Positions 1 through 64,000 of a stretch of 64,000 nucleotides of DNA are shown in pieces; the stretch's first letter is position 1; the number at the start of each line of letters is the position of its first letter. A program made the translations under genes and the position numbers. Origin of the DNA: Verrucomicrobiia bacterium (GTDB lineage: Bacteria; Verrucomicrobiota; Verrucomicrobiia; Opitutales; Cerasicoccaceae); assembly GCA_030432235.1 (NCBI GenBank), contig JAUIHT010000001.1, positions 992,001 through 1,056,000 of the forward strand, read 5' to 3'. The notes under the pieces are model-generated. The model saw only the letters and a list, made by a program, of their open reading frames with translations. It ran no database searches and was not told the DNA's origin.

Positions 1-597
1 GTCGGCCTCGGCATAGCCCTCGATGACGGCGAGGATACGGTCGTTGAGAATGCGCTGGGGCAGGTCGGAGGAATTTTCGTTGAGCCAGCTCATGGCGGCG
101 GAGGCGTCCGTCTTTCCCCAGGTTTCCAGAATATCCTCGGTGGCGCGGTCGCGCAGGCGCAGGGACTGGAGGTTGTCCACGTAGGCGAGGGCGTCGGTCG
201 GGTTTTGCTGCGCCCAGAGCTCCAGCAGCTCGACCATCATGCGGTCGCGTTGCTGGCTTGGGGGAGCCTGCCGGAGCGCCTCGAGCGCCTGTTCAGCCTC
301 CCAGGGGTGTAGCTGTTTCATCGCCTCTTCGGCCTCGGCGATGGCCTCGGGTGTCGACTTTGCGTTCAAGGACTCAAAGCTGGACAGTGGGTTGGCCACG
401 TCCTCGGCGCCTGAGCTGGTCAGCGATTCGTAGCGGTTCGTCGCCGGGGCGCTGCCGGATTTTTTCGGCGTGATTCCGGGCAGTGTGGCCGAGGCAGACC
501 CGGCAGATTCTTCCGATGAAAAAGCGCTGCCCAGCCAGTAGGCCGCGCCGACCGTTACCGCCCAGGAGGCGGCCAAGACAACGAGTTTGGTTTTCAA
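1..597 (-). CDS. Secreted/periplasmic repeat protein, C-terminus outside window
   Basis: An open frame runs on the minus strand from a TTG at 597 off the left edge, so only about 199 N-terminal residues are visible. The start has a Lys-containing N-terminus followed by a hydrophobic stretch (LVVLAASWAVTVGAAYWLG), which looks like an uncleaved anchor or signal peptide. A low-complexity Ser/Ala/Glu segment follows. The rest is made of short helical repeats with a WA..DP.AAL.W pattern, such as LWAQQNPTDALAYV and TWGKTDASAAMSWL, about 30-35 residues apart. Repeats of this kind are common in verrucomicrobial hypothetical proteins and are probably TPR/HEAT-like scaffolds (family knowledge). No ATG is available near the signal peptide and no good ribosome binding site is visible, so the TTG start is tentative. 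Function unknown. Confidence 0.6.
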   Translation of the reverse strand, partial: MKTKLVVLAASWAVTVGAAYWLGSAFSSEESAGSASATLPGITPKKSGSAPATNRYESLTSSGAEDVANPLSSFESLNAKSTPEAIAEAEEAMKQLHPWEAEQALEALRQAPPSQQRDRMMVELLELWAQQNPTDALAYVDNLQSLRLRDRATEDILETWGKTDASAAMSWLNENSSDLPQRILNDRILAVIEGYAEAD

Positions 598-649
598 GTG
601 CTAATTTGGTTCGTTAATATAACAGCACCAAGGGGGCGAAGTTGCAAGA

Positions 650-757
650 TGTTGGAAAAGAGAAACGGAGAATGGGAGAAACGGTGATCGGGAGACTCTT
701 GGAACGAGTAATACAACTTTTCCCTTTATCTCCCCTCTCCCTGTCTCCCTTACTCTA
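650..757. repeat. Interspersed purine-arm/pyrimidine-arm repeat element
   Basis: A purine-rich stretch (units like GGGAGA) is followed by a pyrimidine-rich stretch (units like TCTCCC), so the two sides can pair imperfectly. The same family appears inside the coding sequences of the three efflux genes near 12.3, 14.8 and 21.5 kb. Here it fills the gap between two genes. Confidence 0.6.
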
Positions 758-1222
758 CATTATCCGCCCTTCGTCGAAGTCGATCATGTCGGCGACGGAC
801 TTGATTTCGTCCGCACGGTCGAGGCAGCCCATCTTTTCCAGTGACTCCCGCAGGAACTCTCGCCCGGCCTCGGTCATGCCTTTCTGAACCATCTCACGGT
901 TCCACTTGGCCGCCTGGACGTCCTCCGGAAAGAGCTCCAGCAGGCGGCGGTCGAGCTCGGCGTCATCGGCGCTGGTCATGACGATTTCCTCGACGGCGGC
1001 GGGCTCGACACCCAGGTGCAGGCAGAGGAAGCGGTCGAAGCCGCGCTTGTAGTTTTTTCGGTAACTATTGGGCAGCTCTCCGTGCTCCTGCGTGTAGCGG
1101 ATTTTGGCGATGAACCGCGGCAGGTGCAGCAGCCCGGTAGCCGGGTGGGGCAGGTAGGGTGACGGCAGGCAGGTGAGTACCTCGCCGGTGGAGCCGGGAA
1201 TGGGTCGGGTTTTTTCAGCCAT
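755..1222 (-). CDS. DUF5069 family protein
   Basis: About 155 residues. The N-terminal part has the pattern GLLHLPRFIAKIRYTQEHGE followed by LP.SY..NYK.GFDRFL, which I associate with the DUF5069 family, found mostly in Verrucomicrobia and relatives; its function is not established. The remainder is acidic and helical (DDAELDRRLLELFPED) and the protein ends in DFDEGRIM. No signal peptide or membrane segment, so probably cytoplasmic. The frame stays open to an upstream ATG at 1261, but the ATG at 1222 (MAEKTRP) fits the conserved region better; neither has a strong ribosome binding site. It is divergent from the ABC exporter gene that begins 64 bases away. Confidence 0.7.
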   Translation of the reverse strand: MAEKTRPIPGSTGEVLTCLPSPYLPHPATGLLHLPRFIAKIRYTQEHGELPNSYRKNYKRGFDRFLCLHLGVEPAAVEEIVMTSADDAELDRRLLELFPEDVQAAKWNREMVQKGMTEAGREFLRESLEKMGCLDRADEIKSVADMIDFDEGRIM

Positions 1223-1286
1223 GATTTCGAATAGCGGAAAAAACTTTTCGCGTTTTGGCAAACCTTAGGCATGGTGACCCATTCTC

Positions 1287-3047
1287 ATGAATACCATCTG
1301 GCGCGTATCGAAGTACCTGTTCCGTTATAAGGGCCTGTTCTGGCTGAACATGTCGATGGCCGTCGGCATGACGGTTCTGGCGGCGTGGATTCCGCGCCAG
1401 ATTCAGAGTATCCTCGACGGCGTGCAGGCCAGTGCTTCGCTGAGCGCGTTAGGCGTCGGAGCAGGCATCATGGCCCTGTTGTACTTCGGTAGCGAGCTGT
1501 GCAACGGCTTTCGCATCATGATAAACAACACCCTTGAGCAGCGTGTGTTGATGGATATGCGCGCGGAAATCCACACCAAGCTCCTGCGCCTGCCCGTGTC
1601 GTTTTATGATCAGCGCAAGAGTGGCGAGGTCTCATCTCGCGTTATTGAGGACGTCTCTAACGTCGAGCGCGCTCTGCTGGACGGTACCGAGATCGGAACC
1701 AGCTCCATTCTGAAAATCGTCGTGGTCAGTGTTTTCCTCTTCATGGAAAACTCATTTTTGGCCTGGTTCGTCTTCTTGCCGGTGCCGTTGCTGTTGATCC
1801 TGGGTTATTTCTACGCCAAGCAGAGCCGCGTGGTCTGGAAGCGGGTGCGGGTGGCCTCAGGCGACCTCAACGCCTTGCTCATCGAGGATATCCAGGGCAA
1901 CCGGCTCATCCAAACCTTTGCCCTGCAGGACCGCGAAACGCGGCGCTTCCAGGAGCGTGCGGAGGACCTGAAGGAGAAGTGGCTGGCGGCCATGTATCGC
2001 TGGGCCTTGTACAGCCCCGGCACGACTTTTATTACCAACCTCGGGTTGGTGGCCGTTGTCGGCATCGGCGGTTATCTCATTTTGCAAGGTAACAGCGGGT
2101 TCGACTTTCCCGAGATGATCGCCTTCTCCTTCTGGGCGTTGATGCTCTACGAGCCTATTGGACGCCTGCATGGGCTCAATCAGCTTATCGTCGTGGGCAA
2201 GGCCAGTGGTGAGCGCGTCTTCGAAATCCTCGATGCGGAGGTGGCTATTGAACCGCCTGCCAACCCCAAGCCTTTTCCGCAGGGCCTGCTCGAAGTGCGC
2301 TTCGATGACGTCTCTTTCAAGTATCCGGAGCGGCCCGAGGTCCTCGAGCACTTCAACCTCACCATCGAGCCCGGCAAGGTGACTGCCCTCGTCGGGCACA
2401 CCGGCGCGGGCAAATCCACGGTAGCGAATCTCGCTATGCGCGCCTACGACGCCACCGGCGGTTCCGTGAATGTTAACGGCACCGATATCCGCGAGCTTTC
2501 GCTGGAGGATATCCATGCACACATCGGGCATGTTGCCCAGGACCCCTTCCTGTTTGAGGGAAGTGTCCGCGATAACCTCCTGCTCGCTCGTGAGGACGCC
2601 TCCGAGGCCGAAATTGTCGAGGCGCTCAAGGGTGCCAGCGCCTGGGAGTTTGTTGAGCGCCTGCCTGACGGGTTGGACACGAACATCGGCGAGAAAGGCA
2701 TCCGCCTGTCCCAGGGCGAGAAGCAGCGTCTGACTATCGCCCGAGTGCTCCTGAAAAATCCGCCGCTGGTCATCCTCGACGAGGCCACCGCCAGCGTCGA
2801 TACCATCACGGAAAAGCAGATACAGGGCGCCCTGGAGAACCTCATGTCCGAGCGTACCGTGCTTGTCATTGCCCACCGTCTCTCGACCATTCGCAAGGCC
2901 GACAAGATTGTCGTGCTCGAGCGCGGCCAGATTCTCGAGCAGGGCACCCACGAGCAGCTCCTCATGGGCGAAGGCCGCTACGCCGAGCTCTGGCTCCACC
3001 AGGTGGACGTCTTCCAGGAGGGCGATACCCCGGCCACGGCTTCCTGA
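1287..3047 (+). CDS. ABC exporter, fused permease and ATPase (MsbA-like)
   Basis: 586 residues, the usual length of a half-size type IV ABC exporter that works as a dimer in the inner membrane. Residues 1-300 hold six predicted membrane helices; residues ~340-570 are the nucleotide-binding domain. Visible motifs are Walker A GHTGAGKST (370-378), signature LSQGE (474-478) and Walker B LVILDEA (494-500), followed by the switch histidine in VIAHRLST. All catalytic residues are intact. The substrate cannot be told from sequence; lipid, lipopolysaccharide precursors, peptides and drugs are all handled by this family. The gene stands alone, with divergent and later genes separated by gaps. The start is the first ATG, with no clear ribosome binding site. 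Confidence 0.9.
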   Translation: MNTIWRVSKYLFRYKGLFWLNMSMAVGMTVLAAWIPRQIQSILDGVQASASLSALGVGAGIMALLYFGSELCNGFRIMINNTLEQRVLMDMRAEIHTKLLRLPVSFYDQRKSGEVSSRVIEDVSNVERALLDGTEIGTSSILKIVVVSVFLFMENSFLAWFVFLPVPLLLILGYFYAKQSRVVWKRVRVASGDLNALLIEDIQGNRLIQTFALQDRETRRFQERAEDLKEKWLAAMYRWALYSPGTTFITNLGLVAVVGIGGYLILQGNSGFDFPEMIAFSFWALMLYEPIGRLHGLNQLIVVGKASGERVFEILDAEVAIEPPANPKPFPQGLLEVRFDDVSFKYPERPEVLEHFNLTIEPGKVTALVGHTGAGKSTVANLAMRAYDATGGSVNVNGTDIRELSLEDIHAHIGHVAQDPFLFEGSVRDNLLLAREDASEAEIVEALKGASAWEFVERLPDGLDTNIGEKGIRLSQGEKQRLTIARVLLKNPPLVILDEATASVDTITEKQIQGALENLMSERTVLVIAHRLSTIRKADKIVVLERGQILEQGTHEQLLMGEGRYAELWLHQVDVFQEGDTPATAS

Positions 3048-3138
3048 GCCCCCGGTCGAGGTTTTAATGGTTGAATAACGGGACTATGTACAAATGGCCC
3101 TAAAGGCCTATGTATGTACTTTACTTTATTCCGGGAAT

Positions 3139-3156
3139 AAGTATATCGTTATACTT
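3139..3156. promoter_or_regulatory. 18-bp dyad, possible operator
   Basis: AAGTATATCGTTATACTT is an almost perfect dyad with a central CG, the layout of LacI-family operators. It lies 37 bases before the start of the esterase-like gene. Role is inferred from position and symmetry only. Confidence 0.35.
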
Positions 3157-3192
3157 CTCTTGTCCCCAACACTTCCCCCGTAAAAGAACCCC

Positions 3193-5649
3193 ATGTCTAC
3201 GAAAGTTACCTTCCCCTCCCTTTGCCTCCTTGGATTTCTGCTGGCTTCGCTTCCACTGAAGGCGGCGGATCCGACCATGACTCCCGTGCCGATCGACACG
3301 GTGGGCAACACCCAGTACGGCTACTACGAGTATCTGCCCGCCGCTTACTATGAGAATCCCGACCAGGATTTTCCGATCGTCATCTTTTTCCATGGTCGAG
3401 GCGAGCGGGGCGATGGCTCGTCCTCAACCTTGAGCCGGGTGACGGGCAACGGCCCGTTTGCGTTGATCAAAAGCTCGTCTCATCCGCTGCGCAATATCTT
3501 CAACGACAACGATATGATCGTCCTGGCCCCACAGCAGAACGGCAACGGCTGGTGGGGTGACTACGAGCTGCGCCGCTTCCTCGACTACGCCCTGGCCAAC
3601 TACCGCATCGACCCGCGGCGAATCTACTTCACCGGTCTGAGCGCGGGCAGCTCCGGCATTCACGAATTCATGAACAACGATCCCGGCGCCGACCAGGTCA
3701 CCGCCTATGTGGTCTGCGCGCTGCGAGGTAAGGTGGATGCCGGCATCGGCGATTATCTGGGCACCCGCACCCCTTACTGGGCATTGGTCGAGGTGGACGC
3801 CAGTGCCAACGAGCGTGGTCTCGCGGAGGAGGGCGCCGCCAACATGGCCGCCTTTCTTTCCGGGGTAACGCCGCCGGACATCCGCACCGGTTACCCGGGC
3901 AAGACCTCGACCAACTCCGTTTATTATGACATAGCGGCGGGGGATTGGGTCTGGGAAAGCGGCACGCCGCTTAACGCGGATCGAAACATCCGGGTCACGC
4001 TTTTCCCCGGCGACAGTCACAACAGTTGGACGGACACTTACAATACCGAGAACATGTGGCTGTGGATGTTTGCCCAGGAGAAGCCCACCGTTACCATCAC
4101 TTCTCCAGAAGATGAGCTGCTCGTGCCGCAGGGCACGACTGTTTCCCTGCAGGCTACCGCCGTGGACGCGGCCGATGCGCCCATCGCGGGAAGCGAGCTG
4201 CTTTGGTCCAGCGACATCGACGGCGATCTGGGCAGTGGCACCAGCCTGGAACTCGACGATCTGAGCATCGGCATACACACCATCTCCTGCACCACGACGG
4301 ATTCGCTTTACCGCATTGGCAGTAGCTCGGTAACCGTCAACGTCGTGGCTGCCAGCGCCTACACCGCGCAGATTGATTTCGGTTATTCCTCCTATTTGAC
4401 CGAGCTGCCCGGCTGGAATAACATCTACAACTACCAGGTGGGTAAATCAGGCACCGTGGTAGAGAATTTGGTCAGCAGCATGGGTGTTTCCACAGGTGTG
4501 CGCGTCGAGTTGGTCGATAGCTTCTGGACCACCCAGGCCGGGGTGGTGGACAGCACGCTCTACCCGGAGACGGCGCAGCGCGATGCCTTGGCGGTCAGCG
4601 ATGCGAATGATGGCTATGGGGCGTTTCAGTTCAGCGGTTTGAACCCGAGCCAGACCTACAACTTCACCATCTTCGCCTCGCGCTCCAGTACGGGTTCGCG
4701 GACCGCCCTTTATACGGTCAACGGAGGCAAAACAGCGACGCTTTATGCCAGCCAGAATACCAGTAACACGGCTTCCATTACCGAGGTTTCCCCGGATGCA
4801 GAGGGAAAAATTCTCTTCGAGGTAACACCGATTGACTCCAGTAACCTCGGCTATCTGGGCGTCATCATTCTGGAGGCCAATGCTCCGCCTACTAGCAATG
4901 CCGCGCCCGTGGTTAACGCCGGTTCCAACCGTAACGTTGCGCTTGATGACGACAGCACCGCCGCCGTCGTGCTTGGCGGTTCCGTCACCGACGACGGTCT
5001 GACGCCTTCGGTCTCCATCGCCTGGAGCGTGGTGTCGTCGCCACACAGTGTCCCGGTGGATTTTGCGGATGAAACCGATCCGGAGACAACCGTTACTGTC
5101 AACAGACCTGGCACCTACGTTTTACAACTCTCCGCCGACGACGGTGAGCTCGTCTCCACCGACACGGTCGAGCTGACGGCGTTTTATCCGCCGGAGCCCT
5201 TCCGTGGATGGTGGCAGGATCGCTTCAACGAAACCCAGCGCGGCAACCCCGCCGTCAGCGGCCCCGATGCCGACCCGGACGGGGACGGCGTTCCGAACCT
5301 CGCCGAGTACTCCCTGGGCACGAATCCGTGGAAGGGCGACAGGCCGTCGATTTTGCCCATGGTGGATGGCGCCCGCAGCGGGATCCGTTTCCAGCGCGAC
5401 CCCTCGCTCATCGATGTCACCTATCAGATTTGCAAGAGCGATAGCCTTGCGGCCGACGACTGGACGGTCATCGCGACCAGTGTGGATGGCGAGAACTTCG
5501 ACGCGGCCTATCCCGGCACCTTCTCCATCAGCGAGTCGGGTCACGACCCGCTTACGGTCACCGTGCTCGAAGGCGACGATTTCGATGCCGCCTCGGGCCC
5601 GCGCTTCTTCAAGATAATCGTCACCACCTCGACCGAGTTGACCGAGTAG
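3193..5649 (+). CDS. Large secreted esterase-like alpha/beta hydrolase with Ig-like domains
   Basis: 818 residues. A signal peptide (to about residue 25, ending SLPLKAA) directs export. Residues ~30-300 form an alpha/beta hydrolase of the feruloyl-esterase/PHB-depolymerase kind: oxyanion region VIFFHGRGERG, nucleophile elbow GLSAG with Ser150, and a likely catalytic His276 in GDSHNSW. Then come an Ig/PKD-like segment (~300-390), a jelly-roll-like region (~395-570), a second PKD-like domain (~575-670) and a C-terminal tail DADPDGDGVPNLAEY, a calcium-binding type common at the ends of verrucomicrobial secreted enzymes. Such architectures usually act on plant or algal polysaccharide esters (family knowledge); the substrate here is unknown. 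The single-gene setting and the upstream dyad suggest separate regulation. Confidence 0.8.
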   Translation: MSTKVTFPSLCLLGFLLASLPLKAADPTMTPVPIDTVGNTQYGYYEYLPAAYYENPDQDFPIVIFFHGRGERGDGSSSTLSRVTGNGPFALIKSSSHPLRNIFNDNDMIVLAPQQNGNGWWGDYELRRFLDYALANYRIDPRRIYFTGLSAGSSGIHEFMNNDPGADQVTAYVVCALRGKVDAGIGDYLGTRTPYWALVEVDASANERGLAEEGAANMAAFLSGVTPPDIRTGYPGKTSTNSVYYDIAAGDWVWESGTPLNADRNIRVTLFPGDSHNSWTDTYNTENMWLWMFAQEKPTVTITSPEDELLVPQGTTVSLQATAVDAADAPIAGSELLWSSDIDGDLGSGTSLELDDLSIGIHTISCTTTDSLYRIGSSSVTVNVVAASAYTAQIDFGYSSYLTELPGWNNIYNYQVGKSGTVVENLVSSMGVSTGVRVELVDSFWTTQAGVVDSTLYPETAQRDALAVSDANDGYGAFQFSGLNPSQTYNFTIFASRSSTGSRTALYTVNGGKTATLYASQNTSNTASITEVSPDAEGKILFEVTPIDSSNLGYLGVIILEANAPPTSNAAPVVNAGSNRNVALDDDSTAAVVLGGSVTDDGLTPSVSIAWSVVSSPHSVPVDFADETDPETTVTVNRPGTYVLQLSADDGELVSTDTVELTAFYPPEPFRGWWQDRFNETQRGNPAVSGPDADPDGDGVPNLAEYSLGTNPWKGDRPSILPMVDGARSGIRFQRDPSLIDVTYQICKSDSLAADDWTVIATSVDGENFDAAYPGTFSISESGHDPLTVTVLEGDDFDAASGPRFFKIIVTTSTELTE

Positions 5650-5657
5650 CCGGCGCT

Positions 5658-5858
5658 CTAGGCTCTGTGGCGACGCAGCGGGGTAAAGAGCAGCACCAGC
5701 GTACCCAGGCCAATCGCGGTCGTGGCGGGTTCCGGCATGGCTGTCACCGTCGAGTTGCTGAAGGAGAAGAAATCGTTGTTGAAGACGTTGAAGCTACCCG
5801 CAACCACGCCCTCAAGCGTCCGCTCATCTTCCCCCTTGTGGTGGGTCTGTGGAACCAA
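5658..5858 (-). pseudogene. C-terminal remnant of a PEP-CTERM protein
   Basis: A 66-codon frame on the minus strand ends in AMPEPATTAIGLGTLVLLF followed by TPLRRHRA. This is a textbook PEP-CTERM tail: PEP motif, membrane helix and basic end, which exosortase (EpsH-type) recognises. Upstream of it there is no signal peptide, and the frame closes within the repeat DNA at 5860-5960. I read it as the stump of a longer exported protein whose 5' part is gone. It lies tail-to-tail with the esterase-like gene, 8 bases from its stop. A short real gene cannot be excluded. Confidence 0.65.
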
Positions 5859-5877
5859 CAGAGGTAGGATGACGAAT

Positions 5878-5938
5878 CCCAGTATTCAGGGCCAAAGGCC
5901 CGTCCTATAACAGCCCAGAGTGAAGCGCTGGTTACGGG
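5878..5938 (-). repeat. Palindromic repeat copy (CTGTTATA family)
   Basis: Read on the minus strand this copy contains GGGCTGTTATAGGACGGGCC and then TTTGGCCCTGAATAC. A second copy in the opposite orientation lies at 6831-6893, so the two flank the PEP-CTERM gene as inverted repeats. Confidence 0.55.
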
Positions 5939-6139
5939 TTCAAAAGCCATGTCGCCTGGCATGGATGTTGCTGATTTTTGCGAATAGAGCAGAAGGTCCT
6001 TATTGGTTTAGGCATAAGGGCCCTATTGCTTTATGCTCCAATGTTAAGCTTCCATAATCCTACTTAAACATCACTGACTGCACAATAAAATATACGATAT
6101 CATCGAAAACCAATACGATAACGATTCAACCAACATACT

Positions 6140-6712
6140 ATGAAAATAAAAGCTATCCTCGTAGCCGTCTTCTGCACGGTTTTTCTCAGTACTAGCTACG
6201 CGATCATTCAGATTCAGGTCATCGGTGGTAATGGCTCACCACTGAACGTTAAGATTTTGCAAGGGGGAGATTTTACCGCAAATGCTTCCGATTCAGCCTC
6301 CTTCTTTGTCGTTTTTGAATCGTTCTGGGATAATACAGCCACAAACTTAGCTACAAGTAATTTCAGTACAGATACGATTACGATGACGACTGCAACCGGT
6401 CCCTTTGGTACTGGGGCTAGCAATAACGGATCGGTCGATGCGGAAGATTTGATACTGGGATTTAACGGAAGCGGTATCGTTAGCAGCCAAACTTTGACGC
6501 TTGGCACTGGGACGCGCGCCACATCCACCTCATTGACTTTAAACTACAACGCGATTAACGCATCTGGCATCGCTCAGGTCTATGGTGATCTAAATACCGT
6601 CATCTCTAACTCGGTCACTTGGAATGCCGTGCCCGAGCCCTCTACCTGGGCCGCATTCGCCGGGATAGGCGTGCTTGGCCTGGCTCTGTGGCGTCGCCGC
6701 AAGGCTGCCTGA
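6140..6712 (+). CDS. PEP-CTERM sorting domain protein
   Basis: 190 residues. The N-terminus (MKIKAILVAVFCTVFLSTSYA) is a signal peptide. The middle is Thr/Ser/Asn-rich and beta-strand-like, with no recognised domain. The C-terminus reads VPEPSTWAAFAGIGVLGLAL then WRRRKAA: PEP motif, membrane helix and basic tail. It should be exported, processed by exosortase and placed at the surface or in matrix material (family knowledge); its own role is unknown. The coding DNA is noticeably more A+T-rich than the neighbouring genes. A remnant of a second PEP-CTERM gene lies 280 bases upstream, and inverted copies of one repeat flank this gene, so local rearrangement or recent arrival is plausible. Confidence 0.85.
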   Translation: MKIKAILVAVFCTVFLSTSYAIIQIQVIGGNGSPLNVKILQGGDFTANASDSASFFVVFESFWDNTATNLATSNFSTDTITMTTATGPFGTGASNNGSVDAEDLILGFNGSGIVSSQTLTLGTGTRATSTSLTLNYNAINASGIAQVYGDLNTVISNSVTWNAVPEPSTWAAFAGIGVLGLALWRRRKAA

Positions 6713-6830
6713 GGAGGGGATTGGCGCAATTCCTACTGTCCCTCGTAGGTAGAGTGACCCTTCTTCGTTTCTGAAACCTGTGACATCGTTGGTCAACTTG
6801 AACGTACGTGGTTTGGAAAAGTTGGACTTA

Positions 6831-6893
6831 TAGCAGACCCAGGGCTTCACCCCTGGGTTTGCTGTTATAAGACGCGCCCTTGGCGCTTAAATA
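6831..6893 (+). repeat. Hairpin-forming repeat, inverted partner of 5878-5938
   Basis: AGCAGACCCAGGG pairs with the nearby CCCTGGGTTTGCT around a short loop and is followed by TGTTATAAGACGCGCCC. The same family is present in reverse orientation on the other side of the PEP-CTERM gene. Confidence 0.55.
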
Positions 6894-6918
6894 CTAGCGC
6901 CTGACGATAGCGGATACA

Positions 6919-6963
6919 TTGCCCCTCAGAAGGTAGGGATGTCTCGCCGAGGCATCCGCCACA
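6919..6963 (+). repeat. 45-bp direct repeat, copy 1
   Basis: The unit begins TTGCCCCTCAGAAGGTAGGG and ends GGCATCCGCCAC. Copy 2 at 7048-7092 differs at one position (T/C). A partial copy of the first 11 bases occurs near 6988. Confidence 0.75.
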
Positions 6964-7047
6964 CCTGTCATGAGCCTGTCGAATGATTGCCCCTCAGCCT
7001 ATGATGCTGCCACACAGGGTCGGGCGCAGACTCCAGGCAAGCCGTCG

Positions 7048-7092
7048 TTGCCCCTCAGAAGGTAGGGATGCCTCGCCGAGGCATCCGCCACG
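7048..7092 (+). repeat. 45-bp direct repeat, copy 2
   Basis: Almost identical to 6919-6963, 129 bases further on in the same orientation. The spacer holds a TGAGCCTGTCGAA-type motif and unrelated DNA. Confidence 0.75.
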
Positions 7093-7451
7093 TTGCCTCT
7101 AACCCCAACGGGGTTGCCTATTTTAGCCCAGGGTTCTTGAACCCTGGGGTTCGCGTCACAAAAGAAACCCCAACCCCAACGGGGTTGCATAGTGTATCGT
7201 GCCTTCTCCGGTGGACCCGATGCAACCCCGCCTGTCCTGAGAACGTCGAATGGGTTGGGGTTGGACGGTGGCGGTACCGCGTGACCCAGGGTAGCGCCTT
7301 CGCTGCGCTCAGCCTGCAACCCTTCGCTAAGAGATGAAACCCCTTTGGGGTTTGAATAATTATTCCCTGCCATGCGCCCCGAACCTTCGGGAATCATCGC
7401 CGCTCAAGCGGCACCCGTCCCCGAATAGGTGGCAGCCGCTGCAGAAGCTCC

Positions 7452-7682
7452 CGGAATCAATTCTTAAGCTCCCGGAATCATTCATTATGTTCTGAAAATC
7501 ATTTTCAGAACCTGGAAAATGAATTTCAGAACACTGAAAACAGTTTTCAGAATCAAGAAATTGGATTTCAGATAATAGAAAATGGTCTTCAGAACACTGA
7601 GAATTCTATTCAGAAAGTAGAAATTCAATTTCAGAACCAAGGAAATCATTCCCAGACCTAGCAGAATCATTCCCCCAGCCAG
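7452..7682. repeat. Array of eleven 21-bp units, exact phase
   Basis: Diverged units follow each other at exactly 21 bases with no indel, for example at 7494, 7515, 7536, 7557, 7578, 7599, 7620 and 7641. A typical unit is GAAAATGAATTTCAGAACAC plus T. Read on the plus strand the units spell heptads such as ENEFQNT, ENSFQNQ and ENSIQKV; that frame has no ATG start. The minus strand is also open (7485-7670) and reads as heptads such as TVFSVLK and FIFQVLK. I call it a repeat, not a gene, because no start, ribosome site or flanking gene context supports coding. Confidence 0.8.
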
Positions 7683-8057
7683 GGCACTCCTTTATTAAGC
7701 TTCGGCACACTTCCCCGCTTATTCTGAGCTCGTTGAATGGTTTTCAGCACTGGCCGCCGAAGGGTCGGCACGCGGTCCCGCTTGTCCTGAGTTCGTCGAA
7801 GGAAGGTCGGCACTCTCCCCCGAAGCCCCGGCAGCCGTCTCCTAAGCCTCGCCTGCCCTGAGCTGGTCGAAGGGGGAATGAATGATTAAGCCTCGGGAAT
7901 CGTTGCCGCCTGCTCTGGCTCGTCGAAGGGGTGCTTAGAAAAGCATCCCCGGAGCCTCCTTTTCGTATATCCTGAGCTCGTCGAAGGACTGCCTTCCCTG
8001 TGGTGAGCCTGTCGAACCAACAGAGGTAGGGCGCAGCCTACAGGCAAACCGTGGGTT

Positions 8058-8615
8058 CTAGCTGCCAGGCTGCTCTTTCTTTTGTAATTTCACTTTTGCC
8101 CCTATGGCATATACTGTCATTGTCTTTGCTTTAGATATGTTGTAAGATTCGCTTACCCAAGAATGTCCCTCAGGGTAAGACATTATTATGGGTCTATCGC
8201 CCGAATTAGATTTTGCGCCACCTCCAATTAATGTGTACCCATCTTTGACTTTTGCTTCCCCGCTGAGTACGCCAACACTCTCTGGAAGGTATTCCTTCGT
8301 GACTTGAGTCTCAATGATAAATTCACCCTGTTCGTTGAATACATCAATGATCGAGGTCCTTAAGTCATCAAGGATTTTTTTTGCTTCGGAGCTTGAATTT
8401 CTAATGTCGACCAACTGGTACTCATAATCCGTGGATTGTAGCAATCTATCGACCTTCTCATCAGCTATTGCTTTAGCTTTCTCGAATGTCACTCCAGCAT
8501 AAGCTATTAACGCCATAACAATTGATATTATACTGCTTATGAGTGTGCTTTTCCTCACCAAAAAGTAGTTTTTGGTAAGTCTTTCCTCAATTATTTTAAT
8601 TTCCTCTTCAGTCAT
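8058..8615 (-). CDS. Hypothetical single-pass membrane protein
   Basis: 185 residues, not recognised. Residues 1-20 are charged and cytoplasmic-like, residues ~22-44 (STLISSIISIVMALIAYAGV) form one membrane helix, residues ~45-95 are helical and probably coiled (FEKAKAIADEKVDRLLQ), and the C-terminal 90 residues look like a small beta domain (GGGAKSNSGDRPIIMSYPEG). A protein of this shape would sit in the inner membrane with its C-terminus outside. Its DNA is more A+T-rich than the efflux genes. It lies directly after copy C of the cusA 3' end, as the third of three small genes placed behind such copies, which suggests acquisition as a cassette. Confidence 0.6.
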   Translation of the reverse strand: MTEEEIKIIEERLTKNYFLVRKSTLISSIISIVMALIAYAGVTFEKAKAIADEKVDRLLQSTDYEYQLVDIRNSSSEAKKILDDLRTSIIDVFNEQGEFIIETQVTKEYLPESVGVLSGEAKVKDGYTLIGGGAKSNSGDRPIIMSYPEGHSWVSESYNISKAKTMTVYAIGAKVKLQKKEQPGS

Positions 8616-8689
8616 AATAGTAAGTATTCAGCATACAGTAAGCATGATTTATTCCATTTAGTAATGAAATCTTAATATAATTTTTGTCA

Positions 8690-8813
8690 TTTCACCCGTC
8701 TTTCCTTCAAAATACAATATAGCGTCGGTACGACAAACACCGTGACCACGGCCAGGCACATCCCGCCGAAGCTGGGGATGGCCATGGGGATCATGACGTC
8801 GGAGCCGCGGCCG
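8690..8813 (-). pseudogene. Copy C of the 3' end of cusA
   Basis: About 124 bases match the last ~41 codons and stop of the efflux gene at 9997, encoding a peptide like GRGSDVMIPMAIPSFGG then CLAVVTVFVVPTLYCI and the same LKERRVK ending. Similarity stops abruptly near 8813. The small gene at 8791-9228 runs into this copy and takes its last codons from it. No start codon or other part of the efflux gene is present. Confidence 0.85.
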
Positions 8814-9228
8814 GGGGGAGTGAACTGGTGTCCGCGGGTTGGTAGATTTTGAAAATGTAAATGAGGTTAAAGATGAAAAGCGGGGCTAAATAGATGCCTG
8901 CCAGGTAGGGAAAACTTACAATGATAAAGAGTGATTTGCTGCGAAAAGGGAGGCAGAAAAACGCGATGATGACACCGATGGTTACCAGCGCGGTTGGTAT
9001 GGCGACCGAGTGGGCGAGACCGCCTTCGCTCAGGAATTGATAGTAAAAGCAGACAGATGCGGCGCCGAATAATGGAACCAGAACCATGCTCGTTCCCAAA
9101 AAGAAGGCTCCGTAGCGGAATCCTTTTGAGGATTCTTTGACTGCCAAGATGACACCAATAATAGGTCCGAGCAATATGCCACCTGCACCAAGTCCGGAAC
9201 CGAGGAATAATAGCGTTTGGTCTTCCAT
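8791..9228 (-). CDS. Hypothetical multi-pass membrane protein with overwritten C-terminus
   Basis: 145 residues with about four hydrophobic helices (for example GAGGILLGPIIGVILAV and SVAIPTALVTIGVIIAFFCL), so an inner-membrane protein. No family recognised. The final residues (SSLPPAAAPTS) are encoded by copy C of the cusA 3' end read in another frame, so the native C-terminus was probably lost when that copy joined. It lies between copies C and B of the cusA 3' end. The start ATG at 9228 directly opens the first hydrophobic region; no clear ribosome site is seen. It could be a decaying gene. Confidence 0.5.
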   Translation of the reverse strand: MEDQTLLFLGSGLGAGGILLGPIIGVILAVKESSKGFRYGAFFLGTSMVLVPLFGAASVCFYYQFLSEGGLAHSVAIPTALVTIGVIIAFFCLPFRSKSLFIIVSFPYLAGIYLAPLFIFNLIYIFKIYQPADTSSLPPAAAPTS

Positions 9229-9303
9229 GATTTATCTAGGTAGAGAGAAAACCACCCCGAGTAAACATGGATATCTTTCGCGGAGATTATTAATTAAATA
9301 CAG

Positions 9304-9485
9304 TTATCCTCTCACCCGTCTCTCCTTCAAAATACAATACAGGGTCGGGACGACAAACACCGTCACCACGGCTAACACATCCCCGCCGAAGCTGGGGATG
9401 GCCATGGGGATCATGACGTCGGAGCCGCGGACTGAAGACGTTAACACGGGCAGGAGGGCGAGGATGGTGGTGGCGATGGTCATCA
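9304..9485 (-). pseudogene. Copy B of the 3' end of cusA
   Basis: About 176 bases match the last ~58 codons of the efflux gene, encoding TIATTILALLPVLTSSVRGS and a tail ending CILKERRVRG. The match to the true copy (9999-10175) runs to the GGTCATCA at 9478-9485, which contains the stop codon of the small gene at 9483-9980. Differences such as GGDVLAV for GGMCLAV show it is diverging. The frame is open upstream for only a dozen unrelated codons. Confidence 0.85.
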
Positions 9486-9980
9486 GTTTGAAGCTAGATA
9501 AACAATAGTCGTTAACCAACTCCCAACTAGGATTAGAATAATTCCAAAACTAAATAAACCAATGGTAGGGGCACTTACTCCTGGAATCAAAACCGATTCA
9601 TCGGGGTTCACGGGGTTGACGTAGACTGGAATGATAGCACCTGGAGCATAGCGCGAAAGCTGCTCCAAGACTCTCTTACGGTTGCCGTGGCTTCGGTTTC
9701 CAAAGTACAAGTTTCGCCCCTTTCTCCATTCGTTCATAGCTTGGTATTCGTATCTTACATTGGCACTATAAGATGGAGCTGAAAGTGGTTGTACGATTTT
9801 TAGCAATGCAGGCCTAAGGTCGGAGCCTGAGTACATGTTTTCAACGACATACCCTTCGGTTTTATTCCATGATTTAGAAACATGACCCTTGAAGCCTTGC
9901 TTTACCGCAATGTACACACACGGGATCCCGCTAAGTGCGATAAAGATGAAAAAGTAAATAACTCCGTCAGATGTTTCCAT
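9483..9980 (-). CDS. DUF3592 domain protein, two membrane helices
   Basis: 165 residues. An N-terminal helix (VIYFFIFIALSGIPCVYIAV) and a C-terminal helix (IGLFSFGIILILVGSWLTTI) enclose a ~90-residue domain. That domain has the order TEGYVVEN...ANVRYEYQA...RYAPGAIIPVYVNPVNPDES, which fits DUF3592; its small beta-rich domain usually faces the periplasm (family knowledge). Function unknown. It sits between the true cusA 3' end and copy B, on the same strand, with its stop codon inside the first bases of copy B. This is the first of three [small gene + cusA 3' copy] modules. Confidence 0.75.
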   Translation of the reverse strand: METSDGVIYFFIFIALSGIPCVYIAVKQGFKGHVSKSWNKTEGYVVENMYSGSDLRPALLKIVQPLSAPSYSANVRYEYQAMNEWRKGRNLYFGNRSHGNRKRVLEQLSRYAPGAIIPVYVNPVNPDESVLIPGVSAPTIGLFSFGIILILVGSWLTTIVYLASN

Positions 9981-9996
9981 TTTGTAGCAGAAGAAG

Positions 9997-12900
9997 TTAT
10001 TTCACCCGTCTCTCCTTCAAAATACAGTAAAGCGTGGGCACGACAAACACCGTGACTACCGCGAGGCACATGCCGCCGAAGCTGGGGATGGCCATGGGGA
10101 TCATGACGTCGGAGCCGCGGCCTGAGGACGTTAACACGGGCAGGAGGGCGAGGATGGTGGTGGCGATGGTCATCATCGCAGGGCGCACGCGGCGGCTGGC
10201 GGCCTCGACCACGAGCTGGCGGACCTCCTCGCGAGTCTTCGGACTTTCTCCCGCAAAGCGTTGCTCGAGGTAGGTGGCCATGATGACGCCGTCGTCCGTC
10301 GCGATGCCGAAGAGCGCGAGGAAGCCGACCCACACGGCCACGCTGAGGTTGATGGTGCCCATCTGGAAGAGGTCGCGCAGATTCTCGCCCGCGACGGGGA
10401 AGTTGAGGAACCAGTCCTGCCCGTAGAGCCAGAGCAGGATGAAGCCGCCCGACCACGCGAAGGCGATGCCGGAAAAGACCAGCAGGGTCACGGGCACTTT
10501 CTTGAACTGAAAGTACAGGATGAGGAAGATGGCAAAGAGCGAGATGGGTAGCACCAGCGCCAGCCGCTTGGCCGCGCGTATCTGGTTCTCATAGCTCCCG
10601 GTGAACTTGTAGCTGACGCCGGGAGGAATTTTCAGTTCTCCGTTCTCGGTTTTCAGTTTGAGGAAGGCTTGCGCTTGTTCCACCGCGTCCACTTCGGCGA
10701 CGCCTTTCACTTTATCAAAAATCACGTAGCCGACGAGGAAGGTGTCTTCGCTCTTAATCATCTGCGGGCCGCGCGTGTATTTAATATCGGCCAGCTCGCG
10801 CAGCGGGACCTGGGTGCCGTCCGGCGCGGCCACGAGGACCTCCTCCAGCGCCTCGATGCTGTCCCGCAGTTCTCGCTGATAGCGCACGCGCACGGGGTAG
10901 CGCTCGCGGCCCTCGACCGTCATGGTGAGCGGCTTGCCGCCGACGGCCACCTCGATGATGTCCTGCACGGCCTGGATGCTGACGCCGTAGCGCGCGATGG
11001 CGTCGCGGTCGATTTCGATTTCGAGGTAGGGTTTGCCCACGATGCGGTCGGCCAGCACGGTGTCGGCCTTGACCGCGGGCACTTGCTTGAGCAGCGCCTC
11101 GATGTCGAGTGCGGTCTTTTCAATCGTCTCGAGGTCGGGCCCGTAAACCTTCAGGCCCATGGGCGCGCGCATGCCGCTCTGCAGCATGACGATGCGGGCC
11201 GCGATGGGCTGCAGCTTCGGCGCGGAGGTCGTGCCGGGCACCTTGGTCACCTTGACGATTTCGTTCCAGATGTCGTCCGGGCTCTGTATCTCGTCGCGCC
11301 ACTGGCGGAAAGGCCGCCCGCCGTCGTCGGGTATCAGCTCGCCCTGCTCATCGCGCTTGAACTCGCCAGTCTTTTTATCCCAGGCAAAGGTCTTTACGCG
11401 CCCGCTGGTGTCGGTGATGTACTCGGACTTGTAGGTGATGATGGTCTCGAACATGGAGACCGGCGCGGGGTCCAGCGCGCTATCGACGCGCCCGAGCTTG
11501 CCCACCGCGCTCTCGACCTCCGGGATGGCGGTGATGGCCATGTCCTGCAGGCGCATGGAGTCCATCGCCTCGCCGATGGAGGCGTGCGGCATGGTCGTGG
11601 GCATGAAGAGGAAGGAGCCCTCGTCGAGTGACGGCATGAACTCCTTACCCAGCCCCGGCACGGCATGCGCGAGGGCAGAGTAGGGCGCGCTTTGCTTGAC
11701 AAAGTTCGGCATCCACGCGGTCAGCTTGCCAAAGCCCAGCCACACGCTGAAGCCAAATAGAATCACACAGGTCGCGCAGGCCAGGAAGGCCCACTTGAAA
11801 CGCAGCACCCACGGCAGAATCTTTGGGTAAAACCAGATGAAGGCCAGCATGGGCAGCAGCAGCCCACCGACGGAAATAATCACGAAAGCAATATTAGAAA
11901 AACCCTTTTCGGGGCCGAAAGGCTCCCAGGCTTTTGCCAAGAGCACCGCCACGACGAAGGCCACGAGGACGTTGAACACCACCAACGCTTTCTTAGGCAA
12001 AGTAAACTTGGGCCGCTTGAATTTACCCGCGACCAGCCAGTGCGCCAGCGGCGGGATGAGCGTCAGCGCGACGACGATGGAGCCGATGAGCGCGAAGGTC
12101 TTCGTGTAGGCCAGCGGCTTGAAGAGCTTACCCTCCGCCGCCTGCATGGTGAAGACCGGCAGGAAGCTGATCACCGTTGTTAAGACCGCGGTTAAAACGG
12201 CACCGCCCACTTCAGTACAAGCACGGTAGACGATTTCAAGTGTGTTTGAGAGAGGGAGATGGGGGGATGGGGAGACGGGGGGATTTGTAGAGATAGGGAG
12301 ATTGGGTGAATCGGTGACGGGGAGAGTCTGATTTGTCCCCACCTCTCCCTGTCCCCCCATCTCCCTCTCTCCGTTTCTCGAAACATTTAGACGCTCCGCT
12401 TCTAAATGTTTCAGGATGTTCTCAATCATCACGATGCCCATGTCGACGATGGTGCCGATGGCGATGGCGATGCCGGAGAGCGCGACGATGTTCGCATCCA
12501 CGTGGAAGAGCTTCATGCCGATGAAGGCGAAGAGCACGGCCAGCGGCAGCACGCCACTGATGAGCAGCGCGCCGCGCAGGTGCATGACCATCAGCACGAC
12601 CACGATGATGGTGACGAGAATCTCCAGCGAGACGGCCTCCTCCAGGGTGCCGAGGGTTTCGAGGATGAGCCCCGAGCGGTCGTAAAACGGTACGATGGTC
12701 ACCTGACTCACGGTGCCGTCGGCTAAAGTTTTCTTCGGCAGGCCGCCCGAGATTTCCTCGATGCGCTGCTTCACGCGGTCGATGACGGCCAGCGGGTTTT
12801 CCCCGTAGCGCGTGACCACCACGCCGCCCACGGCCTCCGCGCCGGACTTGTCCAGCGCCCCGCGTCGCATGGCGGGCCCCGTGCGGATGTCCGCCACCTG

Positions 12901-13731
12901 CTCGAGCGTGATGGGGATGTTGCCGCGCGAGGTGACGACGGTCTTCCGCAGGTCGTCCAAGTCGTCGATGAAGCCCAACCCGCGGATGACGTACTCGACG
13001 CCGTTCTGCTCCAGCGTGCGTGCGCCGACGTCGAGGTTGCTCTGCTTCACGGCCATCTTGACTGCGTCGAGCGAGACGTTGTAGTTGCGCAGCGCGTCGG
13101 GGTCGACGTCCACCTGGTACTCGCGGACGAAGCCGCCGATGCTGGCCACCTCGGCCACGCCGTCGACGCCCTGCAGCGCGTAGCGCACGTACCAGTCCTG
13201 GATGCTGCGCAGCTCGTCGAGGTCCCAGCCGCCTATAGGGTTCTCGGCCTCGTCGCGGCCCTCCAGCGTGTACCAGAAGACCTGCCCGAGCCCGGTGGCG
13301 TCCGGCCCCAGGCGCGGCGCGACGCCCTCGGGGAGCGTTCCGGCGGGCAGGCTGTTGAGCTTTTCCAGGATGCGGCTGCGCGACCAGTAGAAGTCCACGT
13401 CCTCCTTGAAGATGATGTAAATCGAGGAGAAGCCGAACATCGAGTAGCTGCGCACGGTCTTCACGCTCGGCAGCCCCTGCAGCGCGGTGGTCAAGGGGTA
13501 CGTGATTTGGTCCTCGATGTCTTGCGGCGAGCGCCCCGGCCAGTCCGTGAAAACGATCTGCTGGTTCTCGCCGATGTCCGGAATGGCATCGACGGGAACG
13601 GGCTTACGCTCGAGAAACTCGATCTTCCAGTCGAACGGTGCGACCATGATGCCCCAGACGATCATCCCCAGCGCCATCAGCATGACGACGAGCTTGTTCT
13701 CGAGGCAGAAGCGTATGAGTTTATCGGTCAT
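9997..13731 (-). CDS. cusA: Heavy-metal RND efflux permease (CusA/CzcA type)
   Basis: 1244 residues, longer than the usual ~1040. It is the inner-membrane proton-driven pump of a tripartite metal exporter. N-terminal porter features include AIPDIGENQQIVFTDWPG and TVRSYSMFGFSSIYIIF, typical of the HME-RND family. TM4 carries the proton-relay region IAIGTIVDMGIVMIEN with Asp430. Two insertions explain the length: residues ~450-495 come from a repeat element (12248-12371) in the loop after TM4, and residues ~560-650 contain extra hydrophobic helices before TM7. The periplasmic half has MRAPMGLKVYGPDL. Cu(I)/Ag(I) versus Zn/Co cannot be decided; the partner adaptor has Cu-type metal-binding domains, so the symbol is tentative. 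It is preceded by a four-helix-bundle gene and cusB on the same strand. Confidence 0.9.
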   Translation of the reverse strand: MTDKLIRFCLENKLVVMLMALGMIVWGIMVAPFDWKIEFLERKPVPVDAIPDIGENQQIVFTDWPGRSPQDIEDQITYPLTTALQGLPSVKTVRSYSMFGFSSIYIIFKEDVDFYWSRSRILEKLNSLPAGTLPEGVAPRLGPDATGLGQVFWYTLEGRDEAENPIGGWDLDELRSIQDWYVRYALQGVDGVAEVASIGGFVREYQVDVDPDALRNYNVSLDAVKMAVKQSNLDVGARTLEQNGVEYVIRGLGFIDDLDDLRKTVVTSRGNIPITLEQVADIRTGPAMRRGALDKSGAEAVGGVVVTRYGENPLAVIDRVKQRIEEISGGLPKKTLADGTVSQVTIVPFYDRSGLILETLGTLEEAVSLEILVTIIVVVLMVMHLRGALLISGVLPLAVLFAFIGMKLFHVDANIVALSGIAIAIGTIVDMGIVMIENILKHLEAERLNVSRNGEREMGGQGEVGTNQTLPVTDSPNLPISTNPPVSPSPHLPLSNTLEIVYRACTEVGGAVLTAVLTTVISFLPVFTMQAAEGKLFKPLAYTKTFALIGSIVVALTLIPPLAHWLVAGKFKRPKFTLPKKALVVFNVLVAFVVAVLLAKAWEPFGPEKGFSNIAFVIISVGGLLLPMLAFIWFYPKILPWVLRFKWAFLACATCVILFGFSVWLGFGKLTAWMPNFVKQSAPYSALAHAVPGLGKEFMPSLDEGSFLFMPTTMPHASIGEAMDSMRLQDMAITAIPEVESAVGKLGRVDSALDPAPVSMFETIITYKSEYITDTSGRVKTFAWDKKTGEFKRDEQGELIPDDGGRPFRQWRDEIQSPDDIWNEIVKVTKVPGTTSAPKLQPIAARIVMLQSGMRAPMGLKVYGPDLETIEKTALDIEALLKQVPAVKADTVLADRIVGKPYLEIEIDRDAIARYGVSIQAVQDIIEVAVGGKPLTMTVEGRERYPVRVRYQRELRDSIEALEEVLVAAPDGTQVPLRELADIKYTRGPQMIKSEDTFLVGYVIFDKVKGVAEVDAVEQAQAFLKLKTENGELKIPPGVSYKFTGSYENQIRAAKRLALVLPISLFAIFLILYFQFKKVPVTLLVFSGIAFAWSGGFILLWLYGQDWFLNFPVAGENLRDLFQMGTINLSVAVWVGFLALFGIATDDGVIMATYLEQRFAGESPKTREEVRQLVVEAASRRVRPAMMTIATTILALLPVLTSSGRGSDVMIPMAIPSFGGMCLAVVTVFVVPTLYCILKERRVK
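12248..12371. repeat. Palindromic repeat element inside cusA
   Basis: A 28-bp left arm (12248-12275, starting GAGAGAGGGAGATGGGGGGA) pairs with a right arm (12344-12371) with two or three mismatches. The inner part is further GGGGAGA-like DNA. It keeps the reading frame of cusA and adds about 41-45 residues rich in Pro, Ser, Asn and Gly to a cytoplasmic loop. Confidence 0.85.
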
Positions 13732-13770
13732 TGCTGGAGTGGCACATGGCGGAGGGCAAAGGGCGAGGAA

Positions 13771-13889
13771 AGGATGGCGTGAGGCAGGTGGCGAAGGGCG
13801 TGGGAAGGATGGCGTGGGGCAGGTGACGAAGGGCGTGGGGCGAGGGATACGTGGCGTGAGGCACAGGGCGAAGGGCGTGGGGCAAATGC
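13771..13889. repeat. 35-bp tandem repeat, about three units
   Basis: Units begin at 13771 and 13806 and a diverged third follows near 13841. Each contains GGCAGGTGGCGAAGGGCGTG or a close variant. The same GGGCGAAGG-type sequence also forms the C-terminal codons of cusB at 14287-14335. It fills most of the gap between the four-helix-bundle gene and cusA. Confidence 0.75.
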
Positions 13890-13918
13890 CTTGGGACGGG
13901 ACTTTGAGGCAAAGTGGT

Positions 13919-14290
13919 TCATTTGCGTTCTCCTCGCTTTTTGAGTTGGACGATGGCTTTGGTTAATACCGCGATGATATGGTCGCAAAGTGCGGTGCGC
14001 TCTTTGACCAGCTCTTCGTTGAACCATCGGCGAAGGCGGATGTAGCGACCCCGTGTTTCTCGGGCAGAGCCTCGTGCAATGACCAGAAAGCGGATGTACT
14101 CCTTTGTTGTCTCGCGTCCGTAGCCTTCCTCGATGTTGGCCGCGATAGAGTCTGCACTTCCGAGTTGCTGGGAAATCAAGCGGTCCATCGTGCGCTTGTC
14201 CGCAATTTTGGACATGTCTTCCACGACGAAATCAAACAGCTCCATGGCCAGCGTGTAGGCCTTGAAGTTCTCAAGGCTCTCGCTGCTCAT
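13919..14290 (-). CDS. Four-helix bundle protein (23S rRNA intervening-sequence protein family)
   Basis: 123 residues from the ATG at 14290. The sequence ENFKAYTLAMELFDFVVEDM...ISQQLGSADSIAANIEEGYG...FLVIARGSARETR is characteristic of the S23/IVP four-helix-bundle family, first known from 23S rRNA intervening sequences and related to the Avd accessory protein of diversity-generating retroelements (family knowledge). These proteins bind nucleic acid as pentamers in the Avd case; their general role is unclear. The ATG overlaps the cusB stop codon (ATGA), so it is translationally coupled to an efflux gene, an odd setting. No reverse transcriptase or rRNA gene is visible nearby. An earlier in-frame start at 14356 would read back into cusB and is unlikely. 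Confidence 0.85.
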   Translation of the reverse strand: MSSESLENFKAYTLAMELFDFVVEDMSKIADKRTMDRLISQQLGSADSIAANIEEGYGRETTKEYIRFLVIARGSARETRGRYIRLRRWFNEELVKERTALCDHIIAVLTKAIVQLKKRGERK

Positions 14291-16230
14291 TGCGCAGCCT
14301 CCTTCGCCCCTTGCCCTTCGCCCTTTGCCTCTAGCACCCCAAAATCCTCCCCGCATTCCAGCATCTCTTCGCCGAAGTAGGGGTTGGCCAGGGTGTCGTT
14401 GTCTTGCAACCAGGGGGCGCCGTGGTCGTCGTAAACCATCGGGCAGCTCATATGGTAAACCTGGCCATCGTAGGCCGAGGGGTCCTTCTGGATGGCGGCG
14501 AGGAGAGCCTGCGACAGCTCATCGAAGTACGGGCGGCGGATGCCATTGAGGTCTTCGGCCGCGAGCATCTTGTGGATGAGGTCGGGCAGGGCGCCCTCGT
14601 GCCCAGTGGTCTTCATCATGGCCTTGAGCGACATCTTGGCCATGGCGAGGTTGTCATTGGCGAGGGCCTTTTGGAGTTTGAAATAATCGGGCAGGAGCTT
14701 GGCCGCCTCGGCAGGGGTGAGGGAAAGTTTTTCCGCGGACTTGGCCTCCATTTTCTTCGCACCCATTCCCCCTTTCTCCATCTCTCCCATTCTCCCCGTC
14801 TCCCCATCTCCGTTTCTCCCCATAGCCATCATACTCGGCTTGGCCTGGATCTGTAATGAGCTGTCGATTTTGAATGCCCCGTGGGTCACGACGGTCTCGC
14901 CTTCGCGGAGGCCTTCGGCGACCAGATAGACGTCGCCCGCCTTCGGGCCGAGGACGATCTCCCGCGCCTCGAAGGTCGGCTGCTCCTGGTCGGGGAGCTG
15001 CACGTAGACCACGGCGCGCTTGCCCGTGCGCAGGACTGCGCTCACGGGGACGACGATGGGTTCGACAGGATCACCACCAGTGGGGCCTTCAGCAATTTTC
15101 ACGTAGCCCATGCTGTCGGCGGGGACGAGGTCCATGCCGCACTCCGGGCACTGGCCGGGGTCGTCCTCGACGACGTTCGGGTGCATCGGGCAGATCCACT
15201 TGCCCGCGAGGTCCGGGACGTAGACCTGCCCCCCGGCGGCGAGCTTGGCCTGCACGATGGCGTTGGCGAACATGCCCGGCTTCAGGCGGCCATCGGCGTT
15301 GGGCACATCCACGCGGATGCGCACGGTGCGCGTTTTGCGGTTCATCTCGGGCTCGATAAAGGAGATGGTGCCACCAAAGGTCTCGCCCGGGTAGGCCTCC
15401 ACGGTGAAGCTCACCTTCTGCCCGTAGCGCAGCCAGGCCAGGTCGCTCTCGTAGGCGTCGAGGAAGAGCCACAGGTCGCTCAGGTCGACGATTTTAAACA
15501 GCAGGCTGCCCGTCTTGACGTAGTCGCCCTCGTTGACGTCCTTCTGGATGACGATGCCGCCGAGCGGGGATTTTAACTCAAAACGGTCCGAGGGCGTGCC
15601 GCTTTTCAAGATGCCCTCGATTTGCTCCGGCAAGAGGCCCCAGAGGCGAAGCTTCTCGCGGGTGGCGTCGGTGATGGCGCTTGTGGGGTCGGCCTGGTAG
15701 GCGGTCAACAGCTCGCGCTGCGCGGTCAGCAGCTCCGGGCTGTAGACCAGGGCCAGGTGCTCGCCCGCCTTTACCGGGACGCCCACGTAGTTGACAAACA
15801 ATTGCTCGATGCGGGCCGGGAAGCGCGCCGTGATGGACTTCACCTGCGTCTCGTCGTAGGCCAGGCTGCCGACCAGGCGGACCTCCGCCGTGGGCAGCTC
15901 GCGCACCACCTCCGTGGTCTGCACCTCCGCCAGGGCCATCGCCGCCGAGGACATCTTCAGGGCCGCAGGATCGGCGTCGCCGCGACCCGTCTCCATCGGG
16001 ATGAGGTCCATGCCGCAAATGGGACACTTGCCCGGCTCCGGCTGCTGAATCTGCGGGTGCATCGAGCAGGTCCAGATGGTAGGAGCGGCCTCTGCGCTGT
16101 GATCGTGAGAGTCCTGCCCTGAGTCCGCTGCCGGGCTATTGCTAGACGATCCACACCGCCCCAGGCCGATGCCCACCAGCAAGCACAGGACCGCGATGCC
16201 GATGATTGATAAAAGCTGTTTTCGGTTCAT
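14287..16230 (-). CDS. cusB: RND efflux periplasmic adaptor with two heavy-metal-binding domains (CusB type)
   Basis: 647 residues. An N-terminal membrane anchor (residues ~5-25) is followed by a first heavy-metal-binding domain, WTCSMHPQ...GKCPICGMDLIP (residues 53-79). Then come the lipoyl/barrel-sandwich and helical hairpin regions typical of membrane-fusion proteins (KSITARFPARIEQLFVNYVG). A second domain of the same type, ICPMHPNVVEDDPGQCPECG, is inserted near residues 341-370. A DUF3347-like helical domain (~510-625) ends the protein. The Cys/Met/His motifs point to copper or silver delivery to the pump. Residues ~469-488 come from a repeat element (14765-14822), and the last ~15 codons from a GGGCGAAGG-type repeat. 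The start is the ATG at 16230 directly behind a dyad. Confidence 0.88.
   Translation of the reverse strand: MNRKQLLSIIGIAVLCLLVGIGLGRCGSSSNSPAADSGQDSHDHSAEAAPTIWTCSMHPQIQQPEPGKCPICGMDLIPMETGRGDADPAALKMSSAAMALAEVQTTEVVRELPTAEVRLVGSLAYDETQVKSITARFPARIEQLFVNYVGVPVKAGEHLALVYSPELLTAQRELLTAYQADPTSAITDATREKLRLWGLLPEQIEGILKSGTPSDRFELKSPLGGIVIQKDVNEGDYVKTGSLLFKIVDLSDLWLFLDAYESDLAWLRYGQKVSFTVEAYPGETFGGTISFIEPEMNRKTRTVRIRVDVPNADGRLKPGMFANAIVQAKLAAGGQVYVPDLAGKWICPMHPNVVEDDPGQCPECGMDLVPADSMGYVKIAEGPTGGDPVEPIVVPVSAVLRTGKRAVVYVQLPDQEQPTFEAREIVLGPKAGDVYLVAEGLREGETVVTHGAFKIDSSLQIQAKPSMMAMGRNGDGETGRMGEMEKGGMGAKKMEAKSAEKLSLTPAEAAKLLPDYFKLQKALANDNLAMAKMSLKAMMKTTGHEGALPDLIHKMLAAEDLNGIRRPYFDELSQALLAAIQKDPSAYDGQVYHMSCPMVYDDHGAPWLQDNDTLANPYFGEEMLECGEDFGVLEAKGEGQGAKEAAQ
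14765..14822. repeat. Pyrimidine-arm repeat element inside cusB
   Basis: A run of TCTCCC/TCCCCG units of the same family as at 12.3 and 21.5 kb. In the cusB frame it encodes a Gly/Met/Glu-rich linker such as GDGETGRMGEMEKGGMG. Only one arm is clear here. Confidence 0.7.
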
Positions 16231-16263
16231 GAGTTCCGTACTGACACTAAGTCAATGGAACTC
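16231..16263. promoter_or_regulatory. 33-bp dyad directly before cusB
   Basis: On the minus strand GAGTTCC..TGAC-TTAGT-GTCA....GGAACTC is a nested dyad that touches the cusB start codon. It contains a TTGACT that could serve as a -35 box. It is kept in the partial copy at 16920-16952. It could be an operator for a metal sensor or a hairpin in the leader RNA; which one is unknown. Confidence 0.45.
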
Positions 16264-16346
16264 CGACCCTTAGTTCAAGCACGGGTTCCGGTGGGCAGGG
16301 GAAGAGGGGACTTGCCAAAACGCGCCGCTGGGTCGATAATATTCCT

Positions 16347-16562
16347 GTGAGTATTTTGGAGAGCACAGTCGAAAAGCTGAAGGTCTTGCCGGACGAAAAG
16401 GTCGAGGCCGTCTCGCGCTATATCGACAGTCTGACCCCAGCGCCGAAGAAGGGCCGCTTCGACGACCTTCTCGGCAGCATGGCGCACGAGGAGGTCGACC
16501 GCATGGAGCGCGCCATCCACGATGCCTGCGAACAGATCCACCCCGAGGACTATGACGACTAG
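16347..16562 (+). CDS. Antitoxin-like protein of a broken PIN-toxin pair
   Basis: 71 residues from a GTG start (MSILESTVEKLKVLPDEKVE). The helical pattern with YIDSLTPAPKKGRFDDLLG and an acidic end resembles short VapB/DUF2281-type antitoxins that precede PIN-domain ribonucleases (family resemblance, not certain). The next frame starts at 16552, overlapping by 11 bases, and begins MTTRLALDTSAALA, just as VapC-type toxins do. It is cut off after about 15 codons by repeat DNA, so the antitoxin is probably an orphan. It lies between the true cusB start and its partial copy, on the opposite strand. Confidence 0.6.
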   Translation: MSILESTVEKLKVLPDEKVEAVSRYIDSLTPAPKKGRFDDLLGSMAHEEVDRMERAIHDACEQIHPEDYDD

Positions 16563-16665
16563 GCTCGCCCTGGATACCAGTGCAGCGCTCGCCTGCGGCT
16601 CCTCTCGCTCTAGTCTCTCTCCTAATAACAAGCCGGAGGCTTGTCAGCTATTAGCCGGTGTTTGA
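16552..16665 (+). pseudogene. Truncated PIN-domain (VapC-like) toxin start
   Basis: ATG at 16552 overlaps the antitoxin gene. The first residues MTTRLALDTSAALAC match the start of PIN ribonucleases, including the first catalytic Asp in LDTS. From about 16597 the frame enters a palindromic repeat and stops at 16663. The other acidic residues of the active site are absent, so no working toxin can be made. Confidence 0.6.
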
Positions 16666-16844
16666 GCGCAGCGACAACACCGGACTCATGGATAAATAAA
16701 CGCATCCCGGAGGGATGCCAGCAATGCGTGGGGTCTGGCATCCCTCCGGGATGCGTGATTGGGTGGGACGGCGTTCCGGGGGTGTTGCTCGTACCTCGCT
16801 CAACCCCCGGCTAATCTCTGTTAAGCCTCCGGCTTAGGGGATTA
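16623..16844. repeat. Nested inverted repeat, ~222 bp
   Basis: Outer arms of 61-69 bases (16623-16683 and 16776-16844) pair imperfectly, sharing blocks such as AAGCCGGAGGCTT and ATTAGCCGG. Between them sits a perfect 20-bp inverted repeat (16702-16721 with 16735-16754; GCATCCCGGAGGGATGCCAG). The right end abuts the cusB 5' copy and the left end cuts the PIN toxin. No open reading frame. It looks like a non-autonomous mobile or REP-like element. Confidence 0.8.
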
Positions 16845-16970
16845 CCGCCACAGGCCGATGCCCACGAGCAGGCACAAGGCCGCGATGCCGATGAATGATA
16901 AAAGCTGCTTTCGGTTCATGAGTTCCGTACTGACACTAAGTCAATGGAACTCAGGGCACTTGTTCAAGCT
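16845..16970 (-). pseudogene. Copy of the 5' end and leader of cusB
   Basis: About 125 bases match 16155-16279. They include the dyad (16920-16952), the ATG (16919-16917) and about 23 codons reading MNRKQLLSFIGIAALCLLVG before the frame ends at the junction with the nested palindrome. The stretch from here to 17073 has no other gene. Confidence 0.85.
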
Positions 16971-17073
16971 TGGGTTGGGGGGCGGCATTGAGGGGTGTAG
17001 AGTAAGTTTTTCAAATACTAGAATATTATTTCAATGTAATCGAAAGCAGGATTTGAATATACTTAGAAACTGA

Positions 17074-17886
17074 CTAAACAGGCCACTCTGGTGTAGCGAC
17101 CTCATGAGTATCTGCATCGAATGCTAAAAACTTATTCCTTTCGTACGGTAGAAGAATTCTGCCGCCAAAAGCTATCGTTCTAGCTGCTTTGTTTGGCCAA
17201 TATATGTTATATGGCAATGTATTTAGATGCCTGTATACTTTATAGATTTGAGGCGGGCCGCCAATTGATGGCATTGATTGGTCTCTTATGAATTCGACAA
17301 GAACTTCAAAGGGCTCCATCGCCAATCCCTTGGCGCGCATTCTATTAGTATTCCTGAGTTTTTCGTATACGCAATATTTGGCTTTTTTTACATTATCACC
17401 AATGAATGAGAAGTATTTGTTTCCTCCCAGTCGTTTACGATGCATTGATGCTTCTCTCAGTACAAATGTACCTGATGATTTGTTAAAATTAAGCTCCCAA
17501 ATTTTGAAGCTCTCTAACCGCCATGAGTAACCTGCAAAGATAAATCTGGCTTGAGCAGGATCAGGTTGATCTATTCCTACGGGCAAGCTGGTTATGCTTT
17601 CCCACATTGAATTAAATATACGCAGAACATGCCCTTTAAGCTCTGTTAAATCTATAGAGCGATCAAGCAATTGTGGGTGCATTTTTATTGCAGTCTGCAG
17701 TTGCTGCATAAGTGGATACGCATCAGCAGTATCGCCAGCAAAAGCGATTAGTGAATCGCCTCGACCCAAATCAAATATCTTCGATCCGATATCCCATGCC
17801 CTTCCTCCATTAAGGCGAGAGTCACTAGCAACATATAGCTCTTGATGAGAGGCATATTGACGCACCCAAGCAGCAACTAATGTCAT
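17074..17886 (-). CDS. Predicted Ntn-hydrolase (proteasome/HslV-like fold) protein
   Basis: 270 residues. After Met1 comes Thr2, and the next blocks read LYVASDSRLNGG (Asp22) and WDIGSKIFDL (Lys36), then SLIAFAGDTADAYPLMQQL. This order (N-terminal Thr, an Asp about 20 residues on, a Lys about 14 further) resembles proteasome beta/HslV peptidases, where Thr1, Asp17 and Lys33 form the active site. I infer an N-terminal-nucleophile hydrolase that becomes active after Met removal. A later SFIGDNVKKA block may match the proteasome SGD region. The C-terminal ~100 residues are not recognised. Its start lies 9 bases after the stop of the nuclease-like gene, so the two form an operon. Coding DNA is A+T-richer than the efflux genes. 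No HslU-type ATPase is adjacent. Confidence 0.6.
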   Translation of the reverse strand: MTLVAAWVRQYASHQELYVASDSRLNGGRAWDIGSKIFDLGRGDSLIAFAGDTADAYPLMQQLQTAIKMHPQLLDRSIDLTELKGHVLRIFNSMWESITSLPVGIDQPDPAQARFIFAGYSWRLESFKIWELNFNKSSGTFVLREASMHRKRLGGNKYFSFIGDNVKKAKYCVYEKLRNTNRMRAKGLAMEPFEVLVEFIRDQSMPSIGGPPQIYKVYRHLNTLPYNIYWPNKAARTIAFGGRILLPYERNKFLAFDADTHEVATPEWPV

Positions 17887-17895
17887 CGATCTACC

Positions 17896-18522
17896 TTAAT
17901 CTTCATTTGAATATCGGCTAACATATACGTCGTCATTTTTAACATCCCAAAGATGACCACAACTACATTCAATCGATTGACCGACGCTGACAAACTCATG
18001 TAGCCCGCAATCCCAACACCAAATGAGAGCCTCTCGACAAGAGCGACATTGGCCAATAACAGCTAATGAGAACGGTTGATCTAGGCCATTGAAACAAGAG
18101 GCATCCGCTAGAATGCAATCTGCTAAACATTGTGGGCATATGCACCAATTGTCGGGTTCTAGTATATCTAAAGCATCTTCGATATCTAAAATCCGGAGAT
18201 CCAAATTAGCTGTGCTTGCCTTTATCTCCGCAGGCTCTGTCCAGCCGTTTAGGGATACAATGACCGCTTTGCATGCTTGAACAGCAGCAGCTAGTGCTAG
18301 TACGCTTTCGACTTCTTTAACGTCAATTTTGTCTTTATGAAACTTGGCATCTACTACGATTCGAACGACATGGCCTTTTGAGGCTATTTCTATTAATAAA
18401 TCTATTTGTCTCTTTTGCCCGGTATCCTTGTCTGGAATATATGCATTTCTTTTTACATCACCAATTCCTTCTGCTTTTTCATAAAGTAGAGCAACTGCTT
18501 CTTGGTATTCTTGCCAGTTCAT
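17896..18522 (-). CDS. Mrr-like PD-(D/E)xK nuclease with C-terminal zinc ribbons
   Basis: 208 residues from the ATG at 18522; a TTG two codons earlier is the alternative. The N-terminal ~115 residues look like a restriction-endonuclease fold: helix WQEYQEAVALLYEKAEG, then QIDLLIEI (Asp41), then RIVVDAKFH (Asp58-x-Lys60), then a helix VKEVESVLALAAAVQAC and a strand KAVIVS. This spacing suits the Mrr/PD-(D/E)xK superfamily. The C-terminal ~85 residues carry paired cysteines (CICPQC, CRSC, CWDC, CSCG), probably two zinc ribbons for DNA or RNA binding. It is the first gene of a two-gene operon with the Ntn-hydrolase-like gene. A defence role is inferred from fold, cargo-like context and composition, not shown. 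Confidence 0.65.
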   Translation of the reverse strand: MNWQEYQEAVALLYEKAEGIGDVKRNAYIPDKDTGQKRQIDLLIEIASKGHVVRIVVDAKFHKDKIDVKEVESVLALAAAVQACKAVIVSLNGWTEPAEIKASTANLDLRILDIEDALDILEPDNWCICPQCLADCILADASCFNGLDQPFSLAVIGQCRSCREALIWCWDCGLHEFVSVGQSIECSCGHLWDVKNDDVYVSRYSNED

Positions 18523-18586
18523 ACTCAAAAGGTGAAATTACGAATAACTACACCTTTGTTTGACTAGCAAGTATATTCCCCCCCCC

Positions 18587-18752
18587 TTACGCTGGCCTTT
18601 CTACGGACACCGTGTCGCTGCCTTTTTCGTTGCCTGTGGTTAGGACCACATAGACGCGGTAGAGGGCGGTGGTGCCTAGGGTGGTTAGGCCTTCGGTGGT
18701 GGTGAATGTGCGGGGGGCTTCGGGGGTGTTGGTGGCGACTACGCGCTCCTCG
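18587..18752 (-). pseudogene. C-terminal remnant of a secreted protein
   Basis: A minus-strand frame ending at the TAA at 18587 reads FTTTEGLTTLGTTALYRVYV then VLTTGNEKGSDTVSVERPA. It looks like the last beta-strands of a fibronectin/Ig-type domain at the end of a large exported protein. Upstream it runs into a CTGAGCTTGCCGAAGG repeat and no start is found. Confidence 0.4.
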
Positions 18753-18814
18753 GCCTTCGGCAAGCTCAGGCTATGAGCGGGGTGGTAGGGGGGGCACGGA
18801 GCGGCGCTTTTGTT

Positions 18815-19192
18815 CTTACGATGTCTTGGATTGCCCTTACGGTGCTCTATCTAGCTCTTACGGTGGCCTGGGCAGGTATTAATCTGGTCTGGACGGGCAT
18901 TACGGAGCCCTGAAGAGCGATTACGGTGCTCTATGCCGTCATTAATCTGCTCTATGTCGTCATTATTGCGCTCTATACGGGTATTACGGTGCTCTATCTT
19001 ACAATTAATTTACTCTATCCTGCGATAAATCTCACATTTATCGTCGTTCAGAGCACTTTTAGAGCTCTTCAGGCCACTTTTAAGGCGAGATAGGGCACTT
19101 TTAAGGTCGTTCAGGGCAGATTTAGGGTCGGATAGAGCAGATTTATCCGCGTTCCGGGCACCTTTACCGGAAGCCAGGACAGTTTCATGTCT
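18815..19192. repeat. Array of eighteen 21-bp units, exact phase
   Basis: Units start every 21 bases from 18815 to 19172 without a single indel. Units 2-10 resemble ATTACGGTGCTCTATGCCGT plus C. Units 12-17 shift to a related type, GTTCAGAGCACTTTTAGAGC plus T. Both strands read as heptads over long parts (plus: ITVLYAV, INLLYVV, VQSTFRA; minus: DLKSALS, DPKSALN) but with stops. The flanks, 18753-18814 and 19193-19421, hold no recognisable gene. Confidence 0.85.
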
Positions 19193-19421
19193 CCGGCCTG
19201 AAGATTACGGTCCTCGGTCGTGGCCTCGCAGGTGCCGGGTAGCGGCTTCTCGACGATGGCGTAGGGACGATGCCCTTGCGGGCTCTAGGCTGGCTGGTCC
19301 CTGCTATAGCAAACTTATACGCTATCTTAACTCTATGTTAATACTGCGTCTGCTATACTGGCCTTCCTTCGTTGAGTCCTTCATTCACTGTTGCGCGCGG
19401 CGCGGCTCCAACCCTATCGGC

Positions 19422-20753
19422 ATGAAAAAACACCTTTTACCCGTATTGCTCTGTACACTCGCCGGCGCGGTAACGGCCCAAGCGGCGCTCAGCTTTTCTT
19501 TCGAAATGACCGTGTTAGTGGCCGAGGGGGACGCCTTTGCGGTGGACGACACCGTCATCGTGACCTTAACGACGAACAGCGACCTGGGCACGGCCGACAC
19601 CCAGACCTCGGATGATATTGAGTGGTTTTACTCCTTGCTCGGGAGCAGCGTGTGGTCCGAGGTGACCATCACGGATGGTGATGGCAATACGCTGACCACG
19701 GGGTCGTTTGAGGAAAGCGGTCGAGCGTATGAGTGGCTGGAGGCGAAAGACTCGACGGTGACTTTACAGGTGGGCGCGAAATCCACCAGCTATGACGACA
19801 ATACGGGCCTGACGATCGGGGATGAAGTGGTGAGTCGCATATACTCGAGCCTGCTGACGAGTGACCTGAGCGTCGACTTTGATCAGGATGATGACAGCGC
19901 CACGGTGGACGGCACCTTCACGACGGGCACCTACAGCATAACCTATGATGGAGGTGAAGACCCGTATGGCTATATGCTGTTCACCCTGTACGACGATTCA
20001 TCGAATGAGTACACCTACAGCGCGCAGGTCAGCACGCTGACCATCAGTTCGGCCGTGACCGGCGCCCTGGAAGACTGGGCCTACCTGGCCTACGACCCCT
20101 GGCATTACTTGGCAGAGGCCAAGACCTGGGCCTACCACTTCTTTTATGATGACGACGAGTACTACTATCTGCTTGCGCAGGGCACCTATGTTTTACTGAG
20201 GAAGAGAAGCGATAATGCCCCGGACTCCCTGGACGGTCTGGAGCTCTCCTTGCCCATGCCGGACCTGACAGACCTGGTAATCGACGGTACGTCCGTGACC
20301 TTCTACTTTACCGATACATCCGTCGCCAACGGTATCATTGCCGTGGAGTCGAATGGAATCAAAGAGCAGTTGTCCGCCTATACTTATGACTATGTTAAAT
20401 TAACGAAGGATATTGGATTACTTTCCCTGTCCCTTACAGAAACGGTCCAGGGTAGTAGTCTTTCGGGTGACAATTATATCGAGCTAGGCTACCTGCTGGC
20501 CTTCGATGGTTTTGATAGCGGCTACTCTTATGGTCTGTATGTTCGAGACGATTATGCACCTGATCTGGACAAACTTTTTTTAGAACAATTAAAGCCCGAT
20601 ATTATGGAATGCATTGCAGAGGAGTCCAGCATAGCGTCGGCCCTGGGATGTTTCTATGACTCTTTTATTGCGGTGGAAAAGTCCTTCGATAGCTTCCTGG
20701 AGGATCATGGCAGTTTCATTGGTGGCTTCATCTGCGCGGAATCCAGTGAGTGA
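19422..20753 (+). CDS. Hypothetical secreted protein
   Basis: 443 residues from the ATG at 19422, chosen because it opens a clear signal peptide (MKKHLLPVLLCTLAGAVTAQ then A); the frame is open back to 19335. The mature part begins LSFSFEMTVLVAEGDAF and is rich in Asp, Thr, Ser and Tyr with beta-strand character (TVIVTLTTNSDLGTADTQTS), including an SYSLYVRDDY-like region. No enzyme motif, PEP-CTERM tail or membrane helix is seen. It may be a surface or extracellular beta-rich protein. It lies on the opposite strand to the efflux genes, between tolC and the 21-bp array, tail-to-tail with tolC. Confidence 0.65.
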   Translation: MKKHLLPVLLCTLAGAVTAQAALSFSFEMTVLVAEGDAFAVDDTVIVTLTTNSDLGTADTQTSDDIEWFYSLLGSSVWSEVTITDGDGNTLTTGSFEESGRAYEWLEAKDSTVTLQVGAKSTSYDDNTGLTIGDEVVSRIYSSLLTSDLSVDFDQDDDSATVDGTFTTGTYSITYDGGEDPYGYMLFTLYDDSSNEYTYSAQVSTLTISSAVTGALEDWAYLAYDPWHYLAEAKTWAYHFFYDDDEYYYLLAQGTYVLLRKRSDNAPDSLDGLELSLPMPDLTDLVIDGTSVTFYFTDTSVANGIIAVESNGIKEQLSAYTYDYVKLTKDIGLLSLSLTETVQGSSLSGDNYIELGYLLAFDGFDSGYSYGLYVRDDYAPDLDKLFLEQLKPDIMECIAEESSIASALGCFYDSFIAVEKSFDSFLEDHGSFIGGFICAESSE

Positions 20754-20822
20754 TGCCGCTGTGGTGGCTGCCCGTTTTGCCACGCATCGCCTATTCGTCG
20801 CCCCTTGCCTGGCGTAAGAAAA

Positions 20823-22280
20823 TTACGGCTCAGCCGTCGTCGCCTCGAAGGTGCCCGCTATTGGCTCGTTGGCGAGGGTCTGCAGGACGATGCGTTGCTG
20901 GCGGGCGTCGGTGGCGGCGCGTTGGTGGAGGAGCTGCAAATCCAGAAGGGCGCGTTCGGTCTCGATGAGGTCGAGGATGTCCTCGTCGTCGGCCTCGTAG
21001 CTGCTGCGAGAGATGTCGACGGACTGTCGGGCCAGCGGTAGGAGATCGCCCCCGTAGAGGGCGAGGCGGCGGTTGGCGTCGTTGAGCAGGGCGACGCTGG
21101 CGGAGACCTCGGCCTTCATGGCGTTGAGGCGGTCGGCGTAGGCGCTCTCGGAGGCGCGCTGATGGGCGAGGGCCTCGGCCTTGGCGGCGTTGTACTTGGG
21201 GAACCAGATGGGCAGGTTGACCGCGACGGTGAAGCCCCACGGGTCCTGCCCGGCGTCGGGCGTGGTGGGGTTGACGGTGGGGTCGCCGACCTGGATGTAG
21301 TTGAGGCCCACGGTGAAGTCCGGGTACTGCTCCAGGCGGGCGATCTCGCGGCGGGCCTCGGCGGAGGCGACCTGCCGCTGTAGCATGGCCAGCTCGGGGT
21401 TATTGGCCTCCATGGTGCGCATGATGGCGATGGGATCCACACTCGTATTCCATTCCCCGACTCTCCCTGTCACCCTGTCTCTGTCTCCATCTCCATCGAC
21501 GGGGGGAAGGGGAGATGGGGGGATAGGGGGAGTGGGGGATAAATTGTCAGACTCGCCCAGTCTCCCTGTCTTTAAATCTCCCTGTCTCAAGCTCTCCGCG
21601 TCTCCCTGTCTCCCCATCTGCGGGAAGGGCAACTCCGGTCCCGGCTCCAGCCCCAGGAGCTTTCTCAAGCTCGCGGACTGCACGGCGCGCTTTTGCTCAA
21701 GCGAGAGCAGTTTGTCGCTGACGAGGCCGGTCTCGACCTTCAGGCGCAGGAGGGTGTTGAGCTTACCGCCGGCGCGCACGCGCTCCTCGGTCACCGAGTC
21801 GAGCTTTTGCAGCAAGTGCAGGCTCTCGTTGGTGATGCCGATGGCTTCCCCGGTGTAGGCGTACTCGTAGTAGGCCAGGGCGACGGCGCGCGCGAGGGTC
21901 AGCTGGCGATTTTGGAAGGCGTAAAAGAGGGCCTCGGCCTCGGCGCTGGCGGCGTTTTCGCGGCTGCTCAATTTACCAAACCAGGGCACGCGCTGGCTGA
22001 GCACGAAGGCGTTTTCCTGCGGCCCGGTACGCGTCTGGATGGCCTCGACGAAGTGCGTGACCTGGAACATCGGGTCCGGCAGGGCCGAGGCCTGCGGGAT
22101 GCGCGCCTTGGCCGCCTCGTAACGGAACTGGTAGGCCTGCAGCTCGGGGTTGGTCCCCTGCGCCTGCGCAAGATAGGCGGCGAGGTCCGTCGCGGTGAAG
22201 TCTTCAGAGGGCGCAACATCCGTTTGCGCAATCGCAAGGGACGCGGTCAGGCAAAGGAACGTGAGGAGGCGGACAATCAT
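20823..22280 (-). CDS. TolC-family outer-membrane efflux protein (CusC-like)
   Basis: 485 residues. A signal peptide (MIVRLLTFLCLTASLAIAQ) is followed by the two-fold OEP/TolC pattern: long helical segments (LAAYLAQAQGTNPELQAYQF; ANNPELAMLQRQVASAEARR) joined by beta regions (GLNYIQVG, GFTVAVNLPIWF). It forms the outer-membrane channel for the CusBA-type pump. Residues ~220-275 (QGDLKTGRLGESDNLSP onward) come from a repeat element at 21455-21620 and fall between the two halves, where an insertion does least harm. It is on the same strand as cusB and cusA but ~4.6 kb away, so the operon has been split by accessory DNA. Confidence 0.88.
   Translation of the reverse strand: MIVRLLTFLCLTASLAIAQTDVAPSEDFTATDLAAYLAQAQGTNPELQAYQFRYEAAKARIPQASALPDPMFQVTHFVEAIQTRTGPQENAFVLSQRVPWFGKLSSRENAASAEAEALFYAFQNRQLTLARAVALAYYEYAYTGEAIGITNESLHLLQKLDSVTEERVRAGGKLNTLLRLKVETGLVSDKLLSLEQKRAVQSASLRKLLGLEPGPELPFPQMGRQGDAESLRQGDLKTGRLGESDNLSPTPPIPPSPLPPVDGDGDRDRVTGRVGEWNTSVDPIAIMRTMEANNPELAMLQRQVASAEARREIARLEQYPDFTVGLNYIQVGDPTVNPTTPDAGQDPWGFTVAVNLPIWFPKYNAAKAEALAHQRASESAYADRLNAMKAEVSASVALLNDANRRLALYGGDLLPLARQSVDISRSSYEADDEDILDLIETERALLDLQLLHQRAATDARQQRIVLQTLANEPIAGTFEATTAEP
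21455..21620. repeat. Palindromic repeat element inside the tolC-like gene
   Basis: Pyrimidine-rich units (CTCTCCCTGTC) and purine-rich units (GGGGAGATGGGGGGAT) alternate, and the two types can pair. The reading frame of the efflux gene stays open, adding about 55 Pro/Gly/Asp-rich residues between the N- and C-terminal halves. Confidence 0.8.
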
Positions 22281-22339
22281 GCGCTAGGCCTGAGAGAATT
22301 GGCTAAGCGACGCAGCGGGGCAAGCTTTTGGGAGGGGAG

Positions 22340-22445
22340 GTTTTTACCACGTAGAAATGGAAACACGGAGCTGAGAGGCAGAGATTTTTCTCTCACGCAA
22401 AGACGCCAAGACGCAAAGGTCGGGCGCAGACTCCGTCGAGTCGCC
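22340..22445. repeat. Interspersed ACCACG / CACGCAAAGACGC repeat fragment
   Basis: The stretch holds TTTTTACCACG, then TCTCACGCAAAGACGCCAAG and an AGGTCGGGCGCAGACTCC block that also occurs near 7019. It is the single-arm relative of the palindromes at 60.1 kb and 39.6 kb. Confidence 0.5.
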
Positions 22446-22452
22446 GTTGGAC

Positions 22453-23214
22453 ATGGTGTCGATAGTCATTGACAGTAAACAAGGAGAACATGGATTGAGT
22501 AGTATGTTTACTCAGTCTGTTGTAGAGCGCCTCGATTACTATGTTTATTTTCTGCAAGATCCCCGCACAAATCGTGTCTTTTATATTGGTAAGGGTATAG
22601 GTAATCGTATTTACGATCATTTAAATTGTGCGGTTGAGACGGAAGTGCTTTCAGTCAAGCTGGATACTATCCGTGAAATTAGGTCAGCAGGAAAAGAAGT
22701 TATTCATTACGTTGTCCGGCATGGCCTAAGTGAGGAAGCCGCCTTCGAAGTGGAAGCAGCACTAATTGATTTCGTTGGTATTGAAGGCCTCTCGAATATT
22801 CAGGGAGGACATCATTCAGGAGATTTTGGGATAAAGAGGGCTGAAGAAATTTCAGCCATGTACGATGCAGAACCATTTAGTACGAATGAGTCGGTGCTAC
22901 TGATTAATCTCAACCGACTGTTTAATAGACGGATGAGTCCTAATGAGCTTTATGAGGCAACGCGTAAAGCTTGGGTTATTGGGCCTCGACGAGAAAACGC
23001 AAGATACGCCATAGCGACCTACCGGGGACTCACCCGAGAAGTTTATAAAATCAATTTTTGGTTTCCAATTAATGAAGAAACAAAACCGTCCCGGCGTTGG
23101 GGGTTTGATGGTGAGTTGGCTGAGCCTAAAATACGGGAAGAATTGTCTTATAAATCAATACAAGGTCTATTTGAGCGAGGCGCAGCAAATCCAATACGCT
23201 ATATAAATTGCTAA
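22453..23214 (+). CDS. GIY-YIG nuclease domain protein (LEM-3-like)
   Basis: 253 residues from the first ATG; a TTG two codons earlier or an ATG at 22504 are other possible starts. The N-terminal domain has YYVYFLQDP (GIY position), VFYIGKG (YIG position), GNRIYDHL (conserved Arg) and EAALID (metal-binding Glu), the order of LEM-3-like GIY-YIG endonucleases. The C-terminal ~130 residues (LINLNRLFNRRMSPNELYEA, then a WVIGPRRENARYAIATYRG block) form a second domain that I do not name. DNA is distinctly A+T-rich and the gene sits alone behind repeat DNA. It may be an accessory defence or DNA-repair nuclease, by inference. Confidence 0.75.
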   Translation: MVSIVIDSKQGEHGLSSMFTQSVVERLDYYVYFLQDPRTNRVFYIGKGIGNRIYDHLNCAVETEVLSVKLDTIREIRSAGKEVIHYVVRHGLSEEAAFEVEAALIDFVGIEGLSNIQGGHHSGDFGIKRAEEISAMYDAEPFSTNESVLLINLNRLFNRRMSPNELYEATRKAWVIGPRRENARYAIATYRGLTREVYKINFWFPINEETKPSRRWGFDGELAEPKIREELSYKSIQGLFERGAANPIRYINC

Positions 23215-23257
23215 TACATCGCCTGCTTGTCTGTGGGCTGCGCCCTACCCGTGAAAC

Positions 23258-23800
23258 TTACTCGCTCTCAAACTGCGGGCCGAAGGCGTCGTGGTAGTAA
23301 GCTTTGCCGTCATGAAAGGAGGCAGGCGTGTGCCTCGGTGAGAACTGGATGAGGAAGCAGTTTTGGGGGATGCCAGCGAAGCCGTGGGTCACGCTATGGT
23401 CGAGGGCGGGAACGAATCCGAAGCGCGGGTAGTAGTCCGGGTGGCCGAGGACGATGACGAAGGCCGCGCCGGTTGCCCAGGCGTGTGTCAGCCCGTTGGT
23501 GACGAGCTGCGAGCCGATGCCCTGCCGTTGGAACTCAGGCAGCACGGACAGCGGGCCGAGCCCCATGCCTGTGAGTTCGCCGTTGCCGGTATTCAGCGTC
23601 GCGGGCGAGAACACCACATAGCCGACGACGGTTTCCTCACTGGTGGCGACGAGTGAAAACTGCGGCGAGGCCGTTGCGCGGATGGTATCGACCAAGTCCG
23701 CCTCGCCGTCATGCCCGAAGACCGACGATGAAAACGCGTCAATCGTCACCTGCCGAATGGCGTCATGGTCTGCCGGTGTTTCGCGTCGAATGCTAATCAT
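23258..23800 (-). CDS. GNAT N-acetyltransferase
   Basis: 180 residues. IRRETPADHDAIRQVTIDAF is the usual N-terminal strand-helix of the GNAT fold. The acetyl-CoA-binding motif is GLGPLSVLPEFQRQGIGSQL (R/Q-x-x-G-x-G/A form QRQGIG). It is followed by IVLGHPDYYPRFGFVPA, typical of the COG3153 (YhbS-like) group. The acceptor is unknown. It starts 4 bases before the end of the AraC regulator on the same strand, so the two genes are probably co-transcribed, regulator first. Confidence 0.85.
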   Translation of the reverse strand: MISIRRETPADHDAIRQVTIDAFSSSVFGHDGEADLVDTIRATASPQFSLVATSEETVVGYVVFSPATLNTGNGELTGMGLGPLSVLPEFQRQGIGSQLVTNGLTHAWATGAAFVIVLGHPDYYPRFGFVPALDHSVTHGFAGIPQNCFLIQFSPRHTPASFHDGKAYYHDAFGPQFESE

Positions 23801-23803
23801 GCC

Positions 23804-24739
23804 TCAATGAGGCGGTGTGCGTAACCTATTTTGGGCTTCGTTGCCACGGTATTCCTTGGGGCTCATGCCGGTTTGCTTGCGGAAGTTGCGGTTGAACTGC
23901 GAGATGGAGGAGTAGCCGGCGCGGTAGGCGACGTCCGTGATGCGCAGGGGGCTGAGCAGGAGCTCCTTGGCGAGCTGGATGCGGCGCTGCGCCAGGTACT
24001 CCGATGGCGCCACGCCGACGTCGGCCTTGAAGGCGCGCGACAGATAAGCCGGGTCGACTTTGAGCGTGTCGGCGATTTCTCCCACCTTCAGGGATTCGCC
24101 CAGATTATCGTCGATGTACTGGATGGCGCGCTCGGTGACCGCCGCGCACGCGTCTCCGTTGGTGGGAAGCGTTCGGAGGAGGGTGGGGATTTGCTGCTCC
24201 AGGTGGCGGGCAAAGATGCGGAGCAGCTCGCCGTAAGTGCCGAGGGAGTCCCGGGGCATGGCCGGGCTCTGGCGCCACTTGTCCTCAAGCGCTTCCATGT
24301 CGAAGCGAAAGCGATCGGTGTCCAGCGCCGCCGCCCACGTTTCGAAGGTGAGCCCGGGCCGCTTGTCTTCGCGCAGGCTGGCCCGGCTCTCCAGCGCGCC
24401 AATCAGCATGCTGTTGTGCTGGACGGGTGCGCGGACGACGGCCACTCCCGCGAAGCAGCAGTCCTGCTCGACCTGGAGGCAGGTGGTGTCGGGGTCGAGT
24501 GCCTTGTGTGCCTGGCACTGTCCGCACTCCGGGCAATGCCGCGCGAGGAAGTCGCACAGCTCGTTGCCGATGTGAGCCGTCGGAGCAGCCTGGCTGGAAT
24601 TGGCCGCGGGGCGGTAAAGCAGGCGCATGCCGCTAAGCCGGTGATAGACCTTGTCGATTTCGGCAAAGGCATCCGAGGCGCGGATAGCCAGGGCCAGGGC
24701 CTCGGAGGCGATGCGGGGACTATCGGCAGGGCGTAGCAT
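23804..24739 (-). CDS. AraC-family regulator with PocR-type sensory domain
   Basis: 311 residues. The N-terminal ~190 residues contain a PocR-like ligand-binding region with the Cys cluster CPECGQCQAHK and later CLQVEQDCCFAG, often linked to small-molecule or redox sensing. The C-terminal ~100 residues are an AraC DNA-binding domain: first helix-turn-helix LKVGEIADTLKVDPAYLSRA, second ITDVAYRAGYSSISQFNRNF, then the family signature RKQTGMSPKEYR. It probably activates the downstream acetyltransferase gene or the divergent outer-membrane protein gene that begins 162 bases away. The effector is unknown. Confidence 0.85.
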   Translation of the reverse strand: MLRPADSPRIASEALALAIRASDAFAEIDKVYHRLSGMRLLYRPAANSSQAAPTAHIGNELCDFLARHCPECGQCQAHKALDPDTTCLQVEQDCCFAGVAVVRAPVQHNSMLIGALESRASLREDKRPGLTFETWAAALDTDRFRFDMEALEDKWRQSPAMPRDSLGTYGELLRIFARHLEQQIPTLLRTLPTNGDACAAVTERAIQYIDDNLGESLKVGEIADTLKVDPAYLSRAFKADVGVAPSEYLAQRRIQLAKELLLSPLRITDVAYRAGYSSISQFNRNFRKQTGMSPKEYRGNEAQNRLRTPPH

Positions 24740-24900
24740 TCAGGGGCAGGGTAACACGTTTCGAGAAATCAAAAGATGCGCAGTAATTCAACATGAAATG
24801 CGGAGTATTAAAAAACGTAATCACTATAATCATGGCATTCATCGGCATCACTACCGTCCGTGAATGCAACTAAAACTACCAGAAACCCCATTGAACTAAC

Positions 24901-25860
24901 ATGAACACGTTACGCATGAATTCCCTGAAACGCATGGTGGCCCCCTGGCTTGCCGCCGGCGCCGTTTTGACTGCTCCGGCATACGCGGCTTCCACAGACT
25001 TCGAAGCAGCCATCAGCCCGGTGACCAACCCGGTCTATTTTGACAACACGCTGCCGCAGACGATGATTCGGCCCATCTATATTTTCCAGCATCTGTCCGG
25101 CTCTTACGATACGACGCTGGGCAAGATTCCGGTAGGGGGCGACATGCAGGTGGTTGCCATACAGGCGGAGTATGCCGTCACCGATACCATCTCCCTCGTG
25201 GCCGCCAAGGACGGCTATATCTGGTTCGAGCCGGATGCCACCGCCGCCAACGGCAAAGGCGCGCTGTCCAAAAAGTCGGGCTTCGCCAACCTCGCCGCCG
25301 GCGCCAAGTGGGCGTTCTGGTACGAGCCGGAAGATCAGTTCGCGATGAGCCTGCGGGCCATCTTCGAGTTCCCCACCGGCAACACCGATGTCTGGCAGGG
25401 CGAGGATTACTACTCCGCCGCACCGGCGATTTCTGTCATCAAGATATGGGAAGGTTTTCAGTTTAACGGAAACTTCGGCGGCATCGCGCCCTTCAACGAT
25501 TCGGGCAGCGCGGAAATTTTCGCCAGCGGCCACGTCAGCTACAACATCAGCGACTTGCTCTTCCCGCTGCTGGAAGTGAACTATTTCCATGTGGTGGACC
25601 CCGGTAACGGCAACGCGCGATTCAGCGACCAGGCTGGCGGGCTCGTTCCCGGCATCGCCACGTTCGAAGGCGGCGACTTGGTCAACTTCGGCGCGTCGAA
25701 TTCATCCGTGCACCGTGACTTGGTGACCATGGGCGTGGGCTTCCGTGTGCGTGCGGCGGAATCCATCGATGTCGGTTGCGCCTACGAGTTCCCGCTCACT
25801 CCGTCCAGCGACAACCTGATGAAGAACCGCGTCACGGTAGACGTCATTTGGAGCTTCTAG
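24901..25860 (+). CDS. Outer-membrane beta-barrel protein (transporter-like)
   Basis: 319 residues. A signal peptide ends near LTAPAYA. The mature sequence alternates short amphipathic strands (MSLRAIFEFPTGN; ISDLLFPLLEVNYFHV; TMGVGFRVRAAESIDVGCAY) and ends in VTVDVIWSF. A terminal Phe is the usual BAM-recognised signature of outer-membrane barrels. The pattern recalls the phenol-degradation MetA-like/transporter group, but I cannot name a substrate. A strong intrinsic terminator follows at 25885. The divergent AraC regulator is a candidate controller. Confidence 0.75.
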   Translation: MNTLRMNSLKRMVAPWLAAGAVLTAPAYAASTDFEAAISPVTNPVYFDNTLPQTMIRPIYIFQHLSGSYDTTLGKIPVGGDMQVVAIQAEYAVTDTISLVAAKDGYIWFEPDATAANGKGALSKKSGFANLAAGAKWAFWYEPEDQFAMSLRAIFEFPTGNTDVWQGEDYYSAAPAISVIKIWEGFQFNGNFGGIAPFNDSGSAEIFASGHVSYNISDLLFPLLEVNYFHVVDPGNGNARFSDQAGGLVPGIATFEGGDLVNFGASNSSVHRDLVTMGVGFRVRAAESIDVGCAYEFPLTPSSDNLMKNRVTVDVIWSF

Positions 25861-25884
25861 GCTATTTGGAATTTGGCTCACAGG

Positions 25885-25912
25885 GCGTCCCGCTACGGCG
25901 GGGCGCTTTTTT
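25885..25912 (+). terminator. Intrinsic terminator after the outer-membrane protein gene
   Basis: GCGTCCCGC-TAC-GGCGGGGCGC forms a stable stem closed by a short loop, followed by TTTTTT. It lies 25 bases after the stop codon. Confidence 0.85.
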
Positions 25913-26161
25913 GTAACCATTACTGCCAGGAAGGCGATGGTCTGTGTTTAACCGTGCAGCAGCGAAAATCGCGCTAAGGCATGACACTGGATGCCCTGGG
26001 GTTCTCTTTTTCAAGTTATTGGTGTATATGCTCTTACTTGGGCATAGCAAAAAGTCCTAAGGTGGATATGGGCTCAAAAAAGGCTTAATGCGGGTGTTGT
26101 CGTACCGAATAAATAGGCATATACTGAATCTTAACCTATCCCCAACAACCATCCGAGAATC

Positions 26162-27319
26162 ATGTTGTACGTCGAGGCAGTTATTGCGGTCGTCGATGAT
26201 ACCCCGGAAAATGTAAATGTACTCCGTGGTCTCCTCACCCAAGCCGCTTATAAAGTGCTCTGTTTTACCAACGCGGAAGCAGCGTTGAAGGCGTTTGGCA
26301 AACGTCAGCCTGACCTTGTGCTTATGGATGTGAACATGCCGGGTCTGAATGGCTTCGAAGCCTGCCAGCGGATGAAAGCGGACGAGAATCTTAAAAACAT
26401 TCCTGTGATTTTCATCAGCGCTGCCAGTGACACACAAGATGTCATCCAAGGCTTCGCTGTGGGCGGCTCGGACTATATTGCGAAGCCTTTCCGCGCCGAG
26501 GAAGTACTCGCACGGGTAAAAACCCATGTCGCCAATGCCATGATGCAGACGTCCCTGCAAAAGAGCTACGATCAGGTGCTCCAGTTGGAGTCCATGCGTG
26601 AAAGCCTGGTGCAGATGATTGTCCATGATATCCGGTCCCCGCTCACCGTGGTCAGAGGCTTCGCGGATATGTGTGGAAAGCGCATGGAAATGGGGCATAG
26701 CCCACAGATGACGGATATTCAGCGCATTGCCCAGGCGGCCAAACGTATGGGGTCCATGATCGAGGATATCCTGCAGGTGAACCAGATTGAAGCGGCAGGA
26801 CTGGAATTGAATGGCAGTCATTTTAACCTGAGCACTGAGTGCTACAAACTCATCGAGGATTATAAGGCCATACACACGAAGCATCACCTGGTGCTGTCTT
26901 TGCCGGACGAACATCAGGAGGTCAAAGCGGACAAGGCCATAGTCCTGCGAATCATCGAAAACCTTCTCAACAACGCCCTGAAGTTTACTCCCGAGGGCGG
27001 GACGATCGAGTTGTCTATCCGGCCAGGGGAAACGGGCGCCGTGACCGTGTCCATCAACGATGAGGGCCCGGGTGTTCCGGACGAAGACAAGGAGAAGATT
27101 TTTGACAAGTACTGCCAGTTGAGCGCCACCGATAGCCGTTACAAAGGCTCGGTTGGCCTTGGACTGACTTTTTGTAAAATGGCAGTAGAGGCACACGGAG
27201 GCGCCATCGGTGTCTGTGATAACCAGCCCGGTGGTAGCCGTTTTTGGATAACCCTGCCGACCCAGCTAGAAAAGGAAGAACCCACTCAACTCCAGCATGA
27301 AGTCCCCCAAGCCTGCTAG
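26162..27319 (+). CDS. Hybrid response regulator / histidine kinase
   Basis: 385 residues, no membrane helix, so soluble. Residues 5-125 are a receiver domain: acidic pocket Asp12-Asp13, phospho-acceptor Asp56 in LVLMDVNMPG, conserved Lys108 in AKPF. Residues ~145-215 are the dimerisation/phosphoacceptor domain with His155 (IVHDIRSPL). Residues ~260-375 are the HATPase: N box ENLLNNALKF, G1 DEGPGVP, G2 GLGLTFCK. The order REC-HisKA-HATPase means it receives phosphate from a partner and signals as a kinase. It overlaps the next hybrid kinase gene by 23 bases, so the two are translated together and probably form one relay. Confidence 0.9.
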   Translation: MLYVEAVIAVVDDTPENVNVLRGLLTQAAYKVLCFTNAEAALKAFGKRQPDLVLMDVNMPGLNGFEACQRMKADENLKNIPVIFISAASDTQDVIQGFAVGGSDYIAKPFRAEEVLARVKTHVANAMMQTSLQKSYDQVLQLESMRESLVQMIVHDIRSPLTVVRGFADMCGKRMEMGHSPQMTDIQRIAQAAKRMGSMIEDILQVNQIEAAGLELNGSHFNLSTECYKLIEDYKAIHTKHHLVLSLPDEHQEVKADKAIVLRIIENLLNNALKFTPEGGTIELSIRPGETGAVTVSINDEGPGVPDEDKEKIFDKYCQLSATDSRYKGSVGLGLTFCKMAVEAHGGAIGVCDNQPGGSRFWITLPTQLEKEEPTQLQHEVPQAC

Positions 27320-29561
27320 TACCATCGAGAAGCCCAAGTCACAGACAACGAATCCATTTACCGCCAAAGCTCATGAAGGCGGCAAGGAGTTGGCGTTGCT
27401 GAGCACGCTTATGGAGAATCTGTCGGACGGCGTCGTCTCCTGCGATGCGGAAGGAAAACTGACCTTTTCCAACCGCGCCATCCGTGAATGGCACGGTACC
27501 GATATACCGTCCATCCCGCCGGAGCAATGGTCGGAGCATTTTGAAATGTATGAGGGCGATGGCGTGACTCCTCTCAAATTCGAGCGTATCCCCTTGCTGC
27601 GTGCCTTGAAAGGCGAACAGGTGCAGAATGCCGAAATTACCCTTGTCTCGAAGGGGAAGGCTCCCCGCTACCTATCCTGCAATGCTGATTCGATCTACGA
27701 CGATGACGGGAAGAAAATTGGGGCGGTGGTCATCATGCATGATTTTACCAATCGTATCCAGTCGGAGAGGGAAATGCGGCAGGCCCTGGACATGCTGGAT
27801 GCCACGGAGGACGCCCTGCTCATCTGTGACCCGCTGACTCTTCAGTTTGAGTATGTTAACCTGGGGGCAATCAAACAGCTCGGCTATACCCGTGAAGAGC
27901 TTCTGCGCATGACCCCGCTGGACATCAAGCCCGATTACGATGAGGAGTCCTACCGTGCCATGCTGAAGACGACCCAGGATCATCCTGAGCTGACACATCG
28001 TTTCTCCACCGTGCATCGGCATAAGGACGGCCATCATATCCCCGTGGAACTGCACTTGCAGATGATCACGCCTCCGGGAGGATCGGCGCACGTCGTGGCG
28101 ATGGTGCGTGACATGACCGAGAGCCAGGAGGCCGAGAGGATGGTGATCGCCAAGGAAGCGGCTGAAGCGGCCAATCGCGCCAAGAGTACTTTCCTGGCAA
28201 ACATGAGCCATGAAATACGCACGCCGATGAACGCCATCCTCGGCTATACGCAGCTCCTGAAGAACGAGCCGAATTTGTCCCCGGTCGCGAAGAATCATCT
28301 GGAAGTTATTACGCGCAGCAGTGATCATCTGCTCGCCCTCATTGATGACATTCTGGATATGTCCAAGGTGGAAGCCGGCATGTCTCGCCTCACGCTCCAG
28401 CCCTTCGATTTCAAGAGACTGCTGGAAGACATGGGGTCCATGTTCCGCGTCCGTGTTCAGGAGAAGCAGTTGACGTTCGAATTAGACATTTTGGACGACG
28501 TGCCCTCTTACATCACGTCTGACGAAAATCGCATACGCCAGGTTTTGATCAACCTCCTGGGCAACGCGGTGAAGTTTACTCAAGAGGGGGGCGTAGTGTT
28601 GCGTGTCAGCACTCATACCACCGAAGGAGTTCCCATTATTTCGATCGAGGTGGAGGACAGCGGCGAGGGCATCAGTGAGGCGGATTGGGAAATGATATTC
28701 GAACCGTTTGAGCAAAGCAGTACCGGTCGCTCCCATGCCGGAGGCTCCGGCCTCGGGCTGCCTATCAGCAAGCGCTTCGCGGAAATTATGGGAGGAAGTC
28801 TGGTACTGCTGAAAACGGATGAGCATGGCAGCACGTTTCGGTTTACCTTCCCGGCGCAACCTTGCCGGGAGGAGGACATTCCCCACCTCGTTGTCGCGGA
28901 AAAGGCGATCCTGCGCCTGCAGGATAAGGACATGGGCCGTCGCATCCTGGTCGTCGATGATCGGGACACCAATCGCGATCTGCTCAGCAAGATGCTGGAG
29001 CGTGTCGGCTATGAAGTGCGTACGGTCGTCAACGGGCAGGAAGCCATCGATATGACTCTGGAGTGGCGCCCGGATTTAGTTCTCATGGACATGCAGATGC
29101 CGGTGATCGATGGCAAGGAGGCCACGCGGCAAATTCGTGAAAATGACTCGGCTATCAGTCGGACGCCCATCCTCATTGTGTCGGCCAGCGTGCTGGAGGA
29201 GAATCGTCGCGAGGCGCTGAGCTCCGGCGCGAACGGTTTTATCCGCAAGCCTTTCCGCGAAAATGAAATTCTGGAAGAAGTGGCCCAGTGGATAAAGGTG
29301 AGTTATGTCTACGACGAGTCGCATGAAGACACAGTCGTTGAAGCGCCGTCCGAACTTCGTTCATCCTTGCGTGAGGTACTGAGCGAAAGCCAGTGGAATG
29401 CATGCCGGGAGAATTTGGAATTGGGCGATATCGATGCCGTTTCCGAATGCATCCAGAGCGCCTGCGGAAGTGCCTATCCCGAATTGGCCCAAGCCGCCTT
29501 ACGCCTGACCGACCACTTGAATATGGATGCGCTCAATACCATCTTCGGCGACGAAGAATAA
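27297..29561 (+). CDS. PAS-containing hybrid sensor histidine kinase
   Basis: 754 residues, no membrane helix. Two PAS domains (about 35-150 and 155-280; the second ends with the PAC signature VAMVRDMTE) precede HisKA with His305 in NMSHEIRTPM. HATPase follows (INLLGNAVKF, DSGEGI, GSGLGLPI), then a receiver domain with Asp598 in LVLMDMQMP. A C-terminal ~60-residue helical segment (LSESQWNACRENLELGDIDA) resembles the small helical tail often seen after the receiver in large hybrid kinases. The signal is probably a cytoplasmic cofactor or small molecule bound by PAS. It starts inside the end of the preceding gene (ATG at 27297), indicating coupling. Confidence 0.9.
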   Translation: MKSPKPASTIEKPKSQTTNPFTAKAHEGGKELALLSTLMENLSDGVVSCDAEGKLTFSNRAIREWHGTDIPSIPPEQWSEHFEMYEGDGVTPLKFERIPLLRALKGEQVQNAEITLVSKGKAPRYLSCNADSIYDDDGKKIGAVVIMHDFTNRIQSEREMRQALDMLDATEDALLICDPLTLQFEYVNLGAIKQLGYTREELLRMTPLDIKPDYDEESYRAMLKTTQDHPELTHRFSTVHRHKDGHHIPVELHLQMITPPGGSAHVVAMVRDMTESQEAERMVIAKEAAEAANRAKSTFLANMSHEIRTPMNAILGYTQLLKNEPNLSPVAKNHLEVITRSSDHLLALIDDILDMSKVEAGMSRLTLQPFDFKRLLEDMGSMFRVRVQEKQLTFELDILDDVPSYITSDENRIRQVLINLLGNAVKFTQEGGVVLRVSTHTTEGVPIISIEVEDSGEGISEADWEMIFEPFEQSSTGRSHAGGSGLGLPISKRFAEIMGGSLVLLKTDEHGSTFRFTFPAQPCREEDIPHLVVAEKAILRLQDKDMGRRILVVDDRDTNRDLLSKMLERVGYEVRTVVNGQEAIDMTLEWRPDLVLMDMQMPVIDGKEATRQIRENDSAISRTPILIVSASVLEENRREALSSGANGFIRKPFRENEILEEVAQWIKVSYVYDESHEDTVVEAPSELRSSLREVLSESQWNACRENLELGDIDAVSECIQSACGSAYPELAQAALRLTDHLNMDALNTIFGDEE

Positions 29562-29849
29562 GTCGGGATGAAAGCGCGGCTTCCCTGTCATGCCCGAGGC
29601 AGGCGATTGAAAGGGTCAATCCTAGACTAGGCGCCGGGGTGTTTATTCGGCCTTACATGGAGGGCATATGATTGCTTGCCAGATGCTTGTGTATCCTTGC
29701 TTCGGAAATCAATGCCGTGCTTGGGGAAATGAAAAAACGGCGGAGTGTGCTCTTTTGTCTAGCCTAGCGCCTTGCTTTTCGTTGAATAAAGCCAGCCCTT
29801 ACACTTTTCAACACATCCTACGAAAGCATCATTCAACCCGGAGATACTC
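29562..29849. other. Gene-free spacer before the coiled-coil/ClpB-like operon
   Basis: No supported gene. A 61-codon frame (29668-29853) is Cys-rich with no family resemblance. The promoter of the downstream operon should lie here; I see no strong consensus. GGAG nine bases before 29850 is a fair ribosome binding site. Confidence 0.5.
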
Positions 29850-31568
29850 ATGAGTGAAGGTTCAGCTGCCGCCAAAAAATCCACCGAGCAACTGCGCGAC
29901 GAGATTCAAGCCCGCCTGGGCAAGCCGTCCGCAAAGGTCCGTGAGAAAAAGGAAGTCAAGGAGGCCGCTCAGGACTCCAAGTTCGCGAGCATCAAGTCCA
30001 ATCCCTATCACGCCGTTTTCTTCAACGAAAACCTGACACCGGAGGAGAAGAAGGCCCAGATCGTGGCTTTGCAGACCTTCTCCGGCACCAAGGCGGAAAA
30101 CGCCGAGCGCGTGGCCGCTTTTGTGGAGTTCAAGGAGTACCTGCAATTCAAGCGGCAGGAGATGGCCAAGGCTTTCATGAAGCTCGCCAGCACGTCGGAC
30201 TTCGCCGAGCTGCAGGCCATTCAGGACCAGATGAACTCCGACATCCTGGACTTCGAGAAGAAGATGGAGCCGCTGACCTCCATGCTGGAGGCGCTCTACA
30301 GCCTGCGTACGGGCGGCGACAACCTCATCTACGAGGCCTTCAAGGAAATCGAAGCCGAGAAGGAAGCGGCCAAGGAGCGCGAGCAGCAACTGAAGGAGGA
30401 AGAGCAGAAGATCGCCGAGATTGAGAGCAAGATGAAGGCGAACAAGCGCAGTATCATAGAGCTCGGGCAGCAGAAAAAATTTGTCTTCTTCGGTGGTCCG
30501 CCTGCCAGTGCCGTGGCGGATATCGCCGAGATGGAAGTCGAGAACGACGACCTCACCCGCAAGCTCGAGCGCATCCAGACGAACATTCAGGAGATTCGCT
30601 CCGGCGTTGGTAAGGGCTCCAGCCTGCCACCGGAATTGCTTGCGTCGAAGGAAAAGCTGAAGGAGCTGCTCGACCTGACCTCCAAGGAGCATATTGATCG
30701 CCAGAAGGCCTTGCAGGACGCCGCCATCAAGTTTGTCGAGACTTCTCAGAAGCGTTCCGCGCCCGTTCTTGGTGCCCTGGAGGGGCTGGACAAACGCGTC
30801 GGACAAATCTATGAGGCCAATGGCACCCTGCGCGGCATCTACGCCATTATGGACGACGCCTCGAAGGAGGTGACGGACATCAACCAGTCCAAGCGCTCGG
30901 AAATCCAGGGCCAGTTGGGAGAGCAGGACTTGTCCTCAATGCGTCGCCTGGAGCTTGAAGACAGCGCTGCCAATATCGATGAGCACATCGGCTCACTGGA
31001 GATGACTTACCAGAACACCACCAAGGACCTCGTTAAGCTCTCTGAGCAGCGAGGCCGTATCCAGACCGCACGTTCCAACAACCAGCAGCAGATCACCAAG
31101 ACCCGCGACCTGATGAGCTCCGGTATCGGCGGCGTGGCCGACCAGCTTGTTACCGTGCTCAACGGCATCTCGCAGGCGGCCCTGGCGGAATCTTCCGAAA
31201 CCCTCGGCGACTCCATCGGTCTGATGGATAAAAAGACCCGCGCGGTTTCCGAGAAAGGCGCGCTCAGCCGCGTCTACGAGCAGGCTCAGGAAAACACACG
31301 CCTCACGCAGGCCCTCGAGCAGTTCCGTAGTTACGGCGAAACCATGCGCGTCTCCAGTGACATGTTCCGCGAGCAGATGGGCGAAACCATGGCCCTGCGC
31401 GACGACCTCAAGGTCCTGGCCGAAGATATCCAGGATGCCGTACGCGACAGCGCCTCCGCCGTGGCCGAGGCCCGTGAAGATTATCAATCCGGCCCCCACG
31501 AAGACGACGGAGAAGCCCCCGCTACGCCGGCGCCGAAGAAGGAAGACGACCCCTTCTCGCTCGGTTGA
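29850..31568 (+). CDS. Large coiled-coil protein, first gene of ClpB-like operon
   Basis: 572 residues, not recognised. No signal peptide or membrane helix. Almost the whole protein is charged heptad-rich helix, for example EIEAEKEAAKEREQQLKEEE (residues ~165-185), LTRKLERIQTNIQEI and SMRRLELEDSAANIDEHIGS. One break around residue 210 (FVFFGGPPASAVAD) might be a hinge. The tail is acidic and Pro-rich, ending KKEDDPFSLG. It could be a structural scaffold or an adaptor and substrate carrier for the AAA+ protein encoded next. The two genes are 61 bases apart on the same strand and the third follows after 9 bases. The ATG at 29850 has a ribosome site (GGAG). Confidence 0.75.
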   Translation: MSEGSAAAKKSTEQLRDEIQARLGKPSAKVREKKEVKEAAQDSKFASIKSNPYHAVFFNENLTPEEKKAQIVALQTFSGTKAENAERVAAFVEFKEYLQFKRQEMAKAFMKLASTSDFAELQAIQDQMNSDILDFEKKMEPLTSMLEALYSLRTGGDNLIYEAFKEIEAEKEAAKEREQQLKEEEQKIAEIESKMKANKRSIIELGQQKKFVFFGGPPASAVADIAEMEVENDDLTRKLERIQTNIQEIRSGVGKGSSLPPELLASKEKLKELLDLTSKEHIDRQKALQDAAIKFVETSQKRSAPVLGALEGLDKRVGQIYEANGTLRGIYAIMDDASKEVTDINQSKRSEIQGQLGEQDLSSMRRLELEDSAANIDEHIGSLEMTYQNTTKDLVKLSEQRGRIQTARSNNQQQITKTRDLMSSGIGGVADQLVTVLNGISQAALAESSETLGDSIGLMDKKTRAVSEKGALSRVYEQAQENTRLTQALEQFRSYGETMRVSSDMFREQMGETMALRDDLKVLAEDIQDAVRDSASAVAEAREDYQSGPHEDDGEAPATPAPKKEDDPFSLG

Positions 31569-31629
31569 GGCAGAGGTTCTCCGCATGTGTCCCTCGTCGG
31601 TTGGACGGCGATACTATCCAGGCTAAGCC

Positions 31630-33936
31630 ATGGCAGCGCAATACACGGAATTTCTCATCAACGGCCACGCGATGCTGAGCGCCCAGCCTGGCTTCAAGCT
31701 GGAGGGCCGCCAGGAGGAGCTGCATCGTCTCGGCAGCATCCTCATGCGCCAAAAGGCAAACAGTGTACTGCTGGTAGGCCCGGGGGGCGCGGGTGCCTCC
31801 GCCATTTGCATGGGGTTCGAGGCGAGCAAATCCGACCCGGATACGCCGTTCGACATCATCAGCAAACGGAACTTCTGGCTCGATACGGACAACTTTTTCG
31901 CCTCCGGCGACCCCGTCACGATCAACGAAAACTACCGTAAACTTTCCCAGATTCTGCAGCGCACGCCGGACGCCGTACTTATCATCGACGACATGCGGGA
32001 CTTCATCGAGGCGACCCGCAATAATCATTGCTCTAATCTCATCAACGCCCTGATGCACGACATCAAGGCGCGCAAGTATCAGGTCATCCTTGAGACGCGA
32101 GATGAGGATCTGGACTTGGTCATCAAGTGCCACTCGGATACGCGCGAGTCCTTCACCATGCTCGACATCGGGGAGCCTGCCGGGGACGAGCTGATGTCGA
32201 TCGTGAAAAACACCGCCGTACGGCTTGAGCGGTTCCACGGCATCCGCATTCACGAGCAGGCCGTCGAGACCGCGGTCGAGCTGACGACCAAGTATCGGCT
32301 GAACGATCTCGGCCTGAGCCGTGCCCAGCCGGATGCCAGCCTGACCCTGCTGGACCGGGCGCTTACGCGTTACCGTAAAGACGCCCATTCCAACGACCCC
32401 GCGATTGCTGCCTTGGAGGTAAGGCTCGGAAAAATCACCGCCGCGCTGGAATCCGGCGAGACACAGAAGGAGTTCAGAAATCTCTCCCGGGACGAACTCG
32501 AAAGCCTGAAAACCGACACCCGGCAGGAGCTGGACCGCACACTGGCCGAATGGCAGAAGCTCAAGGCGGAATTGCGCCAGTTGCAGATCGACCAGATTGA
32601 CGGCGAGGCCTTAATCCGTGAAAAGAACGAGGAGCTTGAAGTGCTCCTGGCCAAGGAGGCGGAGGAGGACCGTCGTCGGGAAACCCGAGGCGAGGGGGAT
32701 AGGGACGAGGAACAAGTCTCCGAGGCTGAGAAGAACGTGGGGGACTTCATGTCCTTTGCCCGGCGTAGCGGTCACGAATCGCAGGCGGTGCAGGAAATCC
32801 GTCAGCGTATCGCCCAGTACGAGGCTGCCGTCGGCGAGCAGCAGAAGAAGTACCGGGCGATGATGGAGAAGGTGAACAGCCGGTTGGAACTCACCCGCGA
32901 TCATGTGCTCGCGCAGTTTAGCCGCTTGGCCAAAATCCCGGTCAGCCAGCTCGATCAGGACGAGCGCCAGAAGCTTTTGGATTTGGAGTCCACCCTGAAG
33001 GCCCAGGTCTTCGACCAGGACCACATTGTCGATCGCGTGACGGACTCGGTCATCGCGGCCAATGCCGGGCTGGCCGACGACAACAAGCCGCAATTCGCCT
33101 ACATGTTCCTGGGGCCGTCGGGCGTGGGTAAAACGCACCTGGCCAAGGTGGCTGCCGAATCTCTCTTTGGCGACGCGCGCAATATGCTGCGTTTCGACAT
33201 GTCCGAGTATATGGAAAAGCATGCCGCGGCCAAGCTCATCGGCGCGCCGCCAGGCTACGAGGGCTTCGAGGCCGGCGGCATCCTGACCAACGCCGTGCGC
33301 CGTCAGCCCAAGTGCCTTATCCTCTTCGACGAAATCGAAAAGGCCCATCCCAGCGTTTTTGACCTCTTCCTGCAAATCCTCGACGACGCACGGCTGACGG
33401 ACAACCTTGGCCGCACTGTTTCCTTCTCGGAAACCATCATCATGATGACGACCAACGTGGGCACGCGCCACTTCCTCAACCCGCAGATTTCCTTTGAGGA
33501 AGCCCAGGCACTCGCGTATCGAGACCTGGACGAGAACTACCGTCCGGAGTTCCTCAACCGCTTCAACGGCCGGCGCAACATCCAATGTTTCAAGGCGCTA
33601 TCCCTCCCCGGCATTCAGAAAATCGCCCGGGTAGAGCTGAAAAAACTGAATCGGAAGATCGCCCGCCACGGTCTCGCCCTGCACATGGACGACGCGGCGC
33701 TCATCGAGATGACCGGTGACATCTATCGGCCCGTCGAAGGCGCGCGCGGCGTGAAGGGTTATATCAAGGATTCCATCGAGCCTAATCTTGGACGCCTGAT
33801 TTTGACAAATTCCGGCGAGACCGGCACCATTCAGATCGATTACACTTCGGAAGACGGCATCAGAATGCATCCGCCATCCGAGAGCAGCTCGGTGACCGCG
33901 GAAGCGCTGAGCGGGGCGACATCCGCGAAGGCGTGA
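31630..33936 (+). CDS. ClpB-like double AAA+ ATPase with degenerate first ATP site
   Basis: 768 residues. The first AAA+ domain (~15-250) has the Walker A position LLVGPGGAGASA (residues 50-57), in which the essential Lys is replaced by Ala, yet keeps a Walker B-like AVLIIDDM. A long charged coiled-coil (~255-450) takes the place of the ClpB middle domain. The second AAA+ domain (~455-740) is intact: FLGPSGVGKTHLA with Lys501, pore-loop region GYEGFEAGG, Walker B CLILFDEIEK, sensor 1 IIMMTTNVGT, sensor 2 GARG. The N-terminal substrate domain of ClpB is absent. Family members unfold or extract proteins. Neighbours (coiled-coil and membrane proteins) suggest a specialised, membrane-linked machine and not general heat-shock disaggregation. 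Confidence 0.88.
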   Translation: MAAQYTEFLINGHAMLSAQPGFKLEGRQEELHRLGSILMRQKANSVLLVGPGGAGASAICMGFEASKSDPDTPFDIISKRNFWLDTDNFFASGDPVTINENYRKLSQILQRTPDAVLIIDDMRDFIEATRNNHCSNLINALMHDIKARKYQVILETRDEDLDLVIKCHSDTRESFTMLDIGEPAGDELMSIVKNTAVRLERFHGIRIHEQAVETAVELTTKYRLNDLGLSRAQPDASLTLLDRALTRYRKDAHSNDPAIAALEVRLGKITAALESGETQKEFRNLSRDELESLKTDTRQELDRTLAEWQKLKAELRQLQIDQIDGEALIREKNEELEVLLAKEAEEDRRRETRGEGDRDEEQVSEAEKNVGDFMSFARRSGHESQAVQEIRQRIAQYEAAVGEQQKKYRAMMEKVNSRLELTRDHVLAQFSRLAKIPVSQLDQDERQKLLDLESTLKAQVFDQDHIVDRVTDSVIAANAGLADDNKPQFAYMFLGPSGVGKTHLAKVAAESLFGDARNMLRFDMSEYMEKHAAAKLIGAPPGYEGFEAGGILTNAVRRQPKCLILFDEIEKAHPSVFDLFLQILDDARLTDNLGRTVSFSETIIMMTTNVGTRHFLNPQISFEEAQALAYRDLDENYRPEFLNRFNGRRNIQCFKALSLPGIQKIARVELKKLNRKIARHGLALHMDDAALIEMTGDIYRPVEGARGVKGYIKDSIEPNLGRLILTNSGETGTIQIDYTSEDGIRMHPPSESSSVTAEALSGATSAKA

Positions 33937-33945
33937 GGTACCCTC

Positions 33946-34827
33946 ATGAGTGACGATTTCGAGCAACGGGCGCGGGAACTGGAGGAAAAGGCCGAGCGCA
34001 TGCTGGCCACCGCCAAGGCCCGTAAGGAGGCAGTCGACAAAGCGAGGAGCGCCGGTAAGAATACTTTTAGCGATACCTTGGAGACGGCGCGGGAGTTCAA
34101 CCAAAACGTCAGTTGGCTGCGCAAAGTTTCCGCGAAGCTGGTACGGTATTACCAGGCCGTCGCTGGGGTCATACAGTATATCTGGTTGCGCTCGGGGCCG
34201 GTCCGAAAACTGTTTGGTCCCACGTTACGTTTTATCGGTCGGCACTACGCTCGCTTCTTTCGCTGGGTTGCGTACAAGGAGAATGAAAAGACCGGTGAGC
34301 GCGTGCTCTCCAAGTCGCGTACCGCTCTGGCCGTCCTGCTCACGATTGTCATGCTGGTTGCCATCTGGTTCGGCACGCGGCCTGTCTTGATCACCTTGCA
34401 GCAGGGCGTCATGGCGCTGATCAGCCAACGTGAAGCTTACACGTACTTCCACGGTTCGGAAACGATCGAGGAGGGCAGCCTCTACACTATCAAGACCACC
34501 AGCAGGGTTCCGGCCACGCCGGAGTCGACCACGCACATGCAGGCCCAGCAGGATGTGTTTTACTGGATATGGTACCCCGAAGACCTCGCTAATGCCGTCC
34601 CGAATGAGGTCGCCTGGGGGCGTGTCAAGTATACCGGTTGGCGTGTGAAAATCCTGAATTGGTACCCCGAGGTAAAGGATGTCGAAGCCATCCCGCTCAG
34701 TGAGCTGCCGGACGATCATCCGGCCAAATCCGGCACCTACTACATCAGCGACGAGGAGCTTGCTCAGGCCAAACGCGACGGCATTTCGCTTCCCGGAACA
34801 GACCTCAACAAGGCACTCTCGCGGTAG
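33946..34827 (+). CDS. Single-pass membrane protein, third gene of ClpB-like operon (DUF1523-like)
   Basis: 293 residues. Residues 1-50 are a charged helix (FEQRARELEEKAERMLATAK), residues ~50-120 a basic amphipathic region, and residues ~127-150 (TALAVLLTIVMLVAIWFG) one membrane helix. The C-terminal ~140 residues should be periplasmic and include VFYWIWYPEDLANAVPNEVA and WGRVKYTGWRVKILNWYPEV, which resembles the DUF1523 pattern (tentative). It lies 9 bases behind the AAA+ gene, so all three genes are one operon. It could anchor the ATPase/coiled-coil complex to the inner membrane. A convergent channel gene follows after 10 bases. Confidence 0.75.
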   Translation: MSDDFEQRARELEEKAERMLATAKARKEAVDKARSAGKNTFSDTLETAREFNQNVSWLRKVSAKLVRYYQAVAGVIQYIWLRSGPVRKLFGPTLRFIGRHYARFFRWVAYKENEKTGERVLSKSRTALAVLLTIVMLVAIWFGTRPVLITLQQGVMALISQREAYTYFHGSETIEEGSLYTIKTTSRVPATPESTTHMQAQQDVFYWIWYPEDLANAVPNEVAWGRVKYTGWRVKILNWYPEVKDVEAIPLSELPDDHPAKSGTYYISDEELAQAKRDGISLPGTDLNKALSR

Positions 34828-34837
34828 ACCGCTGCTC

Positions 34838-35890
34838 CTACAGCTTCTGTCCGCGATAGGTGATTTGCTTGCGTTTGACGGTGCCGCGGACGAACTCGGG
34901 GACGAAGCCCTGGTGGGTCATGACGATGAGGGTGTCCTGGGCCTCAAGCTCGAGGAAGAGGGTGGGTTTGACGATGGAGTGGCCGCTGGGCTTGCGCACG
35001 GCGATGACCATGAAGGCGCTCTTGCAGGCCGTTTCCAGATCCATGAGGGTGCTGCCGATGATGGGTGCTCCTTCCTCGATGTAGAATTCAGTAATTTCGA
35101 CGCCGATCTCGCTGAGGCCGCCGATGAAGGCGTTGTCCTTGAGGTCCTTTTCGAGGATGTCCTGGGCGTTGGGGCGGATGATGAGCTGCGCGATGCGGTC
35201 GGCGCCAATGGCAGCCGGCAGCACAACGCGGTCGGCCCCGGCCTGGTTGAGCTTTTCCTCGGTGCTGGTCTGGTTGGCGCGGGCAATGATCATGAGCTTG
35301 CGGTTGATGGCGCGACAGCTCAGCACGATGAAGACGTTGACGGCGTCGTTGGGGATGACGGTGGCGACAGTGGTGGCGTGTTCGATGCGGGCTTTTTTCA
35401 GAATCCATTCCTCGGTGGCGTCGCCCTCGACGAAAAGACAACCGGCTTCGCGCAGCATCTCTATTTGCTGGCCGGGCTTTTCGATGATGACGAACTCCTT
35501 GCCCGCCTCCTTGAGCTGCGTGGCCAGGATGCGGCCCACGCGGCCGTAGCCGCAGATGACAGTGTGTCCGGAAAGTTGGCTGATATCTTTTTCCATTTTG
35601 TGTTTCCCCAGAAGGTTTTGGAGTTGCCCCTCCGTAAGCCAGTTAATGAAGGCTCCGAGGACGTAGATGAGGCAGGTGCAACCTGTCAGAATCAGAAAGA
35701 GGGTGAACCAGCGCAGTTCCGGCGACAGCTCCCGTACTTCGCCGTATCCGACGCCAAAGATGGTAATCACCACCATGTAAATGGCCTCGAGGAAGGTCCA
35801 CCCGGCCATGTAGTAGACCTCGGTGCCAACGATAATCGTTAGCGCGAACCAGACGGCGCCGATGATGAATTGACGATTGGGCGAGTTCAA
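34838..35890 (-). CDS. Potassium channel with RCK/TrkA-N regulatory domain
   Basis: 350 residues. Two membrane helices (residues ~8-27 and ~62-84) frame a pore loop with filter VITIFGVGYGE (GYG at 48-50), the two-helix KcsA/MthK layout. A Rossmann-type RCK domain starts at HTVICGYGRVGRILATQL (~109), with the acidic end of strand 2 in FVIIEK, and a TrkA-C domain covers ~260-340. It should form a tetrameric inner-membrane K+ channel gated by a nucleotide or ion bound to RCK. The start ATG at 35890 is followed directly by the first helix. It stands alone, convergent with the ClpB-like operon. Confidence 0.9.
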   Translation of the reverse strand: MNSPNRQFIIGAVWFALTIIVGTEVYYMAGWTFLEAIYMVVITIFGVGYGEVRELSPELRWFTLFLILTGCTCLIYVLGAFINWLTEGQLQNLLGKHKMEKDISQLSGHTVICGYGRVGRILATQLKEAGKEFVIIEKPGQQIEMLREAGCLFVEGDATEEWILKKARIEHATTVATVIPNDAVNVFIVLSCRAINRKLMIIARANQTSTEEKLNQAGADRVVLPAAIGADRIAQLIIRPNAQDILEKDLKDNAFIGGLSEIGVEITEFYIEEGAPIIGSTLMDLETACKSAFMVIAVRKPSGHSIVKPTLFLELEAQDTLIVMTHQGFVPEFVRGTVKRKQITYRGQKL

Positions 35891-35950
35891 AGCAGTGCGG
35901 GGGGGGTAACCACTACCTAAAGCATAATCCGAGCCGTATAAGGATTATTC

Positions 35951-36025
35951 TTTAACAGGAAGATCGGGAAGGCCGTAAAGGTTTTCCACAAACATCGATT
36001 CCTCTTTCCCGGTCTTCCTGTTTAA
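35951..36025. repeat. Inverted repeat between channel and symporter genes
   Basis: AACAGGAAGATCGGGAA (35954-35970) pairs with TTCCCGGTCTTCCTGTT (36006-36022) with one mismatch and a loop of about 35 bases. It covers the symporter stop codon. It could act as a terminator or be another interspersed palindrome. Confidence 0.6.
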
Positions 36026-37713
36026 ACTCTTTTCCAATCGCGCAGGAGCCGCCAGCCGGAGAGCAGCCAAAGCACAATAATGACTGCGAAAGCCCACCAC
36101 TCATGCAGCACGGCGGCCATGGGCAGCAGGAAGGTCGTGATCTGCCAAACCAGCGCGGCGATAAGCCTGCTGAAGTCGGCGCGGTGTTCCATGCGGTCTT
36201 CGGCCTTCCAGGTGTGATTCCACAAGCCGAAGGGGCGAACTTTGCGATAGAAAGCCTCGCGGGTGTCGACGGGAGTCGGGATGGTAAGAAGCGTGCCGAG
36301 GATGGACGCCACCAGCGACACGCCTGTGATGAGGCCGAGCATGGCGACTTCGCTCAGTCCACCGATGAAGCTCACCGTCAATGCCGTGATGAACCCCGCC
36401 GCCACGCCGATGGTGAAGCCCGCGCCGTTGAAACGCTCCCAGTACCAGCGCAGGGCGAAGGGCACGAGGAAGGCGGGAAAGAGACCGATGACGATGATGA
36501 CCCACACATCGACGATGCTCTCGACCTGCAAGGCCAGCGCCAGCCCGATGCCGACGATGAGCGCGGAGGCGACGTAGCCGACGACGACCAGCTCGCGCTG
36601 TGAGGCGCTCTTGCGCAGAGGCTGCCAGATGTCCTTTACCACGTAGGCGGCTCCGGCGTTGATCGTGCTGTCGAAGGTGGACATCGCCGCGGCCAGCATC
36701 GCCGCCAGCACAATACCGCGGATGCCCGCCGGAAAGTAGTCGGACAATAGCACGTGGGGCAGGGCACGCTCGGGGTCTTCCTGGCCCACGCCCAGCGAGA
36801 CGGCGAGTATGGCGAAGCCCAGCACCATGGGCCAGCGGAAGGCGAACAGCACGGTCCAGAGCATGCCGATCTTCAGGCCGTCGTCCGGGGTTTTCGCGGC
36901 ATAGAAACGCTGCGCCATGTAGGCACTCCCACCGCTGCCGCCCAGTCCCTCCAGCAGGCCTTTGCCGATCCAAAACACGAGGAAGAGCCCGAAGAGTTGA
37001 TAGTCGCCCAGAGCTTCGTCGAACAGGCGGGGAAAAAAGTCGTTGAATTGCGCCCCGGGCCACTGTTCCGCGAGAGCGGGGGAGAACTCCAGGCCCGCCA
37101 CGATGGCCACGTAAATCGCCGCGCCGCCGATGAGCACGCTCTGGATGACGTCCGTCCAGACTACGCCGTAGAGACCGCTCATCATGGTGTAAACGAGCGC
37201 GATGAGCAGCATGCCGATTTGGCATTGCATCGGGCTGAAGGGCAAAAACACCGCGAGGAACTTCCCTGCCGCGCCGAGGAAGAACACGACCATGCCCACG
37301 GTGATGACCAGATAGGTCGCCGCCGCCGTGATGCGCGCGGCCTGGCCCTGAGGGCCGTGCCCGAAGCGCAGCCGCATCCACTCCGCCGTGGTCATGACTT
37401 CACTACGGCGGTGCCACTTGCCCATGAAGGCGACGAAGACCGCGATGGGCAGCACCACGCCCCCGCGCATCTCGATGAAGAAGCCGTGCAGCCCGTAGAC
37501 GTAGAGCAGCGTGACAATCGTCATCGTCCCGGCGACATCGAGGTTGCTCGACATCCCCGAGGCCCCCAGCGCCCACCAGGGCAGTTTTTGCCCGCCCAGG
37601 AAATATTCCTCGCTGCTGGCCGAGGCGCGCTTCGATAGGTACGCGCCCAGCGCAAGCAAGCCGATGAGGTAGGCCGCGACAATGGCGTAGTCGATTCCGG
37701 TCACGCAGACCAC
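36022..37713 (-). CDS. Sodium:solute symporter (SSS family)
   Basis: 563 residues with about 13-14 membrane helices. Family landmarks are YAIVAAYLIGLLALGAYLSK at the start, EEYFLGGQKLPWWALGAS with SSNLDVAGTM (the Na+-site helix of SSS proteins), YTMMSGLYGVVWTDVIQSVL, and LAAAMSTFDSTINAGAAYVV (TM8 Na+-binding Ser/Thr). It moves a solute inward with Na+ across the inner membrane. Substrate cannot be predicted; sugars, sialic acid, amino acids and others are all possible. The start is a GTG at 37713, with a second GTG three codons later as the alternative. No metabolic neighbour helps. Confidence 0.9.
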   Translation of the reverse strand: MVCVTGIDYAIVAAYLIGLLALGAYLSKRASASSEEYFLGGQKLPWWALGASGMSSNLDVAGTMTIVTLLYVYGLHGFFIEMRGGVVLPIAVFVAFMGKWHRRSEVMTTAEWMRLRFGHGPQGQAARITAAATYLVITVGMVVFFLGAAGKFLAVFLPFSPMQCQIGMLLIALVYTMMSGLYGVVWTDVIQSVLIGGAAIYVAIVAGLEFSPALAEQWPGAQFNDFFPRLFDEALGDYQLFGLFLVFWIGKGLLEGLGGSGGSAYMAQRFYAAKTPDDGLKIGMLWTVLFAFRWPMVLGFAILAVSLGVGQEDPERALPHVLLSDYFPAGIRGIVLAAMLAAAMSTFDSTINAGAAYVVKDIWQPLRKSASQRELVVVGYVASALIVGIGLALALQVESIVDVWVIIVIGLFPAFLVPFALRWYWERFNGAGFTIGVAAGFITALTVSFIGGLSEVAMLGLITGVSLVASILGTLLTIPTPVDTREAFYRKVRPFGLWNHTWKAEDRMEHRADFSRLIAALVWQITTFLLPMAAVLHEWWAFAVIIVLWLLSGWRLLRDWKRV

Positions 37714-37784
37714 CTTACCATGCCTGCGCGCTCATCAAAGGGTTTTCCTGAAAAAAGGCCGGATTGGCGAGCCGGGTTGCCGGT

Positions 37785-38069
37785 TCACGATTTCCGACCG
37801 TCACGGAATTGCAGGGCCTTGCCGTGCAGGAGAGCGTCGGCTACCTTGCTCCGGGCACCCTCGAGGATGCGCCCAAAGGTGGCGCGGGACACACCCATGC
37901 GCCGGCCTCCCTCGGCGTGGTGAAGGCGTTCGTGATCGGCCAGGCGCAGAGCCTCCAGCTCATCCAGGCGCAGCTCTATGGTTTGGAGCTGGGGCGAAGG
38001 CACCCCGCGCGGCTTGAAGACGGTTACCTCCGGATCGCATTCCACGAATCTGCATTTAAGTGGCCTCAT
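37785..38069 (-). CDS. DUF134/UPF0251 helix-turn-helix regulator
   Basis: 94 residues. The pattern CRFVECDPEVTVFKPRGVPS, then LDELEALRLADHERLHHAEG, then RRMGVSRATFGRILEGARSK and VADALLHGKALQF is the UPF0251 (DUF134) family, small DNA-binding proteins with a sigma-like helix-turn-helix. Members are often encoded next to NifX/NifB-type Fe-Mo-cofactor-like proteins, as here. It is divergent from the NifX-like gene. The shared region holds a 14-bp palindrome over the -10 box of that gene, so it probably regulates its neighbour. Confidence 0.88.
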   Translation of the reverse strand: MRPLKCRFVECDPEVTVFKPRGVPSPQLQTIELRLDELEALRLADHERLHHAEGGRRMGVSRATFGRILEGARSKVADALLHGKALQFRDGRKS

Positions 38070-38075
38070 CTTTTC

Positions 38076-38105
38076 TTGACGACACCCATAATGAGCATAT
38101 GCTCA
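38076..38105 (+). promoter_or_regulatory. Promoter with palindromic operator for the NifX-like gene
   Basis: TTGACG (38076-38081), a 16-base spacer and TATGCT (38098-38103) form a plausible sigma-70-type promoter. The perfect palindrome TGAGCATATGCTCA (38092-38105) covers the -10 box, a layout that suits repression by the divergent DUF134 protein. Confidence 0.6.
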
Positions 38106-38128
38106 AAACTGGCAACCTTTTTATGACC

Positions 38129-38584
38129 ATGAAATCCAATCAAGAAAATACCGCTTCAACATATGAACAGCCGGTACGCATCGGCTTGCCCGTCGAGGGC
38201 GAGGGCAAAACGCATCGTCGCATCAGCTCTCACTTCGGTCGCGCCGAGTCGGTCCTTTTAGTTGAAAAACGCTCCGGTGACACGGCAGTGATTGAAAACG
38301 GTTCCGAGCGATGCGGCCAGGGTGGCTGCGGCCCGGTCGATGTTTTCATCAGCTTTGGCGTCGACGCGGTCATATGCCAAAACCTGGGCGGCGGCGCTCT
38401 TGCGCGTCTGATCGACGCCCGGATTGCCGTTTACCAAGCCGACACCGACTCGGTCGAGGCTGCCATCGACGCTTTTAGCGCAGGCAGGCTGCCGCAGTTC
38501 GACCCGGGACATGTCTGTCATAATCATAGCCACAAAGACGACCATACGCCCTGCGGCCACGACCACGGGCACAGTCACGGCTAG
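38129..38584 (+). CDS. NifX/NifB-type dinitrogenase Fe-Mo cofactor-like protein
   Basis: 151 residues from the ATG at 38129; an ATG two codons earlier is possible. The longer frame from 38060 overlaps the promoter and is unlikely. The core (RIGLPVEGEGKTHRRISSHF GRAE split over the fold start, then VFISFGVDAVICQNLGGGAL) matches the Nitro_FeMo-Co domain, an alpha/beta fold that can bind metal clusters. It has CGQGGCGPVD in the middle and a His/Cys tail, HVCHNHSHKDDHTPCGHDHG, that likely binds metal. No nitrogen-fixation gene is in the window, so its role is probably general metal or Fe-S handling. Function is inferred from family. Confidence 0.85.
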   Translation: MKSNQENTASTYEQPVRIGLPVEGEGKTHRRISSHFGRAESVLLVEKRSGDTAVIENGSERCGQGGCGPVDVFISFGVDAVICQNLGGGALARLIDARIAVYQADTDSVEAAIDAFSAGRLPQFDPGHVCHNHSHKDDHTPCGHDHGHSHG

Positions 38585-38653
38585 GTGGGTGGACACTCCG
38601 GGGCACGCGCTTGGGGATTGTCTCGCGGAGGTTTGTGCCCAAGCTTGGAGGGA

Positions 38654-39595
38654 ATGTCCAAAGTCGTCTTCATCACCGATGCGGAGATGCTACACCACGA
38701 GACCGGGGCGGGGCATCCGGAGCGTACCGAGCGGCTGCGGGCGATCATCGAGCGCATGGATACCTCGTCGTGGCGGGAGAGACTGGACTGGCAAACGCCG
38801 TCGGAGGCGCCGCTCAACTGGATCACGACCGTGCACGATCCGGCCTATGTGCGCTTTGTCGAGGAGGCTTGCTTGCAGGGCCGCGAAACTCTCGACGCGG
38901 GCGACACGCAGGTTTCGCACGACTCCTACCTGGCTGCGCGACTCTCCGCCGGGGGAGCCCTGGCGGCGGTGGATGCCGTCATGGGCGGAGCGCGAGCGGC
39001 GTTCTCGGCGGGGCGCCCGCCGGGGCACCATGCCTGTCCGGCACGGGCCATGGGCTTTTGCCTCTTCGGCAACGCCGCCATTGCCGCACGTTACGCGCAG
39101 CAGGCCCACGGCTTGGAGCGTGTCTTCATCCTCGACTGGGATGTCCACCACGGCAACGGCACCCAGGAAATCTTTTACGAAGACCCGACGGTGCTCTTCG
39201 CCAGCCTGCATCAGTTTCCGTTCTACCCCGGTACGGGCGCCAAGCGCGAAACCGGAACCGGGGCAGGGCAGGGCTTCACCGTCAATTGCCCCATGCTCGC
39301 CGGGTCGGGCTGGCCGGAGTATGCGGAAGCTTTCGAAAAAAACATCCTGCCGCATGCCCGGGAGTTTGCGCCGGAGCTCGTTATTGTTTCTGCCGGCTAC
39401 GACGCCCATAACGACGACCCCCTCGGGCAAATCCGCCTCGAAACAGAGGACTTCGCCAAGATGAGCCGCCTGGCTAGAGGCCTTGCCGCCGAGTGCTGCC
39501 AAGGCCGGCTCGTCTGCCTGCTCGAAGGCGGCTACAACGTCCAGGCGCTGGCGGACTCGGTCGAGGCCACCATGGAGGTCCTTTGCGAGGAATGA
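38654..39595 (+). CDS. Histone deacetylase-family (class II-like) deacetylase
   Basis: 313 residues from the ATG at 38654, chosen because MSKVVFITDAEMLHHETGAG is the family start and GGAGGGA lies just before it; the frame is open to 38585. Zinc-enzyme motifs are intact: RPPGHHAC (catalytic His pair), DWDVHHGNGTQ (Asp and His zinc ligands), GYDAHNDDPLG (third ligand Asp) and EGGYN (transition-state Tyr). Bacterial members deacetylate acetylpolyamines, acetoin-related compounds or proteins (family knowledge); the substrate here is unknown. It follows the NifX-like gene by 69 bases. Confidence 0.9.
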   Translation: MSKVVFITDAEMLHHETGAGHPERTERLRAIIERMDTSSWRERLDWQTPSEAPLNWITTVHDPAYVRFVEEACLQGRETLDAGDTQVSHDSYLAARLSAGGALAAVDAVMGGARAAFSAGRPPGHHACPARAMGFCLFGNAAIAARYAQQAHGLERVFILDWDVHHGNGTQEIFYEDPTVLFASLHQFPFYPGTGAKRETGTGAGQGFTVNCPMLAGSGWPEYAEAFEKNILPHAREFAPELVIVSAGYDAHNDDPLGQIRLETEDFAKMSRLARGLAAECCQGRLVCLLEGGYNVQALADSVEATMEVLCEE

Positions 39596-39600
39596 CTCTT

Positions 39601-39681
39601 ACCATGAAGAGAACGAAGGTCACGAAGCGCGGTTCAATGAATCTTTTTGCTTTGTATGCGTCGTGCTCTTCGTGATGAAAT
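39601..39681. repeat. Palindromic ACGAAG-type repeat
   Basis: ACCATGAAGAGAACGAAGGTCACGAAG-type DNA on the left faces GTCGTGCTCTTCGTGATGAAA on the right, forming an imperfect hairpin with the loop GTTCAATGAATC. It sits between the deacetylase and panB genes. Confidence 0.6.
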
Positions 39682-39704
39682 ATTCGGTTTAACAATCAAA
39701 TCCC

Positions 39705-40478
39705 GTGAAAACGACCACCAAGACCCTGCGTAACCTCAAAGGCCAGCGGCCCATCGTGACCCTGACCGCGTACGATCTCATCACCGCGCAACTGGCGGAA
39801 GCAGCTGGCGTCGATGTCATCCTCGTGGGCGATTCCATGGGTAACACCGTGTTGGGTTTCGAAAATACCGTGCCGGTGACGATGGACATGATGCTGCATC
39901 ACACCGCTGCCGTCGCGCGCGCCAAGCCGCAGGCGATGATCCTGGCGGACGTGCCCTTCGGCGTGGCCGGGCGCTGTGTCGACTACGTGACGGAGATGTG
40001 CACACGCCTGCTCCAGCAGGGTGGCGCCGAAGCCGTCAAGATCGAGGGCGGTTATCGCCGGGCTGAAACTGCGGCTGCGGTCATCCGTGCCGGGGTGCCG
40101 GTCATGGGCCACATCGGTTTGAAGCCGCAGGACGTGCTCCAGCTCGGCGGCTACAAGAAATTCGGCAAGACCTCCTCCGAGCGCGAACGCCTGCTTCAGG
40201 ACGCGCGCGCCTGGGAAGACGCCGGCGCCTTCGCGCTGCTGATGGAGATGGTCGAGCCGGAGGTCGCCAGGGAAATCACCGAAGCTGTTTCTATCCCCAC
40301 TATCGGTATCGGAGCCGGGCCTCACTGCGACGGCCAGGTGCTGGTCATCTCCGACGTGCTTGGCCTCAACGCCGGCAAGTATCCCGGTTTCGTCAAGAAG
40401 TACGCCGAGCTGCGCGAGGTGGCCGTCAAGGCCCTCACCGAGTACGCCACCGACGTGCGCGAGAAAAAGTTTCCCTGA
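39705..40478 (+). CDS. panB: 3-methyl-2-oxobutanoate hydroxymethyltransferase
   Basis: 257 residues from a GTG start (39705). It transfers a hydroxymethyl group from methylene-tetrahydrofolate to alpha-ketoisovalerate, the first step of pantothenate synthesis, in the cytoplasm. Family signatures are present: LTAYDLITAQLAEAAGVDVI, LVGDSMGNTVLG (Mg-binding Asp), VKIEGG, PVMGHIGLKPQ, and TIGIGAGPHCDGQVLVISD. Length is normal. panC and panD are not in the window. It lies upstream of a small exported protein gene and gpsA on the same strand. Confidence 0.95.
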   Translation: MKTTTKTLRNLKGQRPIVTLTAYDLITAQLAEAAGVDVILVGDSMGNTVLGFENTVPVTMDMMLHHTAAVARAKPQAMILADVPFGVAGRCVDYVTEMCTRLLQQGGAEAVKIEGGYRRAETAAAVIRAGVPVMGHIGLKPQDVLQLGGYKKFGKTSSERERLLQDARAWEDAGAFALLMEMVEPEVAREITEAVSIPTIGIGAGPHCDGQVLVISDVLGLNAGKYPGFVKKYAELREVAVKALTEYATDVREKKFP

Positions 40479-40498
40479 TAAACCCACCTCCTAGCCCC

Positions 40499-40918
40499 AT
40501 GAAACCGATAGGCTTTGTCGTCCTTCTCATTTGTGGACTATCGTGTGTCCGAGCTGACGACTTCCGGGGTGTACAAATCTTCGGTAATTTAATAAAACCA
40601 GGTTCCCATAGGTTGCATACGGAGGCCGGCGTGGCGGAGTTTTTGTATGAGGCTGGTTGGTATTCGCCCGAGGCCTGTCCTCGTCATGTGAAGATAAAGA
40701 GCAAGGATGCTGACGGAAAAACGATTCTTGAGCGAGTGGATGTCCATGCCATTGTTATCAATAATTGGCCGGACCATCCGCTTCCTGATGATGCCACGGT
40801 GTTTGTTCCCAGCCATAATTTCCCCTGCATGGATTGGAAAGAACTCAAGGGATTTCAGCAGACGCTTCAAAAGTATGTTGAAGCCATTCGCGAGTCGCGT
40901 AAGTCTACTCTGCAATGA
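40499..40918 (+). CDS. Small exported protein with SLBB-like pattern
   Basis: 139 residues. A signal peptide (MKPIGFVVLLICGLSCVRA) precedes the pattern FRGVQIFGNLIKPGSHRL, then GVAEFLYEAGW and ILERVDVHAIV. This looks like the beta-grasp SLBB domains of polysaccharide-export proteins, where a V.G.V..PG motif starts the fold. It is too short to be an export channel itself, so its role is unknown. Its stop overlaps the gpsA start (ATGA), so gpsA translation is coupled to it. Codon use is less G+C-rich than in panB and gpsA, hinting at a later insertion between them. Confidence 0.65.
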   Translation: MKPIGFVVLLICGLSCVRADDFRGVQIFGNLIKPGSHRLHTEAGVAEFLYEAGWYSPEACPRHVKIKSKDADGKTILERVDVHAIVINNWPDHPLPDDATVFVPSHNFPCMDWKELKGFQQTLQKYVEAIRESRKSTLQ

Positions 40919-41916
40919 ACATAGCGGTTTTAGGAGCAGGGGCCTGGGGGACGGCCATGGCGTTGCACTTGGTGCGGCTGGGGCACACGGTTACGCTCAC
41001 GCCGCGCCGCATGGAGCACGCGTTGGAGCTTTCCTCCGCCCGCGAGAACGCTGATTACCTGCCGGGCTTTGAGCTGCCACACGATTTGCAGATCGGCTGC
41101 GAGCTGACCCCGGTCCTGATGGAGGCGGATGTCGCGTTGCTGGCCTGCCCGTCGAGTGCTTTGCGCGATCTCTGTCAGCGCATCGACGAGGCGCGTGACT
41201 CGGCCTGGAATCTACAACTCGTCATCAGCCTGTGCAAAGGCCTGGAGAAGGGCACCCTACTGATGCCCGCAGAGGTGGTAGGCGATGCCCTGCCGGGGAT
41301 GCCGCACGGTGTGCTGTCCGGCCCGACCAATGCGGCGGAGGTCGCCAAGGGCCTGCCCACTGCCATCACTTTGGCCACGGATGCCGACGAGGCTCTGGCC
41401 TGCGAGGTGCAGACAGCCTTCTCTGGTCCTAGCCTGCGTGTGTATCGTTCGACCGACGTCACCGGGGTAGAATTGGGCGGTTGTTTGAAAAACCCCTACG
41501 CCATCGGGGCCGGCATCTGCGACGGCCTTGGCCTGGGTGACAACACCAAGGCAACCTACCTGACCCGTGCCCTGCATGAGATGGTTCGTTTCGGCCAGGC
41601 CCTCGGCGGGAAGCAAGAGACTTTCTACGGACTGAGCGGCTTCGGGGATTTGGTAGCCACCTGCAACGGCTCCTGGAGTCGTAACCGCACTTTTGGTGAG
41701 AAATTCGGCTCGGGCGAGTCCATCGAGTCGCTTCTCAGTGGTCGCAAGACCGTGGTCGAGGGCTATGGCGCCACCGCTGCCTTTCAGGAGCTTTTAAAGA
41801 AGACGGGCAAGGAGGCTCCGCTGCTCACTGCCATCTATGCCATGCTCTACAAAGGCCTGGATCCCAAGCAGGCCATCGGCGAGCTCATGACGCGGGAGCT
41901 GAAGAGCGAGCACTGA
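40915..41916 (+). CDS. gpsA: NAD(P)-dependent glycerol-3-phosphate dehydrogenase
   Basis: 333 residues, normal length. It reduces dihydroxyacetone phosphate to sn-glycerol-3-phosphate for phospholipid synthesis. The N-terminal dinucleotide site reads IAVLGAGAWGTAMALHLVRL. Further landmarks are SLCKGLEKGTL, LSGPTNAAEVAKG, and the catalytic-Lys region GGCLKNPYAIGAGICDGLGL with GDNTKATYLTRAL, then YGLSGFGDLVATC. It overlaps the preceding small gene by 4 bases. Confidence 0.95.
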   Translation: MNIAVLGAGAWGTAMALHLVRLGHTVTLTPRRMEHALELSSARENADYLPGFELPHDLQIGCELTPVLMEADVALLACPSSALRDLCQRIDEARDSAWNLQLVISLCKGLEKGTLLMPAEVVGDALPGMPHGVLSGPTNAAEVAKGLPTAITLATDADEALACEVQTAFSGPSLRVYRSTDVTGVELGGCLKNPYAIGAGICDGLGLGDNTKATYLTRALHEMVRFGQALGGKQETFYGLSGFGDLVATCNGSWSRNRTFGEKFGSGESIESLLSGRKTVVEGYGATAAFQELLKKTGKEAPLLTAIYAMLYKGLDPKQAIGELMTRELKSEH

Positions 41917-41939
41917 GCCAAGGGGGCTCGTCCTCTGAG

Positions 41940-42146
41940 TCAGAGTTTCCAGTGGTCACCGGAGAAGTCGATGGATTTGTTGGCTATGAAGAACCTGGAG
42001 GTTTCATCCAGCCACGCGCAGTAGCGCACCAGATTCTCTGGCGTCGGTTCCACGTAGCGCGGGCTACGAAGTGCATCTTCTTCGATCCAGCCGCGTTGGG
42101 TGAGTTCCCGAAAGGCCTCTCGATCACTGTCCGTCAGGCGAGCCAT
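41940..42146 (-). CDS. Small hypothetical protein coupled to nucleotidyltransferase
   Basis: 68 residues (MARLTDSDREAFRELTQRGW). It starts inside the end of the nucleotidyltransferase gene (overlap 42124-42146), so the two are expressed together, nucleotidyltransferase first. Charged, helical N-terminal half; no recognised domain. Pairings of this kind occur among MNT/HEPN- and AbiE-like toxin-antitoxin systems, but this protein lacks an obvious HEPN or AbiEi signature, so its role stays open. Confidence 0.55.
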   Translation of the reverse strand: MARLTDSDREAFRELTQRGWIEEDALRSPRYVEPTPENLVRYCAWLDETSRFFIANKSIDFSGDHWKL

Positions 42147-42684
42147 ACCATTTTTTCAACAGTGCCAGTTTGTCGTTCAACTTGAAAAGGTCAAGGTAGT
42201 CATCAAGGAGCTGCCAGTCGACTGGTATTTGTTGCTTGGACGACTCCTCAAGTATCATGTGTATGTCGTTCCAATCCCTCGCCACGCGAGCCGGGTTATT
42301 GGCAATGGCTTGAATTTTGAGGCCTATTATATCTTCAACTTGCACAACAGGCAGCAGTGAGTTCCCCAGGCAAATTCTGTCTGCCCTCTCCAGCATACTC
42401 AGACTTGGTCCACGAAAGGCATGCAGTACGTCGATACGCCCCAGGTCGTCTGATTTGGAAAAATAGGTGGAAGCATTCGCGCTGTGAAAGACCCTTTGGA
42501 AACCTTGGCTTCTTAAGATTTCGTCAGTTCTAACCAAATCCTCCAATAACAGGATTAAGTCCAAATCTTGGGTGCTTCTCTGGATTCCTCTTAAGGCCAT
42601 GGCGAATCCGCCAATGAGCGCGTAGCGAACCTCTGCTTTGTCAAGAGCTGTACTGATCGCCTCGATTGCCACAAGCATACTCAT
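42124..42684 (-). CDS. Nucleotidyltransferase (AbiEii/MNT-like)
   Basis: 186 residues from the ATG at 42684; an ATG at 42678 is equally possible, and the longer frame to 43005 only reads antisense through the next gene. VRYALIGGFAMALRGIQRST followed by QDLDLILL carries the GG...D-x-D active-site motif of the polymerase-beta-like nucleotidyltransferase fold. Later segments (RIDVLHAF; VEDIIGLKIQAIANNPARVA then RDWNDIHMIL) match the AbiEii-type or nucleotidyl-transferase superfamily layout. Such proteins act as type IV toxins or antibiotic-modifying enzymes. With the overlapping small gene it may form a toxin-antitoxin or abortive-infection pair, an inference. Confidence 0.75.
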   Translation of the reverse strand: MSMLVAIEAISTALDKAEVRYALIGGFAMALRGIQRSTQDLDLILLLEDLVRTDEILRSQGFQRVFHSANASTYFSKSDDLGRIDVLHAFRGPSLSMLERADRICLGNSLLPVVQVEDIIGLKIQAIANNPARVARDWNDIHMILEESSKQQIPVDWQLLDDYLDLFKLNDKLALLKKWYGSPDGQ

Positions 42685-42715
42685 CAATGGCAAAGTAGTG
42701 AAAGGGGCGCTGCGG

Positions 42716-43099
42716 TCACGACTTAGTTTTTCGTTTCTTCTTCGCCGGCGGCACCACGCCGAAGCGCGGGTCGCCTGCATCGATGAGGGCGACGATGCGC
42801 TGACCCACGGGCTCGAAGGCGTCGTGGGTCTCGGGAATATAGAGCCACTTGGGCAGGACAGGGTGGGGCGCAAGCTCAGGAAAGTTCGCCAGGATGGCTG
42901 CGTGCTGATCGCGCTCGGAGGGAAAGAGCAAGCCACGCCAAGGCTCCTCGCGTGCCGCCAGCACGAGCACCAGTTTGCCGTCCAGGTAGCAGGCCTGACA
43001 CCCAAACATCGGCCGCTGCACGTAGCCGGGCCGCTCCGCCAATGCTTCCACGAAGAAGCGGTAGGGATGAATTTTCTTCAGGGATGACGAAGTGCTCAT
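42716..43099 (-). CDS. TfoX N-terminal-like domain protein
   Basis: 127 residues from the ATG at 43099; the frame extends further upstream but through the mraZ promoter region. IHPYRFFVEALAERPGYVQR then PMFGCQACYLDGKLVLVLA resembles the RpMFGG...y..g..f pattern of TfoX/Sxy N-terminal domains, and the C-terminal end is Lys-rich (PPAKKKRKTKS). TfoX domains belong to competence regulators in Gammaproteobacteria, but stand-alone domains are widespread with unknown function. It is divergent from mraZ. Confidence 0.65.
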   Translation of the reverse strand: MSTSSSLKKIHPYRFFVEALAERPGYVQRPMFGCQACYLDGKLVLVLAAREEPWRGLLFPSERDQHAAILANFPELAPHPVLPKWLYIPETHDAFEPVGQRIVALIDAGDPRFGVVPPAKKKRKTKS

Positions 43100-43139
43100 T
43101 TTAGGGCCATTTATAAGACTTATTAGCAGGATTTCTGGG

Positions 43140-43160
43140 TTATTCACAGAGTTATTCACC
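43140..43160 (+). promoter_or_regulatory. Two DnaA-box-like sites before the dcw cluster
   Basis: TTATTCACA (43140-43148) matches the TTATNCACA consensus, and TTATTCACC (43152-43160) has one mismatch. They are 12 bases apart in the same direction, 120-140 bases before mraZ. Binding by DnaA would link the cell-division cluster to replication; inference. Confidence 0.5.
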
Positions 43161-43212
43161 GTTTTGGCCCGTTTTTCCGCATAAAAAATAGCCCTGGCGG
43201 GCGATTTTGCGG

Positions 43213-43260
43213 TTGACGAATGGGGTGAAGTGGGGCGAAATGGGGCGAAGTGGTTCTCAC
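43213..43260 (+). promoter_or_regulatory. mraZ promoter region with MraZ boxes
   Basis: Four direct repeats with 10-bp spacing begin at 43221, 43231, 43241 and 43251 (TGGGGTGAAG, TGGGGCGAAA, TGGGGCGAAG, TGGTTCTCAC). MraZ is known to bind TGGG-type repeats with 10-bp spacing in its own promoter. TTGACG at 43213 may be the -35 box, so the repeats would overlap the promoter and allow autorepression. Confidence 0.75.
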
Positions 43261-43280
43261 GCCACAGGTCTTTTCCGATC

Positions 43281-43736
43281 ATGATCAGCTTCGAACAGGG
43301 TCTCTACGCCGGGGAGTTCAGGCATAACCTGGACGCCAAGGCCCGCCTGACGATACCGTCGAAGTGGCGCTTCAGCGGGGACGAGGAGGCGCTCTACCTG
43401 GCTTTTAAGGATCCCAATGGATGCATCACCGTCTACCCGCCCAAAATGGTGGCGCAGTTAAAGGAAAAGCTTTCCGCCGTCAGCATCGGTGACCGCAAGG
43501 CCCAGCGCGCCATCACCAAGCTCCTCGGCTCGTCCGAGACCTTCACCATCGACAAGCAGGGCCGCATCAACCTCAACGACCGCCTCTACGAGCACGCCGG
43601 CATCGCCAAGACCTGCGTCCTGGTCGGCACGGTCAACAAGTTCTCCATCTGGAACCCCGAACGTTACGACGACTACGTTAACGCCGACGAGGACGACGGC
43701 GACATCGCGGACATCCTCGCCGGCCTCGGACTCTAA
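43281..43736 (+). CDS. mraZ: Transcriptional regulator MraZ
   Basis: 151 residues from the ATG at 43281 (MISFEQGLYAGEFRHNLDAK). Two AbrB-like SpoVT halves are visible: LDAKARLTIPSKWRF and, about 70 residues later, FTIDKQGRINLNDRLYEHAG, each with the swapped-hairpin motif that forms the ring-shaped oligomer. It represses the dcw cluster in other bacteria, and the TGGG boxes upstream support this here. The C-terminal tail is highly acidic (YVNADEDDGDIADILAGLGL), which is unusual. First gene of the cluster. Confidence 0.95.
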   Translation: MISFEQGLYAGEFRHNLDAKARLTIPSKWRFSGDEEALYLAFKDPNGCITVYPPKMVAQLKEKLSAVSIGDRKAQRAITKLLGSSETFTIDKQGRINLNDRLYEHAGIAKTCVLVGTVNKFSIWNPERYDDYVNADEDDGDIADILAGLGL

Positions 43737-43756
43737 CCTTTTACCACACCAACACC

Positions 43757-43957
43757 ATGAAACTGAGCAAGGAACTATACAACGCCGGCATCCTCGGTCA
43801 CCAGAATACACGGCCGACCGATTGGGTGGTGGAGGATCGTGGGCCGCGCACAGCGAGCCTCGATCCCGTCTTCGGGGCGACTTCGCGTCGTCAGCCTTCC
43901 ATCAAGGTTTCGCCCCGCGGTCTGCGGGTTCTCTCCAATGTACTTCGTTTTCACTAG
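43757..43957 (+). CDS. Possible small protein between mraZ and rsmH
   Basis: 66 residues (MKLSKELYNAGILGHQNTRP). No family recognised; it fills the 246-base gap before rsmH. The N-terminal 30 residues look protein-like, whereas the C-terminal part is Arg/Ser-rich and may be non-coding DNA read by chance. No ribosome site is obvious. Kept as a low-confidence entry because otherwise the dcw genes are packed without gaps. Confidence 0.3.
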   Translation: MKLSKELYNAGILGHQNTRPTDWVVEDRGPRTASLDPVFGATSRRQPSIKVSPRGLRVLSNVLRFH

Positions 43958-43982
43958 TCCGTTCTTACGACGGTTGTGCGCC

Positions 43983-44900
43983 ATGCTTCGCCACCTCCCA
44001 GTCATGCTGAAAGAGGCGGTGGAGTTACTCGCGCCCGGACGCGGCGGACGCTTCCTCGACGGTACCTTCGGCGGCGGCGGTCACACCCGCGCCCTGTTGG
44101 AGGCCGGTGACGAAGCCCAGGTGATTGCCCTCGATGTCGATCCGGCCGCGGCCGAGCGGGCCGAGGCGGTAAAAAAAGATTTTCCCGGGCGCTTCGAGTT
44201 TTGCGCCCTTAACTTTGGCGAGTTGGCAAACTTGCGGGAAAGCGGCTTCGCCGGTGCACTCTTCGATTTTGGCGTGTCGTCTTTCCAACTTGATGATGCC
44301 GCTCGCGGTTTTAGCTTCCGCCAGGAAGCCCCCCTGGACCTGCGTCTCGACCCCTCCTCGGGTCAGCCCGCGTCCCACTTCCTCGAGACCGCCGATCGCG
44401 AGGACCTCGTCCGCGCCATCCGCGACTACGGTGAGGAGAAACGCTGGCGCCGCGTCGTCGAGGCCATCCTGGCCGCCCGCGGCAGCGGACAACTAGCCAC
44501 CACGCTCGGGTTCGCTTCTCTATTAGAAGAGCATGCGGACAAGCCGCGCGGCGGACGCATCCACCCGGCCACGCGGGCCTTCCAGGGCGTGCGCATCGCC
44601 GTCAACGACGAGCTCGGCGTCATCGAACGCGGGCTCCCGGCGGCCTTTGAGCGTTTGGCCCCCGGCGGTGTTTTGGCCGCCATCAGCTTTCACTCGTTGG
44701 AGGACCGTATCGTGAAGCGGCTCTTCAACCGCCTCGCGGGACGCCCCGAACATGGCCGCGACAGCCGTCCGCAGGACGAGCGCGTGCGCCTGGCGGAGCT
44801 CATCACCCGCAAGCCCCTGTCGCCCTCGGAAGAGGAGCTTTCCCACAACCCGCGCAGCCGCTCAGCCCGGCTTCGTGCCCTGCGCAAACTGCCCGTCTGA
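43983..44900 (+). CDS. rsmH: 16S rRNA (cytosine-1402-N4)-methyltransferase
   Basis: 305 residues from the ATG at 43983 (MLRHLPVMLKEAVELLAPGR), the family's normal start; the frame is open upstream. It methylates C1402 in the ribosomal P site. Motifs: SAM-binding DGTFGGGGHTRALLE, FDFGVSSFQLDDAARGFSF, HPATRAFQGVRIAVNDEL and SFHSLEDRIVKRLF, then the C-terminal NPRSRSARLRALRK. It follows mraZ as in most dcw clusters. Confidence 0.95.
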   Translation: MLRHLPVMLKEAVELLAPGRGGRFLDGTFGGGGHTRALLEAGDEAQVIALDVDPAAAERAEAVKKDFPGRFEFCALNFGELANLRESGFAGALFDFGVSSFQLDDAARGFSFRQEAPLDLRLDPSSGQPASHFLETADREDLVRAIRDYGEEKRWRRVVEAILAARGSGQLATTLGFASLLEEHADKPRGGRIHPATRAFQGVRIAVNDELGVIERGLPAAFERLAPGGVLAAISFHSLEDRIVKRLFNRLAGRPEHGRDSRPQDERVRLAELITRKPLSPSEEELSHNPRSRSARLRALRKLPV

Positions 44901-44913
44901 AAGGAGCACTGCC

Positions 44914-45342
44914 ATGACCACCGCCTTCCAAACCCGCCAACTCAACCTGTATAAGTTCTCCGCGCTCGCGCTGGGGGTGCTCATCCTGGCGGTGTCCGCA
45001 GCGGGTTCACTGGGCCTGGTCTGGATGCGTCAGCAGATTTCCCAGTCCGCCCGCGATGCGGTTCGTCTCGAGCGTGACATCCAGGAGGCCGAACGTGAGA
45101 ACGCCCGGCTCGCCGCGCAGATTGCGCGCGCCCACCAGCCGGAAAACCTGGTGGCTCATGCCTCGCCGGCACTGCGTCCGACCAGCCCTGCCCAGGTGGT
45201 CTGGATGCCCAACGTCGGCACGACTTTCCCCGACACTTTTATCGCGGAGACCCGTCAGCGCCAGCCCGGCGCGACCTCGGAGTCACCGCTCGCCATCAGT
45301 TTCGACCTCGCCCTCCTGAACGCCCGCTCGCGCAACGAGTGA
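44914..45342 (+). CDS. ftsL: FtsL-like cell-division protein
   Basis: 142 residues from the ATG at 44914, with AAGGAG eight bases upstream. A short cytoplasmic N-terminus is followed by a membrane helix (residues ~12-38) and a heptad-rich periplasmic stretch (ARDAVRLERDIQEAERENAR). This is the bitopic, leucine-zipper-like layout of FtsL, which joins FtsQ and FtsB in the divisome. Sequence similarity within this family is weak, so the call rests mainly on topology and on position between rsmH and ftsI. The C-terminal ~50 residues are an unusual Pro/Thr-rich extension. Confidence 0.8.
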   Translation: MTTAFQTRQLNLYKFSALALGVLILAVSAAGSLGLVWMRQQISQSARDAVRLERDIQEAERENARLAAQIARAHQPENLVAHASPALRPTSPAQVVWMPNVGTTFPDTFIAETRQRQPGATSESPLAISFDLALLNARSRNE

Positions 45343-45343
45343 T

Positions 45344-47179
45344 ATGAACCGCTCTTACGTATCCGCATTTCGCTTCCTGCTTCTTGTCTTTGCCGTCCTG
45401 AGTTGCTTCGTCGTCCTGCTCGGCAGGCTTTATTATCTGCACGTAGTCCAACATGAGCGCCTGGCCGGTCTGGCAGACAAGGCGCGCAACCGTGTCCAGG
45501 TGGTCAACGCCCGGCGCGGCGATATCGTCGATGCCCGTGGCAACCTGCTGGCGACCACCAATGCGGTTTACACCATCGGGCTCGATCCTCACTCGCTGAA
45601 GGAAGAGGATTACGCAAAGATTCCTGAAATCGCCCGGCTGCTCGACCTGCCTGAGGCAAAGCTGACCGAGGCCTTCGATACGCGTTATCGTCTTGGCAGT
45701 GGCGAGGCCGGTAAGGAGCCGCGCGCCATCCGCTGGACCAAGCTGGCTGAGAACGTCGAGGAGCCGGTCTACGAGCAGTTGTCCGCTCTCGGAGTTCGCG
45801 CCGTTTATGGCAACCGCCAGTACATGCGCGTCTATCCCGGCGGCGAGCTGGCCGCGCATGTCCTCGGCTACGTCAACAAGGAGGCCCAGCCGGTCATGGG
45901 CGTGGAAAGCTATTTGGACTTTTACCTGCGCGGGCAGGACGGCTGGCATGAGTCCGAGCGCGATGGCCGTCGCCAGGAGTTGGCGCAGTTCCGCCGCCGC
46001 GAAGTCGAGGCCACCAACGGCCTGAGTGTGGAGCTGAGCCTGAGCGCTTCCATCCAGCACGCGGTGGAGGAGGAAGTGCGCCGTGTGGTCGCGGAGTTCA
46101 ATCCGCAGGCCGTGACCATCATCGTGGGCGAGCCGGCCACGGGCTACATCCTGGCCATGGCCAACTACCCGAGCTTTGACCCGAACCACTTCTGGGATTT
46201 CCCCATCGACGCCCAGCGCAACCGCGCCGTCACGGATATGTTCGAGCCGGGTTCGACCTTCAAGATCGTCCCCGCTGCCGCCGCCCTCAACGAGGGGCTG
46301 GTCAAGGCGGATACGGTTTTCGACTGCGCTGCCCCCACCGCCGAGTACAAGGGCCGCACGATCAAGCTGCCCGGAGACGCCCACCGCATGGAGGACCTGA
46401 CCGTCGAAGAGATCGTTTACAAGTCCAGCAATCGTGGCGCGGCTCAGCTCGGCATCCTTCTGGGCGAGCAAAAGCTTTACCAATATGCGCGTGCCTTTGG
46501 CTACGGCGAGGCCAGTGGCTATGCGCCCAGCCCGGAAGCACCCGGCACGCTACACCCGGTTTCGGCCTGGGACGGCCTGACCATCAGCCGCCTGCCTATG
46601 GGCCACGCCGTCAGCGCTACGCCGATCCAGGTCCATGCGGCCATGGGCTCTGTGGCTAACGGCGGTGTGTTGATGGAGCCGCAGGTGGTGCGCCGCGTCT
46701 TCGACGAAAGCGGCGAAACCGTCGTGCGCTTTGCCCCGCGGGCCCGCCGCCGCGCCGTCACTCCAGAGACCGCCGCGCAAATCTGCGACATGCTGGAAAA
46801 GGTGGTCGGTGGTGAAGGTACGGCCAAGCGTGCTTTTATCGAGGACTACGCCGTGGCCGGGAAAACCGGCACGACCCAGAAGATCATCGACGGCCGTTAT
46901 TCCAGCCAGCACCACGTTGCTTCCTTCAGCGGATTTTTCCCCGCGGACAGCCCCCGGCTCGTCATCACCGTGGTGGTGGACGACCCCGAGATGCGCGGCC
47001 CCGCCTATGGTGGCTTGGTTGCCGCTCCTGCTTTTCGCAATGTCGCCAAGCACTGCATCAGCACGCTTGGTATCCCGCCCGTCGAAACCGACGCCGAGTT
47101 GGTTTCCGCCAGCGGCATTACGCCTTCTTCACTGGCGGAAAACTCCGCCCGCACCCGGCCCATCGCCACCGCCTTTTAG
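45344..47179 (+). CDS. ftsI: Septal peptidoglycan transpeptidase (PBP2b/PBP3 type)
   Basis: 611 residues. One N-terminal membrane helix (~8-30) is followed by the pedestal domain (NARRGDIVDARGNLLATTNA) and the transpeptidase domain with all three active-site motifs: S304TFK in EPGSTFKIV, S361SN in YKSSNRG and K507TGT in GKTGTTQK. It cross-links septal peptidoglycan as partner of FtsW. No PASTA domains are present. The start lies 1 base after the ftsL stop codon. Confidence 0.93.
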   Translation: MNRSYVSAFRFLLLVFAVLSCFVVLLGRLYYLHVVQHERLAGLADKARNRVQVVNARRGDIVDARGNLLATTNAVYTIGLDPHSLKEEDYAKIPEIARLLDLPEAKLTEAFDTRYRLGSGEAGKEPRAIRWTKLAENVEEPVYEQLSALGVRAVYGNRQYMRVYPGGELAAHVLGYVNKEAQPVMGVESYLDFYLRGQDGWHESERDGRRQELAQFRRREVEATNGLSVELSLSASIQHAVEEEVRRVVAEFNPQAVTIIVGEPATGYILAMANYPSFDPNHFWDFPIDAQRNRAVTDMFEPGSTFKIVPAAAALNEGLVKADTVFDCAAPTAEYKGRTIKLPGDAHRMEDLTVEEIVYKSSNRGAAQLGILLGEQKLYQYARAFGYGEASGYAPSPEAPGTLHPVSAWDGLTISRLPMGHAVSATPIQVHAAMGSVANGGVLMEPQVVRRVFDESGETVVRFAPRARRRAVTPETAAQICDMLEKVVGGEGTAKRAFIEDYAVAGKTGTTQKIIDGRYSSQHHVASFSGFFPADSPRLVITVVVDDPEMRGPAYGGLVAAPAFRNVAKHCISTLGIPPVETDAELVSASGITPSSLAENSARTRPIATAF

Positions 47180-47188
47180 ACTTTTGCC

Positions 47189-48787
47189 ATGATTGGACTC
47201 GCCTGCCTTGAAAACAGCCTAGCCTGGAGCGCCGCTCTGGGATTGCGTTTTGCCGTCAATATGGACGGCGGGCCGCAGCGCCCGGCCATGCCCTCCGTGC
47301 GTACGCTGGCAACCGGCTTGCCCGAGTCCAAGCTCAGCGGCGGCCGCGAGGAGGTAACTTGCCTGATCACGGACAGCCGTCGCGTTGTACCCGGCGCCCT
47401 TTTCTTTGCCATAGGCGGCCTGCATACCGATGGTAACCTCTACGTGGAGGAAGCCATCGGGCGCGGGGCCGTGGGCATCGTCTCCGAGCAGCCCGTAGGG
47501 CGTACCAAGCAGGTGGCCTGGCTGCAGGTGCCCAACGTCCGTAGCGCCCTGGCGGAGGTCGCGCGCCGCTTCTACGATCATCCGGACCGCGATATCGACA
47601 TCTGTGGTGTCACCGGGACGAACGGCAAGACCACTGTGTCGATGCTTCTACAGTATCTATTGACCGAGCAGCCGTCCGACACCGGCCTCATCGGGACCGT
47701 GCGTTACGACCTCGGCCCACGCACCATCCCTTCGTATAAGACCACGCCGGAGTCCGTGGACATCTATTCGATGCTCGATCAGATGCGCCGCCATCAGTGC
47801 CGTCGCGCCGTCATGGAAATCAGCTCGCACGCCATCGACCAGCAGCGGATCGAAGGCCTGCGCGTGGGCTGTGCGGTCTTCCTCAATCTCACCCGCGACC
47901 ACATCGACTACCACCACAGCCTCGACGACTACTTCGCGGTCAAGGCACGCTTCTTTACCGGCGAAACCGGCAACCAGCCCGAGGCCGTCGCCATCAATAT
48001 CGACTGTCCCTACGGCAAAAAGCTCGTCGGGATGATTCCCGCGGCCACACGCGTGGTCACCTTTGGTCGCAATCCCGAGGCCGACATCCGCGCCGAGGAT
48101 ATACGTCTGGAGGCGGGCGGCAGCCGTTTCCGTGCGATCTGGCCCGGTGGCGAGACCGAGATTTTTACCCGTGAGCCGGGCCATTACAATGTCAGCAACA
48201 TCCTGGCCGCGCTGGCCGCCTGCCATGCCAAGGGCATGGAACTGGCTCCGCTGGTTGCCAAGATCGGCGGTTTCCCCGGCGTGCCCGGTCGCATGGAGCG
48301 TGTCGAGGTCGGGCAGCCTTTCCCCGTGCTGGTGGACTACGCGCACACCGATGACGCCCTGCGCAACGCGCTTGCCATGCTTCGCCAGATTACGCCGGGT
48401 CGTCTGCTGGTGGTCTTCGGCTGTGGTGGCAATCGCGACCGTGAAAAGCGCCCGCTCATGACCCGTGCCGTGCTGGAAAAGGCTGACTACGCCTGGGCCA
48501 CGAGCGACAATCCCCGCAAGGAATCCGTCGAGGGCATCTTTGAAGACATGCGCAAGGGTATCCTCCAGGAGGATGCCATCGAGTTCGTGGAGGACCGCCG
48601 CCGCGCCATCACCTTGGCCATCGATGCCGCCAAGCCCGGCGACTGCGTGCTCATCGCGGGCAAGGGCCACGAGACCTATCAGGAATTTGCCGACACCGTC
48701 GTGCCTTTCGACGACCGCCTCGTCGCCAAAGAGATTCTTTCGCGTCGGGACTATCCCGCCAATGGAGGGGAGGGGGGCAATGCCTGA
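47189..48787 (+). CDS. murE: UDP-MurNAc-L-Ala-D-Glu : meso-diaminopimelate ligase
   Basis: 532 residues from the ATG at 47189. The first ~35 residues precede the usual family start, so a later ATG (for example MPSVRTLATGLPESKL) is possible. Three Mur-ligase domains are visible: the N-terminal UDP-binding part (TCLITDSRRVVPGALFFAI), the ATP site GVTGTNGKTTVSMLL, and the C-terminal domain with DNPRKES. DNPR is the motif that selects meso-diaminopimelate over lysine, so the wall is DAP-type. It adds the third residue of the stem peptide. It overlaps murF by 8 bases. Confidence 0.95.
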   Translation: MIGLACLENSLAWSAALGLRFAVNMDGGPQRPAMPSVRTLATGLPESKLSGGREEVTCLITDSRRVVPGALFFAIGGLHTDGNLYVEEAIGRGAVGIVSEQPVGRTKQVAWLQVPNVRSALAEVARRFYDHPDRDIDICGVTGTNGKTTVSMLLQYLLTEQPSDTGLIGTVRYDLGPRTIPSYKTTPESVDIYSMLDQMRRHQCRRAVMEISSHAIDQQRIEGLRVGCAVFLNLTRDHIDYHHSLDDYFAVKARFFTGETGNQPEAVAINIDCPYGKKLVGMIPAATRVVTFGRNPEADIRAEDIRLEAGGSRFRAIWPGGETEIFTREPGHYNVSNILAALAACHAKGMELAPLVAKIGGFPGVPGRMERVEVGQPFPVLVDYAHTDDALRNALAMLRQITPGRLLVVFGCGGNRDREKRPLMTRAVLEKADYAWATSDNPRKESVEGIFEDMRKGILQEDAIEFVEDRRRAITLAIDAAKPGDCVLIAGKGHETYQEFADTVVPFDDRLVAKEILSRRDYPANGGEGGNA

Positions 48788-50165
48788 CTTTGCCCCGCAA
48801 AGTCTCGCCGGGTGGACCGGGGGTCGCTGGCATGGTGAGCCTGCTGCCGTGACGGGCTTTTGCCAGGACACACGCAAGCTTGCCCACGGGCAGTGCTTCG
48901 TGGCGCTCAAGACGGCGCAGCGCGACGGTCACGATTTCCTCGCCCAGGCAAAAGAAGCCGGGGCCGCCTGCGCGTTGGTCAGCCGTGAGGTGGATTGCGA
49001 TCTGCCGCAGCTTGTGGTGACCGATGTGCTGCTCGCGTTTCAAGCCATTGCCGCCCGGCATCGCCAGGCCTTCGCGGGCAAGGTCATTGGAGTCACCGGC
49101 AGTGCGGGCAAGACAACGACCAAGGACCTCCTCGCGGCCCTGCTCGGTGACCGCACGCTCAAGACGGAGGGCAATCTCAACAACTTTATTGGCGTCCCGC
49201 TTACCCTCACACGCCTGGACAACGCGCAGCATGACTTCGCGGTGGTCGAAGCCGGCATCAACGAGCCGGGCGAGATGGATACGCTCGCGCGCATGATCAA
49301 TGCGGACGCCTCTCTTTGTACCGTGGTCGGGCCGGCCCACCTGGAGAAGCTGGGTAGCATCGAGGGTGTGGCCCGGGAGAAGTCACGCCTGGGCGTCCTG
49401 GCTCGGGAGGGCTCGCCGGTGCTGTTTCCCGCCGATTGCCTGCGCTTCGGCGAGTTCAGCGCTTTCGGGCCGCGAGCGTGGGTGGCCGCGCCGCCGGGCC
49501 GGTTATTGTCTGACGCAGACTTTCATCGCATAGACTACAGGACTGAAGACAGAGAAGAGAGGGGCTGCCGGCTCGAGATTGAGCCGGCAGCTCTGCTTCC
49601 TGGTGGCTACGATCTGCCTTTCGCAAGCCCCGGATTGGTCAGCAATGCCGTGTTGGCAATCGCCGCTGCGCAGCTTTGCCAGGTGAGTTCCGAAACGGTG
49701 GCCGAGCGCCTGCGCGCCTGGCAGCCCGGTAGCCATCGTGGGCAGTGGCGCACCATCGGTGAGCTGACTATTTACGACGATGCTTACAACGCCAATCCGG
49801 CTTCCATGGCGGAGTCACTTGCGGCTTTCGTAAAAGGAGCGCCCAAGGGACAGCCGCGCTTGTTCGTCCTCGGTGGCATGAAGGAACTCGGGGAGGAGTC
49901 GGCCGCTTTGCATGAGAAAGCCGGAGCCGGTGTGCCCTGGCGCGAAGGTGACCGCGTCGTGCTTATCGGTGCGGAAGCGCCGGGCTACGCCAAGGGCCTG
50001 AAACAAGCGGGTGTGCCCTCAAGCGCCGTCGAGCTTTTTGAAAAAACGGAAGACGCCGGCGATGTGTTGGCTGGTTTCTCCGGCACAGTCTTCCTCAAAG
50101 GCAGTCGCGCCTACGCTTTGGAAAAACTAGTGGATACCGTTAAAGGGAAGGAGGCGACATGCTGA
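48780..50165 (+). CDS. murF: UDP-MurNAc-tripeptide : D-Ala-D-Ala ligase
   Basis: 461 residues from the ATG at 48780 (MPDFAPQSLAGWTGGRWHGE). It adds the D-Ala-D-Ala dipeptide to the peptidoglycan precursor. The N-terminal domain has FCQDTRKLAHGQCFVALKTA, the ATP site is GVTGSAGKTTTKDLL, and central and C-terminal signatures are EAGINEPGEMD and YDDAYNANPASMAESL. It overlaps murE by 8 bases and mraY by 7, consistent with coupled translation. Confidence 0.95.
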   Translation: MPDFAPQSLAGWTGGRWHGEPAAVTGFCQDTRKLAHGQCFVALKTAQRDGHDFLAQAKEAGAACALVSREVDCDLPQLVVTDVLLAFQAIAARHRQAFAGKVIGVTGSAGKTTTKDLLAALLGDRTLKTEGNLNNFIGVPLTLTRLDNAQHDFAVVEAGINEPGEMDTLARMINADASLCTVVGPAHLEKLGSIEGVAREKSRLGVLAREGSPVLFPADCLRFGEFSAFGPRAWVAAPPGRLLSDADFHRIDYRTEDREERGCRLEIEPAALLPGGYDLPFASPGLVSNAVLAIAAAQLCQVSSETVAERLRAWQPGSHRGQWRTIGELTIYDDAYNANPASMAESLAAFVKGAPKGQPRLFVLGGMKELGEESAALHEKAGAGVPWREGDRVVLIGAEAPGYAKGLKQAGVPSSAVELFEKTEDAGDVLAGFSGTVFLKGSRAYALEKLVDTVKGKEATC

Positions 50166-51259
50166 CCTACCTGGCTGACTACGAGCAGTACTTCGGACCG
50201 CTGCGCCTGTTCCAGTACCTGACGCTGCGCATGGTCATGGCCGCGGCTACGGCCTTGTTTATCGGTTTCGTGGTGGCGCCACCGCTCTTCCGCGCGCTGC
50301 GACGGCTCAAGGCGGCACAGTCCCTGCGCACCAGCGCGGAGGTGGGCAAGCTGGCAGACCTGCACGCGAAAAAGAAGGACACGCCGACCATGGGCGGGCT
50401 CATGATTTTTATCGCGGTTTCGGTTAGCTCGCTGCTTTGGGCCCGGCCCGGTATCTACTTGTGGACGGCTATGCTGGTCTACGCGGGCCTGACCTTCATC
50501 GGGTTCATGGACGACTACCTGAAGGTTACCAAGCGCAACAGCAAGGGGCTCTCCAGCCGCTGGAAGTTGGCCGGACAAGCGGTGCTGACTTTTGCCGCGC
50601 TGGCGCTGCTTCTGGGCAGCAGCGATACGCACTACCTGATGAGTCAGTTCTGGACGCCTTTCTACAAGTATCCGCTCATCGCACAGATGCCGCTGTGGTT
50701 CATCGTTATCTTTTTCTTCCTCGTTATGGCCGGTTCCAGCAACGCCATCAACCTGACCGACGGTGTCGACGGTTTGGCCATCGGCTGCACGGTCTCGGCG
50801 GCGCTGGCCTTCGGCATCATGGCCTATGCGGCGGGTAATGTCATCATCTCCGATTACCTGCTCATCAGCTACGTGCCCGGCGCGGGCGAGCTGGCGGTGG
50901 TCAGTGCAGCCCTGATGGGCGGCAGTCTGGCCTTCCTCTGGTTCAACGCTCACCCGGCCGAGGTATTCATGGGCGACACCGGTTCGCTGGCCCTCGGCGG
51001 GCTCATCGGCACGATCGCCTTTATCATCCACCAGCCGTTGACGCTCATCATCGTCGGCGGTATCTTTGTCATGGAGGCCGGCTCGGTTATCCTGCAGGTC
51101 GGCTCCTTTAAACTGCGCGGCAAACGGATTTTCCGCATGGCCCCGCTTCACCATCATTTCGAACTCCTCGGCTGGCACGAGTCCAAGGTCGTCATCCGTT
51201 TTTGGATACTGTCCCTGATATTCGCCATCGCCGGCCTCTCCACACTTAAGATGAGATAA
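50159..51259 (+). CDS. mraY: Phospho-MurNAc-pentapeptide transferase
   Basis: 366 residues with about ten membrane helices. It transfers phospho-MurNAc-pentapeptide to undecaprenyl phosphate, giving lipid I. Signatures: KKDTPTMGGLMIFIA, the catalytic region FMDDYLKVTKRNSKGLSSR, NAINLTDGVDGLAIG, HPAEVFMGDTGSLALGG and APLHHHFELLGW, all at expected spacing. It overlaps murF by 7 bases. A 112-base gap with a palindromic repeat separates it from murD. Confidence 0.95.
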   Translation: MLTYLADYEQYFGPLRLFQYLTLRMVMAAATALFIGFVVAPPLFRALRRLKAAQSLRTSAEVGKLADLHAKKKDTPTMGGLMIFIAVSVSSLLWARPGIYLWTAMLVYAGLTFIGFMDDYLKVTKRNSKGLSSRWKLAGQAVLTFAALALLLGSSDTHYLMSQFWTPFYKYPLIAQMPLWFIVIFFFLVMAGSSNAINLTDGVDGLAIGCTVSAALAFGIMAYAAGNVIISDYLLISYVPGAGELAVVSAALMGGSLAFLWFNAHPAEVFMGDTGSLALGGLIGTIAFIIHQPLTLIIVGGIFVMEAGSVILQVGSFKLRGKRIFRMAPLHHHFELLGWHESKVVIRFWILSLIFAIAGLSTLKMR

Positions 51260-51260
51260 G

Positions 51261-51362
51261 TAAATGCTAAGTGCTAAACGCTTAACGCTAAACTTCATCA
51301 AGTCACATCCACATCTTTTCAGCAGCAATACTCAGCATTTAGCACTCAGCGTTTAGCGTTTA
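51261..51362. repeat. Palindrome with 7-bp period between mraY and murD
   Basis: Left arm (51261-51293) reads as heptamers GCTAAGT, GCTAAAC, GCTTAAC, GCTAAAC. The right arm (51331-51362) is the imperfect inverse (GCATTTA, GCACTCA, GCGTTTA, GCGTTTA). The loop is ~37 bases. It is one of only two long interruptions in the cluster. Confidence 0.8.
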
Positions 51363-51371
51363 TTTAAATCC

Positions 51372-52694
51372 ATGTCCGTTCCCGACCAGATTAAGCCTTA
51401 TTTGGACCGCCCGGTGGCGGTGCTGGGCTACGGTGTGTCCGGGCGGGGGCTGGCGGCGCTGCTGCGGGCCGAGGGCATCTGGTTCGAGGTCTACGACGAG
51501 CACGATGGCGAGGCGACCTATCATGAGTTCGGCGAAAAGCAGGCCCGGCTCCACCGGCTGGCGGTTTGCAGTCCGGGTTTTCCTCAAAACCACCCCTGGC
51601 TGGAGCGCGCCCGCGCCGCCGGTTGCGATCTGCTGGGTGAGCTGGACTTCGCCTCGCTCTTCTGGGCCGGGGCGCTCATCGCCGTGACGGGCACCAACGG
51701 CAAGACCACCGTGGCGGAATTTCTCGCTTTCGCCTACAAGCGCGCAGGCATCAACGCCGTGGCCGCCGGCAACATCGGCTACCCGCTCTCGCGGCTTTGC
51801 GAGGCCGGCAACGCGCGTACCACCACGGCGGTGTGCGAGGTCAGTTCTTTCCAGGCGGAAGGGCTCCGCCACCTGCGCCCGCAGGCGGTCATCTGGACAA
51901 ATTTCGCCGAGGACCACCTCGACCGCTACACGGATATGCGCGGCTACTTCGAGGCCAAATGGCGCTTGATCGAGAGCTTGGCGCGCCCGCGTCTGCTTGT
52001 CGGAGAGTCCGTCGCGCAGGCCGCCGCCGAGTACGGGGTCGAGCTACCGAGCTTTGCGGATGTCATCAAGGTGGACTCCGGCGGGGACATCCCGGCGGGG
52101 ACGTGCTTCCAGAGCTACCCACAGCGGGAAAATTACCTGCTGGTGCGCGCCTTCTGGCAACAGGAAGGACTCAGCGTCCGCGCCCTCGCGGAATCGGCCA
52201 AGCAGTTCAAGCCGCCCCGGCACCGGCTGGCGGTGGCCGACCAAATCGGCCAGGTGCGCTTCTGGAACGACTCCAAGGCGACAAACTTTGCCTCGACCAT
52301 CGCAGCCCTGAAGAGCTTTGAGAAACCGGTCCTCTGGATCGGCGGTGGTAAATCCAAGGGCGGCGATATACCGGCCTTCGCCCGTGCCATCGGACCGCAT
52401 GTGCGGAAGGCTTTCCTTATCGGCGAGACCGCCCCGGATTTGAAAGCGGTGTTTGAGACCGCCGGACATCCCTGTGCGGTCTTTGACAACATCGACGAAG
52501 CCGTGGCGGCCGCCTTCGACTGTACCGAGGGCGAGGCCGACATCGTGCTCAGCCCGGGATTTGCCAGTCTCGACCAGTTTTCGGGCTATGCCGAGCGAGG
52601 TATTCGCTTCGAGAAGGCCGTTTTGAGTTTGAAGAACTCTCCCAGACCACATACAAGCGTCGAATGCGCTGTAATCTCAGAAAAGTCGTCATGA
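51372..52694 (+). CDS. murD: UDP-MurNAc-L-Ala : D-glutamate ligase
   Basis: 440 residues. It adds D-Glu to UDP-MurNAc-L-Ala. Domain 1 begins PVAVLGYGVSGRGLAALLRA (nucleotide-sugar binding), the ATP site is AVTGTNGKTTVAEFL, followed by EVSSFQAEGL, NFAEDHLDRYTDM, and the C-terminal domain WNDSKATNFASTIAAL and LWIGGGKSKGGD with LSPGFASLDQF near the end. The start at 51372 follows the palindromic spacer; no clear ribosome site is seen. The stop overlaps the next gene by 4 bases (ATGA). Confidence 0.95.
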   Translation: MSVPDQIKPYLDRPVAVLGYGVSGRGLAALLRAEGIWFEVYDEHDGEATYHEFGEKQARLHRLAVCSPGFPQNHPWLERARAAGCDLLGELDFASLFWAGALIAVTGTNGKTTVAEFLAFAYKRAGINAVAAGNIGYPLSRLCEAGNARTTTAVCEVSSFQAEGLRHLRPQAVIWTNFAEDHLDRYTDMRGYFEAKWRLIESLARPRLLVGESVAQAAAEYGVELPSFADVIKVDSGGDIPAGTCFQSYPQRENYLLVRAFWQQEGLSVRALAESAKQFKPPRHRLAVADQIGQVRFWNDSKATNFASTIAALKSFEKPVLWIGGGKSKGGDIPAFARAIGPHVRKAFLIGETAPDLKAVFETAGHPCAVFDNIDEAVAAAFDCTEGEADIVLSPGFASLDQFSGYAERGIRFEKAVLSLKNSPRPHTSVECAVISEKSS

Positions 52695-53818
52695 AACTCA
52701 CACACATATTCGCCGTCGTTGTTTTGCTGCATGTCGCGGTGGTCGGGACGCTCTTAGTCTTCCCTGGCTGCAAGGACATGGGCGATGTCGGTCAGACCAT
52801 CCGGCCCCAGGGGGATCGCGGTTCTCCGGACACGCCGTTCGGCTCGCCGCCCTCCCATGGTCAGGAAACGGTGGCCACGCCTTATCAGTCGCCTGAGTCC
52901 TCACCGGATAGCTCCCCGGCACTCGTGGCGCCGACCAAGCCCAGCTGGAATATCGCCACGGACAGCTCCCCGGCGGTCATCGAGGGAGAGGCCGTCTACC
53001 AGGAAACCGACTTCAACGCCATCAATCCGGAGCTCGGCGGCGTCGAGACCGTTATGGTCGAGGAAACCGTCGTGACTACGCTCCCGACCGAGCAGACCTA
53101 CACGGTCAAGAAGGGCGACAACCTAACCAAGATCGCCCGCGCCCAGGGTGTCACTTTGAGTGACCTGATGGCCGCCAATGGTCTGAAAAAGGATTCCATC
53201 ATCCAGATCGGGCAGACGCTTATCATTCCGGCGGATTCCCTGGCCGGGCCGACCGAGCCGGTCGCCGCCAGCATGGGACCGAGCGACATCGGCCAGGACG
53301 GCGCGGTCTACGAAGTCCAGCGCGGCGACACCCTCGGGGGCATTGCCAAGCGCTATGGCACCACCGTTTCGGCCATCCGTGGCGTCAACGGTCTTTCCGG
53401 TAATGCCATCTACGCCGGTCAGACGCTCCTCATCCCCGAAGGTTCGGTGGATGTCCCGGCGCCTCCGCCGGTCGCCCCGGCTGCCGTCAGCGTTGGGGCA
53501 GGTGAGAGTTCTTACGTGGTACAGTCCGGCGACACGCTCGGCGCGATTGCCAAGCGCTACGGGGTAACCGTCCGCGAGCTGGCTGCCCGCAACAACATTA
53601 GCGACCCGCGCAAGCTCCGTGCAGGCCAGACGCTCGTCGTGCCGGTCGAAGGTGCGGCTCCCGCGCCCAAGCCCGCTCCGAAACCTGTCCAGAGTGGCTT
53701 CGCGCCGGTGCCAGCTCCCAGCCAGCCCGTGATCGTGGAGGAAGTGATCGTTACCGAAGAAATCGATTTAGAAAACCTGGACGACATTCCCGTCGTGCCT
53801 GTGCAAACATCCGAATAA
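52691..53818 (+). CDS. LysM-domain lipoprotein inside the dcw cluster
   Basis: 375 residues from the ATG at 52691 (MKLTHIFAVVVLLHVAVVGT). The signal sequence ends in LLVFPGC, a usable lipobox with Cys27 (approximate). After a Pro/Ser-rich linker come three LysM domains: TYTVKKGDNLTKIARAQGV, VYEVQRGDTLGGIAKRYGT and SYVVQSGDTLGAIAKRYGV, each ending in a GQTL.(I/V)P block. The tail is acidic and Pro-rich. LysM binds GlcNAc in peptidoglycan, so the protein should tether a membrane to the wall, perhaps at the septum. No hydrolase domain is present. It is wedged between murD and ftsW, overlapping murD by 4 bases. Confidence 0.88.
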   Translation: MKLTHIFAVVVLLHVAVVGTLLVFPGCKDMGDVGQTIRPQGDRGSPDTPFGSPPSHGQETVATPYQSPESSPDSSPALVAPTKPSWNIATDSSPAVIEGEAVYQETDFNAINPELGGVETVMVEETVVTTLPTEQTYTVKKGDNLTKIARAQGVTLSDLMAANGLKKDSIIQIGQTLIIPADSLAGPTEPVAASMGPSDIGQDGAVYEVQRGDTLGGIAKRYGTTVSAIRGVNGLSGNAIYAGQTLLIPEGSVDVPAPPPVAPAAVSVGAGESSYVVQSGDTLGAIAKRYGVTVRELAARNNISDPRKLRAGQTLVVPVEGAAPAPKPAPKPVQSGFAPVPAPSQPVIVEEVIVTEEIDLENLDDIPVVPVQTSE

Positions 53819-53830
53819 CCCAGAACGCCT

Positions 53831-54973
53831 ATGACCGCCCGCCTCGCCGATACGCTTCGCTACCTGCGCTCATTGCGCGCGGGCAGCTACTTGGCCCTCG
53901 CGGTGGCGGCGCTCACGGTTATTGGGCTGGTAGCGCTCTCCAGCGCGGGGCGTTCCTTCTCCAGTGACCCGTATTTCATCCTGCGGCGTCAGCTGGTCTG
54001 GCTCGTCGTGGCCCTGACGGCAGGGGCGTGCGCCGCATTGGTCGATTTGGAAAAGGCCCGCCGCCTCACCTGGGTGGGGGCTGCCGGTGTGTTGGTCTTG
54101 CTGGTACTTGTGTTGATTCCCGGTATCGGCGTAACCGTCAACGGCGCGCGCCGTTGGCTGGACCTGGGGCCGATGCGGCTGCAACCCTCGGACCTGGCCA
54201 AGGTCGTGCTGGTGTTCGCCATGGCGCACTTTTTCGCGGAAAACCAACGCCATCGAGAGACCTTCCTGCGGGGCTTCGTGTATCCCGGCATGATGGTGGG
54301 GCTCTTTGCCGGGCTGGTTCTGCTGGAGCCCGACTTCGGCACGGCTTTCCTCATCGGCGCGGTGGGCTTCTGCCTGATGTTTCTGGCCGGTGCGCGCTGG
54401 CTCTATCTGGTGCCGACGGGCATCACGGCGTTGTCCCTGTTCAGCGTGGCGGTTTACCTCGACCCGGTGCGGCTGCGTCGCATCACGTCCTTCCTCGATG
54501 TGGAGGCCAACAAGGGCGACAGCGCTTACCAACTCTGGCAGGGGCTGCTGGCCTTCGGCGCGGGTGGCATCGAGGGCGTGGGTCTGGGCAATGGCCGCCA
54601 ACAACTGGCCTATCTGCCCGAGGCGCACACGGACTTCATCTTCCCCGTCATCGGCGAGGAGCTGGGCTTCGTCGTCACGGGAATCATCGTCCTGCTTTTC
54701 CTGGTGCTTTTTGCCTGCGGAACGCTGGCCCTGCGGCGTGCGCCCAACCTTTTCCAGTTCCTGCTGGTGACCGGCTCGCTGCTTTTCCTGACTTTTCAGG
54801 CGCTCATCAACATGGGCGTCGTTACCGGCCTGCTGCCCACCAAGGGCATGTCGCTGCCGTTTATAAGTTACGGCGGGAGTAACCTCGTCGTGATGTTCCT
54901 TTTCACCGGTATTGTCATCAACTGCCTGCGTAGCTGGGAAGAGCCCGTCCTGCGCAAGCCCCGAGAGCTATGA
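53831..54973 (+). CDS. ftsW: SEDS glycosyltransferase FtsW
   Basis: 380 residues with about ten membrane helices. It polymerises lipid II at the septum with FtsI. Family landmarks: GVTVNGARRWLDLGPMRLQP, LEPDFGTAFLIGAVGF, AYQLWQGLLAFGAGGIEGVG then LGNGRQQLAYLPEAHTDFIF, and TGLLPTKGMSLPFISYGGSN. The catalytic-type Asp after the first extracellular loop pattern is present (LEPDFGT). Start 12 bases after the LysM gene. Confidence 0.93.
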   Translation: MTARLADTLRYLRSLRAGSYLALAVAALTVIGLVALSSAGRSFSSDPYFILRRQLVWLVVALTAGACAALVDLEKARRLTWVGAAGVLVLLVLVLIPGIGVTVNGARRWLDLGPMRLQPSDLAKVVLVFAMAHFFAENQRHRETFLRGFVYPGMMVGLFAGLVLLEPDFGTAFLIGAVGFCLMFLAGARWLYLVPTGITALSLFSVAVYLDPVRLRRITSFLDVEANKGDSAYQLWQGLLAFGAGGIEGVGLGNGRQQLAYLPEAHTDFIFPVIGEELGFVVTGIIVLLFLVLFACGTLALRRAPNLFQFLLVTGSLLFLTFQALINMGVVTGLLPTKGMSLPFISYGGSNLVVMFLFTGIVINCLRSWEEPVLRKPREL

Positions 54974-54986
54974 TCTGCAACCTGTC

Positions 54987-56093
54987 ATGAGCGATTTCCT
55001 GATATCCTGCGGCGGCACCGGCGGACACCTTTCGCCGGGCATTGCGCTGGCCCAGTGCCTGATTGAGCGTGGGCATCAGTCTCATCTGCTCATCAGTAAG
55101 AAGGATGTCGATTCGCTGCTGGTCTCTGCCTATCCGCAGTTGGACTTCGTGCGGTCCCCCGGGGCAGGGTTTTCCTGGAAGCCGATCCAGTTCCTCAAGT
55201 TCAACTGGCAGCAGATCCGGGCGTTTAAATTCGCCATGGATATCCTGCAGGAAAAGAAGCCCGACGCCGTCATCGGCTTCGGTGGTTTCCTGACCGTCGG
55301 TGTGGTCATCGCCGGATTTTTAAAAGGCATCCCAGTCATCCTGCATGAGGCCAACCGCAAGCCCGGGCGGGCCATACGGCTGCTTAGCGGCTTTGCCCGT
55401 CGCATCTACCTGCCGGAAGGGTTGCGCATCCGCAACCTGCCACCGGAAACCATCCGCCATGCCGGCTATCCGGTGCGTAAGGAAATCAAACCGTTGCCGC
55501 GCGATGCCGCCCGCAAGCGCCTCGGCATTGAGGTGCCGGGCAAGCTCTTGCTCGTGCTGGGTGGCAGCCAGGGTGCGCTTGCGCTCAACCGATGGGTCAA
55601 GGAGAGCTTCCCGAAGCTGGCCGAGCAGGGAATCAGCGTGCTGTGCGTCACCGGATTGATTAAAGAGAGCCGCGGCTCCGTGGAGCACAAGGCCAAAGAC
55701 GGCCAGATCGCCCGGGCTATCTTCATGCCTTTCACCACGCAGATGGCCGACGTCCTTTCCTGCGCCGACCTGGTCGTTTCCCGTGCGGGAGCGGGTAGCA
55801 TCGCGGAGTTTATCCGCTGCCGCCTGCCCGCGTTTCTCGTGCCGTATCCCTTCGCCACCGACGACCACCAGACGGCCAACGCCAGCTTCCTTGAGCAGCA
55901 GGGCGGCTGTGTGGTCATCCCGCAGAAGGATATTTCGGCCCTCACTGACGAGGTCATCGAAACCATTTATAACGACTGGCTCCTGAGCCAGCTCAAAGCC
56001 AACCTCGAACGGCTTGATCGCAACAACTCCACCGACTCCATGGCGGCGGACCTTGAAGGCATCGTGGCCGAATACCGGAAGGAGGCGGCATGA
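54987..56093 (+). CDS. murG: Lipid II synthase (UDP-GlcNAc transferase)
   Basis: 368 residues from the ATG at 54987 (MSDFLISCGGTGGHLSPGIA); the longer frame from 54912 lies inside ftsW. It adds GlcNAc to lipid I at the inner membrane. The N-terminal GGTGGH loop, IGFGGFLTVGVVIAGFLKGI, VLGGSQGALALNRWV and the UDP-GlcNAc-binding SRAGAGSIAEFI are typical GT28 features. The stop codon overlaps the next start (ATGATG). Confidence 0.95.
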   Translation: MSDFLISCGGTGGHLSPGIALAQCLIERGHQSHLLISKKDVDSLLVSAYPQLDFVRSPGAGFSWKPIQFLKFNWQQIRAFKFAMDILQEKKPDAVIGFGGFLTVGVVIAGFLKGIPVILHEANRKPGRAIRLLSGFARRIYLPEGLRIRNLPPETIRHAGYPVRKEIKPLPRDAARKRLGIEVPGKLLLVLGGSQGALALNRWVKESFPKLAEQGISVLCVTGLIKESRGSVEHKAKDGQIARAIFMPFTTQMADVLSCADLVVSRAGAGSIAEFIRCRLPAFLVPYPFATDDHQTANASFLEQQGGCVVIPQKDISALTDEVIETIYNDWLLSQLKANLERLDRNNSTDSMAADLEGIVAEYRKEAA

Positions 56094-58264
56094 TGGTGGC
56101 CCGGCCAGTCAGTATTCCGCAAAGCGCCTTCCTGCTCGGAGTAGGGGGCATGGGCATGGCGCCCCTGGCCATCTTCCTGGCGCAGGCCGGGTGCGCTGTC
56201 AGCGGCTGGGATGATTCCCTGCGCGACTCCATGCGCGCGCTGCTGGAAAGCCACGGCGTCCGTATTGAGGGTGCCGTTCCAGCCAGCGTCGACACCGAGG
56301 CTCTGGTCTTTTCGAGTGCCATTCAGCCAAGTCACATACTGCTGGAGAGCAGCCGTGTCGCCGGGCGTACCGTCATGCGACGCGGGGAGATGCTGGCGCG
56401 CCTGGCCGCGGATTACAAATTGCTGGCGGTGGCGGGTAGTCACGGCAAGACCACCACCACGGGCATGCTGATTCACTTTCTGAAGCAAAGCGGAACGCGT
56501 TTCAACTACGTGCTCGGGGCGCGTTTCCGCAACGACGCCCTGCCGCCCGCCCAATACGACGCTGAGGCTGACTGGCTCGTGGCCGAGGTCGACGAAAGCG
56601 ACGGCACCATCGAGGGCTTCAATCCCGAGGCCACCGTTTTCGTTAATTTCGATTGGGACCATGCTGATCGTTACGCCAATGCGGGTGAGCTGGACGCCAC
56701 GTTCGCACGTTTGGCCCAGCGCACACGCCGCTCGGTCATCGTACCGGCCGATGTCAACGGTCGCCTCGATGCCCTGTGCGACGCGGAGCTGGTTCCGGTC
56801 GAGACTCAGCCCGACGATTTCAACCGTGCCAACGCGGCCTTGGCCCACGCGGCTGCTGAACTCATCGCCGGTGAGGAATTGCCCGGCGCATTGGACGACT
56901 TTCCCGGTATCGCCCGGCGCCAGGATGTACTGTATCAGGACAGTGATACAGTTTTCGTGGCCGACTACGCGCATCATCCGACGGAGATTGCGGCTCTGCT
57001 CAAGCACGCTCGGGCGACTTGGCAGGGTCGGCTCGTGGCTGTCTTTCAGCCGCACCGCTACTCGCGCACAGCGGCTTTCGCCAAGTCATTCGCCGAGGCG
57101 CTCTCGCCCGCCGATTCGGTTATTCTTCTGCCGGTCTATGCGGCCAGCGAATCCGCTCGCGCAGATGGGCATAGTGCCGCCATCAGTGAATTCGGCGACG
57201 ACCAGTGGCGGGATATAGGCCCCATAGAACTGGCGCCTGTTTTAAATGAGGAGCTGGCCCAACCCGGTGAGTCCGTCGTTCTTTTCATCGGCGCGGGCGA
57301 CATCGACCGGATGGCGGAAACGTTCGTGGACGACTGGAAAGTGCGTGCGCAATTGCTCGAAGGCGCCTCAGCCGAAACCAAGCTTTCCCTGGGCGAGCCG
57401 CTGGCCAAACGCACGACACTGCGCGTGGGCGGCCCGGCACGTTTCCTGGCCGAGCCCGCCGACTTGGACGACCTCCAAGCACTTTTGAAAAATGCCCGTG
57501 CGGCGGAGCTGCCGGTCTTCTTCCTCGGGCGCGGCTCGAACCTCATCGTCAGCGACAATGGCTTCGACGGGCTCGTCATTGCATTGACGCAGCCGCACTG
57601 GCGAGCCATGGCAATCTGGCAAGAAAATCGAATTGGAGCCTTCGCGGGTGTCCGGCTGAAGGAGCTGTGCGGTTTTGCCGCGAAAAATGGCCTGAGCGGA
57701 TTGGAGTTCCTCGAAGGCATCCCTGGTACCGTAGGCGGTTCTTTGCGCATGAACGCGGGCGCGATGGGCGGCTGGATCTTCGACGTCGTCAAGTCAGTGC
57801 AATTTGTTACGCTTGACGGTGAACTGCTGAATTGGCCCAAGGAAAAATTTCATATCGGCTACCGCAACTGTGCCGAGCTGCGCGACGCCATTGCCATCAA
57901 GGCAATCTTCGTCGCAGGCAAGTCCGGTGAGAGCACGGACATCCGGCGGCAGATGGACACCTATGCGGCCAAGCGGAAGGAGTCCCAGCCGCGCGAACCC
58001 AGTGCGGGTTGCATCTTCAAGAATCCTGAAGGTAACTTCGCCGGGAAGCTGGTCGACGAGCTCGGCCTCAAGGGGCTGACGAACGGCGCGGCGGAGGTGT
58101 CCGCTGTGCACGGTAATTTCATCATCAACCGTGGCGGCGCCACCAGCGCGGACGTGCTCGGGCTGGTGCGTCAGGTGCGCGATACGATTCACCGCGAGCG
58201 CGGCATCATGCTGGAGCCCGAAGTACTGCTGCTGGGTGAAAGCTGGGAGGAGGTCCTTTCATGA
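56090..58264 (+). CDS. murC/murB: MurC-MurB fusion enzyme
   Basis: 724 residues, two complete enzymes in one chain. Residues ~10-445 are MurC (L-alanine ligase): LLGVGGMGMAPLAIFLAQAG, ATP site GSHGKTTTT (from residue 116), EVDESDGTIEGFNP, YAHHPTEIAALL and FQPHRYSRT. Residues ~450-724 are MurB (UDP-enolpyruvyl-GlcNAc reductase, FAD): RTTLRVGGPARFLAEPADLD, FFLGRGSNLIVSDNGFDGLV, EGIPGTVGGSLRMNAGAMG and PSAGCIFKNPEGNFAGKLVD. The residue that is Ser in E. coli MurB (the proton donor) is Cys641 here, a variant known in other bacteria. The fusion joins two consecutive cytoplasmic steps in reverse pathway order. It overlaps ddl by 4 bases. Confidence 0.95.
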   Translation: MMVARPVSIPQSAFLLGVGGMGMAPLAIFLAQAGCAVSGWDDSLRDSMRALLESHGVRIEGAVPASVDTEALVFSSAIQPSHILLESSRVAGRTVMRRGEMLARLAADYKLLAVAGSHGKTTTTGMLIHFLKQSGTRFNYVLGARFRNDALPPAQYDAEADWLVAEVDESDGTIEGFNPEATVFVNFDWDHADRYANAGELDATFARLAQRTRRSVIVPADVNGRLDALCDAELVPVETQPDDFNRANAALAHAAAELIAGEELPGALDDFPGIARRQDVLYQDSDTVFVADYAHHPTEIAALLKHARATWQGRLVAVFQPHRYSRTAAFAKSFAEALSPADSVILLPVYAASESARADGHSAAISEFGDDQWRDIGPIELAPVLNEELAQPGESVVLFIGAGDIDRMAETFVDDWKVRAQLLEGASAETKLSLGEPLAKRTTLRVGGPARFLAEPADLDDLQALLKNARAAELPVFFLGRGSNLIVSDNGFDGLVIALTQPHWRAMAIWQENRIGAFAGVRLKELCGFAAKNGLSGLEFLEGIPGTVGGSLRMNAGAMGGWIFDVVKSVQFVTLDGELLNWPKEKFHIGYRNCAELRDAIAIKAIFVAGKSGESTDIRRQMDTYAAKRKESQPREPSAGCIFKNPEGNFAGKLVDELGLKGLTNGAAEVSAVHGNFIINRGGATSADVLGLVRQVRDTIHRERGIMLEPEVLLLGESWEEVLS

Positions 58265-59199
58265 GCGACACACCACTCATTACCGTACTGTGCGGCAGCG
58301 CCTCGGAGGAGGCCGAAGTCTCGCGCGTGTCCGGTCGCGCCCTGGCGGAAACGCTGGCGCAGAGCCACGAGGTGGAACTAATCGATCTGCCCGCGAACTT
58401 CCTGCCGGACAACCTCGACCCGGCCGAGACGGTTATCTTCCCCGCGCTGCATGGCACCTTCGGCGAGGATGGCCAGTTGCAGTCCATGCTGGAAGAGCGC
58501 GGTTTCGCCTATGCCGGTTGCGATGCCAGGGCCAGCGCCTTGTGCATGAATAAAATCGACACCAAGGCCGTGGTGGCCGATTGCGGTTTTGACTTTGCCC
58601 GCGACCTGACTTTCCAGTCCGCCACGCCGCCCGATGCCGCCGCGTTGTTTGCGGAGATGGGACCACGTCTGGTGGTCAAGCCGATGGACAAGGGTAGCAG
58701 CGTCGGCCTGCACATCGTCGAAAGCGAGGAGCACCTGGACCGCATCCTTGGCGAACTGCCGCCCGGCAGTTGGATGCTGGAGGAGTTTATCACCGGCCGC
58801 GAAATGACCATCGGCCTGCTCGACGGTCAGGCCATGGGTATTGTGGAGATCGTGCCCGAGGGCGGCGTTTACGACTACGCGCACAAGTACACGGCGGGCG
58901 CGACCAGCTATCGCTACCCGGCGGAGGTCGACGAGGCCGTGTCCGCGCGCGCGCGTCAAGCCGCTGAAAAAGCCTTTGCCGCTTGCGGCTGCCGCGATTT
59001 TGCCCGCCTGGACTTCATCCTGCTGGAAGACGGCCGCCTGATCTTTCTCGAAATTAACACCATCCCCGGCCTGACGCCGACCAGCCTGCTGCCCAAGAGC
59101 GCGAGCTGTCTCGGGATGGACTTCGCGGCGCTGGCCGGGCGCATGATCGCTCCCGCCATCGAGCGCTTTAACCAGAAACACCTTATTCCCCATGGCTAA
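58261..59199 (+). CDS. ddl: D-alanine--D-alanine ligase
   Basis: 312 residues, ATP-grasp fold. It makes D-Ala-D-Ala for MurF. Features: FPALHGTFGEDGQLQSMLEE, MNKIDTKAVV, VKPMDKGSSVGLHIVES, the ligand-binding EEFITGREMTIGLLDG, YDYAHKYTAGATSYRYPAEV, and metal site FLEINTIPGLTPTSLLPKSA. The omega-loop Tyr (KYTAG region) is consistent with D-Ala and not D-lactate specificity. It begins in the murB stop codon (ATGA) and overlaps ftsQ by 8 bases. Confidence 0.95.
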   Translation: MSDTPLITVLCGSASEEAEVSRVSGRALAETLAQSHEVELIDLPANFLPDNLDPAETVIFPALHGTFGEDGQLQSMLEERGFAYAGCDARASALCMNKIDTKAVVADCGFDFARDLTFQSATPPDAAALFAEMGPRLVVKPMDKGSSVGLHIVESEEHLDRILGELPPGSWMLEEFITGREMTIGLLDGQAMGIVEIVPEGGVYDYAHKYTAGATSYRYPAEVDEAVSARARQAAEKAFAACGCRDFARLDFILLEDGRLIFLEINTIPGLTPTSLLPKSASCLGMDFAALAGRMIAPAIERFNQKHLIPHG

Positions 59200-60124
59200 G
59201 AAGAAAAAGAAATCCGCCCCGGATACCTCCTGGAGAAAAATCCAGCAGAGTTCCGCCGCGCGCGCGGTGACGAGCTTCGCCAAGAAGCGCCGGTTGCAGA
59301 TCAACATGCGCTATGTCGGTGCGGCCTTTGGCGTGCTCGCGGCCCTGGCGGCGATTGCCGGCGGCGTGTGGTGGTGGCAGAACCGTGCCTTCAGCGCCCT
59401 GGCCGTGCCCAATACCGCCCTGCATAGTATTTACTTCGAGAGCGACGGCGTCCTGGATGAAGCCTGGCTGCGTGAGAAAATTGAGCTGCCCGCCGGGGTT
59501 GCCCTCATGGACATCGACATCGCCGGACTGCGCGACCAGCTCCTCGACGAGGGCCAGACGCAATCCGCCGAGGTCGAGCGCATCTTCCCCGACGCCTTGA
59601 AGATTTCCGTGACCGAGCACCGGCCCATCCTGCGCATCGCCACCATGGATGCCCAGGGCAAGCGTTACCTGTACCTCGTCTCGGAAACGGGCGAGATTTA
59701 CAAGGGCAGCCAATACTCGCCCTCCACGCTGAAGGCCTTGCCCTTCCTCGACGGTGTCGTGCTCAAGCGTCGCGGCACCGGCTTCGAGCCCATCACACAG
59801 GCATCCGTCCTGACCGAGCTGCTCCTCACTGCTCGCAGAGGCTGGCCCGAGCTTTACGCGGACTGGCGTATCGTTTCCTGCCGCAACTTCTCCGGCGATG
59901 TTACCGCGCCCGGCGCCAGTATCGTGGTAAAGACAAACAGCAAAAGCGACATCGTCTTCAACCCGGTAGACTTTCCGCGGCAGCTCCAGCACCTGCAGGA
60001 GATCAACGCCTACGCCCGCCGGGAGCGCCTGCCGCGCATTGAGAGCGTAGACCTCTCCCTTGAGGACCCCGCCGTGCGTGTGACCGCCCTGGACCGCCGC
60101 GCCGGTCCGCACGCCTCGCGCTAA
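59192..60124 (+). CDS. ftsQ: FtsQ/DivIB-like cell-division protein
   Basis: 310 residues. A very basic cytoplasmic N-terminus (MAKKKKKSAPDTSWRKIQQS) leads into one membrane helix (~45-66). A POTRA-like domain follows (LHSIYFESDGVLDEAWLREK, FPDALKISVTEHRPILRIAT), then a beta domain matching FtsQ. Sequence similarity in this family is low; topology, POTRA pattern and position between ddl and ftsA support the call. It recruits or regulates FtsL/FtsB at the divisome. It overlaps ddl by 8 bases. Confidence 0.88.
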   Translation: MAKKKKKSAPDTSWRKIQQSSAARAVTSFAKKRRLQINMRYVGAAFGVLAALAAIAGGVWWWQNRAFSALAVPNTALHSIYFESDGVLDEAWLREKIELPAGVALMDIDIAGLRDQLLDEGQTQSAEVERIFPDALKISVTEHRPILRIATMDAQGKRYLYLVSETGEIYKGSQYSPSTLKALPFLDGVVLKRRGTGFEPITQASVLTELLLTARRGWPELYADWRIVSCRNFSGDVTAPGASIVVKTNSKSDIVFNPVDFPRQLQHLQEINAYARRERLPRIESVDLSLEDPAVRVTALDRRAGPHASR

Positions 60125-60130
60125 TTGAGA

Positions 60131-60236
60131 TTTTTAACCACGAAACACACAAAATTCACGAAAATGAAAATGTCTATTGAGAGTCACAGCAGTTCGATGA
60201 GCTTTCGTGTTTTTCGTATTTTTCGTGGTAAAAACA
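60131..60236. repeat. Palindrome of ACCACGAAA-type between ftsQ and ftsA
   Basis: Left arm TTTTTAACCACGAAACACAC (from 60131) faces the right arm ending TTTTTCGTGGTAAAAAC (to 60236), with stems of ~35 bases and imperfect pairing. Single-arm relatives occur at 22340 and 39601. Confidence 0.75.
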
Positions 60237-60255
60237 ACATACCCCCGTACTTAGC

Positions 60256-61467
60256 ATGAGCCAATCCAAGATAGTCGCAGCCGTCGAAATCGGGACCTCG
60301 AAGACCGTGGTACTGGTCGGCGAAATCGTCAACGGGCGCAGCCTGAGCGTCATCGGTATGGGCCAGAGCTCCTCCTCGGGCGTGAAGAAGGGCGAGATAC
60401 TGGACTTCAAGGCGGCGAGCAACAGCACCCACGCGGCTATCATGGGGGCGGAGAAGAGCGCCGGGGTGAACATCGACGCGGTTTATCTGGCGCAAACCGG
60501 GCGGCATCTGGAAGGCTTTAATAATAAAGGTTCGGTAACCGTCAGTGCGGCGGATGGGCATGTCTCCGGCAGTGACATCGAACGGGCTCAGCGCGAGGGC
60601 AAAAGCAAGGAGCTGCCCCAGGACCGTGTTTATATTCACCACATCAAAAACGAGGTACTCCTCGACGGTCGCAAGGTGGACGAGCCGTACCATATGAAGG
60701 GCGAGCGACTCGACATCGGGTACTGGTCCATCCATGGAGACGAGCGCCGCGTGCGCGACCACATTCATGTCATCAACGGCTTCGGCCTGCCGGTCGAGGA
60801 CATGATTGTCTCCTCCATTGCCTCCGGCAGCATGGTGGTGGGCGATGAGGAAAAGAAGGCCGGCGCGCTCGTGCTGGATATCGGCTGCGGCGCCACCGAC
60901 TGGGTGCTTTATCAGGACGGTTACATCGCCCGTACCGGCGTCGTGGCCGTGGGTGGTGACCACCTTACCAACGACCTCGCGCTCGGCCTCCGCGTTAACC
61001 GCCGCAACGCCGATAAGCTCAAGTTGCAGTGCGGCAAGGCCATCCTGGAAAAGGATGACCTGACCGAGAAGGTCTGGATGGTAGGCGACCACATGATTGG
61101 CGACCGGCACATTCCCAAGAAGGCCATGGTGCAAATCATCGAGGCGCGCCTGGACGAGCTTTTTAGAATTGTGAAGAAGCAGATTGGTCCGCGCTGTACC
61201 GCGCAGAATCTCCCCGGCGGCATCATCCTGACCGGCGGCACCTCGCAGATCGAGGGCATCTGCGAACTGGCGGCCAAGGTCTTCGGCGCGGAGGCCCGGT
61301 TGGGGGTCAACCCCCGCATCGTCAGCGAGGATTTGCGCGGGCCGGAGTTCAGCACGGTCCTCGGCCTGCTGCACTACGCGCTCACCGGCCAGCACGCCGA
61401 GGAGTTCAACACAGGCGCCCACGAGCGCGGCATCCTACGCAAGGTCGTCAAACTCATCGCCGGCTAA
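60256..61467 (+). CDS. ftsA: Cell-division actin homologue FtsA
   Basis: 403 residues, actin/Hsp70 fold. N-terminal ATP loop VAAVEIGTSKTVVLVGEI, SHS2 region with VYLAQTGRHLEGFNNKG, phosphate-2 loop GALVLDIGCGATDWVLYQDG, and adenosine loop GGIILTGGTSQIEGICEL. The C-terminal stretch RGILRKVVKLIAG is a short amphipathic, basic helix suitable for membrane targeting. It anchors FtsZ to the membrane. It follows a palindromic spacer and precedes ftsZ by 18 bases. Confidence 0.93.
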   Translation: MSQSKIVAAVEIGTSKTVVLVGEIVNGRSLSVIGMGQSSSSGVKKGEILDFKAASNSTHAAIMGAEKSAGVNIDAVYLAQTGRHLEGFNNKGSVTVSAADGHVSGSDIERAQREGKSKELPQDRVYIHHIKNEVLLDGRKVDEPYHMKGERLDIGYWSIHGDERRVRDHIHVINGFGLPVEDMIVSSIASGSMVVGDEEKKAGALVLDIGCGATDWVLYQDGYIARTGVVAVGGDHLTNDLALGLRVNRRNADKLKLQCGKAILEKDDLTEKVWMVGDHMIGDRHIPKKAMVQIIEARLDELFRIVKKQIGPRCTAQNLPGGIILTGGTSQIEGICELAAKVFGAEARLGVNPRIVSEDLRGPEFSTVLGLLHYALTGQHAEEFNTGAHERGILRKVVKLIAG

Positions 61468-61485
61468 CTTTTAGAAAGGAACATC

Positions 61486-62892
61486 ATGGACATCAGCCTG
61501 AAGACGACGGACGGGGAAATCGGTGAAACCGGAGTGGGGGACGGCCTCCGCGTAAAAATCATCGGCGTGGGCGGCGCAGGCACTAATACGGTCGACCGAC
61601 TGCAGTTCGGTGAGCAGGGCCAGGCCAGGCTGGCCGCCATCAACACGGATGCGCAAGCGCTGGCCTCGTCGCCCATCCCGGAAAAGCTCATGATCGGCCG
61701 TAGCGTCACACGTGGGCTCAGCACCGGCGGTGAAGCCGAGCTGGGCCGCAAGGCTGCGGAGAATGATGTCTCCAGCATCCTGAATATGGTCAGCGGTATG
61801 GACCTTGTTTTCATCCTCGTCGGCCTGGGCGGAGGCACCGGCAGTGGCGCTGCGCCCGTGGTGGCGCGTCAGGCCCGGGATCAGGGTGCGCTGGTTGTCG
61901 CCTTTGCCACGCTGCCTTTCTCACTGGAGGGCGGACGCCGCCTCGAAATCGCCGAGGCTGCCCTTGGCGAGCTGCGCCTGGTCTGCGACGCCGTCATTCC
62001 GCTGCCCAACGACCTGCTGCTGCAGCAGGCCGAGGAAAACGCCACCGTGCTCGATGCCTTTACGCAGGCCGACGACTGGATTGGCCGAGGCGTCGGCAGC
62101 ATCTGCGCCATGCTTTTCCAGACCGGCCTCATCAATGTCGACTTCGCCACGCTCAAGAAAGCCTTCTGCGTGCAGGGCGGTAAAACGCTCTTCGGCCTTG
62201 GCCGGGGTGAAGGCGGTGACTTCGTCGAAAAGGCCCTGCAGGACCTCGCTCTGTGCCCGCTCCTGCACACTCCCGAGTATGCCCGCAAGGCCGACCGCCT
62301 GCTGGTCAACATCATCGGCGGCACCGATCTGGGCATCGGCCACGTCAATCGCGTCATGGCCGCCGTAACCGAGCGCTTCGGCAGCAAAGCTGACACCGTC
62401 CTCGGCGCGGTTATCGACGACAACCTGCAATCGACGGTTGAGATTTGCGTCATCGGCACGACGGACGTCGGCGGCGGTCGTTACGTGCGCCAGCCGGTCA
62501 AGAGCTACGCGGCCAAACCTAAGCCCCCCGAGTCTCCTCAAGGCAGGCCCATCGACAAAGCTCAGGGCGGGCCCGCCGCGCCCAAACTGGACCTGGAAGA
62601 AACGTCGGCGCCGGACAACCGGGAATCGGACTACGAGCCGCTGCCCGAGCTGGATTCGGTCAGGCCCCACGACGGCGCTCAGGGCAGGTCCACAGAGACC
62701 CGGATGCCTCAAGTGCATCAGTCCAAGCTCAAGAAGACCGAAGCCAACGATGGCACGGACCAGGAGGAGTTCCTTTTCGTCTCCGAAGAGGAGCAACGCG
62801 GCTACTTCGACAAGACCGACCGCAACCTCTTCGACGGCGAAGACCTCGACGTCCCCACGTACCTCCGCCGCGGCATCCGCGTGACGCTTTAA
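61486..62892 (+). CDS. ftsZ: Cell-division tubulin homologue FtsZ
   Basis: 468 residues, with AAAGGA before the ATG. GTPase features: VKIIGVGGAGTNTVDRLQFG, AINTDAQALASS, tubulin signature LVGLGGGTGSGAAPVVARQA, and T7-loop region NVDFATLKKAF (with expected variation). The globular part ends near residue 340. A ~110-residue linker follows, including RPIDKAQGGPA and RPHDGAQGR, which come from copies of an interspersed repeat. The end DVPTYLRRGIRVTL is a recognisable C-terminal peptide for FtsA and other partners. It forms the Z-ring and closes the dcw cluster; lpxC, common next, is absent. Confidence 0.95.
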   Translation: MDISLKTTDGEIGETGVGDGLRVKIIGVGGAGTNTVDRLQFGEQGQARLAAINTDAQALASSPIPEKLMIGRSVTRGLSTGGEAELGRKAAENDVSSILNMVSGMDLVFILVGLGGGTGSGAAPVVARQARDQGALVVAFATLPFSLEGGRRLEIAEAALGELRLVCDAVIPLPNDLLLQQAEENATVLDAFTQADDWIGRGVGSICAMLFQTGLINVDFATLKKAFCVQGGKTLFGLGRGEGGDFVEKALQDLALCPLLHTPEYARKADRLLVNIIGGTDLGIGHVNRVMAAVTERFGSKADTVLGAVIDDNLQSTVEICVIGTTDVGGGRYVRQPVKSYAAKPKPPESPQGRPIDKAQGGPAAPKLDLEETSAPDNRESDYEPLPELDSVRPHDGAQGRSTETRMPQVHQSKLKKTEANDGTDQEEFLFVSEEEQRGYFDKTDRNLFDGEDLDVPTYLRRGIRVTL

Positions 62893-62934
62893 GGGGGATT
62901 GCTTTTACGTCATCGCTTCATACAGTGGGTTTTG

Positions 62935-63465
62935 ATGAACCTCAGTGTTGTTTGGTTCCTGTGTATTGGACTGGTTCCTTGCTTGTTGTTGGGGGAGTCG
63001 GACAGGTCCGCAAATAACGAGGCGTTAAAGAGGTCGTTGTTATTTTTGTACGATAGAAAATGGGAAAACCCTGAGGATGTCTTCATTGCTACCGTGCGTA
63101 AAGAGCGCCTTGAGGAATTACGGGAATTTTCGCTACAGGAGGACTTAAATAGTATTCCGGTATCGATCATTGAGGATATTAGCCAACCCGTCGGCGAAGA
63201 TCGTGGGACTCGTAAAGTTTTCGTTTTCGAAAAAGGTATTTTCGAGCCAATGGATTATAAGACTTGGCCTGAATTGCTGCTGTATGTGGGTTTTCAAGGT
63301 GAGGGGAAAGGTGCTTTATCCGTCTTCTTGAATACCATCAACAATCCTTACAACGGCGTCGTTTTTCTATTTGAGGACGATAAGCTAATATCCGTGATGC
63401 AATGGCCTCCCACAGTATGCGATATTCCTGGAAAGCATGAGGTTGTGGAGTCTTCGGAGAAATAG
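62935..63465 (+). CDS. Hypothetical secreted protein
   Basis: 176 residues from the ATG at 62935, chosen because MNLSVVWFLCIGLVPCLLLG is a signal peptide; a TTG at 62899 would add 12 residues. The mature part has no recognised domain (ALKRSLLFLYDRKWENPEDV; YVGFQGEGKGALSVFL). No membrane helix after the signal. Base composition is less G+C-rich than ftsZ. It lies 42 bases after ftsZ but has its own likely start and no cell-division signature, so a divisome role is not claimed. Confidence 0.6.
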   Translation: MNLSVVWFLCIGLVPCLLLGESDRSANNEALKRSLLFLYDRKWENPEDVFIATVRKERLEELREFSLQEDLNSIPVSIIEDISQPVGEDRGTRKVFVFEKGIFEPMDYKTWPELLLYVGFQGEGKGALSVFLNTINNPYNGVVFLFEDDKLISVMQWPPTVCDIPGKHEVVESSEK

Positions 63466-63544
63466 GCAGGCGCTTTTCCCTCGCGGTTATTCCCCATTTC
63501 GAGGCTTGTTGTATGGCAATTAGCTGTCTACTTTCTGGCGGCTT

Positions 63545-64000
63545 ATGACATTTGATGAACTCGGACTGCACCCGGAGGTGCTCCGCGCCGTAAAGGAAAA
63601 GGGCTACGAAATCCCGACGCCCATCCAGGCTCAGGCCATACCCGTCGTGCTGGAAGGCAAGGACGTCATCGGCTCGGCCCAGACCGGCACGGGCAAGACT
63701 GCGGCCTTTTGCCTGCCCACGCTCTCGCGCCTGGAAAAACGCGACACTGAGCGCGCCCCGCGCTGCCTCATGCTCGAGCCCACCCGCGAGCTGGCCGGCC
63801 AGGTGGACGAAAATATCCAGATTTACGGCAAATACCTCGATTTGCGTGCCACCCTCATCCATGGCGGGGTGAAATACGGCGGCCAGGAAAAGGCCCTCGC
63901 CGATGGCGTCGACATCGTCGTGGCCACCCCCGGGCGGCTCATCGACCACATGGAGAAGGGCAACCTCTCCCTGCGCAACGTCGAGGTGCTCGTCCTGGAC
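63545..64000 (+). CDS. DEAD-box RNA helicase, C-terminus outside window
   Basis: 152 residues visible from the ATG at 63545 ([20 protein letters not shown]). Motifs in order: Q motif [13 protein letters not shown], motif [14 protein letters not shown], motif Ia [15 protein letters not shown] in [12 protein letters not shown], motif Ib [11 protein letters not shown]. The sequence stops at VLVLD, the beginning of motif II (DEAD). It resembles RhlE-type helicases, which act in ribosome assembly or RNA decay. Confidence 0.93.

Follow-up and report, generated by a model that had tools for sequence, protein, structure and literature searches.

The proteasome-like family was surveyed in 2021 by Fuchs, Alva and Lupas, who brought together HslV, Anbu, BPH, connectase and 22 uncharacterised clusters, the last including the phage-borne PPH and AAH (PMC8665760). 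In the part of that survey drawn on here, the clusters outside proteasome beta and HslV lack a propeptide, connectase is described as a monomeric protein ligase, and no genomic context suggesting a function is reported for the uncharacterised clusters, relatives of the proteasome that occur in many bacteria (PMC8665760). Our literature search, for which this survey was the sole relevant source, returned no link of proteasome-like or other Ntn proteins to phage defence, and a search by term through the main texts of two defence papers found no mention of the proteasome.

Here we describe a member of this broad family encoded in a 64,000-nucleotide stretch of DNA (the window) from a Verrucomicrobiia bacterium, where its gene lies directly downstream of a nuclease gene. 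The first-pass annotation of the window had proposed that the two genes form a new two-gene system, in which a self-processed peptidase activates, removes or releases the nuclease, perhaps in phage defence. We consider it probable that the second gene encodes a defence-associated, stand-alone, proteasome-like threonine hydrolase that was co-inserted with an unrelated Mrr-type nuclease, the two being independent mobile genes. The claimed pair is accordingly not the new element; as far as our searches extend, what is new is that a proteasome-like gene, lone and mobile, is associated with defence.

Both genes are real and lie on the minus strand, the nuclease gene at positions 17896–18522 (208 amino acids) and the gene of the predicted Ntn hydrolase at 17074–17886 (270 amino acids, starting Met-Thr and lacking a propeptide), with a spacer of 9 bases between them (17887–17895). 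They occupy an AT-rich islet of foreign composition, delimited by GC and third-position GC at 16977–18600 with approximate edges. The GC fraction of the pair is 0.417, compared with 0.591 across the window, and third-position GC is 0.31 in the nuclease gene and 0.35 in the Ntn gene, compared with 0.85 in the efflux genes cusB and tolC. The islet interrupts the efflux operon: tolC and cusB are 0–8 bases apart, and followed by cusA, in all four relatives examined, whereas the gap in the window is 4.6 kb, and cusB itself is present in nine of nine genomes of the same family. The foreign origin of the pair and its insertion into a split efflux operon, both read from the sequence in the first-pass annotation, are thus borne out. 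Because the tolC–cusB interval additionally contains a 71-amino-acid ORF, a gene on the opposite strand (19335–20753) and a truncated second copy of the start of cusB with its leader, the pair is not the sole insertion. The duplicate (16850–16976, minus strand; 88 nucleotides at 89% identity) adjoins the islet, whose sequence diverges from the duplicated leader near 16976, and it appears as a trace of the insertion history. A PD-T4-3-type defence gene (22447–23214, plus strand; PADLOC PD-T4-3, 2.4e-56) with a third-position GC of 0.35 lies 4 kb from the pair, beyond tolC, and forms a second AT-rich islet at the same efflux operon. The site looks like an insertion hot spot.

How close is the second gene product to the described proteasome-like proteins? 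Against the Pfam Proteasome profile it gives an E-value of only 0.032, under the cut-off. An AlphaFold model built from an alignment of 19 family sequences (pLDDT 90.2, pTM 0.90) nonetheless has the proteasome beta fold, and each of the 1000 best chains returned by Foldseek aligns with a Z-score of at least 8. Among the best 50 of these 1000 chains, Z ranges from 18.1 to 19.8, with beta-6-type 20S subunits at the top and Anbu reaching 18.6. The aligned range begins at residue 2 of the model and residue 1 of the chain in 1j2q_H, 6bdf_1, 5le5_b and 5nyw_J (Anbu), placing residue 2 of the predicted structure at the position of the proteasomal Thr1. The proteasome-type Ntn fold that the first-pass annotation had suspected from Met-Thr, Asp22 and Lys36 is therefore well supported by prediction, and the residues themselves, Thr2, Asp22 and Lys36, are where it had placed them; Arg24 is in place too.

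The active-site set of the proteasome comprises Thr1, Asp17, Lys33 and the oxyanion Gly47 in the part of the 2021 survey used here (PMC8665760). Across the 31 distinct, intact members of the family alignment, Thr2, Asp22, Lys36 and Gly51 show no substitution, and Arg24 is conserved in 30 of the 31. The fold and this invariance support a correspondence of the four residues with the proteasomal set, the equivalence of Asp22, Lys36 and Gly51 resting on sequence alignment to HslV. Each sequence in this alignment was taken to begin one residue ahead of the invariant threonine, where seven of the 31 members have GTG or TTG and several loci offer an in-frame start further upstream; the broken or incomplete copies L003, L007, L008, L027, L029 and L030 and one duplicate are omitted. 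The Met-Thr start suggests that methionine aminopeptidase would remove Met1 and leave Thr2 as the N-terminal nucleophile of what would be a 20S-type catalytic site.

HslV has the same fold as the Ntn protein, its active-site columns align with those of the Ntn family, and it is the sole family in the PDB reached by the Ntn profile at an E-value of 0.1 (best 0.003). However, the Ntn protein scores 17.3 bits against a cut-off of 157.75 for the HslV model TIGR03692, carries SDSR in place of GDGQ, and is about 90 residues longer; on account of the score, far under the cut-off, we reject membership in HslV. The D-S-R motif is as in the proteasome subunit beta5. Membership in Anbu is rejected as well, despite the Z-score of 18.6, since the model lacks a helix of four or more residues beyond residue 201 and so has no counterpart of the C-terminal, ring-layer-pairing helix H5 of Anbu. 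The 20S beta subunits share the Ntn fold up to the highest Z-score, but the protein described here lacks a propeptide and is encoded by a single gene in mobile elements with changing neighbours. Among PHROGs, four families are hit, each by one of the 19 members used (best 5.9e-4), one of them being 'peptidase HslV family' at 0.012. With the family of the 2021 survey, as far as its text is used here, the protein has in common the proteasome beta fold, the catalytic set, the absence of a propeptide and the occurrence in phages, and differs in being a lone mobile gene with defence neighbours; it may belong to one of the 22 uncharacterised clusters (PMC8665760).

The upstream gene encodes, as first annotated, a protein with an Mrr-like PD-(D/E)xK core and Cys pairs. 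It matches Pfam Mrr_cat at 1e-9 (39 bits, the cut-off being 21), and its catalytic core, residues 1–115, contains Asp41 and Asp58-x-Lys60, as expected for an Mrr-type nuclease. Classical Mrr has an N-terminal winged helix, which the window nuclease lacks: its core begins at residue 1 and is followed by a Cys-rich C-terminal part, a layout shared with its relative in locus L064 (39% identity over 132 amino acids, with Cys pairs of its own as judged by eye). The cysteines lie at positions 84, 127/129/132/136, 143, 159/162, 169/172 and 186/188, and the Cys-rich part probably forms zinc ribbons. A structure model from the single sequence was poor (pLDDT 41.5), and the nuclease matches one PDC-S02 model weakly (8.4e-6). 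Relatives are sparse: matches occur in three of 288 genomes of the same phylum (the window's own and two over the Mrr core only) and in five of 339 genomes of a further sample. No relative was found in the 'phages' collection (E 0.01) or among plasmids, nor did peptide patterns recover one from viral contigs. Most likely the nuclease works alone, as an Mrr-type restriction factor that would cleave DNA, with the Cys-rich part probably helping recognition. A Cys-rich Mrr nuclease is also encoded at L073:3953–11578 in an island on one strand, together with HNH-like, GHKL-type and receiver-like proteins and a cytosine methyltransferase; these names were given by eye except for the methyltransferase, which was identified with PADLOC.

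The case for a two-gene system rests on the 9-base gap, the shared strand and the shared foreign composition, and it would predict that homologues of the two genes travel together. The survey of homologues speaks against this claim: as far as it extends, the pairing does not recur, and the first-pass annotation had itself named a lack of co-occurrence as a refuting result. Nuclease matches were found in none of 18 Ntn-carrying genomes, in a search that had no positive control of its own, though the query proved able to match in five of the 339 genomes mentioned above, and a local profile of the nuclease core detected no Mrr-type ORF beside the Ntn gene in any of 35 other distinct loci. The profile recovers left-out members at 2e-25 to 3e-30, and the scan covered 1982 ORFs in 42 loci, equivalent to the 35 distinct ones, 32 of which have at least 1.4 kb of upstream sequence; flanks are short at several loci (upstream below 500 bases in L023, L030 and L069), and ORFs at contig edges were not counted. 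A single Mrr-like ORF occurs in L021, 7 kb from the Ntn gene. The nearest Ntn relatives, L012 (63% identity) and L002 (59%), have different upstream genes. From the side of the nuclease, the best relative with a Cys-rich tail, L064, sits in an island that has a cytosine methyltransferase and no Ntn gene, and the island with the nuclease relative at L073 has no Ntn gene either; the genome of L064 (G413) does carry both a nuclease relative and an Ntn member, on different contigs.

One locus might be thought to offer a variant of the arrangement, since in L026 (Arthrobacter ruber) a different nuclease-type protein, of the PDC-S02 type, is encoded 1 kb downstream of the Ntn gene, and the window nuclease has its own weak match to a PDC-S02 model. 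We take this protein to be a DUF1016/YhcG-like PD-(D/E)xK protein. It is unrelated to the window nuclease by sequence (E 28), and the local nuclease-core profile finds nothing in it. Because the PDC-S02 family occurs in five of 20 genomes with Ntn loci, its presence in this genome is not special. The observation refers to L026:11851–13053 and L109, with a near-equal second match elsewhere in the same genome (G368:C8). Pairing with an Mrr-type nuclease is seen once, and for the loci surveyed we reject a conserved two-gene system; that the nuclease is controlled by the Ntn peptidase even in the window, in any of the ways proposed, we regard as quite improbable. With no co-occurrence seen elsewhere, the most likely account of the window pair is that two mobile genes came together by chance; at most, they could be partners at this site. 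Such a local partnership is conceivable because the two genes are probably co-transcribed; promoter and terminator scans at the pair gave values inside the shuffle range. More generally, that two genes adjoin in one genome says little about whether they form a system.

The distribution of the Ntn gene fits our preferred reading of it as an independent, mobile gene. It is found in one of 288 genomes of the same phylum, the window's own, while the family extends to 18 loci in genomes (one a fragment), nine records in the plasmid collection and five distinct loci in viral contigs. One of the plasmid records is a 4.9-Mb E. coli record and another, H9, represents a divergent branch with four further records in that collection. 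The viral loci were found with alignment queries; the window protein alone retrieved no relatives in the viral contigs, and there were none in the 'phages' collection (E 0.01). In a Pseudomonadota sample, 36 of 398 genomes matched at 1e-3, five of them with full members (E below 1e-80; two already known), and of 15 weaker matches that were extracted, 13 are HslV by motif and two belong to a sister branch. This branch (L010:6408–8834, L047 and L055) has the Met-Thr start and a TDSR or SDSR motif, and in L010 its gene follows, after 34 bases, a gene for a 519-amino-acid protein without a Pfam or PADLOC match. The family occurs in two of 296 genomes in an Actinomycetota sample and in two of 247 in a Bacteroidota sample, one in each case being the sample's centre. 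In E. coli, a chromosomal copy with at least 99% identity is present in 126 of 5426 genomes; in two E. coli records its neighbour is a short integrase gene, and the annotated Ntn gene is itself short. The reading frame is broken in E. coli L007, in Rhizobium L008 and in one Klebsiella copy (L003), so the E. coli gene may have decayed. The Klebsiella gene as query found no match among the E. coli genomes.

Several loci indicate that the gene travels by itself. In L070 the lone Ntn gene (8929–9792) lies between two attC-like sites, recognised by eye, as an integron cassette would; the array contains 19–22 attC-like repeats, and the two flanking sites have fold z-scores of −1.8 and −3.5. Several cassette stretches are present twice within this integron-like array (L070:1–18501). 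In the related prophages L011 and L031 the gene occupies the same slot among tail genes, with two flanking proteins that are 71% and 81% identical against 36% for the Ntn protein, as would be expected, on these sequences, of exchangeable cargo. A structural role in the phage was considered and is rejected, given this divergence within a conserved slot and the presence of the family outside phages. In L074 the gene has hsdR on one side and hsdS on the other, inside a type I restriction locus. The Ntn gene therefore moves alone, as an integron cassette, as prophage cargo, on plasmids and within a type I restriction locus.

A gene that travels alone is also what one would expect of a self-sufficient enzyme on this fold, for instance one that ligates a specific protein or acts as an amidase on small molecules and has its role outside conflict with phages, and connectase provides the example of a monomeric, proteasome-like ligase in the part of the 2021 survey used here (PMC8665760). 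We give this explanation very little credence: the first helix pair, which according to the same part of the survey is absent from connectase (PMC8665760), is present in the Ntn model, and the gene keeps company with defence systems.

This company is the principal evidence for a link to phage defence, which the first-pass annotation had offered as a possibility for the pair and which we find for the Ntn gene by its neighbourhood. Pooled over 20 loci, the 75 ORFs neighbouring the gene hit 175 PADLOC families at 1e-10, and the 73 control ORFs of 19 regions match four (best 3e-37), a contrast that is exaggerated because families are not proteins and one protein can match dozens of PADLOC models; the named proteins are the safer measure. 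Neighbours were the nearest ORFs of 150 amino acids or more, no more than four per locus, chosen under a longest-ORF rule, which admits some false ORFs to both sets. Test and control sets share 18 genomes, with G371 and G413 in the test set only and G358 in the control set only, and 15 of 20 control regions begin at base 1 of contig 2, one region of 375 bases having yielded no ORF. Among the neighbour matches listed (25 of the 175 families), the best are Drt1a (E 0), HamB (2e-208) and HerA (6e-167), followed by PDC-S02 (8e-143), type I specificity (3e-98) and AbiEii (2e-97).

By locus, PADLOC names GajA and GajB in L008 (a strong match) and in L005 (a divergent one), HamB in L025, 77 bases upstream of the Ntn gene, Drt1a in L029, a locus with a truncated Ntn gene, AbiEi/AbiEii in L071, AbiJ in L021, HsdRMS in L074, LeoA/LeoBC in L002, HerA in L020, a TIR protein in L028, a Ppl-like match in L004 and an MkoB/DrmC-like match in L022. 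In total, 12 of the 35 other loci have a PADLOC match of 1e-10 or better near the Ntn gene, or 13 with the PDC-S02 protein of L026, counts that cover a chosen part of the neighbours. Sixteen neighbours scanned individually, in L005, L010, L012, L013, L019, L020, L022, L024, L025, L028, L069 and L071, gave no PADLOC match. The neighbourhood is an association and not a function, and such islands gather non-defence cargo too.

An opposite role in the same conflict has to be weighed. The Ntn protein could be cargo that protects a mobile element or tunes the host; its substrate might, for instance, be a host regulator or a restriction protein that it degrades. Restriction alleviation by ClpXP provides a precedent, and the gene inside the type I restriction locus of L074 would fit such proteolytic control of restriction; the plasmids, prophages and integron array that carry the gene fit a role as cargo. 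We nevertheless think an anti-defence function unlikely, as the neighbourhood is enriched in many kinds of defence systems.

For the defence-associated hydrolase that we favour, the lone-gene contexts suggest an enzyme that would cleave or transpeptidate a specific protein with no dedicated partner gene, and the neighbours suggest that its activity may aid the carrier in conflict with phages or mobile elements. The absence of a fixed partner means that the neighbours give no hint at the target. We speculate, more tentatively, that the gene constitutes a one-gene anti-phage defence, a free-standing proteasome-like threonine peptidase that would act as an infection-activated 'mini-proteasome' and whose gene would pass in cassette form between defence islands, prophages and integrons; this we hold to be a possibility worth pursuing rather than the expected outcome. 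A mobile, partnerless Ntn gene near Gabija, Hachiman, DRT, AbiE, AbiJ and type I restriction systems raises the hypothesis that proteasome-type proteolysis can serve as an immune weapon.

Two further loci stand out in their surroundings. In L015:2809–9322, on a contig of a Rhodobacteraceae metagenome-assembled genome, the Ntn gene lies inside what appears by eye to be the ribosomal spc operon (secY, L15, S8, S14), a placement that either an insertion or a fault in the assembly might explain. Near distant Ntn members, L004:9477–12185 and L010:10672–13395 encode homologous 900-amino-acid proteins with 32% identity over 881 amino acids, the longest match between neighbours outside the related prophages.
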